A DNA stretch of 64,000 nucleotides from Liolophura sinensis (Eukaryota > Mollusca > Polyplacophora > Chitonida > Chitonidae): NCBI RefSeq assembly GCF_032854445.1, contig NC_088304.1:10737704-10801703 (forward strand), read 5' to 3'. Positions 1-64,000 of this stretch are shown one piece after another; the first letter of the stretch is position 1; every line of letters starts with the position of its first letter. The notes beneath the pieces were generated by a model, which worked only from the letters and a program-made list of their open reading frames with translations, searched no databases and was not told the origin of the DNA. Position numbers and translations under genes: made by a program.

Positions 1-385
1 AATGTTGGATTTAGATTTGATAATTGACACACATTATTTGTTAACAGACATTTGACATCTTTCATGCTAATTTCAAGTTTAATAGTATTAAAACAGCAAT
101 AAACTTGATAGCACCTTATTGAAATGTATGGTATGAGACAGAGTGGCATCAGGGACCTGACAAGATTTCGCATTAGCCAGTTAAGTGGAAAATACAACCC
201 TTTTTATTCTAGTGTTCAGTATCTGGTGCTGGAATTTTCATGAAAGGTGTTTAATATCCAGTAAATCGATTAAAATTTTTTCTTACATTTAAATCATTTT
301 CAATAATTGATATAAATTTTTGGCTATAAATGTGACTGCATGAGCAGCTTTAATCATACTAGTTTTCACTTTTCTCCTCTCGCAG

Positions 386-3300
386 GCCCTATGCTGTCTA
401 ATGCCTTTGTCAATGCTGGCATTACAAGTTTTCAGAAGATTGAGGAAACAAATCCCAGAGAATTAGAGCTGGTAATCTAATCTGATATCACCAAATGAAA
501 AGTTTAATCCAGTGTATTTATGACTCTAATTCCTCAAGATGAAAGATCAGCTTTCAGTGGAATTTGTGCATTTTATGTTTTTAAACAAAACTACATGCAC
601 ATCGGTTAGGTTGGCCAGTTTCAGGGCTTCTTCAAAAGTATAATTTAATTCGTGAACATAGAACAATGTGAAAAGCTTCAAGAATTACATGTACATGTGC
701 AGTATCATGTAACATATTGCTGTATCAGCAACTCAGGGAATTAAGGATCTGTCTTTTTGTTCCTGGCTTAAAGTCAAACTTTGAAATAGGAGTTTAGAGT
801 TATTTTGGGTCCTACATTTAGATATTAAAATTTTTACGACCATAATATAAATGTTAATCTATTAAGGACAAATGTGTCAGAATTTGAACTTCAGTAGGAA
901 AACATTATTAATGATAAGGTTTTAAATTTTGATTTATTGTCAGAAATGGCTTTGTTTAAACCGGATCGTGTTGTGTTTCCCTGTTCTTTCTTAGCCTGTT
1001 TCAAACATGCTTGATGCAATAATGGTGAAGCAGTTTGCTCAACCTAATGAAATAAACTCAGTGAAACATGTGATAGGTTAAAAATTGGTATTATTAAATA
1101 CTAATTTGTGTTAATTGACTCCTAACTTAGAAAATGTGAGATAAAGTAGTACATATATGGAATCACAGTGGTAGATCAGAAGGTTTCATGTCTTTGTGTG
1201 CACTGGTGTTAACCCCAAAATGTAAACTTTATAGTCATTGTTAAGTGTTAATTAAACTTCTGAATGGATTGATTTTGAAGGAATGAGTGATCTTCTGTAT
1301 TCATGATTTGTTTCAGATTGTAAATCGACATCCCCCATTTGGTAATCTGTTACGAGATGCTGTCAGCAAACTCCCCAAGTATGAACTCTCAATCGAACAG
1401 GTACATGAACAATCGAACAGTTGTTATCTTTTTGATTTTTGAGTGAGTGAGTGAGTGAGTGCTTGGGGTTCAACGTCGTGCTTAACAATTTTTCAGTCAT
1501 GACAACGAAGGAATCCTTAGAGGGCATGTACTGTGCCTCCTTGTTGCAGGATGGACTTCCACTGCTCTTTTATCTAGTGCTGCTTCACTGAGTCACCCTA
1601 CCAAGAAGGCAAGTAAGGCACCCCGCCCGAGCCATTATGCTGATAGGGGTCAACCAGTCGTAGCACTGTCCCCTTCACGGTGAACGCCAAGTGAGGAAGT
1701 TATAACTTTCTCTTTTAAGGTGCCAGTTTTTGATTTTTGAAGCTTACTTCTTGGACAGATGTACATATATATACCCTAATTCGTCAACCATTTCGCATAT
1801 GAAAGAGCAATTTTCATTCCAATTGTGTAAAAAAAAAAAAGTGTAAGTTTTTCAGCATATTAGAATAATATCCTCAGGATTTGCCTTAATATTCTGTGTT
1901 TCTTTGTCAAGATTGTTAAGTACAGCCCGGTGTCTGCAGAGTTAGCGGTGACTGTGTGCTTGGCCAACCCAGAGTCAGTGAAGTCCAACAAAGCTGTGGG
2001 CAGTCAGCACTTCTGTGTCCTACTTATAGGAGATGCTGACAACAATGTGATTCTAAAGGCCAAGCTCAGGTGTGCTTTTCGGAAATATCATTATATCTAC
2101 CACAGTAGTCAGGCATGATTGTTGGTATTAAAGGCAAAGTAACACTGACATAAATTATATGTCCGAAGAAAAACCATTAAAAACTGTTGAGGAAAGTAAT
2201 TTGATTAATTTATTCAGAATTTTTTTCAGCCCAGTGAAGTGCGTTCAAAACTTTGGATTTTATAGTGATGTCACATCAGGTTTTTGCTACTGAACTTGCA
2301 TAGATTGCTGGATTTCATCATTCAAAATGCATATACATAAGCATATACATATACAAGAGCTATGCATGCACCAAGTGGACCTTAAAATGAACTATTTCAA
2401 ACAAAAAAATATGGATGTGACATTGTTGATACCCTTTTGTCACATCACACCACTGCAGGATCCAATGTTTTGCTAGTATTTTTCAATTGGTGGAAAAATT
2501 CAAACAAAAAGTCAGTATTTTGCTGGACTGTGTTTAATGGTTTTTTTGAACATCTGTTATATGCTTAATTTTAATGACAGTGTTTTCTGTGCTTTTAATT
2601 ATATTGATAACTACCAGTAAAGGGGAAGGAAACATTAAAATGAAGTATGTATCAGATGAAAGACCACTAAAAACTGCCCATGAAAGTAGTGGTATTTATT
2701 TTTGGCAGTGGTATTCGATGAGACCCCTGAGTGGCCATTGGGTTGTGGGGAATCCTTGTTATACAAATAAAGAATTACATTACATTACGTTACTTTACAT
2801 TACATTTTTTCAACAATTTATTCAACCTAGTAAGGTGCAGTTGAACAATTTATTCTGTGCTGACCTTTTCTTACAACATTTAAACCGATGATGTCACTTA
2901 AAGTTTGTGCTACTAACACACATAAGACGGCTACATTTTTATCATTCAGAATGCATATTACATAGAGATTTATGAATGCATTCACCAATTTGACCTTGAA
3001 ACGAATTATGTTAGGCAAATAGTATGGATGTCACGCTATTGATACCTTTGGCTCACAACAAACAACAATCGAATTTGATATTTTGACACCATTTTTACTG
3101 TTATAAAAATCAAAAAAAAAAAAAAAAAAAATCCAACTATTTTTCCTGGATCTTTTTTAATGATTGTTCATCTCATATATACTTCATTTTAGTGTTGTTT
3201 TTTGCCATTAATGTTACCTGATAATAAAACAAATAAATGTCCATAAGTATTACTTCTGGTGCTACAGCTGACATTTTTCCAGTAGGGACATCATCCTAAA

Positions 3301-6300
3301 TTCCCAGTAAACTTCAAAAACACCTTTCCAAGATCATGAGATCTCTTAGAATCAGGCATAATGAGAAATTGTATAATTTAATAAAAATTTAGGTCAGGTA
3401 TGGCACTAATCAGGTTAAATGTAGACAGATGAGATGGTCTCAACTGAATATCTTGATAATTACGTACAGTATTACTGTAATTTGTTTCATGGGTACAGGT
3501 TAGACAGATGTATTATATTGTTGTTATCAGTGACCAACTGCTAGTGAGAGAAGGCAGCTGGAGGAGGAAAATTAGTGTGGAGAGAGCCAACAAGGGCAAC
3601 CACCTGGATGTCTACCTCATTAGTGAGGACCTGGGGTAAGCTAACAACCTGCTGTGGCCTGAGGACCAGACTGTTTGCCTTGTATTAAGTCTGTCTCCTC
3701 AAGGTGCAGTGACAGGAATTTGTCACATGAAACTGTTTTCATTCAAAACAAAATGGAAATAAAAACTTGTGAGACAAAAGGTGTGTCTTTATAGTTCAGT
3801 GACATCAACTTATCAGCCAAATCAAATTTTCTGGCTGTGACAGTTTTGAAATGGCTGTAAAACAATTCGCATTGAGCTAGAACACTCATAAAACATTAGC
3901 CAAAGTATGTCAGTCCGTTTCTTCAATGTACTATCTTAATGGGCCAAATGATTTCAACACATCAATTAATAAAAACTGTCTACACTGTGACAGTGCATGT
4001 GCAAGATTTCAGCAATGAAGGTGGGAGTGGTTTATGCAAATGATCAAAAACACGTGACGGTTGTACACGACTGATGCCTTTTTTTCTCGTGAGAGTTAAT
4101 ATTCTTTCGTTACTTATTCGGAGACACAATGACACGTGACCCATTATCATAACAGTCAGGTCGTCTGTTAAAGGTTTAGAATGAAACAATGGGGTGATTC
4201 TCAGGCGGAAAATATTCATGTGGTTGACCATTTGCATGCATGCACCTCTCCCTGGCTTCCAGAAATCTCTGTAGAGCTTATCTCATTCATGCTTAAGTCT
4301 TCAGGCGGTAGTTTTGGTTGAGAATTGAGCTGAAGCAACAGACTGGACACTCTGCCTAAACACCTGCAAGTTGTAACTGTACGCCCCTCAATGATTCAGT
4401 CAATATCCATGACCAGTGAAGTGGAGGCATTGAATTCAACTCTCTCCAGTTTGGCTGCTGCATTAAGTCAAATGGCATTATGCTTCGAGTAGTAGTAGCC
4501 AACAGCTTCTTCTTTTGTAAGACACTTAAATAACTGGACAGCGTTTGTATCCCACCATTTGTATGGTGAGGATAGCTGAAAAGTGAAATTGATCCCACCT
4601 CTTGATTTTTGTCGACAGGGTCATAATTTTTTCTCTTCAACAATATTTATGGTATTCACACATTGTATCCGTACATGTGCGGTTTCTGATTTCTGTTTAC
4701 CACAGTGGGCTGGATGTCCAAAGCACTTACACACCGTATTACACAGGTACAGGCTCAGGAGCACAAGGGGAGGTAAGTCTTGAGGCATAATACCATGGGA
4801 TCAAAGAGGTACTATTTCAAAGTAGAATCTAGTTGTGTATTTGGTAATGACTTTAGTATGTACATTTATGGTTTACTGATCGATATACAAAAAATGTGTA
4901 TGTCTTACATTTGGCCTTTAAAGTTGTTCTAAATGATAACAATAATAAATTAAAGCATTTATTTGGTTTCATTGGCTTCATGTTTTATGTTAAATGTGGT
5001 TTTGAGTGAAATTGTTGTACAAACATGTTGGCCGCTCGATCAGTGATCATTGGCTAGATGGATTTGAATTTGGTTTGTGTAAAGGAACTAGCTTATCAAA
5101 ATTAGAATAATAATAACCAGACTAGCCATTTAAAGGTATAATTTCCAAAATACCTTTACTTGAGATTGTCAGATACTATTAAATGCAAAGATTAGTGGGT
5201 TAGTACAGTCACTGTGGTTTCCTCTGCTTATAAACTTTACTGCCATCACTGAAGAGAAAAATTCTTTGAGTTGGCTGTTAATCACCATTAAATAAATCAA
5301 ATAATAAATCAGTATTGACCTATGAATACAAAGCTTCATGTGAATTGATTAAATGATTAGTCGATCACATGCATTCAGTTGTGAAATTGAATGATTTGTA
5401 TTTGGTGGAGAAAAAAACCAATATGACACGATAGTGCTTCAGACATGTCAGACTAACAGCAGGAAGCACTGTATGTGAGATTAAAACCTGTTCATTCCAC
5501 ATAAATTCTGTGGAAAAAAAAATTAAAAAAAAAAGAGGAGAAGAAAAGGTAGGTAGAGGCATTTTCATATTTTTTATGTCTGTATATGTGATAACTTCTT
5601 CATTCATAACAATATATATACTTTCATCCAGGATTCAGAATCCTCTTTTCAAGGAAACAACACTAAATCAGTGAAAGATGGAGGTACAGTATATATTTCT
5701 TGATTCTCTATGCTTAAAATCAGCTAAGCTACCTTGATTCTACTACACATTTTTTTTGGTTTAAATATCAGGTTCAAAGATGTATGTTTATATGGCTACA
5801 TATATTATGGAAGGAAAATGTAGAAATTATGCTTTCATTAAATTGGGGTCATAAAATCTTCTGTACGTTTATAGACAGTCATGCCACCCAGATAATAGGA
5901 ACGCACCCCATATACTGATTTATATCAGTCTGTATTCCGTCACAGCTACCACAGCCACACCACGGCTGGAAGGTGAGAGGCGGTCTTGTTATCAACAGGT
6001 GTCTCAACAAGTCATTTTGTGGCCATGAGTGCTGTAAGACTGGAATCCCAGTGTCTAACCGAGGATCCATGAAGAGGGCTCCATCCACACCCCTCCCAAG
6101 TGGGGAGCCTCGTTTTAGGCCCTGTCAGCTGTTATAATGGACAATCTCAGGACCAAGGCTCAGAGTCTCTCAGACACACCTAGTCTCAAGAAAATGAAGG
6201 CAAGAATCGTACAAAAATTTGGATATTAAGCTCTGACAGCATTCAAGTTTATGACCCTGTATACTGTTATGTATGTGCATACTAATGTAAAATGTTTCAG

Positions 6301-9300
6301 AGAAATTCCTTTAATTTCTGATTGCTGAACAAATACTGGATATAAGTTCATATTAGACAGCAGAGGAAACATAATATGATTTGATTGATTGACCCCCCCC
6401 CCCCCCACCCACTTTCAAAAAAACAAGAATGGTGTCATAGAAAGACTGCTTCTGGGTAACTCTTGCAATAATACATAAAAAGTGTTCTTAGAGGAGGTTA
6501 AGGGAGAAATTTTTAGTAAAAACTTGCCATTTAATTAAAATTTTCTCTATTTACCAAGAATAGCTTATATATGGTATCAGACCCTTACCTGTGGAGGTTT
6601 AGCCAGATGGGTATCTCAGTGTCTTTGAAACGCCCTGTTTTTACAAAATTAACAATGGGAGAGATAGGGAAAATAGGAGAAAATTGGAAATGAGGACAGC
6701 CTGATTTCAAATTCTGACTAATCTATGCTTTCCTGTATAAATTTATACTGTTGAAATGATTGAAAAGTTTGAAAAAGTTATAAAAGGGACACCCGTCATA
6801 AATTTTATGAACTTCATTAGCCACTTCAGCCCGTGCACAGACAAAGCACATTCATCTGCATGGTTCTTCTGTTAATTAGGCAAACATGAACACCGGTACA
6901 GGTATGAATGGTTTATTGGAGAGATTTGCATACAGACCTCCTCAGCCATTGCGGTTCACCACTGGCCAGCGTACATCGCAGCCTCGCTCTCCTAATGAAG
7001 CTACTGCTAGCGTGGTACGGCAGAGACCTGAAGGCTGGGAAGAGCTTGATATGTTATCACTAATAACAGAGAAGACGACCCAGACAACATGGACGAGTCA
7101 GGTAGGTTGCACTACTCAAATCTTCTTCTTTACACACTTCGAATCCGCTAGATCTACTGTGGCTTTATTTTAATTATGTTAGCAGCAAAGTTTTAGGCCT
7201 TTTTTGTGTTTAATTTCTCCACCCACGAATTCTTCAGCAGACAATTAAAAAAAACAATATAATCCTTAATGTACAACACCTGTTGCTGTTAACCTTCTCT
7301 GCATATTGACATATTCTTGAGGTGCGGCGTAAGACACCAAAATAAATAAAATACACGTAAATAAATATTCCAGTGGTCAAAATGTTTTAAGAGCTCAAAA
7401 CAAAAATGACGACCTCACAGTCAGCCCAGTCATCATAAGAATGGTCATGGAAATATTCATAATTTTACACACTTAAGAGATGGTTTGATGCATTTTGTCC
7501 ACTTCCATACTGTTTTGATGTATACGAATGGCATGTAGTGTATTTCACGCCATTAAGTCATGTTTATTTTTTCATTTAAACGACCTAAATTTTGATAAGG
7601 TTATAAATTGGAAATGAGACGGCCAGATTTCAAATTCTGACTGAATCTATGCTTTCCTGTATAATTTATACTGTTAAAATGATTGAAAAGTTTGAAAAAG
7701 TTATAAAAGGACACCCATTATAAATTTTATGAACTTCATTAGCCACTTTAGCCCGTGCACAGACAAAGCACATTCGTCTAGCTCAAAATGTCAATATCTT
7801 AACCCTTGTATTCTACCATGTACTGACTGTTAATATATGCTTGTTTTCAGGTCAAGGAGATTCTCTTCCAGATTTGATTCCAGGTAAATTTAAGGCACAG
7901 TATCGCAGCAGGTCCAACGCTGATCAGATCACAGAATGGGATAGGTAATGCTACTAAAGATGTTTTTTTGAATTTTCAGTAGTACAAAAGGAGGAGATGT
8001 TGTGTTTCCTATTCCTCTTGTTTAATGCTCAGGTCAAATTGCACCGAGTAGCAGAAGAATTATATATTCAATCTGAATTTAAGTCAAGCTTTAAAGAAGA
8101 TACAAGCTGTTAAATCTTGACAACATAATTTTTAGGCCATGCTTATACCTTTCTTATCATAATCAATGTTTGAAGCACCAATTGCTGTCAGACTTCACCC
8201 TTGTAATATATGGTTAAACTGGTTCATTGCATAAAGTGAGGATGGATATAGTGTACTTCACTGTTATATGCCTTTTACAATTGATGCGCTGAAGATTGAT
8301 TGGAACACTGTACTTTTCCAGTTATATGATCCTGGTCAGTTTTATCAGGAAGAGGAAACTAGAGTGCCAGGTGTAAACCACTAGCAAAGTTTACAGAGAT
8401 GTGTGAACTCATCATTCAACACTGTATATTGCGTATTGCTGTCTAATCTGGTTTTAAGGAAATTGTTCCACCTTGTAGAGCCGTATTGAAATGAAGCTTT
8501 TCTTCGAAATTTCTGTTTTTGGATAAGGTTCCGTGAAATTGCCCCTGCTGAGTTAGTTTGTGTTTTGATATTTTTAGTTTGCCTATTTGTACGAGTTTGG
8601 CATATTTAGTATGCCAAACATGTGAAATATGCCTAGACCGCATACACACAGGAAGATAAAATCCAAAGTCCGATCTCATTTTTTATTTTTATGGTCCATT
8701 TTTAGTATCAGATCCAGTATTTTAGCGTTCAAATTACATCGTGGATTTAGTAAGTAACCCGCAACTTGCGAATTAAAATAGCTTAAATGTAGCTAGCGAA
8801 GGATTTCCGAATGGTGACCTATTTATTCTGTCTTTTTACGGGGAAGGCCTAATGACCGGAATGAAAATCTGGAATAGAGGAAAACACGGATTAGCAGTAC
8901 CAGGGTATTTGTAAACCGCTATTAGGGGAATACTACAGCTGGTATCGCACCAGCGGATGTAGAAAGACCAGTTTCTAAGTTTTCTAAACATACTGTATTT
9001 ATATTATTAACCATCGATGTTAGTACTTTAATCCTGCCCAGAACGGATACCTGGGCACTGCTATTCTAGGTTTTCCTGTATTCAGAGTTTTCATTTTAAG
9101 GTAAGTATAATGTGTGTAATGCCCATTGTATGCCCTTACCAGCCAAGGTCCTCAGCCCAACTGATGACACCTCTAACAACAGACACCCAGTTGGCAATAC
9201 TCAATCTTACCTCAATCTGTTTTAGTGACAAAAGCAAAAAGGTTATTTCTTGCATTTGTGTTTTTATTTGAAGTGATTTTTAAGAAGGGTTGAAAATATA

Positions 9301-12300
9301 TCTGCCACATTGTTCTGCGGTTTTGTACACGTAAAATTTGATTTGTACACGTGTTTGTCCACATTACATTTACTAGGGGTAGGCACGTCTCTCTCAAGTG
9401 GTGTTCAGTGGAAAAAACATGGTGTAGAAGATATTTGTGCAGAGCAAACCTCATTACAGTCATGTGAATTCACCATCTGTTGTGCATTTTTTCCATGTCA
9501 GTGATGAAGCAGAGGAGTATGGGGAGTTCGGCCTACAGACACCCCCACAGCCAGTGGTCAGCCATCCAGTATAACACGCCAGAAGACTTCCAGGACAGTG
9601 AAGACGAGGATGCCGTGCTGCTGAGGAAAGGGGAGATAATGTTGCCCACAATGACCAGACACCAGCGCTACACAGGCTCGCAAGACGGTCCCCAGCCATA
9701 CGCAACTCGGACCAGTTACGGCGAGGCTCTAGCAGGTGGTCAGCATTACACAAGTTTCACGGGCTGGTCGAATGTTGCTGGGTTGCATCGTGACAGTAGC
9801 TGCCAGAAGCAAAACCTCAGCAGATCTGAAAAAACTGGCAGAGCCAATCAGGACAGGGTTTTCAGAGGTCATCATTTGGCTACTCAAGGTCGTCAGCCAG
9901 AAGGTCAAGGTTTCTTAGCCAAGGGTCAAGGCCATCTTGGGGGATATGACTACCTAGAAAGAGGTGAAGGCTATGGGTTAAAAACTGAGAAGGTAACTGG
10001 CCTAGGAACCATGTGGAGCAAAGGAAAGGTTGACAAACAGGAATTTTGTGACCTTACCTTAGATGAAGATCAGCCAAGTGGCCAAGATCAGTCAGGCTAT
10101 CGTTTTGAACCTCATGAATCTTTGGCTCGACAGACAACATCTTCAGACAGAGGCTGTCCTAAGAGTTCAAGCTACGCCACAAGACTAGGTCAACAAAAAA
10201 TAGAGAACACCCGAAGGCAACCCCATAAACAGGGACAGGTCTTTGCCTGGCAAGTAACGTCGAAGGGGAATGAAGCAACTAAATCAGCTTTTGGTAAAGA
10301 TGTAGATGTTACTTTGTCTGGACAGAGTGGTGATAGGGAGAGTCAAGATAGCAAGTCAGACAGGTTGGTGCTCCTGAGAATAAAGCAAACATCACTTCTG
10401 CGCTCAATGTGTGTTGTCCTTTTAGATTGATTGGTCAAGATTGATTAATTGATTGATTCATTCATTGGGCTTTAATGTTATCCTGAAGAATGTTTTACAT
10501 TTATGATGGCGGTCAGGTTTATGGGTGGAGGAAACTGGAACAAACCACCATCTGTCGTCAGGCACTTGCCAAACCTGTGTATTGTCTTAAGGCCGCAGTT
10601 GAAAGAGCAGTAGGTGGATTTGAGCATGTGACCTCAGGTCGAGGGCCTGATAGTGGCAGCAAGCGAGCACTATCTGAGCCATTGATTTGTTATTCATGCC
10701 ATGCTTGTTACACTAAGAATGAAGGTAACTCAGATTAGAGTTTATCATTTTTAGCTGCTGTATTTTGCTGACCTCATTCAGAGAAATTGTTCACAGCATA
10801 CTAAAAAGAGCTTGTCATTGAAAATAAATGTAAATTTTGTTTAGGGACAAAAGTTGGCTTCCATCAGACATCTACAGTACAGGACACCTTATATGCCTTT
10901 ACATTAACATATGCATTGCTTGTCTGAAGTCTTTAGCCACCAATATTTTGTAGGCATATGTTTGCGGAAGAGGTTGCAATTGACCATTGACATCGGAAGT
11001 CCATTTTCAATTGATTTGTTATACATTAGGTCGATTTCTACTGTGACTAAGCTGAAATAACAATGCTGAATTAGGCCTCAGGATGTTCTAATGGTTTTGA
11101 GTACAAAGTTACTTTGTAAATCTAATTTTTAGGACACCTGTTATGCTCTTTTTAGTCAATATACATATAACTTTAACAGGTGTACAAAGTTTCTCTTCTC
11201 TCACAATGTTAGGGCATTTAATGAAAAATATACACATTTTTTCCAAAACAAAAGGGGAAAAAAACATAAAGTTTCTTGGCTTTCGGCTTTACTTGAATCT
11301 GTCCTGAAAATCAGAAGAATTACAGTGTGCCATATGTTTAAGTTTCACCACTTCTTTCATTACTGTGGTAATGGGGCTAGTGTTTTGACTATTTATTTTA
11401 CAGTCCTTGTATCCCAAGGGCAAGGGATTTTGTGTTTGCCAGACAGATGTATGAGGATAATACACAAAAGAAGACAGTGAGGTATGTATTTGCTGGTCCT
11501 TGTGTTTGAATCCTGACATGACCTGGTCTTAAGCAGATCTTTTCAAATAATGAGCCCTGTCACCTGTTTGCCCCTCCAGTTACCAGATGGTTTTAGGGCT
11601 CTCGATGATATTTTCTGTGTAAAAGACTACCACCATCTAGTATGTACATGTACATGTAGTTGGTGGGCCAAAAGACAAAGTGACAGGGCTCAGTATTTGA
11701 GATGCTCAACCTGTTCTGCACCAGGAGGTTTGTCAGTAAAGAACCTCAGAAAATATTTGGCTTTCCCAGTGGGTTGTGCCCTGGTTTCTCCACTCATAAA
11801 GCTGTTATAAACAGCCTTTATATTTAAAGATTAAATATTCTTGAATAAGCGGTGAAACATCAATGAAGTACATTCAAACGTATGTCTGATTTTTTTCTGT
11901 TCAACCTGCAGGATCTCTCAAATGAGAAACAATCATGAGAATCAATTTAAATGTCTGAGGATGCAATAAAATTATCTGTCTTGGTGCTGTACGTTTAATA
12001 CTTGGATCACAACATGAAGGGATCTCTTTCTTGACCCCATGTCAGTACAGTGTGACTGAGACTATTATGATATCTGGTGTCTACGGTATGGTGTTACATT
12101 GAGGCAGCACTATAAATATATAAGTGGGGAGACACACAATGTCAACACTGAAGTGTAAAATTTGGCATTTAATGCGGTTGTAGCATATTTTATAATCTTG
12201 AGATATGGTTCTTATTGTGAAAAATGGATTGCACAACCTCTGCAGTGTTACAGCGTATCAGTTTCTCCTGTAATGTTGTTATGTCTTTAATATGATGTCC

Positions 12301-13916
12301 TCATGATGATCTGGGACATCATAAAATCAAATTCCTGCTGTGTGTTGCCGGGGGGGGGGGGGGGGGGGGTGAAGCGTCCTCATTGCTTTAAACACAGAAA
12401 AAAATACATGTAAACATATCAAAAAGGCTATGATGTTTCACCTCTGCATGTTACCTCTTAGGCCAGGGATTCCTATTAAATCCTCCCCAACCTTCAGCTC
12501 TGATGATGAGGCAATGGCCAGTTACCTGGACAACATGGAGGAGGGCTTCCATACATGGCTGATAACACCACAGCAGGCAACATGGTGTTTGAAGATTCAC
12601 AGATCAGGTCGGGTAATCCAGCCACCCACTCAGGTGCCACCATATCTTGTGGTGATGACGGAATGAAGGTTGCTCCTGTCAAAGCAATGGGTCTAGAGCA
12701 GGAAGTAAATGCAGCTTTACACCAGAAACCCCCAACATCTTCTTGTCTCAGAACTCAACCTGAGAACAACTGCCCTCCTCTCCAAAACCAGGAGGTCCTC
12801 CATCTGAAGCCAACAAAGGATTTGTCCACATTGTCAAGTGAACCGTTGTGTATAGACCAGGTACGTGCAATCAGAATTCAGGTCAATGTCAGTGTACTTT
12901 TATTTTTGTTGAAATCTTCATAGGTATTGACTTCCAGTGAAATTTGTGCACATTTTAAATTTGATTTTGAATACAAAAGTACATTGATTGAACTGACCAG
13001 TTTTCAGGGCTTCACAAAAAGTATATTATTGGTCCACACAGAATAATGCCTTCAGAATATGCTTGAATAAACACCTTGCAAAGATGCTAAAAGGTTGAAG
13101 AATTACAGTAAAGCTTGAACTAATGGAAAGATAAAATAGAAGTTATTTTGACCAGCATCATCATGATCATGTTGATCTGTTAAATGAATATTTGTTATTA
13201 CAAGCAATATAAACTAACAAAAACAAGAACACCAAATCCAAGGTTTACAATTTACGTGAACTCTTCAGAGTTTTTATCTCTTATGCTAACTATAAATTAC
13301 TCTGCAAATGTTAATATGTTGTTCTTTATCTGTTTTGTTTTTTTTATTTCCAGGGTATAACACATGATAATCATATATGTCATCGTACTGTTTATTAGTA
13401 AACTGTATATCTTCTTGTAGCTGGGCCCTGGGGACATTGAGAGAAGTAGACCAAAACTACAGGACAAACAAGAGCTTTGGAATATGACAAATACTACCAA
13501 GCCAGACTTCATGAGCCAGAGCCCTGTTGTGTGCCACAATGGAGACTTTTTCTCTAAAAATTCCAGGTGAGAAAGGTTGGCGTTTTGAGTGTGTGTATTG
13601 TGATAAGTATCAATGGTATTTTAGAAAACACCAGTTTGTAGCTCAGTTTCATGAAAATTACAAGTTTGAAAATCATCAGAATTTAAATTCTGTATAAAAT
13701 TTTTATAGGAAAACAAATTGCAACAGTAGATTTGGTTTTCTTAACATCCAAGTTTTCACAGTATTTTACTCTTTTATTTTAAAAATAAACAAAATTCTTA
13801 AATATTCATTCTATGTATTCAATAAGAAAATCATTAAAATATATACACTTTGCTTTAACAGCCCAAAGGAGAAGACACCTAACAATTTCAGCAGCATATT
13901 TGATGGGATATTCTAA
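386..13916 (+). CDS. HFM1: HFM1-like meiotic ATP-dependent DNA helicase (MER3 family), 3' part, 13 exons
   Basis: Exons read from the sequence: 386-471, 1317-1400, 1912-2069, 3531-3635, 4706-4772, 5632-5683, 5929-6199, 6880-7101, 7851-7944, 9502-10363, 12462-12860, 13421-13566 and 13862-13916 (stop TAA 13914-13916). The first three encode the Sec63-like region (NPRELEL, then IVNRHPPFGN and LPKYEL, then IGDADNN). Exon 7 carries the Cys/His cluster CLNKSFCGHECCK typical of HFM1. The protein ends SIFDGIF, the conserved HFM1 C-terminus. HFM1/Mer3 unwinds DNA during meiotic crossover formation in the nucleus. The helicase core lies upstream of the window. Splice phases fit perfectly for exons 1-7 and at the 10-11, 11-12 and 12-13 joins, but exons 7, 8, 10 and 11 each need a frame change (listed separately). 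The gene is either damaged here or the sequence has local indels. Gene identity is secure; the exact tail structure is not. Confidence 0.88.
1438..1730 (-). repeat. Dispersed SINE-like element, family 2
   Basis: Begins with a (GAGT)n tract, then the reverse complement of a segment with ACTGAAAAATTGTTAAG and a 'gttaaacccc' end. A related copy in the same orientation lies at 22545-22810 and an opposite one at 35735-35950. It sits in the HFM1 intron just after the 1400 donor. Confidence 0.6.
2150..3240 (+). repeat. Two diverged tandem copies of dispersed family 5 in an HFM1 intron
   Basis: A block of about 500 bases occurs twice (about 2150-2620 and 2620-3200). Shared landmarks are TCATTCA-AATGCATAT, ATGGATGTGAC/ATGGATGTCAC followed by TTGATACC, and ACATTAAAATGAAGTATGT. 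The same landmarks recur at 42430-42920, so this is a longer interspersed element and not unique intron sequence. Confidence 0.5.
3240..3410 (+). repeat. Interspersed repeat fragment (ATTACTTCTG..CCAGTAGG)
   Basis: The stretch with ATTACTTCTGGTGCT, TTTCCAGTAGG and CTCTTAGAATCAGG reappears, diverged, at 60515-60665 and in part at 52498-52590. It is one dispersed family. Confidence 0.45.
6117..6137 (+). other. HFM1: Apparent frame break in HFM1 exon 7
   Basis: The frame that encodes the Cys/His cluster runs into TAA at 6135-6137. The frame starting at 6137 continues with MDNLRTKAQSLSDTPSLKK, which has the look of the HFM1 segment that normally follows the cluster. That second frame has its own stop at 6116, so the switch must occur between 6117 and 6134. 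No usable splice pair lies in this interval. One missing base (or two extra) would join them. Confidence 0.6.
6199..6202 (+). other. Probable GC-AG intron donor after HFM1 exon 7
   Basis: The exon's continuing frame reaches AAG followed by GCAAGA at 6200, a strong match to the minor GC-type 5' splice site. The next exon (6880, acceptor after TTAATTAG) is in phase 0, as this donor requires. A weaker GT donor, ATC|GTACAA nine bases on, also gives phase 0, so the exact site is uncertain. Confidence 0.45.
6675..6861 (+). repeat. Intronic direct duplication, copy 1
   Basis: About 185 bases are nearly identical to 7603-7780 (shared GAAAAGTTTGAAAAAGTTAT and CCCGTGCACAGACAAAGCAC). This copy ends only 18 bases before the acceptor of HFM1 exon 6880-7101. 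Confidence 0.85.
7050..7078 (+). other. HFM1: Apparent frame break in HFM1 exon 8
   Basis: Exon 6880-7101 reads well in one frame as far as GWEELDMLSL, an acidic/aromatic patch like that of vertebrate HFM1. The next exon (7851) is open only in the phase entered by the other frame, which here reads REDDPDNMDES. A single-base change around the AATAACAGAG stretch would connect them. A 55-base intron ending at TAACAG is an alternative but would be very short. Confidence 0.45.
7603..7780 (+). repeat. Intronic direct duplication, copy 2
   Basis: Second copy of the 6675-6861 block, about 70 bases before the acceptor of HFM1 exon 7851-7944. A few small indels and substitutions separate the copies, so the duplication is fairly recent. 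Confidence 0.85.
9541..9574 (+). other. HFM1: Apparent frame break in HFM1 exon 10 at a C5 run
   Basis: From the acceptor at 9501, the phase inherited from the previous exon gives SDEAEEYGEFGLQTPPQP and then TAA at 9572. The frame one base over is open from 9480 to 10430, encodes NTPEDFQDSEDED, and is in phase with the next exon. Dropping one C from the C5 run at 9542-9546 would join the two frames, so a homopolymer length error or a real insertion is likely. Confidence 0.6.
10439..10700 (+). repeat. Diverged SINE-like element, family 1
   Basis: Shows the family order TTGATTGATT, ATTTATGATGGCGGTCAG, GTGGAGGAAACTGG, then a conserved tail with GAGCATGTGACC. It lies just inside the HFM1 intron after exon 10. 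Better copies are at 17229, 22935, 52115 and 53424. Confidence 0.55.
12350..12369 (+). repeat. G20 homopolymer
   Basis: Twenty consecutive G in an HFM1 intron, about 90 bases before exon 12462-12860. It could form a G-quadruplex, and its length is likely unreliable. C14 runs also occur at 6393-6406 and 30866-30879. Confidence 0.9.
12541..12557 (+). other. HFM1: Apparent frame break in HFM1 exon 11
   Basis: The exon enters in the frame SSDDEAMASYLDNMEEGF, in phase with exon 10. That frame stops at about 12664. A second frame, open from 12510 to the donor at 12860, is the only one in phase with exon 12. The switch must fall between roughly 12540 and 12660, most naturally near 12545-12555. Confidence 0.55.
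12945..13115 (-). repeat. Interspersed element, family 6, reverse copy
   Basis: Contains TTGTGCACATTTTAAATTTG, GGGCTTCACAAAAAG, AATAATGCCTTCAGAATATG, CTTGAATAAACACCTTGC and AAAAGGTTGAAGAATT. Other copies: forward at 30945, 32180, 33995 and 37535; reverse at 37085 and 36421. Confidence 0.65.
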
Positions 13917-14408
13917 CCTGATTGCTGAGGTCACATGTGGGAGTTAACCTCCATCAACCCTAGTGGTAGTGGTTAAGACATTGCAATCTCTATTTATGTG
14001 AAGGCATATCTTTGATTGCTCTGAATGGCCTGTTTAGTGTTTTGTTCATTATTGACATAAAGTTGGAAAGACTCACTTTTCACATTCTAAAATTTCTTGT
14101 ATTTTTATCATATTTGCATAATATGATAGAATATGAACAATGACTAAGGTGCTACAATGTGTGTGAAAGATTGGTTGGATTGCAGGATGAGACACTTTTA
14201 GTTATGTTTTCATGTTTGTGTACAGCTGAATCTAAATAGCGTTTACATTTTATTTTATTACACTGACATGTTGAGTTAATTGCATGATATAGTGTCTGTT
14301 GTTTAGTGCTGTCCATGATCAACCTGTGATATACCTTTTTACACCCTTTTTATTATTAAATTGTTCACGATGTCTGTTATACATGATAGCAAACTGTTGT
14401 GCTTTACT

Positions 14409-14414
14409 AATAAA
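14409..14414 (+). terminator. Polyadenylation signal, likely for HFM1
   Basis: AATAAA lies 493 bases downstream of the HFM1 stop and is followed by a GT-rich stretch (GTTGTTACATG). It is the first canonical signal after a plausible 3' UTR. Confidence 0.5.
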
Positions 14415-14599
14415 GTTGTTACATGTTAACATATATGGACATATTGAACTCTAGTTACACAGTTAACTGGATGGAGATTATATGTATGTACTCTTCAAAG
14501 ATTGATGTTGAAAAGTTGCTTATCTTAGATAATTTCTTTTTCCCTACGGTCGCTGTCCATGTACTAAGGGTATGTGCAAGATATATAACCGGTTTAACA

Positions 14600-15190
14600 G
14601 TGTGTGCTCTGTGATATACAGACTGGTAATGTTACATCTATGGTTTGAAATTTGTCAGTACAACTTATACAAGTCTGCTGGTTGCACGTTTCTTAACACA
14701 CTGGCATTATCTGTGATATACGTACAGTTACCATGGTTACAAACTGATACTGTCTTGTTTTAGTCTATGGTTTGGAATTTATCAGTACTACTTATGGAAT
14801 GTTTCTTAATACACTCACATATCTGTGATATACCATATCCATGGTTACGGACTACTGATATTTCATCAGTGTTTTGGAATTTATCCATAATACTGCTTGT
14901 TTAATGTTTCTTTACATTAATATCAGTGCTACACACTGACAGACTTGTTCTCATCTCTGTTTTGTAATTCATCAGTACCTAAGTCTTCAGTATTATATCT
15001 GCTTGTTAAATGTTCATCAATAGAACCACTCATTTTATTGATGATGTACTGACTGCTGATTTATCATCTTTGACTTCAAAGTTAATGTAAGTGCCTACAG
15101 CTCTGGTTGTTTAATGCTTCTTAACTCCCTGATGTTCATGTATTATACAGGACTGGTGTATTGATAATACAGTACATAACCTGTCTTGGT
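14600..15190. repeat. Degenerate tandem repeat, unit about 130 bases
   Basis: Four to five diverged units share CTGTGATATAC, CCATGGTTAC, TGGTTTGGAATTTATCAGTA and TGTTTCTTAA. They follow the HFM1 poly(A) signal. Confidence 0.6.
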
Positions 15191-15484
15191 TTCATCTACC
15201 AATTTGTTATTAGTAAGATGACACAATGGATTTTCAACTGCCATTAAAATCATTCCACCAATTTGAAATTGTTAGTCGTTGCTACTATGTACTCCACTTT
15301 GCTTTGTGAAATAAGTTTTGAGATTTCAGGAAACTAGTTATTTATATCCTGGCATTCGCCAAAGGAAAGAATTGTTACAACCTTTGAAAGATTTAATAGT
15401 GCTCTCCATATGACCGATTTGTTCTGATTTATAATATGACTCCTCGAGAGAGGAACAGATTGTAGTCTTACTGTCTACATGTTA

Positions 15485-15740
15485 GAGGCGCTTGCCTTTC
15501 AGTTGCTGGGACACACAAGATGCAGGTTCATACACTTCAAACCCAGCCTTGTACAGGGAATTTGTAAATTGCACTGCTCTCACTGCCTGGGTAATAATAA
15601 GACGACGACACCTGAGTGGTGACTCCCTGAAGATTACTTGTCTTCCACCAGTGAAGTGTGTCTGTGCATGCCACATGTCGGGGACTTACCAAAGGTTGGT
15701 TTATACCAGGCACTCTGGTTTCCTTCATCCATAAAATTGA
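15485..15740 (+). repeat. Dispersed element, family 3
   Basis: Has TTCAAACCCAGCCTTGTACAG near the start and CACATGTCGGGGACTTACCA with CAGGCACTCTGGTTTCC near the end. Partial copies are at 35060-35225 (GGCACTCCGGTTTCC) and 58500-58550 (CAAACCCAGCCTTGGACAG). Confidence 0.55.
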
Positions 15741-17228
15741 CACAAGTAAAAAATTCTTTGATGTGTGGTGTGTATTAAAGGAACAATCAAATAAATACAC
15801 AAATAAGATGCTATTGATGAGGATGTCCTTGTAGCAGCAATGAACTGGTTTCTAATGCTGTCTCAATAATGGAACATTCACATGACAAAGTAATGCCATG
15901 AATATCAAAGAGTTATAAAGTGTAATGTAAGTAGTTCTCCAAAACTCACATAAATCAAGCTGCTTTTATTGAACAGAGTGAACTCTTCACAATAATACAG
16001 TCAGATGATTTATAGAAAGCCATTTTCATGTTAAGGATACTTTTTGTGGTAGGTCACTGGATGAATTAGAAAAATGTTTGCAGGAGGCATTAATAACTAA
16101 CCAATGCCTGATTATCCAAGGCTGGCAAGCCATCTGACTGACTCTTTTACCGAAGCATTTATAAATGTTGATTTCCTATTAAAATCCACAGGGACACATC
16201 ATACATGTATATGTATGCCATGATAATGCCTTGTGAGAGTATGTTTGTTGACTTAAAAGTCAAATGAGGACCAAGGGACACAACTCTTCACATACAATCT
16301 ACATTGGGATAGCATTGATCCATGGGTACTTAAAGAATAAATTTTCTAAAACTGATGTTAAAATGCTTAATTTCTGTTTACGTTATGCCAAGTACTTTAT
16401 ATATTGCTGCCATATTAGCAAAACCCCTGTATTTTTTTTTAATTTACAGATGTTTCCTTCAACAAAATGTATGCATATTAGAAAGTGCTCTAGCAAACAC
16501 TTTGAGGATGAATTTCTTGCAAAATTGATTGAGTATAGTTGTGTGATAGTCGTATAACTAGAATCTAAATAACATTGCTTTGTAACATAGGTTTATTTTA
16601 CGTTATAATTGTTATGTTAGGTATAATTGTATGAACAAGTATATCTGTTTACACTGATTTCAGGATATGCCTTATGTTTTAATGGCTAAATTTAAGCTTG
16701 TGAGTTCGGAATAACTTTTATCCCTTTTTAATGAAAAAAAAAATCCACTTGATTAGTGTTTAGGAACAATTATAATATTAGAACATTGTATACATATATT
16801 GATAACTATGATTGTAACAACAATGTTCCCAAAGTAGCTTAGCTGCAATGTACTCTGTAACCCAGACCATGTGGGTCACGTAGTGATGAGTCAAGCACAC
16901 TGATCCAGTGTATGTCAAACAAACTCAAAATGTTTTAGGAATACGGCTTTAGCGTTGGAGCAGGCCTACGAATTCAGTAAATTTATGTTTCTGCCTAGAT
17001 GGTATATAGTCGCTAAACTGTCAGAACTGTACAATTTTGAAGCCAACCTCCATAAAAGCAAACAACACGTCACTATATAATACTATATGCAAGCAATTTT
17101 AGCGCACATTTATGTTCCTAGCACTTAACGTAACATTCAATGACTAAGACCCTTGGTAAACTGTTGTGGACACTTTACATGCAGATGGACAATATATCTC
17201 GCTCCTAAATCACATGAATCTATAGTGT

Positions 17229-17420
17229 TTATTTATTTGATTGGTACTTTATACCATACTCAAGAATATTTCCCTTAAAGGACCTTGGCCAGTATTATGG
17301 TGGGAGGAAACCGGGCAGAGCCCACAGAAAACCCACAACCATCCCTGCCGATCTTCCCACGTACAGCCGGAGAGGATGCCAGCATGAGCTGGACTTGAAC
17401 TCACAGCGACTGCATTGTTT
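17229..17420 (+). repeat. SINE-like element, family 1
   Basis: Clear copy with TTTGATTGGTACTTTATACC, AAGAATATTTC, GGTGGGAGGAAACCGGGC and CAGCATGAGCTGGACTTGAA. The family occurs at least ten times in the window in both orientations. Confidence 0.75.
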
Positions 17421-18063
17421 GTGTCCATTGTAAATTGTGGTAATCTTCCATTAGGTCAACACTGACAGAAGTATTCTGTTCTCTTTACATCTTAGCTGAA
17501 CAGTGATGGATATTTCGCACACTCTACATCCACAAATGTCACGTACCACGGTTTTTACATCATGGCTGAACAATACACAATAAGTTGTACATTCAAGATA
17601 AATAGTGGACAAGGGGCATGTCACATACACTTAAGACCTGGTAACACAGCACAAAACTTTCCTACTTGTACTATACAACAATGCACACTTTTCCCTCTTG
17701 TATCATATATTTTTTGTCACTGTTCCACACTGCACATTTTCATTCCTCATTCCACTTGACAGACTTCTTACTATTTTCACATATAGCTCGGTGTAATACT
17801 CAACATGTTTTAACAGGTTCATATGATTTTTTGCCCCATACCACATTAAAGATGGATCCAAAACATCCAACGTCCCATCACCCCTTCTCGTGATGTTACT
17901 TTTCATTCTATTCCCAATAAAAGCAACGGTGATGTCATGGAGTCACAGAAAGATTGAACATTTGTAACTAAAGTGTTGGACATCCCGTTGACCAATTTGC
18001 AACAATACTGCTTATGATTGGTCAATCACATGTTCTTGATGGAGAATTCAGAAAAGTCTATTT

Positions 18064-18345
18064 GTCCTGATCCCAGAGTTATATTTGTTACTGGTTCCAG
18101 AGTCATTAATGTGCACACATTTTCTCCTGCTCCCAGAGTCATCACTCTGCACAATATTTGTCCTGCTTCCAGGGTCATCACTAGAACACTTCTGTCCTGC
18201 TCCCAGAGTCATCACTCTGCATACTTTTGTCCTGCTACCAGAGTCATCACTGCACACTTTATGTCCCGCTTCCAGAGTCATCAACTTTGCACACTTTATG
18301 TCCTGCTTCCAGAGTCATCACACTGCAAAATTTTTTTCCTTGTGT
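18064..18345. repeat. Minisatellite of 33-37 base units with a hairpin core
   Basis: About eight units share CCAGAGTCATCA followed by a variable TCTGCACA and TTTTGTCCTGC. In the best units CAGAGT-CATC-ACTCTG forms a perfect 6-base stem with a 4-base loop. It begins about 200 bases beyond the MRPS23 stop codon, so it may be in that gene's 3' UTR or just past it. Confidence 0.85.
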
Positions 18346-18549
18346 CAGGTGTTCAAAAGTGTATTAAGCCCAGTTTAAATCTTAATACCTGTCTCAACCT
18401 ATTACAATACTAATATGACTTTAGCCCAGGCTAGTTAATGAGCTTAACTGCTAATGCACTTTTGAACTCGGCCCAGGTGTTCCATGCACAAGCACTTTGT
18501 GTCCCTATTCCACAGTGACAGTCATTATTTCACACCATTTGGGCAGGGA

Positions 18550-21500
18550 CTACCTGTACTCTTCGCTGCCATGATCCACCACCTCTTCCCCAGACCTATC
18601 TTTTTCTGCGATCCTCCCAAACACATCCTTGGCTGAAATCGGCTGGACTGTCTCACTCTCTTTGTTTACAGGTGGCCTCAACTTCTCTTGTTCCTTTAAA
18701 ACCATATAATCCAGAGAAAGGACAATCAAGAGTTTTGTAAGCACTTAAAACATCTATAAAACAAGCTGAAAAAGGAGAATGTCATAAGCCTACAACACGG
18801 CATGTACTCCAAAAAACAAGGGGGACAGAAAAGAGCATTTCATATTCATACTGATATCCAGTACCAAAGAGCTAGCCATAAAGCTTCCACCAAGTTGAAG
18901 GACAAAAAAAAAAAAAAAAAATCAAGAACTTGTTTTTTGAACTAGCTTATCTGAACAGCTGAACTGAAAATGTTTTAACAGTTACTGAATAGTTTTCTTC
19001 CTGCAATTCTTAAATTCTTAAATGCAAATTCACTTCACTGGATATTAGATTTACTGAAACTGCTTTATCAGTCATTTATGGCTTCGTCCTTCAATCCACT
19101 TTTTTTTTTTAAATGCAGATTCGAGGACAAATTTTGGGGCTTCAAAAATAACTATGGGATGCTTTCAACCTACATGCTAAGTAGCACAATGTTAATGTTT
19201 CAAGTATCCTAAATATGCAGTTTATGAATAATACAAAGACACTGATGAATTAAAATCCATCAAAATCTGGAGAAACTTAAAGGCAAACAACACACTAAAA
19301 TGAAGTACATGCAGATATCAAATGAATACCATTGGGCACTTTCCAGGAAAATTGCTAGATTTATGTTTTAGAATTTTTTCAATTGAGTAAAATGGTATTA
19401 CAACATCAGATTCTATGGTGGTCTGTTGGGATCCATACTACAGAACGTCAGTAACATCAAATCTATAGTTTTAGCTTGAAATAAGGTTGGGGAATGAATC
19501 CAGAGATCTATATGTATATGTATGTTGCATGATGAAATCTAGCTGTCTGGGTGTGTTAAGTGGCAAAAACCTAATGACACATCATTGTTCCCAATGTGGT
19601 CAGAAAAGGTCATCATAGAATCAATGTTTCATGTGCATTTTACTCGGGTGAAAAAATTCTAAAACCTAGAATTAGTAGCAAGGCTACCAAAGAGCTCGCC
19701 TGTATGAGACACATGAATGCAAAACTTCAGCTCAATGCATGAAGAACTGAAATTGTGAATTTGATAATTTACAGTAATTAATATGCACACAGAGAGCATC
19801 AGCAATGGAACATCACCCCTGTGTCATTGTTTTTTATATACTTGTAAAACTTCAGGTCAATACATACAATACTTTTTAAGACACCAACCCTAACGTTTTG
19901 TTTAACTGTGATGCCCAACACACGTCAAGAATTTGGTACTTTCCGTTATTTAATATGTGCACAACCAATCAACGAAGGAACATCCTCTCGTGCTATTGTG
20001 CTCTACATGCGTGCACACTCTGAGCTCGATACAAGCAGTACTTTTTGAGACAACACCCATAACATTTTGTTTAACGTTGATTCTAATAGATAATGCACTA
20101 AGTCAGGAATTTAGTAATTCACAGTACTTAATATACACACACTGAATCAGTGATGGAATATCTCCCTTGTGCTATTCTACTCTACATCTGTGCACACCCT
20201 GAGCTCAATACATGCGGTACTTTTTAAGATACCACACTTAACACTTTCTTTAACACTGATTCTTATACACATTACACTACGTCAGGAATTCAGTAATTCA
20301 CAGTACTTTATATGTAAACATGGAATCACTGATGGAATATCTCCCTATAGGTCTATATCATTTACGGACAACAACAGATGTACCATCTGTTGGTTTACAA
20401 GCCATGTAATAGTCAGTGCTGAAGGTTTATGGGAATGAGAAGACGGCATCTAATTGGACAATGCTTAAAATTAATTAAACCTTATAAAAATTTAAATATT
20501 TAAATAATTATAATTTTTTTCTCTAAATTTATTAGAACTGATGAATTTAAATTTTGCCCTTTGTCTTTCTCGCATACAAGGGATGTTTTCACTGTTTTCT
20601 TTTATAAGATAAACTAGAAGTAATGTTTACGCCTAGATGCTTTCTCTGTTGTCCGCGATAACTAGATCAGCACTGCTCTCATCTTTGAAGACACTAATAG
20701 AAAATTAAAGCATAAAATCAAGTGATAGTTGAATGCCTAGATCGACCTAAGTGGTGCTTAGATTTATTTCCACTTGTGTCAGAATTGAGCAGGAATCCAG
20801 TTGTACAACAATCCTATTGTAACTTTGTAAACATTTAATAGGGGTCAGTATTACTGGTACCAGCGCACAACCCCTATGGAGGCTATGAGGCCGTGCATCT
20901 GCAGGTTACTCGTAAACTACATAAATGATATAGTAGGAACTATATGAAGAGTTATAGCCGTGCAAGAAATATCCCTCCAATATGTCCAATTTCCGAGAAA
21001 GCTATTTATCACTTGGTCCTTCATTGCTGAAGTCCACGACTTTAATCTGCCATAGGCTACTGCTTAGACTATTATACAGGAAATACCTTCGACGTTAGAG
21101 AGTTAGAGTAAACATGATGTCACCTTGCTGTTGATAATGGAGACGCGCTTACGCTGTGACAAGACGAAGTTTCACAAAACTTCTACTGGGTTGAAAAAAA
21201 AAAAATTTAACGCCGGTTTAAAATACTTTGAATGGTAGTCTTTCAGTGGACATAAATATTAGTCAGGTGTTGTCTTTCACGTTAACATTGATTCTTACAC
21301 ACAATACACTAAGTCCTGAATTCAGTAATTTATGGTACTTACTATGCACACATCCAAACAACAATGGAATATCCCCCAAGTGCTATTGTGCTCTACAAGT
21401 GTGCAAACCTTGAGCTCAGTACCTACAGTCATTCTTAAGATATATCCCTGAACATTTTATTTAACATTACTTTCTCTATTAATCGACACCGACGCTCAAG

Positions 21501-24500
21501 GTAAGACATATAAAGCTATGCCTGTACTATATACAGACGAGCTAAAAACATATCAAACTATTTATCTGGACAGTGTTCAATGGTCTTTAGTCTGACATAT
21601 TCTTAATGTATCTGTTTTCTTTGCCTGTTCAAAGGATCATATTCAAAAAACTGTGTCCAGTATCACACCTCACCTTTCGTATTTCTTCCACAGTTCTTAA
21701 ACGAATGCCCTCCCCCTTCAATGCCTCACTAGTCAAATGGAACACCTCAGCCTTGTCTTTACCCGCAGCCAGCAATTGTAAGTACTTCTCAACGAATCTG
21801 AAATACATGTAGGGAAACACTTGGTGTTTCTTCTCTTGTTAATTTGATTTATTTATTTAGTTGAATGTTGTTGAATGCTGCTTCTTTTCACATGTAGAAT
21901 GGCAGTCAGTCAGTTTTAAGGTTAAAGAAACTGAAGGTAAACCACCGACCTTTGGTAAGTTTCTAAGGAGCTTTCCCATGGGTGACATATGCATGGATTA
22001 CATGTTGGAAGTCAAGTGATCTTCGACTTGTGTATCACTGTCCATACGACTTACCATTGTCGTTGACTGCTTACCATCATAAGACACCATGAATGCACAG
22101 GAGAGGAACCCATTATTTCCCTTTCCAAGACTAGGATCTTCTGCTAATTTCAAAGCTTGAAACTTTTCAAGTATTAGCCCTGGCTGGGTATTCCTACCAC
22201 TGAGATATTGCGATGCAATCCCTACAGCCACGAAACATTCATGATAATCATTTACATAAAGCCCACTAACTTAGTATATTAGTTTAATAATGTTTTCGAT
22301 GTTTTTCTTTCTAATAGGAAACAAGAGTTCCTAAACATCAAGACTGTTCACATAACAGAGCACTGTTAATTGTAATCAGACCCATGTACAAGTCACTGGC
22401 AAACTCTCCCACCTGCTGCTAATGTCACATTGGTGGAAAACAGTGGTCTTCAATGAACTTCATGCAAAACTACCTGAGGACACTGTTGACTGCTTACTGC
22501 CACCAAGACCCCAAGAACAATGAAAGCAGGGAAATCCCTTGGGGTTTAACATCATATTAAACAATTTTTCAGTCATATGACGACGAAGGAATCCTTAGAG
22601 TGCATGTAATGTGCCTCCTTGATGCAGGACGGATTTCCACTTCTCTTTTTATCTAGTGCTGCTTCACTGAGACGACTTATCGCAGGCAAGTAAGGCATCC
22701 CACCTGAGCCATTGTACTGATACGGGTCAATCAGTTGTTACACTATCCCCTTAATGTTGAACGCCAGTGCTGGAAGTTACGACTTCCTCTTTTACGGTCT
22801 TAGGTGTGACCAGATCCACAAATGACCCTAAATCTACCACCCCCGAAGTGGAGGCTTTAGTCTGATAATGAGATCAAACCAACATCTTGTGTGAGCTCTC
22901 CACAAAAAGGCTAACACTGTAACCACTCTGCTATTGTATTTTATTTATTTGTCTGATTGGTGTTTTCTCAAGAACACTGGTGGGAGGAAACTGGGCAGAG
23001 CCCGGGGGAAACCCACGACCATCCACAGCTTGCTGCCAGTCCTTCCCATTGAAGCTAGAGAGGAAGCCAGCATGAGCTGAACACAGCAACGGCACTGGTG
23101 GGAGGGTCCTGTGTCATTGCACCGCGCTGGCATGCTAACCCCCTCGGCCACAGAGGTCCCCATTGCGCCTATCCACTCCCACTCCCCCTCACTAAATTGT
23201 GGTCTTAATTCCACTGATAGAGGCGGAATCATGCTGCCTAAGTCACTGCATTCTGTCAAGTTCCCAACTTCCAAGATCACTTACTTTTGACAGGTAGTCT
23301 TGACTTTCTCATTTTGTAGATCAACTACATCAGGATTTCCATAAATCTTGTAAAATTGTCTGAAAAATACAACAATTTCACAACATATATGCATTAACAA
23401 ATACCATGTGGATCAAATGAATAATATATATCAATAACAGTACTTAATATTTTATTGATATACACAGTGAGACATTTTGATAACTCTATGCTGGGCATAT
23501 CTAAAGATTTTGCTAAAGGGCCTGTGGACTCACTATTGGGAAAATTTTAATGCAAAGACTCATATGATGAGAGAAATGTCTATTATTAAGCTGTGATTTT
23601 AAACTGCTGTCTGTTTTACTTTGGACTGAGTCATATACCTTATATAAAAGCTTGTGGATGGATACATATTAAAGTTAACCACAATTAAACACACAAACGT
23701 TGACTTCTCATGTTATACCTTACTCCCGCTGTTTAAACAAAATAAAGATGCATACCATAATCCTTCAACTTTCTCAACTGCCTCTGCAACCAATATTTTG
23801 AAACATTCTGAGAGAACTATGCAGTGTAAAGGAATATTTTGCAAAGTTTATGAAGCTTGCATCTTAAATGACACAAACGAATCAATACAGGTGTGATTTT
23901 CATAATAACTGCATACATAAATTCCACTGAAAAAAGTGCATTATTGGTTGAAAAGACTGAAGATTTACAGTATCTGAAAAGTGTATATTTTTGACAATAA
24001 GGACATGTGTGGCTGCAAATTGAGAAACAAACCATTGAGAAATATTCCTACAAGGCCTTATTGTCACAGTCCTGCAAGGTCTTATTGCTTCAGTCCTGCA
24101 CAGTCTTATTGCCACAGTCCTGCAAGGTCTTATTGCCACAGTCCTGCAAGGTCATATTGCCTCAGTCCTGCAAGGTCTTATTGCCACAGTCCTGCAAGGT
24201 CTTATTGCTTCAGTCCTGCAAGGTCTTACTGCCACAGTCCTGCAAGGTCTTATTGCCACAGTCCTGCAAGGTCATATTGCTTCAGTCCTGCACAGTCTTA
24301 TTGCTTCAGTCCTGCAAGGTCTTACTGCCACAGTCCTGCAAGGTCTTATTGCCACAGTCCTGCAAGGTCTTACTGCCACAGTCTTGCAAGGTCTTATTGT
24401 CAGCAATATATGTGAAACATTCTTCAGGATGGCTTTAAACACAATTAAGATAAATTAAATTCAATAAAGTAAATAAATAAATAAGTAAATAGTAAATGCA

Positions 24501-27500
24501 TTAGATAAATTATATTAAATAAAATAAATAAATAAATAGTAAGTCTGTTAGCCAATAGAGGAGTTTGGTGTTTGAACTCTTTTATCGTTGAAGGTAAAAA
24601 AAGTCCAACTATATCGTCTGTCCTGTAACCTGTCAAAAATGTTAGCAACTATTTTAGACCACATTCACTATAACATGGCGTCTGAAAAAAGTGTCATAAA
24701 AAGTAATTTCAAGTGAAGGAATGATAGAGAACATTGAGAATCTGAATGTTTGTCAACCTGAGAAGTTCCTGAAGGAAAGAGGTGTCATTTGTGCTAATGG
24801 AAAGGGGTGAGACAGGTGATCAGTAAATTAATGTCAACACGGTTGCCTAACATTTTGCACCGTTCACATGACACAGTAGGACTGTTTTTACCTTTGATGA
24901 CAAAAGAGTTCCATCTTGAAACTCCCTTAATGGTCTGATGACACTGTCTTATTTGACTGCATTAACAGCAATAGTAAAGGTATTGCACTTGTTTTTTTTT
25001 TTTTTAATACAATATACAGTCAAGACTTTGTAATGTAAGTGATAAGGTGTAAATTGTAATTGCAGTTTATTTAGTTGTTTGTTGTTTAATGTCGTACTCA
25101 AATTTGTTTTTAATCAAGCCCTGATGGTTTATTGGTAAAGGAAATTGGAGTGCCTAGGTTAAACCACTGCCCCTACTTTTGGTATGTTATTGGTGAAGTT
25201 TCTCATGTGTGATTTATCCGACTTGAACACCACACTGGCAAACAGCTCACACACACTGCCGACCACATTGTTTTACCAAAGTTTGAGATTGCACTGACGT
25301 TAGGTTTGGCAAAATTTTATTCAACCATGAATGGCCCCAAATTCAAGCCAGAGCACTGCCATGGCAGTGTGTCACGGCATTTGAGGCAAAATTATCTATC
25401 AAATACGTCTCCACAGCCTTACGTTTGCAAACACTTCTGTTTCTTATCTTTTTGTCTGTTAATTCATTGTAAGCTTAAGGTCCATTTGTCATTACCTAGG
25501 CCGCAAGGGTTCTTGGGAATTCCTTGTTGATGCTCCAAGCAAATCCCTGTATGAACACCCTTGATATACCCTTTAACAAGGGTGGGTAACTGCATCAGGT
25601 TTTTAAATGGAGCACGCTTGGACGTTGGTTTGGGGCCATTCTTTGTCGAACAAAATTTTGCCAAACCTAACATCAGAGCAATCTCGGAAAATGTCTCCAA
25701 GGCTTCACAAAACACAGAGAGCAGGTAGTGAAATCTATAAATTCCCAGTCCACGGCCTGGACCGAACCATCATGAGTACTAGAATCTGTGATTTACATAA
25801 CAGTAAACCAGAAAAATGCCATCCTACACACAAAAATACCTTTCTCAACATTGCGACAGCCCTCTTGATTTGGGATGCCATGGTATCTAAAATAATGACC
25901 TAAATTCACTTGCGATTAGTTACAACTTATGCACACTTTTCTGAGTTTTATTTATAATAAAGTACTATTATTAATTGTGCTCAAATTTAATACCTTGTTG
26001 CCTCATGAAGTTTTATTGGGTGATTACTTATGACATATGACTTTATTATGTTCCACATCCTGTATCATTGCTGATATATTTAATGTCAACACAACAGAAC
26101 ACTACAGTTTCATTCAATTGACGGCGTCAAGAAAAAAAAAAATGCTGACCTAAAAACTCCATTTAATCTTTCGGCAATTACGACAGTTTTTGCAGAATGC
26201 CGTCGCTGATTACCATGACTGTTGCTAGAATATCACTGTTTTATAATGATGACCCAAGAGGCAAACCATCTACCAAACTCCTGATCTCACAATATTCATG
26301 CTTTTCAATAAAATACTCACGCCCTGATTATATCCTCAGCGTACAGAATATTACGCACATGGTCAGTGGGTTCAGGACGGCTGTACTCAGGGCTTTGCCT
26401 AGGTGGAAACGCTTCGTAAATATCATACCATAATGGCTTGTCGATTTCCTTCACAGCACCAGATGTTAAAAGACCTCTCATCCTAAAATTATTAAAAAAA
26501 ACCATATAAAATTATGTAAATATGGTTGAATTTACAAAGTAATACCACTGTGTGCAGTTCTAAGAAACTGGAGAAAATGAAAATGAAAAAATGAGAAAAT
26601 GAAGAGCAACATGCATCATACTTGGTATATTTTAATTAGGCTTAATCGTAGACTGCTCAAACACGAGAGTAGTTGGTGACTTATTTATTGTCACCAAAGC
26701 CGCACAAACCTGGAGAAAAGTCATCAGAAAAATGATATATTCCCCTCCTCCCCACCCCCTAGGCTCACTCCATCACAAGTGATGAGTGACCCTTGGATTA
26801 ACTAGATTAAAAACTGATCCATACAATGAAAAAAGCACGTGCACATCTTAACAGATAGTCGCAGTAACATTTATGAATTTTGGGACAACAGGTCAGCAGG
26901 TGAACAGGAGGTTAGTAGCGTGTGGGAAATTTTCCTCTTAGGACGACAAGGCTGAACATGCATTCATTCAAGTTCCACCTTCTTTTGTTGTTGTTGTGAA
27001 GATAATGTTTATCCTCTTTTTTTGGTTGCTGACCCACTTCTCAGATGTCCATTGTGAAAGTCACTTTTTTCAATGAACTGAAGTCATGTTTCCATGACAG
27101 TAGCGACACCTGTACGAATTCCCATTTGTGAAACTAGTCAGTGTAATTATATGTATCATATAACTATATTGTTATTGGCTTATAGTTCAAGGCCTACTTT
27201 TAACAAATTCTGACACTGTTGAAAATCAGCCTAAATGTTTAATTTAAGAGTCTCTTGATGTCCAATATCAACAAATTTGCTTTCACCCATATCTCGGTTT
27301 ACACTAAACATAGTCCAAAAATAAAAGGCCCAAAATAATCGTTCCCATGGTGAATATTAGATACAACATATATAACATATATTTTTCATATACTGCACAT
27401 GTATAAACTATCATGGGTAAAACACCACTCATGTGTTAAACAAGGGGACGTTACCCCCACCTGTGATTTTTGCAAAATCATATCACATTTCATTAAACAG

Positions 27501-28148
27501 CTAAAGAAATGTACCCAACAAAAACCGTAAACTTTGGATGATTAATCTGACATTGTTGTTGTCAGAGATTTCCAAAAATATGGATAGCATGCTCTAAAGG
27601 GATACACAAGGCTTGTTTTGAGTTTTAGTTCGCATCACTGAGTTTAAACTCTAGAAAGTTCTGCACGCTCTTCTCCATGTCATTGTCCTTCAAGATAATG
27701 CTATATAACTAGAAAAAAAGGTGTAATTAGTGTACAGTCTGATCATATATGATATGATCTGTACACTCTGTGTTGTGAGGACATGGGTTTTCACGGGTGT
27801 GTTGTTGTGCTGCGTATAGGCCTAATACAGACAAAGATACACATATGCACATTTTCTGACAAATGCAACATCAAGATACCCTAAAATTGAATTGAATCAC
27901 CACCACCACTAGCCACCCACCCGCCGGATTCCTCCCTCTCAATCTAAAAAGTACGCGCGGTTCATGGTTTATCTATGGAATGCCTCAGTATTCAATTTTA
28001 ACAGCTACGGGAACCAGTCCGGCCTGCAAGTCGAACTCGAAGATCTCAGTGATACATCGCCATTTCATGTTTCCCATTTAATGACCATACTCCTGCAAAC
28101 AAACCTCGTGAATATGGAACCTATTTTCTCCAGTCGGCTTCCTGCCAT
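18550..28148 (-). CDS. MRPS23: Mitochondrial small ribosomal subunit protein mS23, complete, five exons
   Basis: Exons on the minus strand: 28148-28105, 26482-26321, 23359-23285, 21797-21674 and 18693-18550 (stop TAG 18552-18550). They total 549 bases, 182 residues, and all phases join. The start reads MAGSRLEKIGSIFTR, the standard MRPS23 N-terminus. Exon 2 has DKPLWYDIYEAFPPR, exon 3 FYKIYGNPD and TCQK, and exon 4 FVEKYLQLL and GEGIRL. The tail is hydrophilic and acidic (EEVVDHGSEEYR). mS23 is a structural part of the mitochondrial 28S subunit, encoded in the nucleus and imported. Human mS23 is about 190 residues, so the length fits. The exon 1 donor GTTTGT and exon 5 acceptor TTTTAAAG are weak but are the only ones that fit. 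A divergent promoter is shared with the plus-strand gene. Confidence 0.95.
18694..21673 (-). other. MRPS23 intron 4
   Basis: Holds interspersed family 7 sequence at 19650-20350 and 21240-21450, poly(A) or poly(T) runs, and otherwise unique AT-rich sequence. No coding signal seen. Confidence 0.7.
19650..20350. repeat. Family 7 repeat, about 190-base units in tandem
   Basis: Three to four units share TGCTATTGTGCTCTACATG, GAGCTC-ATACA, AGTACTTTTTGAGA, TTTAACNNTGATTCT and ATTCACAGTACTTAATAT. A further partial unit is at 21240-21450, and a paralogous block at 61020-61450 includes the same left flank (CCAAAGAGC, AACTTCAGCTCAATGCAT). Confidence 0.75.
22545..23165. repeat. Adjacent SINE-like elements, families 2 and 1
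   Basis: 22545-22810 matches the 1438-1730 element (TTTTTCAGTCATATGACGAC, GGAATCCTTAGAG, CTAGTGCTGCTTCACTGAG). 22935-23165 is a family 1 copy (TGATTGGTGTTTTCTCAAGA, GGTGGGAGGAAACTGGGCAG). Both lie in MRPS23 intron 3. Confidence 0.75.
24050..24403. repeat. 24-base minisatellite, about 14 copies
   Basis: Unit TCCTGCAAGGTCTTATTGCC plus ACAG, very regular. Variants are GCTTCAG/GCCACAG/GCCTCAG and CACAGTC for CAAGGTC. Because the unit is a multiple of three it stays open in several frames and yields long repetitive ORFs (143-144 residues) that I do not accept as genes. Confidence 0.95.
25284..25695. mobile_element. MITE-like element with long terminal inverted repeats
   Basis: The left end GAGATTGCACTGACGTTAGG and following bases, with GGCAAAATTTTATTCAACCA and GAATGGCCCCAAA, are repeated in inverted form at the right end (TTTGGGGCCATTCTTTG, AAAATTTTGCCAAACCTAAC, AGAGCAATCTC). 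The terminal inverted repeats are about 70 bases, the element is about 410 bases, and no transposase is present. A rearranged relative lies at 28985-29110. Confidence 0.8.
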
Positions 28149-28313
28149 TATCTTTTTCAAGGCAAATGCGTTCAATTTGACAGTTCTCCTTGATTTCGGA
28201 ATGCGTTGTTGTTGTTACAACCCACATGTGTTTTTCTACTTCCGGTGAATTAACTCCCTTCAGGAAGTGGCCAAAAGGGGACGGAATTTCCAAGTTGGGA
28301 GAGAAAAGCACTG
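28149..28313. promoter_or_regulatory. Putative bidirectional promoter, MRPS23 / plus-strand gene
   Basis: Only 165 bases separate the MRPS23 start codon (28148) from a strong plus-strand 5' splice site (CACTG|GTAAGTG at 28313/28314). The interval holds an ETS-type site ACTTCCGG (28238-28245), a second GGAAGT core (28263-28268) and a palindromic CACATGTG (28223-28230). There is no TATA box at a convincing place. ETS (GABPA/NRF-2) sites are common in promoters of nuclear genes for mitochondrial proteins. Bidirectional use is inferred. Confidence 0.6.
28260..28313 (+). other. Probable non-coding first exon of the plus-strand gene (CUEDC1)
   Basis: Sequence ending AGAAAAGCACTG followed by consensus donor GTAAGTG, with no long ORF. 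Position and strand suit a 5' UTR exon spliced to the CUEDC1 coding exon 5.4 kb downstream, or to the orphan ORFs between. The start is approximate. Confidence 0.4.
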
Positions 28314-28984
28314 GTAAGTGTCTAATTCCATAAATTAGTGCTTTCTCGGCATGTTTTTTGTCGCGAAGAATGGGCTGTTTATAACACCTTTATTATGTCA
28401 CAGAACTGACTGTGCAGAAAGTGGTGTCTTCACCCTAAAATGACTGAAAGTGCTCTTTTGTGAAATATTCGAGTATGGGAAAAAAATCGTTGTTGTTGAG
28501 TTCACCAAAGCTCAGTTACCCTAACTCTTGAACATGAGATGATATGCAGTGTTTGTGACTGAGTCAGTCAGCTGTCAGACTTGAAAGTCGTCAAGTGGTT
28601 AATGAAGTGAGGGGTATTAGAAGCTGTTGTACATGTGACAACAACAGTTGAAATGTTTTCGTAATTGTTAGTTTTACCCGTAGGTAATTTTGCCTTTTTT
28701 AATTTTCCTGTCATGTTAGTCTGAATCAGAATGGAGACTAGGATCATTCCACAGGAGCCATTCTCTTTCTAAACTTTGATTTGAATCTCTTCTGAAAGGA
28801 CAAAACTAAAGGCATAGATTTGTAGAATTCTGATTCTGTCGATGCCATTTGGAATTAGCCCAGTTTTAATATGTCAGTTGATATACATCATGTGTTCCCG
28901 AACTTCTGTCAGCTATAAGGTGAGTATCTATTCACATTGTATTCTCAAGTGAAAAGTAGTCCAGAGATTGCTGTGTTGTTGGGT

Positions 28985-29110
28985 TTGGCAAAATTTTGTT
29001 AGGCCAGGAGTGCCTACATTTGAAAATATAACATGTTTGATGTAGTTACCTGCCCTTGTCAAATATTTTGAACTTCATAGTGGCAGTACTGCAGGTACAT
29101 CACTTGGAGC
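28985..29110 (+). repeat. Relative of the 25284-25695 MITE
   Basis: Begins GGGTTTGGCAAAATTTTGTT and contains TTTGATGTAGTTACCTGCCC plus TTGTCAAA, which corresponds to the reverse of ACAAGGGTGGGTAACTGCAT inside the MITE. It looks like a partial or rearranged copy. Confidence 0.5.
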
Positions 29111-29662
29111 ATTACCCAGAGTTTTGAAGTTCAGGTTGCGGTCACATTGTCACATCATAATTGTATTGAAAAAAACGTGCGTTTCACATTGAACATCTGT
29201 TAAGGGAGGTCAGAGTCAAAGAAGGGCATCAACAAAATCCTTAACAACTGCCGCTATATCAATGAATATCAAGCCAACATGTCCTGAGAAATAGCTAATC
29301 GTTGTGCTTGTGGTAAATCAACATGCTTAACGTTAAAGATACTTGACTGCAAACTTATTGCCTTTAAAACGTATTGTAGTGTGTGCCCTTGAGCTGAACT
29401 TGGTACCGTGTATCCAGGCACTGACCTAATCACGACAGGAAACCCAATTCAACCTGACCTGGTGTGGTCAAGGACGTTGGAGAAAAAATATGGAAATAAC
29501 AACTGAAGACAAATCGCAGGTGTTAATATAACAATAATAATGTAATTTATTCAGTGAAAATACATCTGGCTCCCATGTTCAGTCCCTGTAAGAAAACCTA
29601 TTCTACAGTTCAGTTTAATCGTAAGAAAAAGGTAGACTTATATATAGTGCATGCCATCTTTA

Positions 29663-29952
29663 GACATCTTTCGCTGTCGGCTCCGATGGCTCTAGTCGCC
29701 TTCCGACTATGTCTACAACAGTCTCACCGACCCCTCTTCCCGTGCAGTGCTCTCCCAGCGCCCACGGGAACTCTGTCCGTCAAGGCAACTACAGTAACTC
29801 CATTGACACTAGCAGCCCTACTAGTTTCAGTCACTCTCCTGCGACTAGAACAGTGCACTTGGGGAGCGACGACAGTTTAAGTTCACTTTTCGCTGAGGAG
29901 AGGTCAAAGGCGAGGCCCAGTAGTATATATATGCTTGGACATGTGCTATAAA
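29663..29952 (+). CDS. Unassigned Ser/Thr/Pro-rich ORF, possible exon
   Basis: I do not recognise this. After TTTAG at 29660-29662 an open frame runs to TAA (29950-29952), with an internal ATG at 29709 (MSTTVSPTPLPVQ). It is richer in GC than its surroundings, hydrophilic and Ser-rich (SIDTSSPTSFSHSP, GSDDSLSSLFAEERS), like an intrinsically disordered exon. It could be an alternative 5' exon of CUEDC1 (same strand, between first exon and CUE exon), a small separate gene, or chance. A possible donor is CCCA|GTAGTA near its end. Nothing links it in phase to 33684, so I keep it separate. Confidence 0.3.
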
Positions 29953-30249
29953 GTCTAGTCTCATACGTATATATGTATATATATGCCGGTAAGTCATGCC
30001 TACTAGGCATGTACAGTACTGACACTGCCCAGCCAAGTCTGCAGACTCCTGTCAGTAACGATCACGGCTGTATTACACGTACTTCTCACTCTATTACGTA
30101 TACATAGATACCCCTGCTTTATCAGTGCGAGTTCTGAATGTTTTTTTTTTTCTAATCAATCAAACAAGCCTAACCATATTGCAATATATATATGCTGTGT
30201 GTATGTGTCCTGCTCTAGAAATTTTTGTGTGTTAAGTTATACATGTATT

Positions 30250-30487
30250 TTATCATACCATGGCCATCACACTTTTATTGCGACATATAAGTGATAGTGG
30301 AACAGGAAATGTGAGGTTGACAGACAGCCTGTGATAGTTGTCATCTGCCTGACTTGATGAATTGTCCAGCTCGTGCTGGCTTCCTCTCTGGTCGCACAGC
30401 AACCTGCAGATACATGTGGGTTTCCTCCCAGCATACTGCTGTCTGTCGTTATATAACTGAAATATTCTTGAGTACAACATAAAACAG
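30250..30487 (-). repeat. SINE-like element, family 1, reverse
   Basis: Reverse copy (CCAGCTCGTGCTGGCTTCCT, GTGGGTTTCCTCCCAGCATA, AACTGAAATATTCTTGAGTA). It explains the two 75-residue minus-strand ORFs here. Confidence 0.7.
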
Positions 30488-30944
30488 CAAGCAAATAAAA
30501 TAAGTAAATTAAAACTTAATGGCTTTTTTTGGTGTACAAAGTGGATAAATTTATCAGTTGGTCATGCTGTGAAATTGAGGGGGGAGGGGGTATATTGTGA
30601 AGAAAACAGAACCATTTCATGCCTATATGTAAATGTTTATCATGAACTGTTATCCGAAAATGACAGAAAGGTGGACTACAAGAGCATTCCATGTTTCTTC
30701 TTCTTATCCCTCAATACAAATTACCATGCACACATCTTATCATCTGGTGTTCCAAGAAATGGCCTTTGATGAATAAATGTAAAGGGGCCATTTTTCAAAC
30801 GTGTTTTTCATATCGTAAGCTCCTTGAAATGTGAATAATTTGTGACACCTGTGTGTTAGAATGTACCCCCCCCCCCCCCTCTTCCTGCCCCTAAAACATT
30901 AACGCAGTCATGACATGCATTTACAGCTTTGGTTATGTGCCAGA

Positions 30945-32365
30945 TGTTGTTTCAGGCATATTCTGAAGACATTATTTTGTGTTAACTGGTAAAATTATAC
31001 TGTTTGTGAACCCTGACACTGGCCAATCCAACCAGTGTGGTTTTGTCTCCAAAAGCAAATAACAGATACAGTATGCATAAATTTTACTGAAAGTTGCTCT
31101 TTCATATGCAAAAAGGTTGAAGAATTTGGGTAGTTTGGAAAGATATTAATGGAACTATCTGCGATTTACTTGACATATATTTCTAGGTTTGGTTATGAGA
31201 GGTGTAGTGCGTTGCCCATCACCTCCACCCCCAGCCCTCTCTCCCTTAGGGTTCCCTGTCCACTCTGGTACAGTATGTCTAGCCTTCCTAGGTCTGCCAT
31301 GTCAACCACTTCCCTCAGTCTCAATGATCCCCAGCTGCTAATGATCTGGGCTTAGGAAGTGATCTCATTTACCCTCACCAATGACTTCCTGTCAGCTTAA
31401 CTCTGCGGCCCTTGGGAACTCTGTCAGATGTCTACTCATGAATGTAACCGAAAACACTCGGATATAATGAATCAGCTGTAGTTTGTGTGGTTGGTTTCTG
31501 GTGTAAACTTCACTCTGTCTCCTGTGGTAGATGTCATACAACTAAGCTGAAGAAGGCAATAGGGTGTGTGTGGCTGTGGGGGCTGCTGGCCAAGTGCTCT
31601 ACAGTGCTTGGTATACAGGTACAAGGCTCTTGGACTCAATATGAGAATGCAAGAATGTAGGATTGGGATTCAAAGCCCCATATTTCCACTATTTTCAGCT
31701 ATATCATTGTGAGGTATAAGAATTTGACTACTACAGTTCTTCACCCTTTTCGCATGTTTGTAAGGTGTTTATTCAAGCATATTCTGAAGGCATTATATGT
31801 CCAGTATTTATAATAAACAAATAAATGAGCAACCACAGCTCACAGACAAAATGCTTCAGTAAAAAGAAAATGTACCATAAAGTCTCAAGATTTTTGCATA
31901 TGAAATATAAATATGCATGCGAAATTATATTCATAGGGTTGGTAAACTTGAACATGTAGCATTAAGGAAATTGTTAATTATTTATTTATTTGATTGGTGT
32001 TTTACGCCGTACTAAAAAATATTTCACCTATACGATGGCGGTCAGCATTATGGTGGGTGGAAACCGGGCAGAGCCCAGGGGAAACCCACGACCATGCACA
32101 GCATGAAATTGTTAATTAGGTAATACAGACAGAATACTGTATTTCACCTAGGTGTGTAATTCTTTCACTTTTTACATCGTTGTAAGGTGTATATTCAAGC
32201 ATATTCTGAAGGCATTATGCTGTCTAGATTGATTTTTTGTCAAGCCTTGAAATTGGCCAATCCAATCATTGTAGCTTTGTCTCCAAAGTCAGCTTAAAAA
32301 TGTGCATAAATTGCACTGAAAATTACTCTTTGATGTGCGAAAAGGTTGAGGAATTAAGGTAACTG
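30945..32365. repeat. Cluster of family 6 elements and one family 1 fragment
   Basis: Forward family 6 copies at about 30945-31140 and 32180-32365 share GCATATTCTGAAG, GGCCAATCCAA, TTGCACTGAAA and AAAAGGTTGA(A/G)GAATT. A larger reverse copy at 31740-31970 is matched by 37160-37420. A truncated family 1 copy sits at 31978-32105. Confidence 0.6.
31187..31354 (+). CDS. Unassigned Ser/Pro-rich ORF, possible exon
   Basis: Follows a good acceptor (ATATTTCTAG) and reads FGYERCSALPITSTPSPLSL and on to a TAG at 31352-31354. Local GC is higher than in the flanks. No family recognised. It may belong with the 29663 ORF to one low-complexity transcript, but no splice evidence supports that. Confidence 0.2.
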
Positions 32366-33683
32366 AATGATGTTGAGAGATACACAGATGATATCAAATG
32401 ATATCACAGAGCTGCAGCTAAGAAATAAGAGATACATGTAATGCATGGTGACCACGGTGATAATGTAAAGCCCTAGCTTAAGAACAATTTGGAGTATTCC
32501 CTGAAGAATAGTTACTTGTGTGTTAATCTGCTCCAAGGAATATATAGTGTAATTACTCCTAGCTCATGCTTTCCCATTACAAGCTTCATTTCCTCTTCTG
32601 TCCTTAAATAAAACCAGTCCTCCAGAGATCTGTTTGTGAATTAAGTAAGAGGTGTGGGTATAGCCCCAGGCTGTGCATGTCCCATCCAAGCTTTGTGAGG
32701 TACACTTCATTGTACACGTACTTGTTGTAAAGCCGTAATCTGCAGGACAAGATTTTAACAGAAAGTTTGTTCATTTGGTATTGAATTTACTGTGGATCTA
32801 TTAATTCTGTCTTGTTTCCTCCAGCCATAAGGCTATTTTAGGTTTGTGGGTCAAAATAAAGTTCAAATCTGCCAGCTTTAAAGAGCTACAATTGAATAAA
32901 TTTTGTTCGTAAGAGGACCAAAATGCAAGACTTGAGTGGACGTAGGCAAGGTAATTTCTGTTCACTAAAGCTGCTATTTGTTCTGTAGTGAACAGCGTGA
33001 TATGTGAAAAAAACAATGTGGACATTGATCTGAAAGCCATGTGGTTTCCAGGCTGAAGATGACACACCACATGAAGATTGTATTTTCTTTTTAAATAACC
33101 TCCAGAATGAACCTAACCTGATTTAAGACTTTAGGAGTGTCTGAATTCACACTTAGATCTCAAGATGGATATGTGTTTGACTCAACTTCATGTGACTGTT
33201 TTTCTTCTTGATAACAGCTGTGGAACAAAGTTAGTTCGAGACTTGCTGTAGGGCTCCACATTTGTATACATGTGTATTTATACTTATTCACTTGTGTGCT
33301 TTTTTGTCTTACATGTACCTGTTTTGTCATATGGTGTGTGAGTTCTAATCCTATTTTATGATTGGAAAATATTTTTCTTGCTATGTTTCCATTTCAGTTT
33401 TTATTGGAGTACCTTAAAATCAGACTGGAATAAAAGATGATGGTTAATATGGAAGCAGTTGCAGACACCTCACAACAACTGCCGCTGTGATCCATCAAAT
33501 AAATCTTTAGAAGACTTTGGTGAAATCATGAGTGGTTTTATAAGATTGTGGCAGTGTAATCGTAAAATGAGTTTCACTTTCACATTCAAAGTGTAATGTG
33601 AATTCACCAGGAAGATCTGACTGTATTTAGAAAGTATTTTATTTTTTAATATCAAGGGAGATAATTCTCCATGTCTAATCGCT

Positions 33684-36600
33684 ATGGCAACTCGGTCAGA
33701 AAATGACTATATGCCAAACAACATGGCGTCCAAGAAATCAGAATCTCGGCCTACCCGCCAGTTGGATTTCTACCAGGCTATGGCGGATTTCCAACACATG
33801 TTTCCCACGATGGATGAGGAGATAATTGAGGCAGTGTTGAGAGCAAACAATGGTGCTGTGGATGCCACAATAGACCAGCTCCTCACCATGAATATTGATA
33901 ACGAGGAAGAAACCGATGGACCAGAGGCTGTGGATGGTCTGACACACAGGGTAGGTTTAGTGAGAGAAAAAAAATGTCAACTTCAACATTTTCATATGTT
34001 TGGTAAATGTTTATTCAAGCATAATGTGAGGGTATTATTCTGTGTAGAGCCTCTCTTACCAATGTGGTCGCTATGATTTCCATAGCATCTTCCAGCTCTG
34101 TCCAGCACCAATGAAATAAATACATAAATATTCTGTGTAGACTCTAACAATTAGTCCGGAGATAGACCAACCTATTTTGTTTGTTTTGTTTCTTTTGTTT
34201 TTGTGAAATCAAATTGAAAAGGTTCACCAATTGCACTGAAAGTTGTTCTTTGATATGCAAACAGAGTACTCAGGGTACTCAAACATGAGATCATAAGATC
34301 ATATTTGCCTGCAGCTCGTCTGTCTCCAAAAATGCATGATCTGGCTTTTGCATGTGCTTGCTCCATAATGCCAGTGAAATTCTGATGGTGGCAGTGACAG
34401 GAAATGGTAAAGTAAATGACATATTCCTGAGTAAGGCGTAAAACAACAGTGAAATAAGTAAAGAAATAACTGTTGAAATAAAGTTGAACAGGTGAAATAC
34501 AAGCAGCTTAAATACGTTCTTTTGTATTTTCTTAGACTCGCTCGAAAGGAAAAGCTAGATTGTCTTCTGAAACCAAATCTAAGAGTTTATCGTGCGAGGA
34601 CCCACCATCGTACTCTGAAGCTATTCGGCATCAGCCTCCAGTCCAAGCCAAAAGAGCGCCATCTAGTGGCAAGGCAGGTAGACTTGCTGCTAGGGGGAGA
34701 CAACACACTGCTCCAAACTTGTTAGACCTGGACATCGGTACTTTTGCCAGCACATTGGCCACAGTGTCCTCAGAACGTACAGACCCAAAGACGTTGCTAG
34801 GCAACCAGGCCTTGGAAAACGGGTCGCCACGGAGACAGCGAACCTGGCACCCACCATTGTTAGGGAAGTTACCCGATGACTTCTTGAGGCTTAAACCTGA
34901 GGGGCCGAGTCATAGGTCGTCACGACCTTTAGGGAGAAGCCAGAGTATGCCAGCGCAGCAACGACCTCCGGTAAGTCTCTTTTGTAATGAACAGGTTGGT
35001 TGACAATCTGCAGTATTACCAAAATTTAATCTGAGGACCTTGGCGACAATAAGGGGTAGAAGGTGCCCACATGACCGTGCGGGCAGTCTGTCATTCGGTA
35101 AAGACCACTTGTCTTTCACTGGTATTGAGTACATCTCATGTGGGACAGTTTGTCAGGAAAGTGCTGGAGGTCAGTGGTTTATGTCTGGCACTCCGGTTTC
35201 CAGGACCTATAAAAAACAGGGGCCACTTTCTTTAAACTTCATAAGACTTATTCCTGGTAAATTTGTCATAAATGGCCCGGCTGTCGGATATAGTGCCATA
35301 AGATGAGGTCATTTTCAGGAAAAATATGGAATATTGACTTACAAAGTCTTGTGAAAGTGGCTTCTTACAGTTACAGTGTCTAGTCCGTCATGAGATCAGC
35401 AGTAGTCTCCTGCAGAAGAAGTTACGAGAGAATGAGAGGCGGAGAAGATCAACGCCCTCTAGGGGTGACCCCGAGATGACCCAGTATTTGGAGGATGAGC
35501 GGATGGCAATCATGCTGCAGAACAGTGAGTTCCTGGAGGAACTGCGCCAAAATGAGGACTTCATGAAGACACTGGAAAGAGGTGAGGAAATGTCGAAATG
35601 GATTTTGTTTTATCAACATTTTGACCTATCATACATGAAAGTGTGCATGCTTTATTTCAAGCCTTGGTTACCAAGCACGTCAGAAAAAAAAAGAAATTAT
35701 TTTTACCCCCCTTTTCCAAAATAACTGAAGTGAAGCTAGGGTAATATAAAATGACTGGGTGGGGTGTCCTGTCTGGTGTCTTAGACATGATACATCGGGG
35801 GCGGCAGCACTTTTGCAGAATGGACCTGCCACAAGAACACACAATATATGTACACATACCTAATGACTCCTTGTCGTCATACGACTGAAAAATTGTTAAG
35901 TATATGAAAAATTGTTAAGTATATGATGTTAAACCCTAAAACATACATACATTTGTTGATTTGTTGTTTTCTCTTTCCACAGATCGTTTGAACGCCTCAG
36001 CGTTTGAGCCCACCCCCTCCACCCCGCCCTCATCACGGCAACCAGTGCGATCTCTGTCCACAGCTTCCAGCTCCACTTCCACCCCAACCCCACTCCCCAC
36101 TCCCAAGGAGATGGCCCCATTACCCCCAATACCAGACGACAAGATTGAGGACTTCCAAGGTATGATTCATTTTTTCTTTTTTCACTTCTGCTGTAAACCC
36201 TTAACTTTTTAACATGTACAGAAGCTGTTTATTCTGTCAGTGTCCTATTTTGAGAGCATTACTCTAATTCATCTAAGGTTCAACATTTTTTTTTTATGGC
36301 AGGCATTTGGCTTGATTCTGATGGTTTTATGCACTGTATTGTGCCACTTAAGCACTTTTTTGTGAAGTTTGATAATTTCTTAAGTATAATTTTAAGACCT
36401 TCATGTGCTTCTGAAACTACATTTTTACATACACCATTACCTCAACCTTTTCACATATGAAAGAGCCACTTTCAGTGCAGCTTGTGCACATTTTAAATTT
36501 GATTTTGAGGATAAATCTACATTGGTTGGATTGGTACATACACCATTACCTCAACCTTTTCACATATGAAAGAGCCACTTTCAGTGCAGCTTGTGCACAT

Positions 36601-39600
36601 TTTAAATTTGATTTTGAGGATAAATCTACATTGGTTGGATTGGTACATACACCATTACCTCAACCTTTTCACGTATGAAAGAGCCACTTTCAGTGCAGCT
36701 TGTGCACATTTTAAATTTGATTTTGAGGGTAAATCTACATTTGGTACAGTTTTGAATTTTATACATTGGACATAAAAAAATTAAAAGAAATTTATCAAGG
36801 TATATTAACTGTTACATAAAACAGTAAATGCACACAAAAAAAGGAAATAAAAAAAGAACAACTAAAAACAAAAACTTGACATAAGAAAATTATGATATTT
36901 TAATTGCACATCTTAGGCTTGGCTTTTAAAAGTACAGGTACAACTGAGAATCAACCTTTATATTTTGCCTGCTTATATGAATTTCCTGCTTTTTCAACCC
37001 TCTCCGATCATGTAAGTACATGTATGTCTTAAACAGGAAAAACTGCTGGGATAGTTCTAACCTTTACGGCATGAACACGCAGATAGACGTCAATTTCAAG
37101 GCTTCACAAAAAAAGTAATTTTATCAATGTACAGAGCATAATGCCTTCAGAATGTACTTGAATAAACACCTTACAAAGATGCAAAAAGTGAAAGAATTAC
37201 ACCGAGGTGAAATACAGTATTCTGTCTGTATTACCGAAATCACAATTTCCTTAAAGCTACATGCACAAGTTTACCAACCTATGAATATAATTTCATATGC
37301 ATATTTATATTTCAAATTCAAAAATCTTGAGGATTTAGGGCACATTTTCTTTATAACAGAGCATTATGTTTGTAATCTGTGTTTGCTCATTTATTTGTTT
37401 ATTACTGGATGAAAAAATGTTATGTCAGTGTTTCAGTGACACACACACTCAAAAAAAAAAAAAAAAAACGATCAAAAGGTCATTATTGTCAGTGGAAAAA
37501 CATTGTTTGTAATTCCACCTACTTGACAAGTTTGCAAGGTGTTTATTTAAGCCTGTGCTGAAGACATTTTTCTGCATACATCATAAACTTACACGTATAT
37601 TTTTTGTGAAGCATGAAGGAGGCCAATCTAACCAATGTACATGTAGTTTTGCCGCCGAAATTAATAAGCATTCATAAATTGCACCAAAAGATGCTCTTTC
37701 ATATGTGAAAAGGCTGAGGAACTTAGGGTATATTTATATTTTTCTGGCTGAATAGAACACATTTAAAAGCGTGACCATTTTCAATTAAGACATAATTTGT
37801 GCAGGTGTGTATTGAAGATACAAGTATCATAAGGAATCTTTGCTTTCTCCATGTACCTTTACTGATCAAGAGTCCTACATGTATAACGTTTAACCACCAC
37901 TAGCTGTGGAGAAATGAGGTTGCATACAGGTGATTTAGCTGATTGGCAGTAGCTTTAAGGCATCAGGAGGCTTGTCAGTTGACTAGCTGCCTGTTGCCTC
38001 TATTTGGTTCTGCCTGGAGTCTTGTTGGTTTCTTCTGGCCTCTTTCTGAATTCCTCTGGCCTCCTCCTGATTTCCTTGGGCCTCTTTCTGAGTTCGCTCT
38101 AGCCTCTTTCTGAGTTCCCTCTAGACTCTTTCTGAATTCCCTCTGGCCTCTCTCTGAATCCCCTCTGGCCTCTTTTTGAACTCTTTGGCCTCTTTCTGAT
38201 TTCATCTGGCCTCTTTCAGAATTCCATTGGTCTGTTTCTGAAAAGTCATTGGCTCTTCATGGTTTCCTCAAACGATAAAACTCATTTAAATTTGCATTTT
38301 GCAAGTGAAATGCTCCAATCAGAGAACTAATTAATAACTGTTTACAGAGGGGTATGGTCAGGACAGACAGGACACCCTGGAGGCGTTCCCCTTCACCCAG
38401 AAACTGAACAACGGTGCTGAAGATGCTGACCGAGAGCTTCGCAGACAACTCAAACACATGGGCAAAGGTCAGGAATGCCATATTTATAATAGTATTACAA
38501 TAGCTTGCCAAAGAGAATAATTGACAGTTCAGATTTGATGCGAATAGCAGCATTATAACTGTAATGCTTGTACAAACAATTGTAAATTTGCAGTAACTAC
38601 AACATTTCCTCGTGCAGGATTTCATATGGTGTAGCTCTTGGGGCCTTGGTAAAGTGAATGGCACTTGTTAAAGGATGACAAACCACGTATATAAAATTTG
38701 ACAGACTGACCAACAGAACTACGGGTTTAAAGAGATGCTTTAAAGGAGAAGAAAACATAAGAATGATGCCAAAATCAGATGAAAGTGCATCAAATCTTAT
38801 TTGAAAATATGAACATATATGTTTTTTTTTCAAGAGAAAAGGGTATTTGAAAATATTTTTGTATGGTGGGTATTTTGGACCAACTTTTGGTATTAATCAT
38901 TGTTGCATAATAAAGCTCTAAATAAGGATGTGATGCTTGTCTAGTAAATTTATTTGAATGTAGATTTTTTGTTTGTATTGAAACTTATGTATTTAACCTA
39001 AATTATGATAATATTTATGAACATATTAAAAATATAAATATGATCCAAATTGAGGTTTAATAAATTTCTAGCTGAAAAGAGCAAATTTTAGTGCAAAAAT
39101 ATTTATTAAACATGTGTTACATCCTCATTTATGACATTATGAAAGACCATAAATACCAAAAGGTGGTCCCAAATATCCACCATGCAAAAATTATTTTCAA
39201 GTGTCTTTTTCTCCTTAGGGAAAAATTGGAAAAAAAATTGAATACCACATTTAGGAATAACTTTTCGCACTCTTTCAGCTGAACATTTTGTCATTTTTAT
39301 GTTTTCTCCACCTTTAAAGCAGCTTAAACAGAGACTGTGAAAGTACCTCTATATTTCACAATTTATTAATTCACACAGTTTAGTAAAAAGAAGAAAGGTG
39401 TTTTTAAAAGTGCCACATGCATGAAGCCTTAAGATGTGACGCAACTCGACTGACTGTTGTGTTGAGCCCTAAGTACCCTTTTATGGTAAAGAACGACTCA
39501 ACTCGAGTTACACCCAATCATACAGAGTTTGTCCCTGTTGCTGATGGACGTATGACATCATTTGACTGGATGACTGGTGTCATCAGCAACTGGGACTAAA

Positions 39601-41232
39601 AGCCAATTCTAGAAAGATTTGAAATTTGAATTATCATAGTTTATTTTTGGGCTGTAAAAATTAGGATTTTGAACACCTCATCAATGTTAATATAAAACTA
39701 ATATATTCAAATTTCAACTTCTTATCCTCAAAATTCTGATCTGTGTCAAGGTTTTAAATTTTGACTTAAGAAATGGGTTGGTGGAATCGGCCTCAGATCC
39801 GCACGACTAGATGAACTGTATCATGTCTTCAGCTCTCATGCCTGCCAAACTTTAGATGATGATATTAAGGAAGCTTTCAACTTTACATGTATATCTGTTT
39901 TCAGCTTCCAAAAGACAGTTTGCTGACTTAGCCAGGAGGTTTTTTTCAAGAAGGAAAAAGAAAAGTTCCAGACAACTGTATCCTTTAAAATGTTTTTTCA
40001 GTCAAAGGAAAGTCGTGCAGAAGGGCCGCTGTTGAAACGAAATTCTCTGCTAGGCAGATCTTTTGAATACTTTCTGTTGCTAGTTTTAGTGTTGGAGCTT
40101 GGCATCTTAGTGTCAGGAATTCATTTGTAGAACTGTAAATAATTAGGAATTGCACCTGTCCTGCTTACAAGGAGATACTGTTGTGATTTGACCCGAACAA
40201 TGTTAAAATCAACATGAAGCCTTAATGACACTAGTGAAGCAAAGAAAATCCTTGACTGTATATCAGCCTTCGAGATTCCCATGCTCCGTCTACAGCCAAC
40301 CTCCTGGAGGAGGAAGATGATGATGATGTGTTAGAGGAGAGAGGAGAGGACATCCATGTTAGGGGCTACAGGGATGACATGCAGACACCGGTACAGTACA
40401 CCCGTACTTCATGGAAGGGGCTTTCATGGCCAAGGGGGTTAGCACGCCAGCACGGCACAATGACCCAGAAGCCTCCAACCAATGCAATGGCTGTGAATTC
40501 AAGTCCAGCTCATGCTGGCTTCCTCTCCGGCCATACCTGGGAAGGTCTGCCAGCAACCTGCAGATAGTCATGAGTCTCCCCTGGGCTCTGCTTGGTTTCC
40601 TCCCACTATAATGCTGGCCGCCGTCGCGTAACAAGAGAATATAAAAAACACAGTTTACTACCACACAGCCAGGTACCTCAGCCAAATCTTAGCACCATTT
40701 GGAAAAACAGCCAACTAATATACCTGATGATTAGACGTCTCTCCGGGTAACAGGTGTACACATATTGCCCTTGTTTCCTCTGCATCTCTTAATACTTCTT
40801 GTATATAATCAGTAGTTTTTTTGGTTGTATCTTCACATGCTTTATAACGATGTTAGAATGGTCATAGAAATATCAGTAAAAATACATCCGATGTTGTTAT
40901 TCATATAATAACAATGTGATAATACTCTATCAACTTCTATATGCCTCCTGAAGAAGTCATAGATACATTGTCAATTTTGAGAAAATTTCGTGCGGAGATT
41001 CATTTTTTGGCCACTGAGATCAAGCCCTAGAGCCAGGTTGCTCAGCAAGTTTTGCATATTGTGTAGTGTCAGTTTTCTGAACTTGCCTCTTTGAAGTTAA
41101 ATCCATGCTCACTTTCACTTTCAGCCAAGTTCCCAGCTGGTTGTCCCCAGTTACAAGACGGTTCAGCGGCCGGCCTATAACCCTGATATGAACGTCAAGT
41201 ATTTTGACTCTACACCAACAGATATGGTTTGA
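33684..41232 (+). CDS. CUEDC1: CUE domain-containing protein 1, complete coding region, eight exons
   Basis: Exons: 33684-33950, 34536-34970, 35371-35581, 35983-36159, 38348-38467, 39905-39977, 40267-40390 and 41125-41232 (stop TGA 41230-41232). They total 1515 bases, 504 residues, and every phase joins. The CUE domain (ubiquitin binding) spans residues about 27-70, with the hallmark MFP at 39-41 and the di-Leu at 66-67. A PPSY motif at 112-115 is a WW-domain ligand. Further matches to vertebrate CUEDC1 are WHPPLLGKLPDDFLRL, TQYLEDERMAIMLQN, LERDRLNAS, RRQLKHMGK and STANLLEEE. The first ATG of the open frame (ATGGCAACTCGG) was chosen as start. CUEDC1 is a poorly understood adaptor that binds ubiquitin and ubiquitin ligases. 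The protein is longer than human (about 386) because of Ser/Pro-rich linkers. The 5' UTR exon is probably at 28313. Confidence 0.94.
33995..34270 (+). repeat. Family 6 element in CUEDC1 intron 1
   Basis: Contains GTAAATGTTTATTCAAGCATA at the left and CCAATTGCACTGAAAGTTGT with TCTTTGATATGCAAA at the right. It is interrupted by unrelated sequence around 34080-34190. Confidence 0.5.
35060..35230 (+). repeat. Family 3 fragment in CUEDC1 intron 2
   Basis: GACCACTTGTCTTTCACTGG, TCATGTGGGACAGTTTGTCA and CTGGCACTCCGGTTTCCAG resemble the 15485-15740 element. Confidence 0.5.
35735..35950 (+). repeat. Family 2 element in CUEDC1 intron 3
   Basis: Ends TCGTCATACGACTGAAAAAT then TGTTAAGTATATG (with a local 19-base duplication) and GATGTTAAACCCTAAAACAT. 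It is the opposite orientation of the 1438-1730 and 22545-22810 copies. Confidence 0.65.
36421..36760. repeat. Triplicated 109-base repeat in CUEDC1 intron 4
   Basis: Three near-identical direct copies start at about 36427, 36536 and 36645 (ACATACACCATTACCTCAAC, then GAAAGAGCCACTTTCAGTGC and TTGTGCACATTTTAAATTTG). The unit is part of interspersed family 6, here amplified in tandem. The copies differ at only a few positions, so the event is recent. Confidence 0.9.
37085..37735. repeat. Family 6 elements in CUEDC1 intron 4
   Basis: Reverse copy at 37085-37420 (AATGCCTTCAGAATGTACTT, CTTGAATAAACACCTTACAA, CCAACCTATGAATATAATTT) and a forward copy at 37535-37735 (GGCCAATCTAACCAATGTAC, TTGCACCAAAAGATGCTCTT). 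A poly(A) run lies at 37452-37468. Confidence 0.6.
37990..38245 (+). repeat. Pyrimidine-rich minisatellite upstream of CUEDC1 exon 5
   Basis: About eleven copies of a 22-25 base unit (CTCTGGCCTCTTTCTGAATT plus CC). It ends about 100 bases before the acceptor of exon 38348-38467 and is strongly pyrimidine-biased on the sense strand. Confidence 0.85.
38720..39320 (+). repeat. Family 5 interspersed element in CUEDC1 intron 5
   Basis: About 600 bases match 42880-43440 in the same orientation (AGGAGAAGAAAACAT, GCCAAAATCAGATGAAA, AAGGATGTGATGCTTGTCTA, GCTGAAAAGAGCAAATT). A reverse-oriented fragment lies at 47900-48015. Confidence 0.8.
40412..40645 (-). repeat. SINE-like family 1 copy directly after a CUEDC1 donor
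   Basis: Reverse-oriented copy (GCTTTCATGGCCAAGGGGGT, GCTCATGCTGGCTTCCTCTC, GGTTTCCTCCCACTATAATG) starting about 21 bases inside the intron after exon 40267-40390. It accounts for the 108-residue minus ORF and a 79-residue plus ORF that runs out of the exon. Confidence 0.8.
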
Positions 41233-42429
41233 CCTTGTGAATCGCAACTGGTCATCAATGTTGAACAATGATTGGCTAGTGAGAATTGGTTACAATGATC
41301 CATCATGAGAAAAGGGTATAACAGGCCAGATACGGGTCAGCCCACTTTTTATTTTTCCAGGTGGGATTTTTTTTCTGGTTCTGAAACATGTGTATACATG
41401 TAAAAGAGCGCATAAAGTATTTATAGAGCATTAATATATATTTGACTTGTCTGTACATATGAACAGTGCGCAATAATGACACCTGACGACATGATAGGCT
41501 AGTACTTTGTAGTAAAGGTGCCGTTTTGGAGGCATTTTAGGGACGTCAAACTGTTTGTTGACACTTGTTATCATAGTGAGATTATCATTGAAATGATAGT
41601 TATAGCGGGCATTTTGGAGGCATTTTATGGAAACAGTACGGGACAAGATTTGGCGTTCAAATTCAGACCATGGATTTTTGTTCTACAGATACTGTCTTTT
41701 GGTGAGAAACTTCAGGTACATGTATATGTGTCTCTAGCACTAGCAGATCAAATTTAACTGTCTTAGGTTGGAAGCATACTTGTGGTGCTTAGATCGAAAA
41801 AGCTGTTAAAATTCATGGATTGTTAAATACATTGTGTGTCCATTTATGTTTTGAATCCAAACTTTGACTGGTTGTTTTTGATACTGTTTTATCATCTTTT
41901 TTTTTCATCTTTTTTGTTTGGCAAGCCCTTCAAATAAAATCGCAACTGATAATTTGTTTAATTTCTTTTTGTCACTTTAAGGACATTTCTGGATGTTGAA
42001 AACATTAATTTGACACCTTTGAAAGTGACCGTGACCTCTGACCTTCATCCTAAGATAAAACTTTGCATGTAAGATATGTCTTAACTTTTAGCTGCAGGTA
42101 TGAAAATGTCTAAAATGAGATGAGAATGTGGGCCTTTCTAATGTGTTTCTAGTTTTATTATCATGACATACAAACAGAATGACCAACCTCACCCTCCCAC
42201 ACCGAATTTTCCTATGAGCCATTTTATTGCCATATATCATGATGATCTGTAAACTTGAAGAAATTAACTTTTTTTTCTGCAAATCATGTTTTGTTGAAGT
42301 CATAATAGAATGGAATACAAGTCTGCCTTCCCATCATGCCTTGTGTGATATTACCTCTGATGATAGTTAGATAAACATGGTGGCAATGGTTGCCATGGAA
42401 ATGTAAAGCAGGGTCAGTTACTCAATGTA

Positions 42430-43440
42430 TAAAAGTTAATAATATTTCAGATTCTAAACTTCACACATTTTTGGAGATATTTATTTGGAGTATAATTCCC
42501 TATTAAAAGTCTCCGGATAGGCTTAATGTTTGATTCATTTTGAAGAATTTTTGGAGTTGGTAAAACGGCATTTGAAGCAGTGAATTTGACGGTGGTCTTT
42601 TCAGGCCATATTGTGACGGATCGCATCATCTCAGGATTTTGCCACTTGATACAAAGATGCTGCTAGTCTTCATTCAGAATGCATGCACATAAAGAGATGA
42701 GTACATTGTATGTGCTTGTATTTGGCAAGTGGCCCTTGAAACTAACAATTTTCAGCCAACAAACCACAATAGAGCAGGATATTTTACAGGCCTTTTACTT
42801 GGTTAGAAAAATTGTAAAAAATTGAATAGTACTACAATATAATGGTTACTCATCCAGCCAAGACTTCATGTTAGTGTTTTCTTTGCTTTTAGAGGAGAAG
42901 AAAACATTGAAATGATTCCAAAATCAGATGAAAAAGTGTGGAAAGTTATATTGTCTTTATTATTTTTTTTTTTCCATTTTCTCTTTCAGTAGAAAACGGT
43001 ATTTGGAAATATTTTCGTATGGTAGATATTTGGGACCACTTCTTGGTATATATAGTCATTGCATTATAATCCTCTACATAAGGATGTGATGCATGTCTAA
43101 TAAATTCATTTCAGTGTAAATTTGTTTTTTTTTTTTCGTCTGAATACATGCGTTTAACCTGAAGTATGAGAATGTTTATGAATATACTAAACTTATAAAT
43201 ATGATGAAAATCTAGGCTGAACACATTTGTTAGCTGAAAAGACCAAATTCTAGTGCAAATATATTTATTATTTAAACATATGTTGTACATCCTCATAACG
43301 TTATTACTGGAAGACAGTATTTACCAAGAGGTGGTTCCTAACTCCCGCCATATTGCAGACCACATATACATGTAACTTTTTGCACTCTTTCATCAGAACT
43401 TTGTGTAATTTTATGTTTTGCCCACCTTCAAGACAAAAAT
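42430..43440 (+). repeat. Family 5 interspersed element, longest copy
   Basis: The left part (TCATTCAGAATGCATGCACA, CCTTGAAACTAAC) matches the HFM1 intron block at 2150-3200. The right part (CCAAAATCAGATGAAAAAGT, AAGGATGTGATGCATGTCTA) matches 38720-39320. The element is therefore about 1 kb and at least three copies are in the window. No transposase or reverse transcriptase reading frame is seen. Confidence 0.65.
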
Positions 43441-43524
43441 CGTTTTCATCAAAATATTGTCATAGAAAATTAAGCCTTTTGTCCTGTCTCAAAGTAATTT
43501 ACACAGAAACTAAGCATCAAGGCA

Positions 43525-43525
<1 letters not shown>

Positions 43526-43574
<49 letters not shown>
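43526..43574. repeat. (AT)n microsatellite
   Basis: About 24 uninterrupted AT dinucleotides. Confidence 0.95.
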
Positions 43575-43578
<4 letters not shown>

Positions 43579-46074
43579 TTTTTTTGCTGATTTATGGAGG
43601 GTACTTAAAATCTCATTTTGAAGAAAAAAACAAGATTAGGATAAAATGGATGTATTTATTAACTTCCCTTATGATATTAAACATATGAAATCAACCCATT
43701 CAGGTTATTTAGATGCAATATGTGTATATAATCAAATACTCTGATAAATACAAGCTGATATGAGCACAGGTATCATTGAACTAGTCGGCTGTACGCCTGT
43801 CTTGAGGGATGTGGCAATCATGTCTGAAACAATATCATGGCTGTCCATGAAAAATTCATGTACAAAGACATGAATTATTTAATCAACTTTTTTTTTTTCT
43901 TGTAATCTGTTCTATGCCTCCTTTCGTTTAGGTTTCTGGTTTTTGTTGAGGGCTAAGCTTTATTTGTAAGCTGTTTGTGTAGGTGTATATTTTTGGGTAT
44001 GACACCAGTTACATTGTTATATATGTGTATTTTTGTGTTGGTGATGTGTTTTTTTATTTTTTTTTTTGTATCAATGTTGAACACGACAACATGTGAGCTG
44101 TATTTAAAAGGCGATTTATCGCAGTAATTCATTAGAGTACACTTGTTGTAAGGAAACCTTTGCAACTGTGTTTAATGAACCAATGAAGACTAAAAATTAT
44201 AACCATCAGGGATATGATACAAAGCTTTAAAAACCCAACAAGGCATGTTAAATTGTAATTAGGTAGGTCTTGTGCAAGTCCCTGAAGTTGTGATGAAGAC
44301 TGATCATTGTCTGGCCACGAATACCAACTGCCATATTTCAATAAATACGTACATACACTTTGCACCATAGCGATCATTATCATTTTATTATTATTATTAT
44401 TATTTTTGGCATACATACAAGTTGTTATGTGTAGTTTATTTGTGTTTTATATACAATCCAGCAGCTACTTTTACATGTGATTTTAGTGAATAGTTAAACA
44501 TTTCTTGTTTGTTTAATCACCATTTTTTGCATGTACAGATTATATGTGCAATGTAATGCTTTCTTTCTGTGTTTTTTGTTTTTATTTTTGATGTGCATGT
44601 GTACATATAACAGCAAATTTTTGATAAACTAATGGCTGTTGATGCTTTATAATGTTTACTGCAGACATACACTGTATGCTGAATTTTTTATTTAATAATC
44701 GTTTATTATCATGTACTTATAAGCACGTTTTGTGTACATATTTTTTTTTACACGATGTGGAAATGAAGACCTGAAATGACGCGGGTCTAGTAAATGATGA
44801 CGATAAAGTCTGGTTACTTTGATGATGCAAGTAATCCTGTGTATGGAGAAAAAGTTGAAGGTTGTAAATGCAAGTTATCTGTCTGAATTGGCATACAGCA
44901 GGGTGCACTTTTCTTATTCTGACTGTTTACAGGTAATGTTTCATAGCTTTGTTTTTCCTTTGTTTTGTTTTTTGTTTTTTTTTCAATGAATATTGCACAG
45001 TATAAATTTGAACAAAAAAAATCCCATATCTCCTGAGATGCACAGGTAAATAATGCTGAAAATATTTACCTGTACAAGGTTTTAATCCTTAAAATACCCT
45101 GGAATAGTCCAGCTTGATTGTAACTACCATAGCAACTTTAGTGTATATACTATAGCTAGATTCACTTTGGTTCTGGAAAACATTTGGGCTCCCAAAGTGT
45201 TGGCCACCCAGACTAAACAAACCGTATTAAAACTAACAAGTAAATTAAACAAAAATACGATGGTTTACCAATAAAAAGTCAAGGTTTCATATAAATTTCT
45301 TTCATTCACAGACTGCAAAGCTTTTGGAAAGCGTCACTTTGAGTTTCTTTATGCACGGTCCCAATATCACCATTAAAGTTTGGGACCAGAAGCTTTAATG
45401 TTCATCTAGATGGCCGTGGTAGGTCTTCATAATGCGCTAGTTACAGTTAACTGAGCCTATGATGGCTGTGTGTAATGGGGCCCTTGGAACTACGCGTTAC
45501 AGACATGGTGCAATACATGCCAGGATACAACAGTACACAACAGGAATTACACTGTGTTCAAACAGCCAGTATTCATTGGTTGCTACGTGTATAGAATCAA
45601 GGGTTTTAAAATGTACGTCGGCAAAGGGTAAAACAGGTACTGCTTTCATTGTGGCTTCGGTTCTTTTTAGCCTTTAGAACAGGTATTTCCATGTGCACTA
45701 TAGCATGTGTTGTATTATTACATCTGATGTGAAATAGATTCCATCTATTGATATCTTTGTTTCTTCTTTGTTATGGAAAAGAAACTTACGCAAATTTTAA
45801 GGTTCTTTTGTACTTTCATTTTAATTTTTTTTTTATTCTTGTTGATTTTTGTGTTTTGGCTGGAATTCTTTCTGATGTTTGTATTGCCAGATGTTTTAGA
45901 TTGATAGAATCAGTCTTAACTCTACAAAACCCCACGAACCTTCAAATCCTTAATACTCAGGAGAATAATTTGGACTGTTGTATAATCTCTCGAAGAATTA
46001 ATTTCAATTGGAAATTATCTCCCTTTATAAAAAGAGTGTAAAGATTCTGACATACACATGTATGTTTACAGCAT

Positions 46075-46205
46075 CTACACCTATGTCTGCCAAAAACCTG
46101 CAGATGGTCGTTGCTTTTCCTTGGGCTGTGTCCGGTTTCCTCCCACCCTAATGTTGGTCGCCGTTGTATAAATGAAATATTCTTGAGTAAGGCATAAAAC
46201 ACTGA
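46075..46205 (-). repeat. SINE-like family 1, reverse, truncated
   Basis: CCGGTTTCCTCCCACCCTAA, GTCGCCGTTGTATAAATGAA and AATATTCTTGAGTAAGGCAT mark the 5' half of the element in reverse. A similar truncated copy is at 47125-47222. Confidence 0.7.
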
Positions 46206-47286
46206 TCAAATAAAGAAAATAAGTTTACAGTATATAGAAGGGAAAGTCATATTTTCTGCATTGTTTAACTGGCTAAGGCTCCGAGTAAGGAGGTTTGTAG
46301 CTGTCAAAAAGGCTGTGTTAACTTGTGGCCATCTTGGTTTGTTCACCATGTCCACCCATTGACCCCACATTTAGGAGATGAACATTTTTTCATTAAGGAG
46401 TTAAACACCAATGAGACAAATCAAGTTTCTGATGTTTGGGATTAAACCTTCATACAGAGACATTACTTATTTTTTGTGTACAATCAGTAACATGCTATGT
46501 TCCGCCTAGTTTGTGATATGTAAAAATGTCCGTAACTGCCAAGGTATACATAATGTTGTAACATGATAGCTGGACAGAATGCTTTACAGCTGTGAATATA
46601 TAGGATATCTGGTGACCATTTACAGAACATGTGGTAATGTTTGCCAATATAAAATATGTAGAGGCACCATTCATATCAACCTCTTCCCCACCCCTCCCCA
46701 CCTCACCCCACCCTACCCCACCCCACACACAGTTATAAAAGAAAGAAGGACTTGTATCCAAACAAGGTTCTACGAAACGTCTTAAATCTATTCATTTTTG
46801 TAAGAATTCCTTGTAATGTAAAATGGCATTAAGATACTTTAACATGCTGTCTGCCTGTACAGTTTAATCAGCAAGACGTGAATACTGTACATGAACTAAA
46901 CACTCTGTATTAAGAGACTGGAACTCCTAGATGATACAAGGATAAGGTCCAGTTGGTCTAGGTTCAATAAAAACTATTTACATTGTAACCAATTCTTGCT
47001 TGTGTGTTGTGTTTTTGTGGCCATACATCACTCTTTCTGGAGGGGGTTTCATGGGTCCCACGTAGGAAGGTGTACTAACAACCTGTGCATGGTTATAAAT
47101 TTTCCACTGGCTATGGTTGTGGGTTTCCCCAAGCTCGGTTTCCTTCCACCATAATACTGGCTGCCGTCGTTGAAATGAAATATTGAGTATGGTAAGGCAT
47201 AAAACACCAATCAAATAAATCAAATGGGCTTGAATCCAACTCTGTGGTTTCATCGACTTAGTCAGAATTTTTGTAAAGTGTGATGG

Positions 47287-47490
47287 TTAACTCAGGGCAC
47301 TCCAGATGGTTTACTCGGGGGCATTCTAGGTGGTTTACCCTGGGCCATCTAGATGGGTTTTTTTTCGGGTGGTTACTCTGGGCCATCTAGATGGTTTACT
47401 CTGGGCGGTTGCTCTGGGTGATCACTCTGGGCCCTCTAGATTGTTTATTCAGGGCAAACTTGATGATTTACTCTGGGCACTCTAGTTTTC
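47287..47490. repeat. Degenerate minisatellite, about 25-30 base units
   Basis: Repeats of TTTACTCTGGGC, CATCTAGATGG and related forms, roughly seven units. Confidence 0.75.
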
Positions 47491-47899
47491 TCCAGCAATG
47501 ACCCAGATTGTGCTTGTATGACTGAAAAAATATTGAGTAAGAAGTTACACTTCAAATAATCAAATACCTAATAAATAATTGATTGATAGGTGTTTGTGTC
47601 CTAAGAGGAGGAAATTTCTTCCGAGTGTATGTTTGGTATCATATACTGGAAAACGCATGACCAACTGCAGGTTGCTGCAAGACCTCCCCACGTAGGGCTG
47701 GAGAGGAAACCTTTGCCTTAAAGTTGCAATGCGCCCGTGGAAAACACGTGAATACCAATGTGCTAAAAAGCACCTGAAGATCGATTGGTTACTTTACACT
47801 AATGTGAAAGCCAGAGAAAAACACTACGTGATGTTTAGAGGAGATAGTTTGAAAAGTAAGTTACATGTATGGGTTTAACTATTTGTTTTTTAAATTTTC

Positions 47900-48185
47900 T
47901 TTCAGGAGAAAAAGGCATTTGAACATGAAAATGTAACGCATGTTCAATAAATATATTTGTGCTAGAAGTTGGTCTTTTCAACTAACAAATGTGTTCAACC
48001 TGAATTTTCAAAATAGTTACATATTTATGGTGGTAGGAAACCAGGCAGAGCTGAGGGTGGGTGGGTGGGGGGGGGGGACTCATGACACTCCGCAGGGTTG
48101 GGGCCGACCTCGCGTACTGCCAGAGAGAAAACCAGCGTGGGGTGGACTTTACTCACAGCGACCACGTTAGTGTGAACCTCCATCT
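47900..48185. repeat. Family 5 fragment (reverse) followed by a family 1 copy
   Basis: 47900-48015 is the inverse of part of the 43111-43296 segment (shared reading SFQLTNVF on opposite strands). 48024-48185 is a family 1 copy with GGTGGTAGGAAACCAGGCAG and a poly-G interruption. Confidence 0.6.
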
Positions 48186-48436
48186 TAGTCCCCATTTCTA
48201 ACTGGGAATATAATAGGCTGGCTGAATTCACATCAGCATTGACAGGTCATCAAGATTAGCAAGATTTGCATTCATCCTGTCGGCATAAGTAGCCCTTGGC
48301 TAATGTTAATTTGTTCTAACCCACCGGAAACAAATGAAGATTTTGAGATTAGAGACGACAACTTACTGTTGTTTTGTCATGGCATGTGTGATTAAAACAC
48401 GAATAATGTGCAATTGAGAATATTCAAATGTCATCC

Positions 48437-49090
48437 TGGAATTTATTGTCAAAAATTTCCATTTGCTGGAGTTTTATGCATGAACAGTTACAACTTTCAC
48501 TTTGCTAGAGTTTTATGCATGAACAGTCAACTTTTCCTTTGCTGGAGTTTTATGCGTGAAGAGTCCAATTTTTATTTGCTGGAGTTTTATGCATGCAGTC
48601 ACAAATTTTCCTTTGCTGGAGTTTTATGTATGAAGAGTCACAAATTTTCTTTAGCTGGAGTTTTATGCATGCAGTCACAAATTTTCCTTTGCTGGAGTTT
48701 TATGCATGAAGAGTCACAACTTTCCCTTTGCTGGAGTTTTATGCATGAAGTCACAAATTTTCTTTTGCTGGCGTTTTATGTATGAACAGTCAAATTTTCT
48801 TTTGCTGGAGTTTTATGTATGAAGTCACACATTTTTATTTGCTGGAGTTTTATGCAAGAAGAGTTACAAATTTTCCTTTGCTGGAGTTTCATACATGTAC
48901 AGTCACAAATTTCCATTTCTTTACTATAATTTTATGCATCAACAGTCACAAATTTTTCTTTGCTGAAGTTTTATATATGAGCACTCACAAATTTTCCTTT
49001 GCTGGAGTTTTATGCATGAACAGTCACAAATTTTCCTTTGCTAAAGTTTTATACATGTACAGTGACAAATTTCCAATTCCTGGAATTTTG
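48437..49090. repeat. Minisatellite of 34-39 base units, about 17 copies
   Basis: Unit built from TTTGCTGGAGTTTTATGCAT, GAACAGTCACAAA and TTTTCC, with variable length. It gives repetitive ORFs (125 and 114 residues) with no gene-like content. Confidence 0.9.
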
Positions 49091-49429
49091 ATGGCATGTA
49101 TGACCTTAAAATCCAGGCAATCATGAATACATGGAACATATACAAGTTTTATTCCAGTGTTAGCTGTGAAGAAACAAACACGAAAAAATCATTTCTTCCT
49201 GAAGAGCAATTTTCCTTTGATAAAGCCATAAATAAATAACATTACATAACTTTTCTGATTCATTAACATCATACACAAGATTATTCACTCCTGTGATTAA
49301 ATAGATGTAAAATTTCACAGAATTATCAGGAGTCGTACTTTTTCATGTATGTGAAGAAGCGAACAGCAGTGGGCGTTTTGACTATAACCTAGCGTTCATT
49401 ATGGTAACAGGCGTGTTGACTATGTTCCT

Positions 49430-49585
49430 TAGGTCAGTCGGATATGACATCGGCTCTGTCTGCACAGAAGACATCGGCTCACTCCGGCAGCCGACGATAG
49501 TTCCAAAAGCAGTATTGACATGTCCGGACCTAGCGTGCACTACCCAGACTTTGTGGCGCCACAGCCAGGGCTAAAACAATAGCGA
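49430..49585 (+). pseudogene. Coding-like island, possible terminal exon or gene fragment
   Basis: After an acceptor-like TTCCTTAG, one frame reads GQSDMTSALSAQKTSAHSGS and stops at TAG near 49500. One base over, a frame reads DSSKSSIDMSGPSVHYPDF then VAPQPGLKQ and a stop at about 49581. Together these look like the hydrophilic tail of a protein broken by one frame shift. GC is clearly above the flanks. No family recognised and no upstream exon found; it could be chance. Confidence 0.3.
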
Positions 49586-50713
49586 GCATTACATAGTGGG
49601 CTCAACAGCGCAGTTTCGTATCCCTCCGTATATCTTAATATCAGGTAGTTTTAAATGCTGAAGACAAAGTTAATCTATTTTTCAGTCATATCTATATTTG
49701 TACCATCATGAGAAAAGTAAGAACTACCCACTAAATTTACCTATATAGTCTTTCACTACTTGGTGAATGCTTGCATAGGTATATAAACTTATGAATTTTG
49801 TACTGGGCTTACTTTCCGGATGACGGCACAAGCATGGAGACTGTAATACAGACCGCCTATGACTTCCATACTCAGAGTTAACTTTAATAACTATGTATAC
49901 ATTTCAGTTAAGAATTGAGGTAACATCTTTGTTTTTGTTCCTGACTCAAAATCTTTTTTTAAAAAATACCTCTCAATCACTCGTTTCTTAACAATGCAAT
50001 TTATGACATTAATAATAAAATAACACTTTACAATAATATCATCACATGTTGATGGTCTAAAAAAACATACTTACAATGTAAAGTAAAAATTGTAATAACA
50101 ACTTCAGTTTTTAGCTGTAAAGTTTTAAAGGCATCAATCATGTCATGTTTAAAAAAACTTCACTTTTAATTAATCACTGTTTATCAAGCTGCACATATGC
50201 ACATGCAAGAAAAACTGAGCTGAATTTTGGTCAAACCGCCACCCATTTGAAATATATGCTATGATTCCATCCACCATGTGGAGTACAGTTTCCACGCACC
50301 AAGACAAACTATCACTCTTTCTCTAAGCAAATCCTTGAAACGATACGGCTGAAATATTGCTGATGTAGCATAAATCATAATCATTCTGGTCCTGATATTA
50401 TAGAATGATGCATTTTTATCAGCTGTAGTACGACGGTAATGCAGCTTCATTTAAAAAGCAATTCCAGGCGTCATGAATGCACAAAGTCCTGCTGTTAATA
50501 AAAGACATGCACAGGATAATTTTCATGCTTGAAAACAACACACACACTAATCCACAAGCAGCTCACAGCAAGTCAGTAGGCAGTATAGTGACAAATATAT
50601 GTTTCCAGCATATCAATATATAAATACAACCGCATGTTTAACTGCAACAGTCAACCAATCATGTTCATCCTATTTTAAGAGCAATGGAATGATTCTATAA
50701 GTGGTTGCCACAG

Positions 50714-53700
50714 TTATAATTTGGACACAGTTTTCAGAGAGCCAACCACAGGTTTGTCCACAAACTCTCTCCACCAATCGGGTCGCTCCAAAACTTTGGG
50801 GCCCTGAAGCATGGCTCCATACAAGTTTTTATAAATCTACAAAAAGAGAAAAACAGAATGTGACTGCATATAAGGTCAAGAATTTTTGGCAAGAAAGTTG
50901 AATACAACTTTAATTTACTTTGATATGTTGTTTTATCCTGTTATTCACTATTATTATGAGTTAGAAAGCAAGGTACATACTTTCTTACATTATCAATAGA
51001 CAAAAACCATTCAATAAAATAAAACTGATGCACCTACCCACTTGAGCATCTGATGGAGGAATATCATGTAACTTGATCACTTGAGTGTCTGTTACGAGAA
51101 CATTCATGTTACCTGGCCACGGGAGTGTATGAAAAGGGAATATTCATGTTACCTGGCCATTGGGGTGTCTGATGGGGGAATATTCATGTTACCTGGCCAT
51201 TGGGGTGTCGGGGGGGAATATTCATGATCACTTGAGTGTCTGATACGAGAACATTCATGTTACCTGGCCACAGGAGTGTATGAAAAGGGAATATTCATGT
51301 TACCTGGCCATTGGGGTGTCTGATGGGGGAATATTCATGTTACCTGGCCATTGGGGTGTTTGATGAGGGAGTATTCATGATCACTTGAGTGTCTGATATG
51401 AGAACATTCATGTTACCTGGCCATGGGAGTGAATGAAAAGGGAATATTCATGTTACCTGGCCATTGGGGTGTCTGATGGGGGAATATTCATGTTACCTGG
51501 CCATTGGGGTGTCGGGGGAATATTCATGATCACTTAAGTGTCTGATATGAGAACATTCATGTTACCTGGCCACAGGAGTGTATGAAAAGGGAATATTCAT
51601 GTTACCTGGCAATTGGGGTGTCTGATGAGGGAATATTCATGTTACCTGGCCATTGGGGTGTTTGATGAGGGAGTATTCATGTTACCTGGCCATTGGGGGT
51701 GTCTGGTGGGGAATATTCATGTTTCTTGGCCACTGAAGTGTCTGATTCGGGAATCCAAGGAAATTTCCCCGAATGTTTATTTCACCTCACCCAAAGGGTA
51801 TAAATGTCTAATTACATGTAAACATGACGGTAGGGTAAGGTGGAGCATGCAAAATTTGTGATGAGAAATTCATAATACCAGGCCATTTGAGTGTCCAATA
51901 GGCGAGCCAAGGATGAAATCTGGGGGAGCCATGGCATCTACGAGCGCGACAGCATCTGGCTTCAGCTCTTGGCACAGCTCCAAGATTGCACCCCTGATAT
52001 ACTCTGCTGGCTGACTGCCCACTGCATAGCCTCCTATGAATACAAGTAAACACAAATACTACAGCTCTGTACCCTGCTGGCATACATGTTTTCAACTCTT
52101 ATAAGTACTTATAGGATTTGTTTGATTGCTGTTTTATGCCATACCCAAGAATATTTCACTTAAAGGCGGCCCAGCGTTATAGTGGGTGGAAATTGGGCAG
52201 AGCCCAGGGAAACCCACGACCAATCAAACGTTACTAGAAGACTCCCCCATGCACGACAAGAGAGGAAGTCAGCATGAGATGGACTTGACCTCATACCAAG
52301 CCAGCACAATTTGATGATAGTCCCGTGAGGCATTCAGCTGAGATAGCAAGCTAACCAGTCAGCCATGGAGGCCCCTCAAAAGTGAAGTTAGTGGGAAGTC
52401 AAAACTATGAAAGAACACAAACGACATGATCCAATTTGGCATATATATGATAAATAACCTAAATGAGTTGTATATCAAGAGAGAAATCAATGGCATAAAT
52501 TATTGCTTCTGGTTTGGAAACTTTTCAAAAATTTTTCCAGCCGGATATCATCCTACCTTCCAAACAAACCTTTGAGCACAATCTTAATACTCCTGCAAAA
52601 TGTGCAGCTTGGACACTGACGAAATTTTCGATCATTTTTCAATATGTGAACATGGTCATACACTGTTGTCAATCCCCAATATAAAACAATGCAGAGCTGC
52701 TAGTTTGTTCACACAAGTCCTAGATCTGTTTTCACATAGTGTTTACAGAATTAAATGAAACATAAGCCGAGAAACAGTACTACCGATATCAGCCTGAGTC
52801 AACAAATCAGACTCACCTTGATACAGTGTGGCCATATGTTTCTCTAAGCTCCACAATCCATATAAGGCACCAAGTTTCTCCAGAACAGGAAAGAGTTCAC
52901 GGGGAACAGGGTCCTCATACTCTCCATCCAAAAGCTTACAGAACCTATCCAGAACAGTGTGCTGTAGATAGGGAAACAATCAAACCCTCCTTTTTTTATA
53001 CTCCATACAGTATTTAAAACTGTTACAGTTTGATCTGGAGACTGGGTTGTACCTTGCACTTTGAACACAAGATCAATCTTTGTGCACAGATATGGCATTC
53101 ATTTAAACACAGATTTATTTATGTACTGATTTTGTTTGTTTGTTTTTAATGCCCTAAGGCCATCCCAATTTAAACTGTTCAGTAATACGGGCAGAATAAA
53201 TGTTTTTCAATGTCATAGGAGAGCATAAAATTAAAAATATAACTTAAACATCGTCTAACTTATGAAATGTGGAATGTCTTTTCAATACGAATAGCCTCCT
53301 ATGAGGAGTTCCTGCCTTCCGAAAACACCAATAGTACAGTCACTGACTGAACAGCTCTACAGAATAAACTTCAGCACCAATCCCTTCTCTCCATGCCAAA
53401 ATCATCACAGAGCTCCACCAGTGTGAAGATCTATTTATTCATTTATTTAATTGGTGTTTTACGCCGTACTCAAGAATATTGCACTTATACAATGATGGCC
53501 AGCATTATAGAGGGAGGAAACCCGGCAGAGCCCAGGGGAAACTCACAACCATCTGCAGGTTGCTTCCAGATCTTCCCACGTACGGCTGTAGAGGAAACCA
53601 GCATGAGATGGACTTGAACTCACACCCACCAGATCGGGGAGTGGTTCCTTGGTCATTGTGCCGTGCTGGCGTGCTAACTCTCTCGGCCACAAAGGCTCTC

Positions 53701-56700
53701 CCCACCAGTGTCAAACATCTGTGTCTTAATAGCAAATCAAAATGACAAAGACAAAGATAATCTGAATTACTTTCCAAAGTTGTAAAAAAATCTATACAGT
53801 GCATTAAATCCGCTATTCCACCTTTCGGATGATAATACGGAAAGTAAAATTTTCTGTCTTTTCCACTTTTGCCTAGTGTGAGGTCACGCACCTATCCCTG
53901 ACGAATGGCCACAAATGACCTCATATTTTAACCGTAAAAGCATAATCGCCACGCCCCAACGTCATGTCTGCTTCATTCAATGTCATGTGACTATCACAGA
54001 ATTCTTACAGAAATGGTCGAAGATCTAGTTTATGAGGACAGATCAGTTAAAGTGAAAGATGGATTTCTGTCATATAATCTTACTATTTCTCCATAGTTTC
54101 AGTAGGGTAGTTTCTGGAGTAGTAGTTTTCTAACCGCATACCTCCATGTAAGCCAGAGAGAGGCTTCTGCTGTAATAGACTTGGCTGTCGTTTCTCGCTG
54201 AGAATTGGTCTTTCCCAGACCCCAGCTCCTGTCTGAGCTTCGTGTAGCTGTCTCTCATCAGCCGACACACTAACCACTTGTAGCCTTCCAGAGCCACTGA
54301 AGTCAAAAGCTAATATTAAAGCGAATGATGAGACTTTTTAATAGTATTATAATTATGATTATTATGACTAATATGGAAAGTGTATGCATCGATCAATCTG
54401 GTCCCCAATCTTGTCCCAGGAACATCTGGACGATATCTTTGGATATCACAGGAAGGTTTTGAACAGAACTTCAGACCATGAAGAATCAAATAAGCAAATA
54501 AGCAAAGCTCAAGCTTTGTGATCTTGATCTGTGGCTTATACACCAGGAGACAAGCGGACTCTAACGAACGTTAGACTGCACAAATGGTCATACGAAAATT
54601 GTCCACCATTTACTGTCACCACTATGGTTCCCATCCTCTACAGCCCAAGGCCAGGACTTCACATGTCGACGTGAATGAAAAACCAGCACCATTAACCACT
54701 TGGCCATGACCGGTTTACATCAAATGAAGGCCAAATATATCAACATCAAAGAGACAGAAAGTTCAGAAATATTACAGGCACATCTACACATGTATCAGCA
54801 CATATAACTTTACCTTTAGGATTTTTGCAGTCCCTGATAGACCTAGCAGAAAACTTCTGTTGAAGGATTGTCTTGTAGTCACTGATGAAGTTGATGGTTT
54901 CTAGTGGGGAGGACATGGGCTCTCCTGAAACAAGTTCAATACTAAACAATTGTAAATGAACAGCTCAAATATGTACATCCATGGAGACAAGAGAAAAAAA
55001 ATTGAATCCTGATGCATAAAATACCTCCTCCTCTATCCCCACCAGCATTTCCAAAACTAAAAGAAAGAAATCTAAGAAAGGCTTAAAGAAATGACTGCAC
55101 ATCATGTTGCTTAGCTTGGCCTCATATAGATTGTTTCATGGGCCATTTGAAGAGAGTAAAGTGTTCACGGCGGTCAGCATTATGGTAAGAAGACACCGGG
55201 CAGAGCCCGGGTGAAACCTACAAGCAGTGATGTGGTATTTTGACAAACTGAAGGCCCACAAACTAACTGTACCTTTGGTGACAAAGTTCTCAAACATTCC
55301 CAGTAGATAGTTGCTGGTTTGTTGCTGAATAACGTTGTTGTCGCCCTCGTAGGTGTTGTTTGGGTCATGGTCGTTCCGCAGATCTCCCAGGCGATTCACT
55401 GTCAAGGGAGAGAACTCTGTAAGTTAGCAACCGCTGATATCTGTCTTTGTTCTAAAAACAGCTACATATGTTGTAAATGACCTAAAATTTCACTCCAAAA
55501 TAAGCAATTATAGAAGTAAATAAATTACTTTTTGTGCTGAAACTAAACATACCTCAAAACACCTGTCTAAGAACAATAAAGCCCTTTATAAGGGATTCGA
55601 TGTCTTGGTTTGAGAGATAGGCAAGCAGAGGCTAGGCTATGCCTAGGCTGGATTTTAGGTATGGTACATTTATTCAAGCATAACTAAGGCTGCAAAATTT
55701 AAGCCAGGAAACCCTATCTCTACTGTCACGCAAAGCAAGCAGCTTAGTCATGGACAAAATCTGACCTACTGGCTGTGTTCTACACACGTATAACTCAGTC
55801 TTCATGTTCTACCCACTTCTGCTCATAAACCAAAATGTTTACTTTATCACTGAACTTATACACCTGCATTAAATATAAAGAGGCTAAACATACAAGTATG
55901 GCTACAATTATACATCTGTCAAAGATTTAACCTTCCATACTCGACCCTGAAACTGGTCAGCTCCGCCCTTGATAAACGCTAATATTCTGTATAACCATGG
56001 CGAAGAGTGTTAAACTGTAGGAGCAAAACTCAGAGTCATTCCTGAGTATTTATTTACTCCGCTGGTTTTCAAGGCTCTACTCAAAAAAATTTCAATTGTA
56101 TGTGCTTGTATATGTAAGGAAGGATGGACAAGTGGCCAGAGTAAACTCAGTATGTATTTAACAAACTTCCTGATTTAAAGCCCAGCTGAAGCAGCAAAAG
56201 CTGGATTTGAACTAACAACCTCTTTGGTCAAGGATAGTCGAACCATGCCAGCAAACTGACTATCCAAGCCAATTCTGATGGGCTTTATAATGGGAAACAT
56301 TGCCTGCTTAAAACCATGTCAGTAAAAGCAGTTTACACATTTGTTTTTTAAAACTGAAAACGTTATCGTTAAACAACCAAATTCATGATAATGATTAACT
56401 GCAAGTTTTTCTTCAAATTTCCAATGACTTTAAAAAAAACTGTGTTTGAATGACAGAGATTAACCATGAATAAGGTAGTGATTTTATTGCAGAATCCTGA
56501 ATTCGCTTTCAGCTATTGTTTGATGCCTTCTTAGCTCTTAATTTATTTAGCTCTTTGACTGTTGCTTGAAAGCACCCTCGAGACTTTTTTACTTCATGCA
56601 AGCGGCAGCCAATTTCATAGGTGGAAGAAACTAGGCAGTCCAGTCCACGGTAAACCACCAACCTGTAGCATGTTACTTGTAATGACAAACTTTCCCAAAT

Positions 56701-59700
56701 GTGACGTACAGATCTGCTTATAATGTTGGTGGAAGACAAGTGCACTTTTTTTCAATGAAGGTAGGACTGAAAAAATCACCATGCGAACATCAATTGCTGC
56801 TGACTGTTACCACAAGTCCAAATGTAGGGAGAGCATAGGAATCTCCGAAGTCTCTGTCTAACGCAGGGATTGAACTTGCACTGTGTGTGTCCTATTAGCA
56901 GACAGTCAAGCACCTAAACAACAGTCACAAGCCGCTCATATTACCTTTAAAGTATCCATGTCCTCCGCATGCCTCTCGACACTCCTGTATGGCATCTCTG
57001 ACCAGCCATCCTGACAGTGGCTTGCTGATGCATGACAACGCATGCACCTCTCGACCCAGGTCAGCCTAGAGAGGAATCACGAAAGTAAATCACAGCTAAT
57101 TCTATTTGTTCTGTTTTTGTTTTGTTTTGTTTTTTTACGATGTTTTCAAGAATATTTCACTTATGTGACCGAAGTCAAACTTATCAGTTGTTAGTATTGC
57201 GGACTCTTAACTCTGGAATCAAAATAAATTTTGTCATTTCTGTAGTATCTCGTCATCTCCTAAACATTACCATAAGCCAGCCAGCCATCAATATAAATGA
57301 AACATTGTCCAATCTGCATTGACTATCAGTGGACCTATCAATCTATACATTATAAAAACCATTGACTGCAAAAAAAGAAAAAGTGACTATTTAAAAACAA
57401 AAACGTAAGGTGTCTCAGCACAGGTCAAATGACAGAGAACCAATCAGAAAAGAGTGGTGTATGGTGTATGTTGCCTGTAGTATCTGGCACGCTTTGCTCT
57501 ATTACAAGATTGTCTGCTCTATATCCAGTAAACCTAAATAGTATGTGATCTTGTGAGACTAGATTATACTGGGCCATACCTACAGTCGTCCTTAGTGGGA
57601 CAACAACTTTTAGATAGCAATGTAATTTTATAATAATGTATTATACACACATTAAAAAAAACAACATATTTTCTTTCCGCCTTTTAATAATTCATAAACA
57701 GGACTTTATTAACTGGCTGGATCCCCTCAACTGACCTGATCTAAACACTTCAGCCAAAGGGGTAGGGGGCGGATAAATGTGATAATGACATTAGCACTGT
57801 CTTCACATCATTGTTTCCAACAGAGCAATTTATGTAACCGCCACTGTTCTATTTGTGCTTTGCTTTTTAATGCCACAGTGGTGGTGTACATTGAGACATC
57901 AAATCTTATCGGTGGGACATCACAACACCCTTCCACCCACCATAATGCTGGCCACCGTCGTATAAGTGAAATATTCTTGAGTACAGCGTAAAACACCAAT
58001 CAAATAAATAAACAAATAAATAAATAAATCACAACAATCTATTCAAGCAACACACCTTGCTGATGGCTTCACCCTGTTGCGTGTGGTTACTATACTTATA
58101 TATAAACAGCCAACTGTAAGGCAGATTGCTTTGTATTAAATGTACCTTGCGTCACAATCAAAGTATGCACAATTAGTCAGGGAACAGACAGGTTTATTTG
58201 ATGACATCAAGAAGACAGTTGTTGAAGAGTTCCAACGAAGGGCAACAACTCTTACCTGTCTTTGACTGTTGTCTCCCATGATTGTTCCAGCTCGGATGGA
58301 GACATAGTCCATGAAGAAGGTTTTACAAAAATGTTCTAATGTATACATCAGTGCCAGGTACGGGAAGAGACGCCATTGCTGAAAACACAAGATCATGTCT
58401 CAGCATTTTTCAATCAATCATACAGGATGATATACATTACGTAGACATCTTTATTTTCAGATGGTAAAAAGAATGCCTTTCAATATCTACATGTAAGACA
58501 CACCAGGTACAGGTTCAAACCCAGCCTTGGACAGAGAGGCTATGTATGTACATATGCTTGGTTTTTCACCTAATTACACGTAACAATGGTTTGGTCACAT
58601 GACAACAAGTCATTCGGTGTATGTGTGTACATTTGTATTGTGTCTTCTTGTGACAACGCGAGTCCAGGCTGCCACAATCCGGTTTCCTTGCCCTAACCTC
58701 TCTGCACCGAGTACCAAGCGAGACAGCAACAAGTGCCACTTTTAAAGTCTTTCATACCATCTGAACCGGCTTGATCCAAGGTCTCCCAACCCCGAAGCGG
58801 ACGCTCCAACCATTAACCAAAGAAATCAACAGAAGATGAAGATTTCCCCACCCTCAATGTTATCAACTATACTCACATAGCTCTTTGCATACTTTAACTT
58901 TCCTTGAAGACCACTTGTCTCGCAATAATACAGTTTATATATTTCTACATCAAACAGGGGAAAGTTTGTCATTAACTAAACTTGCTGCATGCCAGTGTTT
59001 TTACTCTGGGGTACACTCTTGAGTGTGGCATCAAATCAACAGTCAAATGAAGAAATTAACCAGCTTCTGTTACTGTGTGTGACAGGCACAGTTACCTACA
59101 ATTGATAGTGTGTGTCGAAAGGCACATTCACATGTAACTAATACTGTGTGTGACAGGTACATTTACCTGCAATTGATACTGTGTGTGACAGGTACAGTCA
59201 CCTGCAATTCATACTGCGTGTGACAAGTACATTCACTTGTAACTGATACTGTGTGTGACAAGTACATTTACCTGCAGCTGATTCTGTCTGTGACAGGTAC
59301 ATTTACCTGTAGTTGATATTGTGTGTGACAGGTACATTTACCTGCAGCTGATGCTGTGTGTAACAGGTACATTTACCTGCAGCTGATGCTGAGTGTGACA
59401 GGTACATTTGCCTGTAATTGGTACTGTGTGTGACAGGTACACTTACATGTAGCTGATACGTGTGTGACAGGTACATTTACCTGTAGCTGATACTGTGTGT
59501 GACAGGTACACTTACATGTAACTGATACTGTGTGTGACAGTTACAGTGACCTGCAATCGATACTGTGTGACAAGTACATTCACTTGTAAACGATACTGTG
59601 TGTGACAGGTACAATTACCTGCAGTTGATGCTGTGTGTGACAGGTACATTTACCTGTAACTGTAACTGTCTGTGACAAGTACATTTACCTGTAGCTGATA

Positions 59701-62700
59701 CTGTGTGTGACAAGTACAATTACCTGCAATTGATACTGTGTGTGACTGGCACAATTACCTGCAGTTCATACTGTCTGTGACAGGTAAATTGACCTGTAGC
59801 TGATACTGTGTGTGACAGGTACATTTACCTGTAGCTGATAATGTGTGTGACAGGTACATTTACCGGCAGTTGATACTTTGTGTGACAGTTACATTTACCT
59901 GTAGCTGATACTGTGTGTGACAAATACAATTAACTGCAATTGATACTGTGTGTGCCAGGTACAATTACCTGCAGTTCATACTGTGTGTGACAGGTACATT
60001 GACCTGTAGCTGATTCTGTGTGTGACAGGTACATTTACCTGTAGCTGATAATGTGTGTGACAGGTACATTCACCTGCAACTGCTACTGCGTGTGACTTGT
60101 GCATTTACCTATAGCTGATGCTGTGTGTAACAGGTACATATACCTGTAGTTGATACTGTGGGTGACAGGCACATTTACCTGTAGCTGGTACTCTATCACA
60201 GGAATTTCCTCATTCTCACGAGGTCCAAACTGTCTTCTAACGGCCGAGTACCTGATCGCAATGGTGATTGCACTCTTGAGGTTAGTCAGTCCCATGGAAG
60301 TGATCCCCACCCGACCCCCAGACAACGCTCCAAGGGAGGCTCCAAAACGCTTATTAGGGTCCTGCCAATACAAACATACATCTATGCATATACCCAAGTT
60401 TTGCAACTGTATACCTTTAGTGGTGCAAAAGACATAAAACATGCTGTGTTTGACCTAAAATTCGCCCCTAAAAAGCATACTTAAATACACGCTAATAATC
60501 ATGATAATGATGATCAAATATTACTTCTGCTGCTCAAGCTGACATATTTCCAGTAGGTTATCATCTTATCTTCAAAGCTAATGTTAAACCATCTTTATAA
60601 GATCAATAGAACTCTTAGAATAAGGAAAGGTTTGCAACTTTGTTGAGGACAAAATTTTAGGTCAAATACAGTATATCAAATTGTTGAATGACATAAATAC
60701 AGTATATCAGATTGCTTAATGACATAAATACAGTATATCAGATTGTTTAATGATATAAATACAGTATCAATTTGTATCATGATATGTTCCTTAATATAGA
60801 TGTTTAATGTTCATTTCATTAAAATTTAGTACAATTACATGAAAATAAACATATATACACAGTACTACATGGTGCGAAGATGGAATCTTTTCCAATGCTA
60901 CCCTATATATGGTTTTCAATCTTTTTCACTCATTTACATTGAAAGATGTGGCAGAATTCTATGAAATATGATGATATTATGTGTATCAACAGAATAACAA
61001 ACATCCATAAACAAATGTTTAATCCAATGGGCAAAAACTAGTGTAATTTTCCACAAGAAACTTAGACTTGGGAGCAAGGCTTCCAAAGAGCATGCCTGTA
61101 GGAAGCAAATGAATGCAGAACTTCAGCTCAATGCATAAAGAAATGAAATCGAGAATTTGGTAATATACGGTAATTAATATGTTCACAGAGCATCAAGGAT
61201 GGAAAATCCCCCTTGTGCCATTGTGCCTTACATGCATGTAAAACTTCAGGTCAAAACATGCTGTACTATTTGAGATACCAAAATGTTGTTAAATTTTGAT
61301 TCTAATACACTTGATCAAGAATTTTGTAATTTATGGTATTTAATATGCACACACTGATGGAATATCCCCCTCGTGTTATTGTGCTCTAGATGTGTGCAAA
61401 CCCTGAGCTCAATACATGCAGTACTTTTTGAGATACCATCCCTAACATTGCTTTTCCTGTTACACAGATGCTCAGGTACGACATAAGCTATGCCTGTACA
61501 CTGTACAGGTGGGCCAAACAAAAGGCTTTTACATCATTATAAAATCATTTAAATCTTTCTAATATTAATACATAATTATAAAATCACTTAATCTGCTGCT
61601 AACTTAGCATGACACAAAAATCAGTTACCTTGAAGGGTGTGATATACTTGCCGGCAGCTGACACATCCCCAGTCTTGTTCAACAGGTTAATTCTGGGGAT
61701 TCTGAGCTTGCTGAACATCACAAATCTGTAACACAGTTTATAGCAAGGAAACAAAATCTGTAACACAAGCTAGCAAGGAAACAAAATCTGTAACACAGTT
61801 TATAGCAAGGAAACAAAATCTGTAACACAAGCTAGCAAGGAAACAAAATCTGTAACACAAGCTAGCAAGGAAACAAAATCTGTATCACAGGCTAGCAAAG
61901 AAACAAAATCTGTGATGCAAGCTAGCAAGGAAACAAAATCTGTAACACAAGCTAGCAAAGGAATAAAATCTGTATAGCATGCTAGCAAGGAAACAAAATC
62001 TGTATCACATGCTAGCAAGGAAACAAAATCCTTGATGCAAGCTGGCAAGGAAACAAAATTTGTATCGCATGCTAGCAAGGAAACAAAATCTGTGATGCAA
62101 GCTTGCAAGGAAACAAAATCTGTAACACAAGCTAGCAAGGAATGAAATCTGTATAACATGATAGCAAGGAAACAAAATCTGTCACACAAGCTAGCAAGGA
62201 ATGAAATCTGTATAACATGATAGCAAGGAAACAAAATCTGTAACACAAGCTAGCAAAGGAACAAAATCTGTATAAGATGTTAGCAAGGAAACAAAATCTG
62301 TATCATATGCTATCAAGGAAACAAAATCTGTGATGCAAGCTGGCAAGGAAACAAAATTTGTATCGCATGCTAGCAAGGAAACAAAATCTGTGATGCAAGC
62401 TGGCAAGGAAACAAAATCTGTAACCCAAACTAGCAGGGAACAAAATCTGTAACACAGTAGCAAGGAAACAAAATCTAACCAACAGTTAGAATGGACATAA
62501 AATTTATAACATCTGGTTAGAATGGAAGCCAAAATGTGTAACACACGGGCAGCAAGGGTACAATGAACATGCAGAAATATCGCCTGTCAATCAAAACATC
62601 AGAATTTCTTCACATAAACTTAGCTCTCTTTTGTTTCTTTGGATTTCTTTCTTTAGTATTCCAGTTTATGTCTAACTACTCATTACCAATGCCAAAGAGG

Positions 62701-64000
62701 CGCTCCTTTTACCCATCATAAATGCCACTGAGGCATATTATCCCACATTACTGATTTTCAAAGCCACTGATGCCTATGCTCTCGCTTTACCCATTACTAA
62801 TGCCGTTGATATTTACCTTTTGACTCTACCCATAATTCAGGCCATTTAAATCTATCCTCTTGTTTTAATATACATTATCAATGCCACTGATGTCTGCCTT
62901 CTAACTTCACCCATTTTGCACCGTTCAAGTCTTAAGACTATCCTGTTGTTTACCCATTATTAATGTGATCTGGTCATATTTTGTGACTCCACGCATCATT
63001 CAGGCACTTAAAGCCTAATTTCTCACACTACCGTAAATGCAAATGAGGCCTGTCTCACTTTGCCAGTTACAAGTATCAATACCACTGTTCTCACTTACCC
63101 ATCACTGTTACTGAGGCCGACAGGCCTTACCTGTTGTCAATGTCAAAGATGCCTATCTTTTCACTTTATCCATTATCATTGTTACTGAGGACAAGATGGC
63201 CTTACCTGTTGTCAATGTCATCAAGGCCTACATGTATACTGTATCTTCTCACTTTATCCATTATCATCGTTACTGAGGACAACAGGTCTTACCTGTTGTC
63301 AATGCCATAGATGCCTATCTTCTCACTTTATCCATTATCATTGTTACTGAGGACAACAGGTCTTACCTGTTGTCAATGTCATCAAGGCCTACATGTATAC
63401 TGTATCTTCTCACTTTATCCATTATCATTGTTACTGAGGACAACAGGTCTTACCTGTTGTCAATGTCATCAAGGCCTACATGTATACTGTATCTTCTCAC
63501 TTTATCCATTATCATTGTTACTGAGGACAAATGGCCTTACCTGTTGTCAATGTCATCAAGGCCTACATGTATACTGTATCTTCTCACTTTATCCATTATC
63601 ACTGTTACTGAGGACAACAGGTCTTACCTGCTGTCAATGTGGTTGGACCATCTAGTGAACAACATACTCATATCTTTACTTTTCCAAAAGACTGGTAAAG
63701 AAATGACATATTCTACTTTCAACATTACTACTATCCGTCACAAAAATTAGAAGAATTAGGGTAAGGCCTACAAGTATATTCTCACTTAACCCATACTCAT
63801 TTCCACTGAGCTGTCTTTTCACCTTTTTCCAGTAATTAATGACCACATCTATATTTGTATTCTCACCCATTATCAATGCCGTTGAGACCTATCTTCTCGC
63901 CCATGTCACCCACCATAACACCTGGCAGAGTCTGCAGAGTCCTGGGGTCTCGTATTGGGGTGACAAATGTGTGCAGTCCATGGCACTTCCCATCGGGCGT
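50714..64000 (-). CDS. ACOX3: Peroxisomal acyl-CoA oxidase, ACOX3 type, 3' eleven exons (5' end outside window)
   Basis: Minus-strand exons: 64000-63867 (cut by the window edge), 61725-61629, 60361-60179, 58378-58256, 57065-56945, 55398-55273, 54924-54814, 54296-54142, 52961-52817, 52033-51879 and 50836-50714 (stop 50716-50714). They total 1473 bases, 490 residues, and all phases fit. Key stretches are [61 protein letters not shown] (the Glu at 55348-55346 is the expected catalytic base) and [14 protein letters not shown]. The protein ends VSKL; SKL is the type-1 peroxisomal import signal. It should oxidise branched or long-chain acyl-CoA with FAD and O2, giving enoyl-CoA and H2O2. The [14 protein letters not shown] signature favours ACOX3 over ACOX1. 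Four of its introns' ends carry junction-derived repeat arrays. Confidence 0.95.
51033..51750. repeat. Array A: about 38-42 base units derived from the ACOX3 exon 51879-52033 donor junction
   Basis: Units such as GAATATTCATGTTACCTGGC continuing CATTGGGGTGTCTGATGGGG. The exon-intron junction at 51865-51905 reads GAAATTCATAATACCAGGCC then ATTTGAGTGTCCAATAGG, an obvious match. On the gene strand each unit presents GGCCAG|GTAACATG, mirroring the true donor GGCCTG|GTATTATG. Four subunit types recur with a period near 153 bases (marker GATCACTTGAGTGTCTG at about 51075, 51227, 51380 and 51529), a higher-order repeat. Confidence 0.9.
52115..52378 (+). repeat. SINE-like family 1 in ACOX3 intron
   Basis: TTTGATTGCTGTTTTATGCC, AAGAATATTTCACTTAAAGG, GGGCAGAGCCCAGGGAAACC and CAGCATGAGATGGACTTGAC; full-length-looking. 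Confidence 0.75.
53424..53705 (+). repeat. SINE-like family 1, best-preserved copy
   Basis: AATTGGTGTTTTACGCCGTA, CTCAAGAATATTGCACTTAT, CCCGGCAGAGCCCAGGGGAA, CACGTACGGCTGTAGAGGAA and a tail CTCTCGGCCACAAAGGCTCT. The tail resembles a tRNA-like or box-bearing end, which I cannot confirm. It lies in the ACOX3 intron between 52961 and 54142. Confidence 0.8.
55399..58255 (-). other. ACOX3 introns around exon 56945-57065
   Basis: Apart from the exon, this stretch is AT-rich unique sequence with a family 1 scrap at 57120-57200 and a reverse truncated family 1 copy at 57915-58020. No junction-derived array here. Confidence 0.6.
59062..60178. repeat. Array B: about 31 copies of a 36-base unit derived from the ACOX3 exon 60179-60361 donor junction
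   Basis: The consensus unit runs TACCTGTAGCTGATACTGTG then TGTGACAGGTACATTT. It starts directly at the exon: positions 60171-60200 read ACATTTACCTGTAGCTGGTA then CTCTATCACAGG, where the last 22 bases are coding (…EYQLQ). On the gene strand each unit offers CAGCTACAG|GTAAATG, the same as the true donor. The 36-base unit keeps frame, and the exon frame stays open for about 96 bases into the array. Confidence 0.95.
60515..60775. repeat. Interspersed fragment plus a 31-base tandem repeat
   Basis: 60515-60660 resembles 3240-3410. 60661-60775 holds about four copies of AAATACAGTATATCAGATTG followed by TTTAATGACAT. Confidence 0.65.
61020..61450. repeat. Family 7 copy in ACOX3 intron
   Basis: Matches 19650-20350 (CCAAAGAGC, AACTTCAGCTCAATGCAT, TGTTATTGTGCTCTAGATGT, CTGAGCTCAATACATGCAGT, ACTTTTTGAGATACCA), same orientation. 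Confidence 0.75.
61726..62475. repeat. Array C: about 25 copies of a 30-base unit derived from the ACOX3 exon 61629-61725 acceptor junction
   Basis: Unit CTGTAACACAAGCTAGCAAG then GAAACAAAAT, beginning exactly at the acceptor. The junction itself (61703-61732) reads AGCTTGCTGAACATCACAAA then TCTGTAACAC, so both the exon edge and the intron end are mirrored in each unit. On the gene strand every unit has a pyrimidine-rich run and GTTACAG|ATTTTG, like the true GTTACAG|ATTTGT. Two repetitive minus ORFs (148 and 117 residues) are by-products. Confidence 0.93.
62660..63650. repeat. Array D: about 45-base units derived from the ACOX3 exon 63867-64000 donor junction
   Basis: The distal part (62660-63110) is degenerate. 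The proximal part (63110-63650) is five to six copies of a roughly 90-base dimer. Both half-units align with the exon end (TCTCACCCATTATCAATGCC then GTTGAGACCTATCTTCTC at 63861-63898): TCTCACTTTATCCATTATCA..TTGTTACTGAGG and TCTTACCTGTTGTCAATGTC..ATCAAGGCCTAC. On the gene strand they offer donors such as CAACAG|GTAAGACC and GATGG|GTAAGTG. The 114- and 126-residue plus ORFs here are artefacts of the repeat. Confidence 0.85.

Follow-up and report, generated by a model that had tools for sequence, protein, structure and literature searches.

Three introns of the ACOX3 gene of the mollusc Liolophura sinensis carry, at their donor ends, minisatellites whose repeat unit consists of the edge of the adjacent coding exon together with the splice donor beside it, and a fourth array, at an acceptor, is a weaker case. 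Arrays of this kind recur at donors of other genes in the same genome. These minisatellites were probably born from local tandem duplication of a segment straddling the exon-intron junction, with duplications that straddle a donor being tolerated.

The window, i.e., the whole stretch of DNA analyzed, is 64,000 nt long (positions 10,737,704–10,801,703 of contig NC_088304.1) and belongs to a 609-Mb genome assembled in 632 contigs. ACOX3 lies on the minus strand and has 15 coding exons and 14 introns, four of the exons and the beginning of exon A lying upstream of the window. All 10 ACOX3 introns in the window have GT-AG ends. The predicted protein is 61–67% identical to ACOX3 of Potamilus, Haliotis, Pecten, Lottia, Lingula, and Branchiostoma (the six orthologs aligned here), and many of the best named matches in a larger protein search were from molluscs, at 63–68% identity. 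A separate protein prediction from the same genome (P0002) matches the first 12 ACOX3 exons and ends there. The exons discussed below, all on the minus strand, are exon A (63867–64000, extending past the window, with its donor after ..GLNGIDNG), exon B (61629–61725), exon C (60179–60361, ending ..EYQLQ), exon J (51879–52033, with a weak donor, CTG/gtatta, the slash marking the exon-intron boundary), and the last exon, K (50714–50836).

The four arrays, also on the minus strand, were found where the first-pass annotation had placed them. Array A (63101–63640) is built of an 87/174-bp higher-order unit containing the edge of exon A (up to 34 exon nt) and the donor, and diverged copies of the same exon edge occur at 62711–62885 (matches of 21–32 nt and one of 13 nt). 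Array C (59067–60192) has a 35-bp unit composed of 12 exon nt and 23 intron nt with the donor, and overlaps exon C by 14 nt. The 40-bp unit of array J (51058–51754) comprises 17–18 exon nt and about 22 intron nt, with donors reading CAG/GTAACATG. Array B (61741–62476) has a 30-bp unit with an acceptor and shares only four exon nt (ATTT) with exon B. Detected copies numbered 25 in array C, 13 in J, 5 in A, and 14 in B, and looser settings gave 31 (C), 14 (J), and 8 (A). The ACOX3 arrays are thus minisatellites in the usual sense (head-to-tail units of ~10–100 bp, locally confined), and at exons A, C, and J each unit crosses the exon boundary and takes in the donor, which is not the case for acceptor array B. 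Ordinary intronic minisatellites, or VNTRs, are comparable in unit length, copy number, higher-order structure, and local confinement, but the unit here includes coding exon and donor.

Matches between each array and its junction were assessed by aligning a query of 25 exon and 25 intron nt to the junction's own intron. Scores were 32 for the donor of exon A, 58 for the acceptor of exon B, 59 for the donor of exon C, and 36 for the donor of exon J, compared with maxima of 22–28 among 40 shuffles and 20–25 among other introns for the same four junctions. None of 1,000 shuffles per junction reached the own-intron score at any of the four. The first-pass annotation had named identity no higher than for shuffled or non-adjacent exons as evidence against its reading; all four junctions score above both shuffles and unrelated introns. 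The remaining 16 of the 20 window junctions, which were the ones covered by the comparison with unrelated introns, score 14–22; the highest, the acceptor of exon H (22), lies one point above its own 40 shuffles and only level with the best unrelated intron. The eight ACOX3 junctions upstream of the window, compared with shuffles only, score 15–21, and none exceeds its own 100 shuffles. Hence, 4 of 28 ACOX3 junctions stand out, exactly those named beforehand, and the other 24 score 14–22. When the query was cut to 34 exon nt, the score was reached by 0 (A), 18 (C), 57 (J), and 593 (B) of 1,000 shuffles. Exon material in the unit is therefore clear at A; at C and J, it is supported, carried mainly by the joined junction, and at array B, the exon contribution is no more than chance in this exon-only comparison. 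The claim that each of the four arrays matches its own junction accordingly stands for donors A, C, and J and is weaker for B, where only the joined junction exceeds the shuffles.

Direction of copying can be read from the coding side. Among the six orthologs, the edges are conserved at A (GQNGLDNG or similar) and at C (EYQLQ or EYQMQ), in keeping with the initial description of the coding side as conserved protein sequence; FVMFSK is conserved only in part. At the end of exon J, all six orthologs have DGQ before IYKNL, while the exon here encodes NGL, its last codon being CTG. Intron J contains 13 copies of CAG/GTAACATG (found by searching that very string), and GCCTGG and CTGGTAT, which were also looked for in intron J, are absent; one neighboring copy (about 51720–51754) has lost its GT. 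Since the copies read CAG and the orthologs have Gln in six of six cases while the exon reads CTG, the copies in array J seem, on the basis of the protein alignment, to be fossils of an older exon state. The original suggestion that the junctions gave rise to the copies, rather than the copies to the junctions, holds for the three donors (conserved coding edges and CAG copies beside a CTG exon), and intron growth by tandem duplication across splice sites is likewise supported for donors A, C, and J.

The pattern had been thought to be restricted to ACOX3, which is wrong. A comparison sample of 24 other 10-kb stretches from the same genome (20 from ABC-transporter genes, 4 from myosin and SLC6 genes) contained positive donors as well. 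To locate exons, tblastn searches with paralogs were combined with a filter on codon position, and a small position matrix fixed the exon ends, so that some junctions may be a few bases off. With a positive defined as a score of at least 30, ABC stretches yielded 15/81 donors and 4/72 acceptors, and myosin/SLC6 stretches yielded 1/26 donors and 1/17 acceptors (22/755 control points). Pooled positives were 16/107 donors, 5/88 acceptors, and 63/715 intron-interior points (150–600 collapsed nt into introns). Donors are positive more often than acceptors (bootstrap difference over stretches, 0.012 to 0.167) and show about a 1.7-fold excess over interior points (difference, 0.005 to 0.120; bootstrap P[≤0] = 0.017). 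For ABC donors versus the collapsed control, Fisher's test gave P = 0.009 (threshold 30) and P = 0.002 (threshold 40), with points that are not independent, and acceptors in ABC stretches showed no excess (4/72 versus 196/2,265 control points). By place, the positive rate was 0.037 in the exon 60 nt ahead of the donor, 0.150 at the donor, 13/101 (0.129) at +90, 11/100 at +120, and 0.057–0.131 from +150 to +600; the acceptor count in this series is 4/89, its point and target limits differing slightly from those behind the pooled 5/88. A coverage-based control, in which 190/662 random intronic points were positive, above the junction rate of 19/153, was replaced by controls counting each array once; arrays of period ≥10 cover 46.8 of 200 kb in the ABC stretches. 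The sample was picked by gene family and is dominated by ABC paralogs, and its rates are not a genome-wide estimate.

Arrays called by Tandem Repeats Finder (TRF) extend across 13/107 donors and 4/88 acceptors, and five begin 34–56 nt inside the coding exon. Two of the 13 spanned donors are long-unit duplications (L012:7744 and L017:9444), and the other 11 have units of 21–96 bp (one of 380 bp) and exon shares of 5–56 nt. Weak positives include L020:5942 (a single 15-nt match, score 30), L017:9444 (a 319-bp unit including most of the exon), and L024:2623 (five exon nt shared). Among 20 positive exons, Pfam placed 10 above the cut-off in the ABC or myosin family and 2 below it, and the identification of the other 8, which had no match, rests on paralog tblastn.

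Downstream of the true donors, the arrays present rows of further donors. Across 14 arrays, 156 of the 173 copies have an intact GT, and array donors scored at least as high as the exon's own in 13/14 copies at J, 3/6 at A, and 11/31 at C (matrix derived from the junctions of this analysis). GT columns were not significantly more conserved than other columns (10/16 arrays, Wilcoxon P = 0.14), which fits neutral copies; two arrays scored one base off the donor (L016 and L025), for which GT counts of 0/30 and 0/23 are meaningless, are outside the 156/173 and inside the Wilcoxon comparison. An in-frame stop ends 4 (A), 96 (C), and 9 (J) nt past the donor and 4–57 nt past it in the 14 pooled positive donors examined (of 16). 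It comes ahead of the first decoy in 11 of the 14 arrays with a known unit (9/11 sampled arrays plus A and J; C, L016, and L032 being the exceptions), so that use of the decoys would be expected to be mostly unproductive; as judged from the reading frame, productive mRNA use of array donors is argued against in most arrays.

The first-pass annotation knew of no described system with this pattern, a claim that is not borne out. The human IFI6 (6-16) minisatellite, described as supplying several splice donors (Turri, Cuin and Porter 1995, NAR 23:1854, as cited in PMC3618361 and PMC4526556), is a precedent for one gene; two downstream repeat units are reported there to serve as donors, yielding further mRNAs (PMC4526556). 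As IFI6 is presented in these citing papers, the arrays share with it an exon-edge minisatellite with splice donor sites in the repeat units and differ in that most would give stops and in their recurrence across many genes of a single genome. The gain of introns through tandem duplication has also been described (Hellsten et al. 2011; 24-bp exonic repeats in fission yeast, PMC4974935), and as outlined in these accounts, it likewise involves duplication of a splice-site segment with an unchanged protein. That model creates a new intron from exon, whereas the introns described here already exist and lengthen from their own edge: the units run from the exon edge into the intron and not into the next exon, unlike a new intron arising from a duplicated exonic AGGT segment. 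A limited literature search turned up no paper describing arrays anchored at donors as common in a genome. The kind is already known, and what is unusual is how often it occurs, along with the series of decoy donors that remain intact; single cases being known, a rate of about one in seven donors, as in this small gene sample, was unexpected. If donors were affected to a comparable extent genome-wide, the genome would offer a natural experiment on spliceosome choice among near-identical donors and a concrete route of intron growth in which former exon sequence is fossilized in introns, and donor arrays would matter for gene prediction and for interpreting cryptic splice sites.

Under tolerated duplication across donors, slippage or unequal exchange would duplicate a short segment straddling the junction. 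Where the donor is straddled, the full exon and its donor would remain, and since the exon-proximal donor would still yield the right mRNA, such duplications would be tolerated. The extra copies would turn into intron, where they may increase in number, diverge in sequence, and organize into higher-order units; selection on the protein would meanwhile preserve the exon copy. A duplicated acceptor would instead put the additional copy upstream of the original, so that it is transcribed earlier, and selection against it may produce the low acceptor rate. The varied units and exon shares in the sample fit random duplications better than one inserted element. Counting against this explanation, random placement should not favor donors, yet they are in excess over interior points; the true donor should face competition from the many intact donors downstream of it, and the donor of exon J is weaker than 13 of the 14 donors of its array. 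The donor excess itself is modest, given the dominance of ABC paralogs and the little seen in the second sample. A tentative alternative is that the intron 5′ end is mechanistically prone to tandem duplication (e.g., through co-transcriptional structures), for which the donor-interior difference, the ABC Fisher tests, the drop in positives with distance into the intron, and the lower acceptor count all speak. However, the excess extends across about 120 nt at the start of the intron instead of being bound to the junction as such, the myosin/SLC6 stretches show little of it, selection at the intron 3′ end can give the same gradient, and the paralogs are not independent. Similarly tentative is the broader proposition that intron 5′ ends, including donors, would be preferred minisatellite birthplaces in this lineage, with introns growing at the donor end, rows of intact duplicate donors among which the spliceosome must pick the first, and copies that keep fossils of earlier exons.

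Retention of the array donors for splicing regulation, via unproductive splicing or isoforms as in IFI6, would account for the largely intact GTs and the many copies scoring as high as the true donor, but the unremarkable conservation of GT columns and the in-frame stops before most first decoys make such a function improbable. Less probable still is a dispersed element or minisatellite family whose units contain a donor-like CAGGTAA by accident. A 39-bp array with CAGGTAACAT does occur in two copies of a larger nearby repeat, and of 42 arrays away from donors, 9 carry donor-like motifs on the sense strand and 3 on the antisense strand, counts that also leave seeding of arrays by such motifs a weak candidate. 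Dispersal of the same units in the genome, which the first-pass annotation had named as evidence against its reading, was, among arrays A, C, and J, limited to one look-alike of array C, 70% identical and at another position on its contig; A and J each matched a single place, their own, in a search of the genome that omits very common words and scores the best candidates only. A dispersed repeat is thus contradicted as the source of A and J, and the coding edge matched by the units differs from donor to donor. Chance similarity or an assembly artifact is the least credible of these readings: the exon-only similarity is weak at J and absent at B, but at none of the four junctions did a shuffle equal the score of the joined query, and the arrays recur in many genes across several contigs.

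Separately, homologous donors of distant ABC paralogs were seen to carry arrays in two sets (L014/L015 with L021, and L016 with L025), a coincidence that is expected according to a rough estimate.

The C-terminal end of ACOX3, SKL, is encoded by an exon at window positions 50714-50836 and corresponds to the peroxisomal signal PTS1. This exon comes after both array J, the minisatellite with a 40-bp unit, and the weak donor of exon J (CTG|gtatta), and read-through at exon J, if it occurs, would yield a form of ACOX3 without SKL. Array C, at another donor of the same gene, showed a likeness of about 70% to a second 35-bp array located on the same contig (L011:4675-5156, about 30.54 Mb).

A 39-bp array whose unit contains CAGGTAACAT occurs at two places that lie upstream of ACOX3 (L009:8812-9679 and L010:6468-8621). 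Each occurrence sits inside its own copy of a larger repeat, the flanks in the two copies closely resembling each other, and no tie of this array to any exon-intron junction was visible. Further minisatellites in the window have units of 39 bp (48448-49072), 24 bp (24046-24399), and 36 bp (18091-18334).

Among the stretches sampled outside ACOX3, a 53-bp duplication (2.1 copies, L035:8432-8544) spans an SLC6 acceptor and includes 29 nt of the exon edge. Another stretch carries two similar, consecutive myosin exons (QESLN.., L032:7516-7603 and 8425-8542), which look like alternatives.
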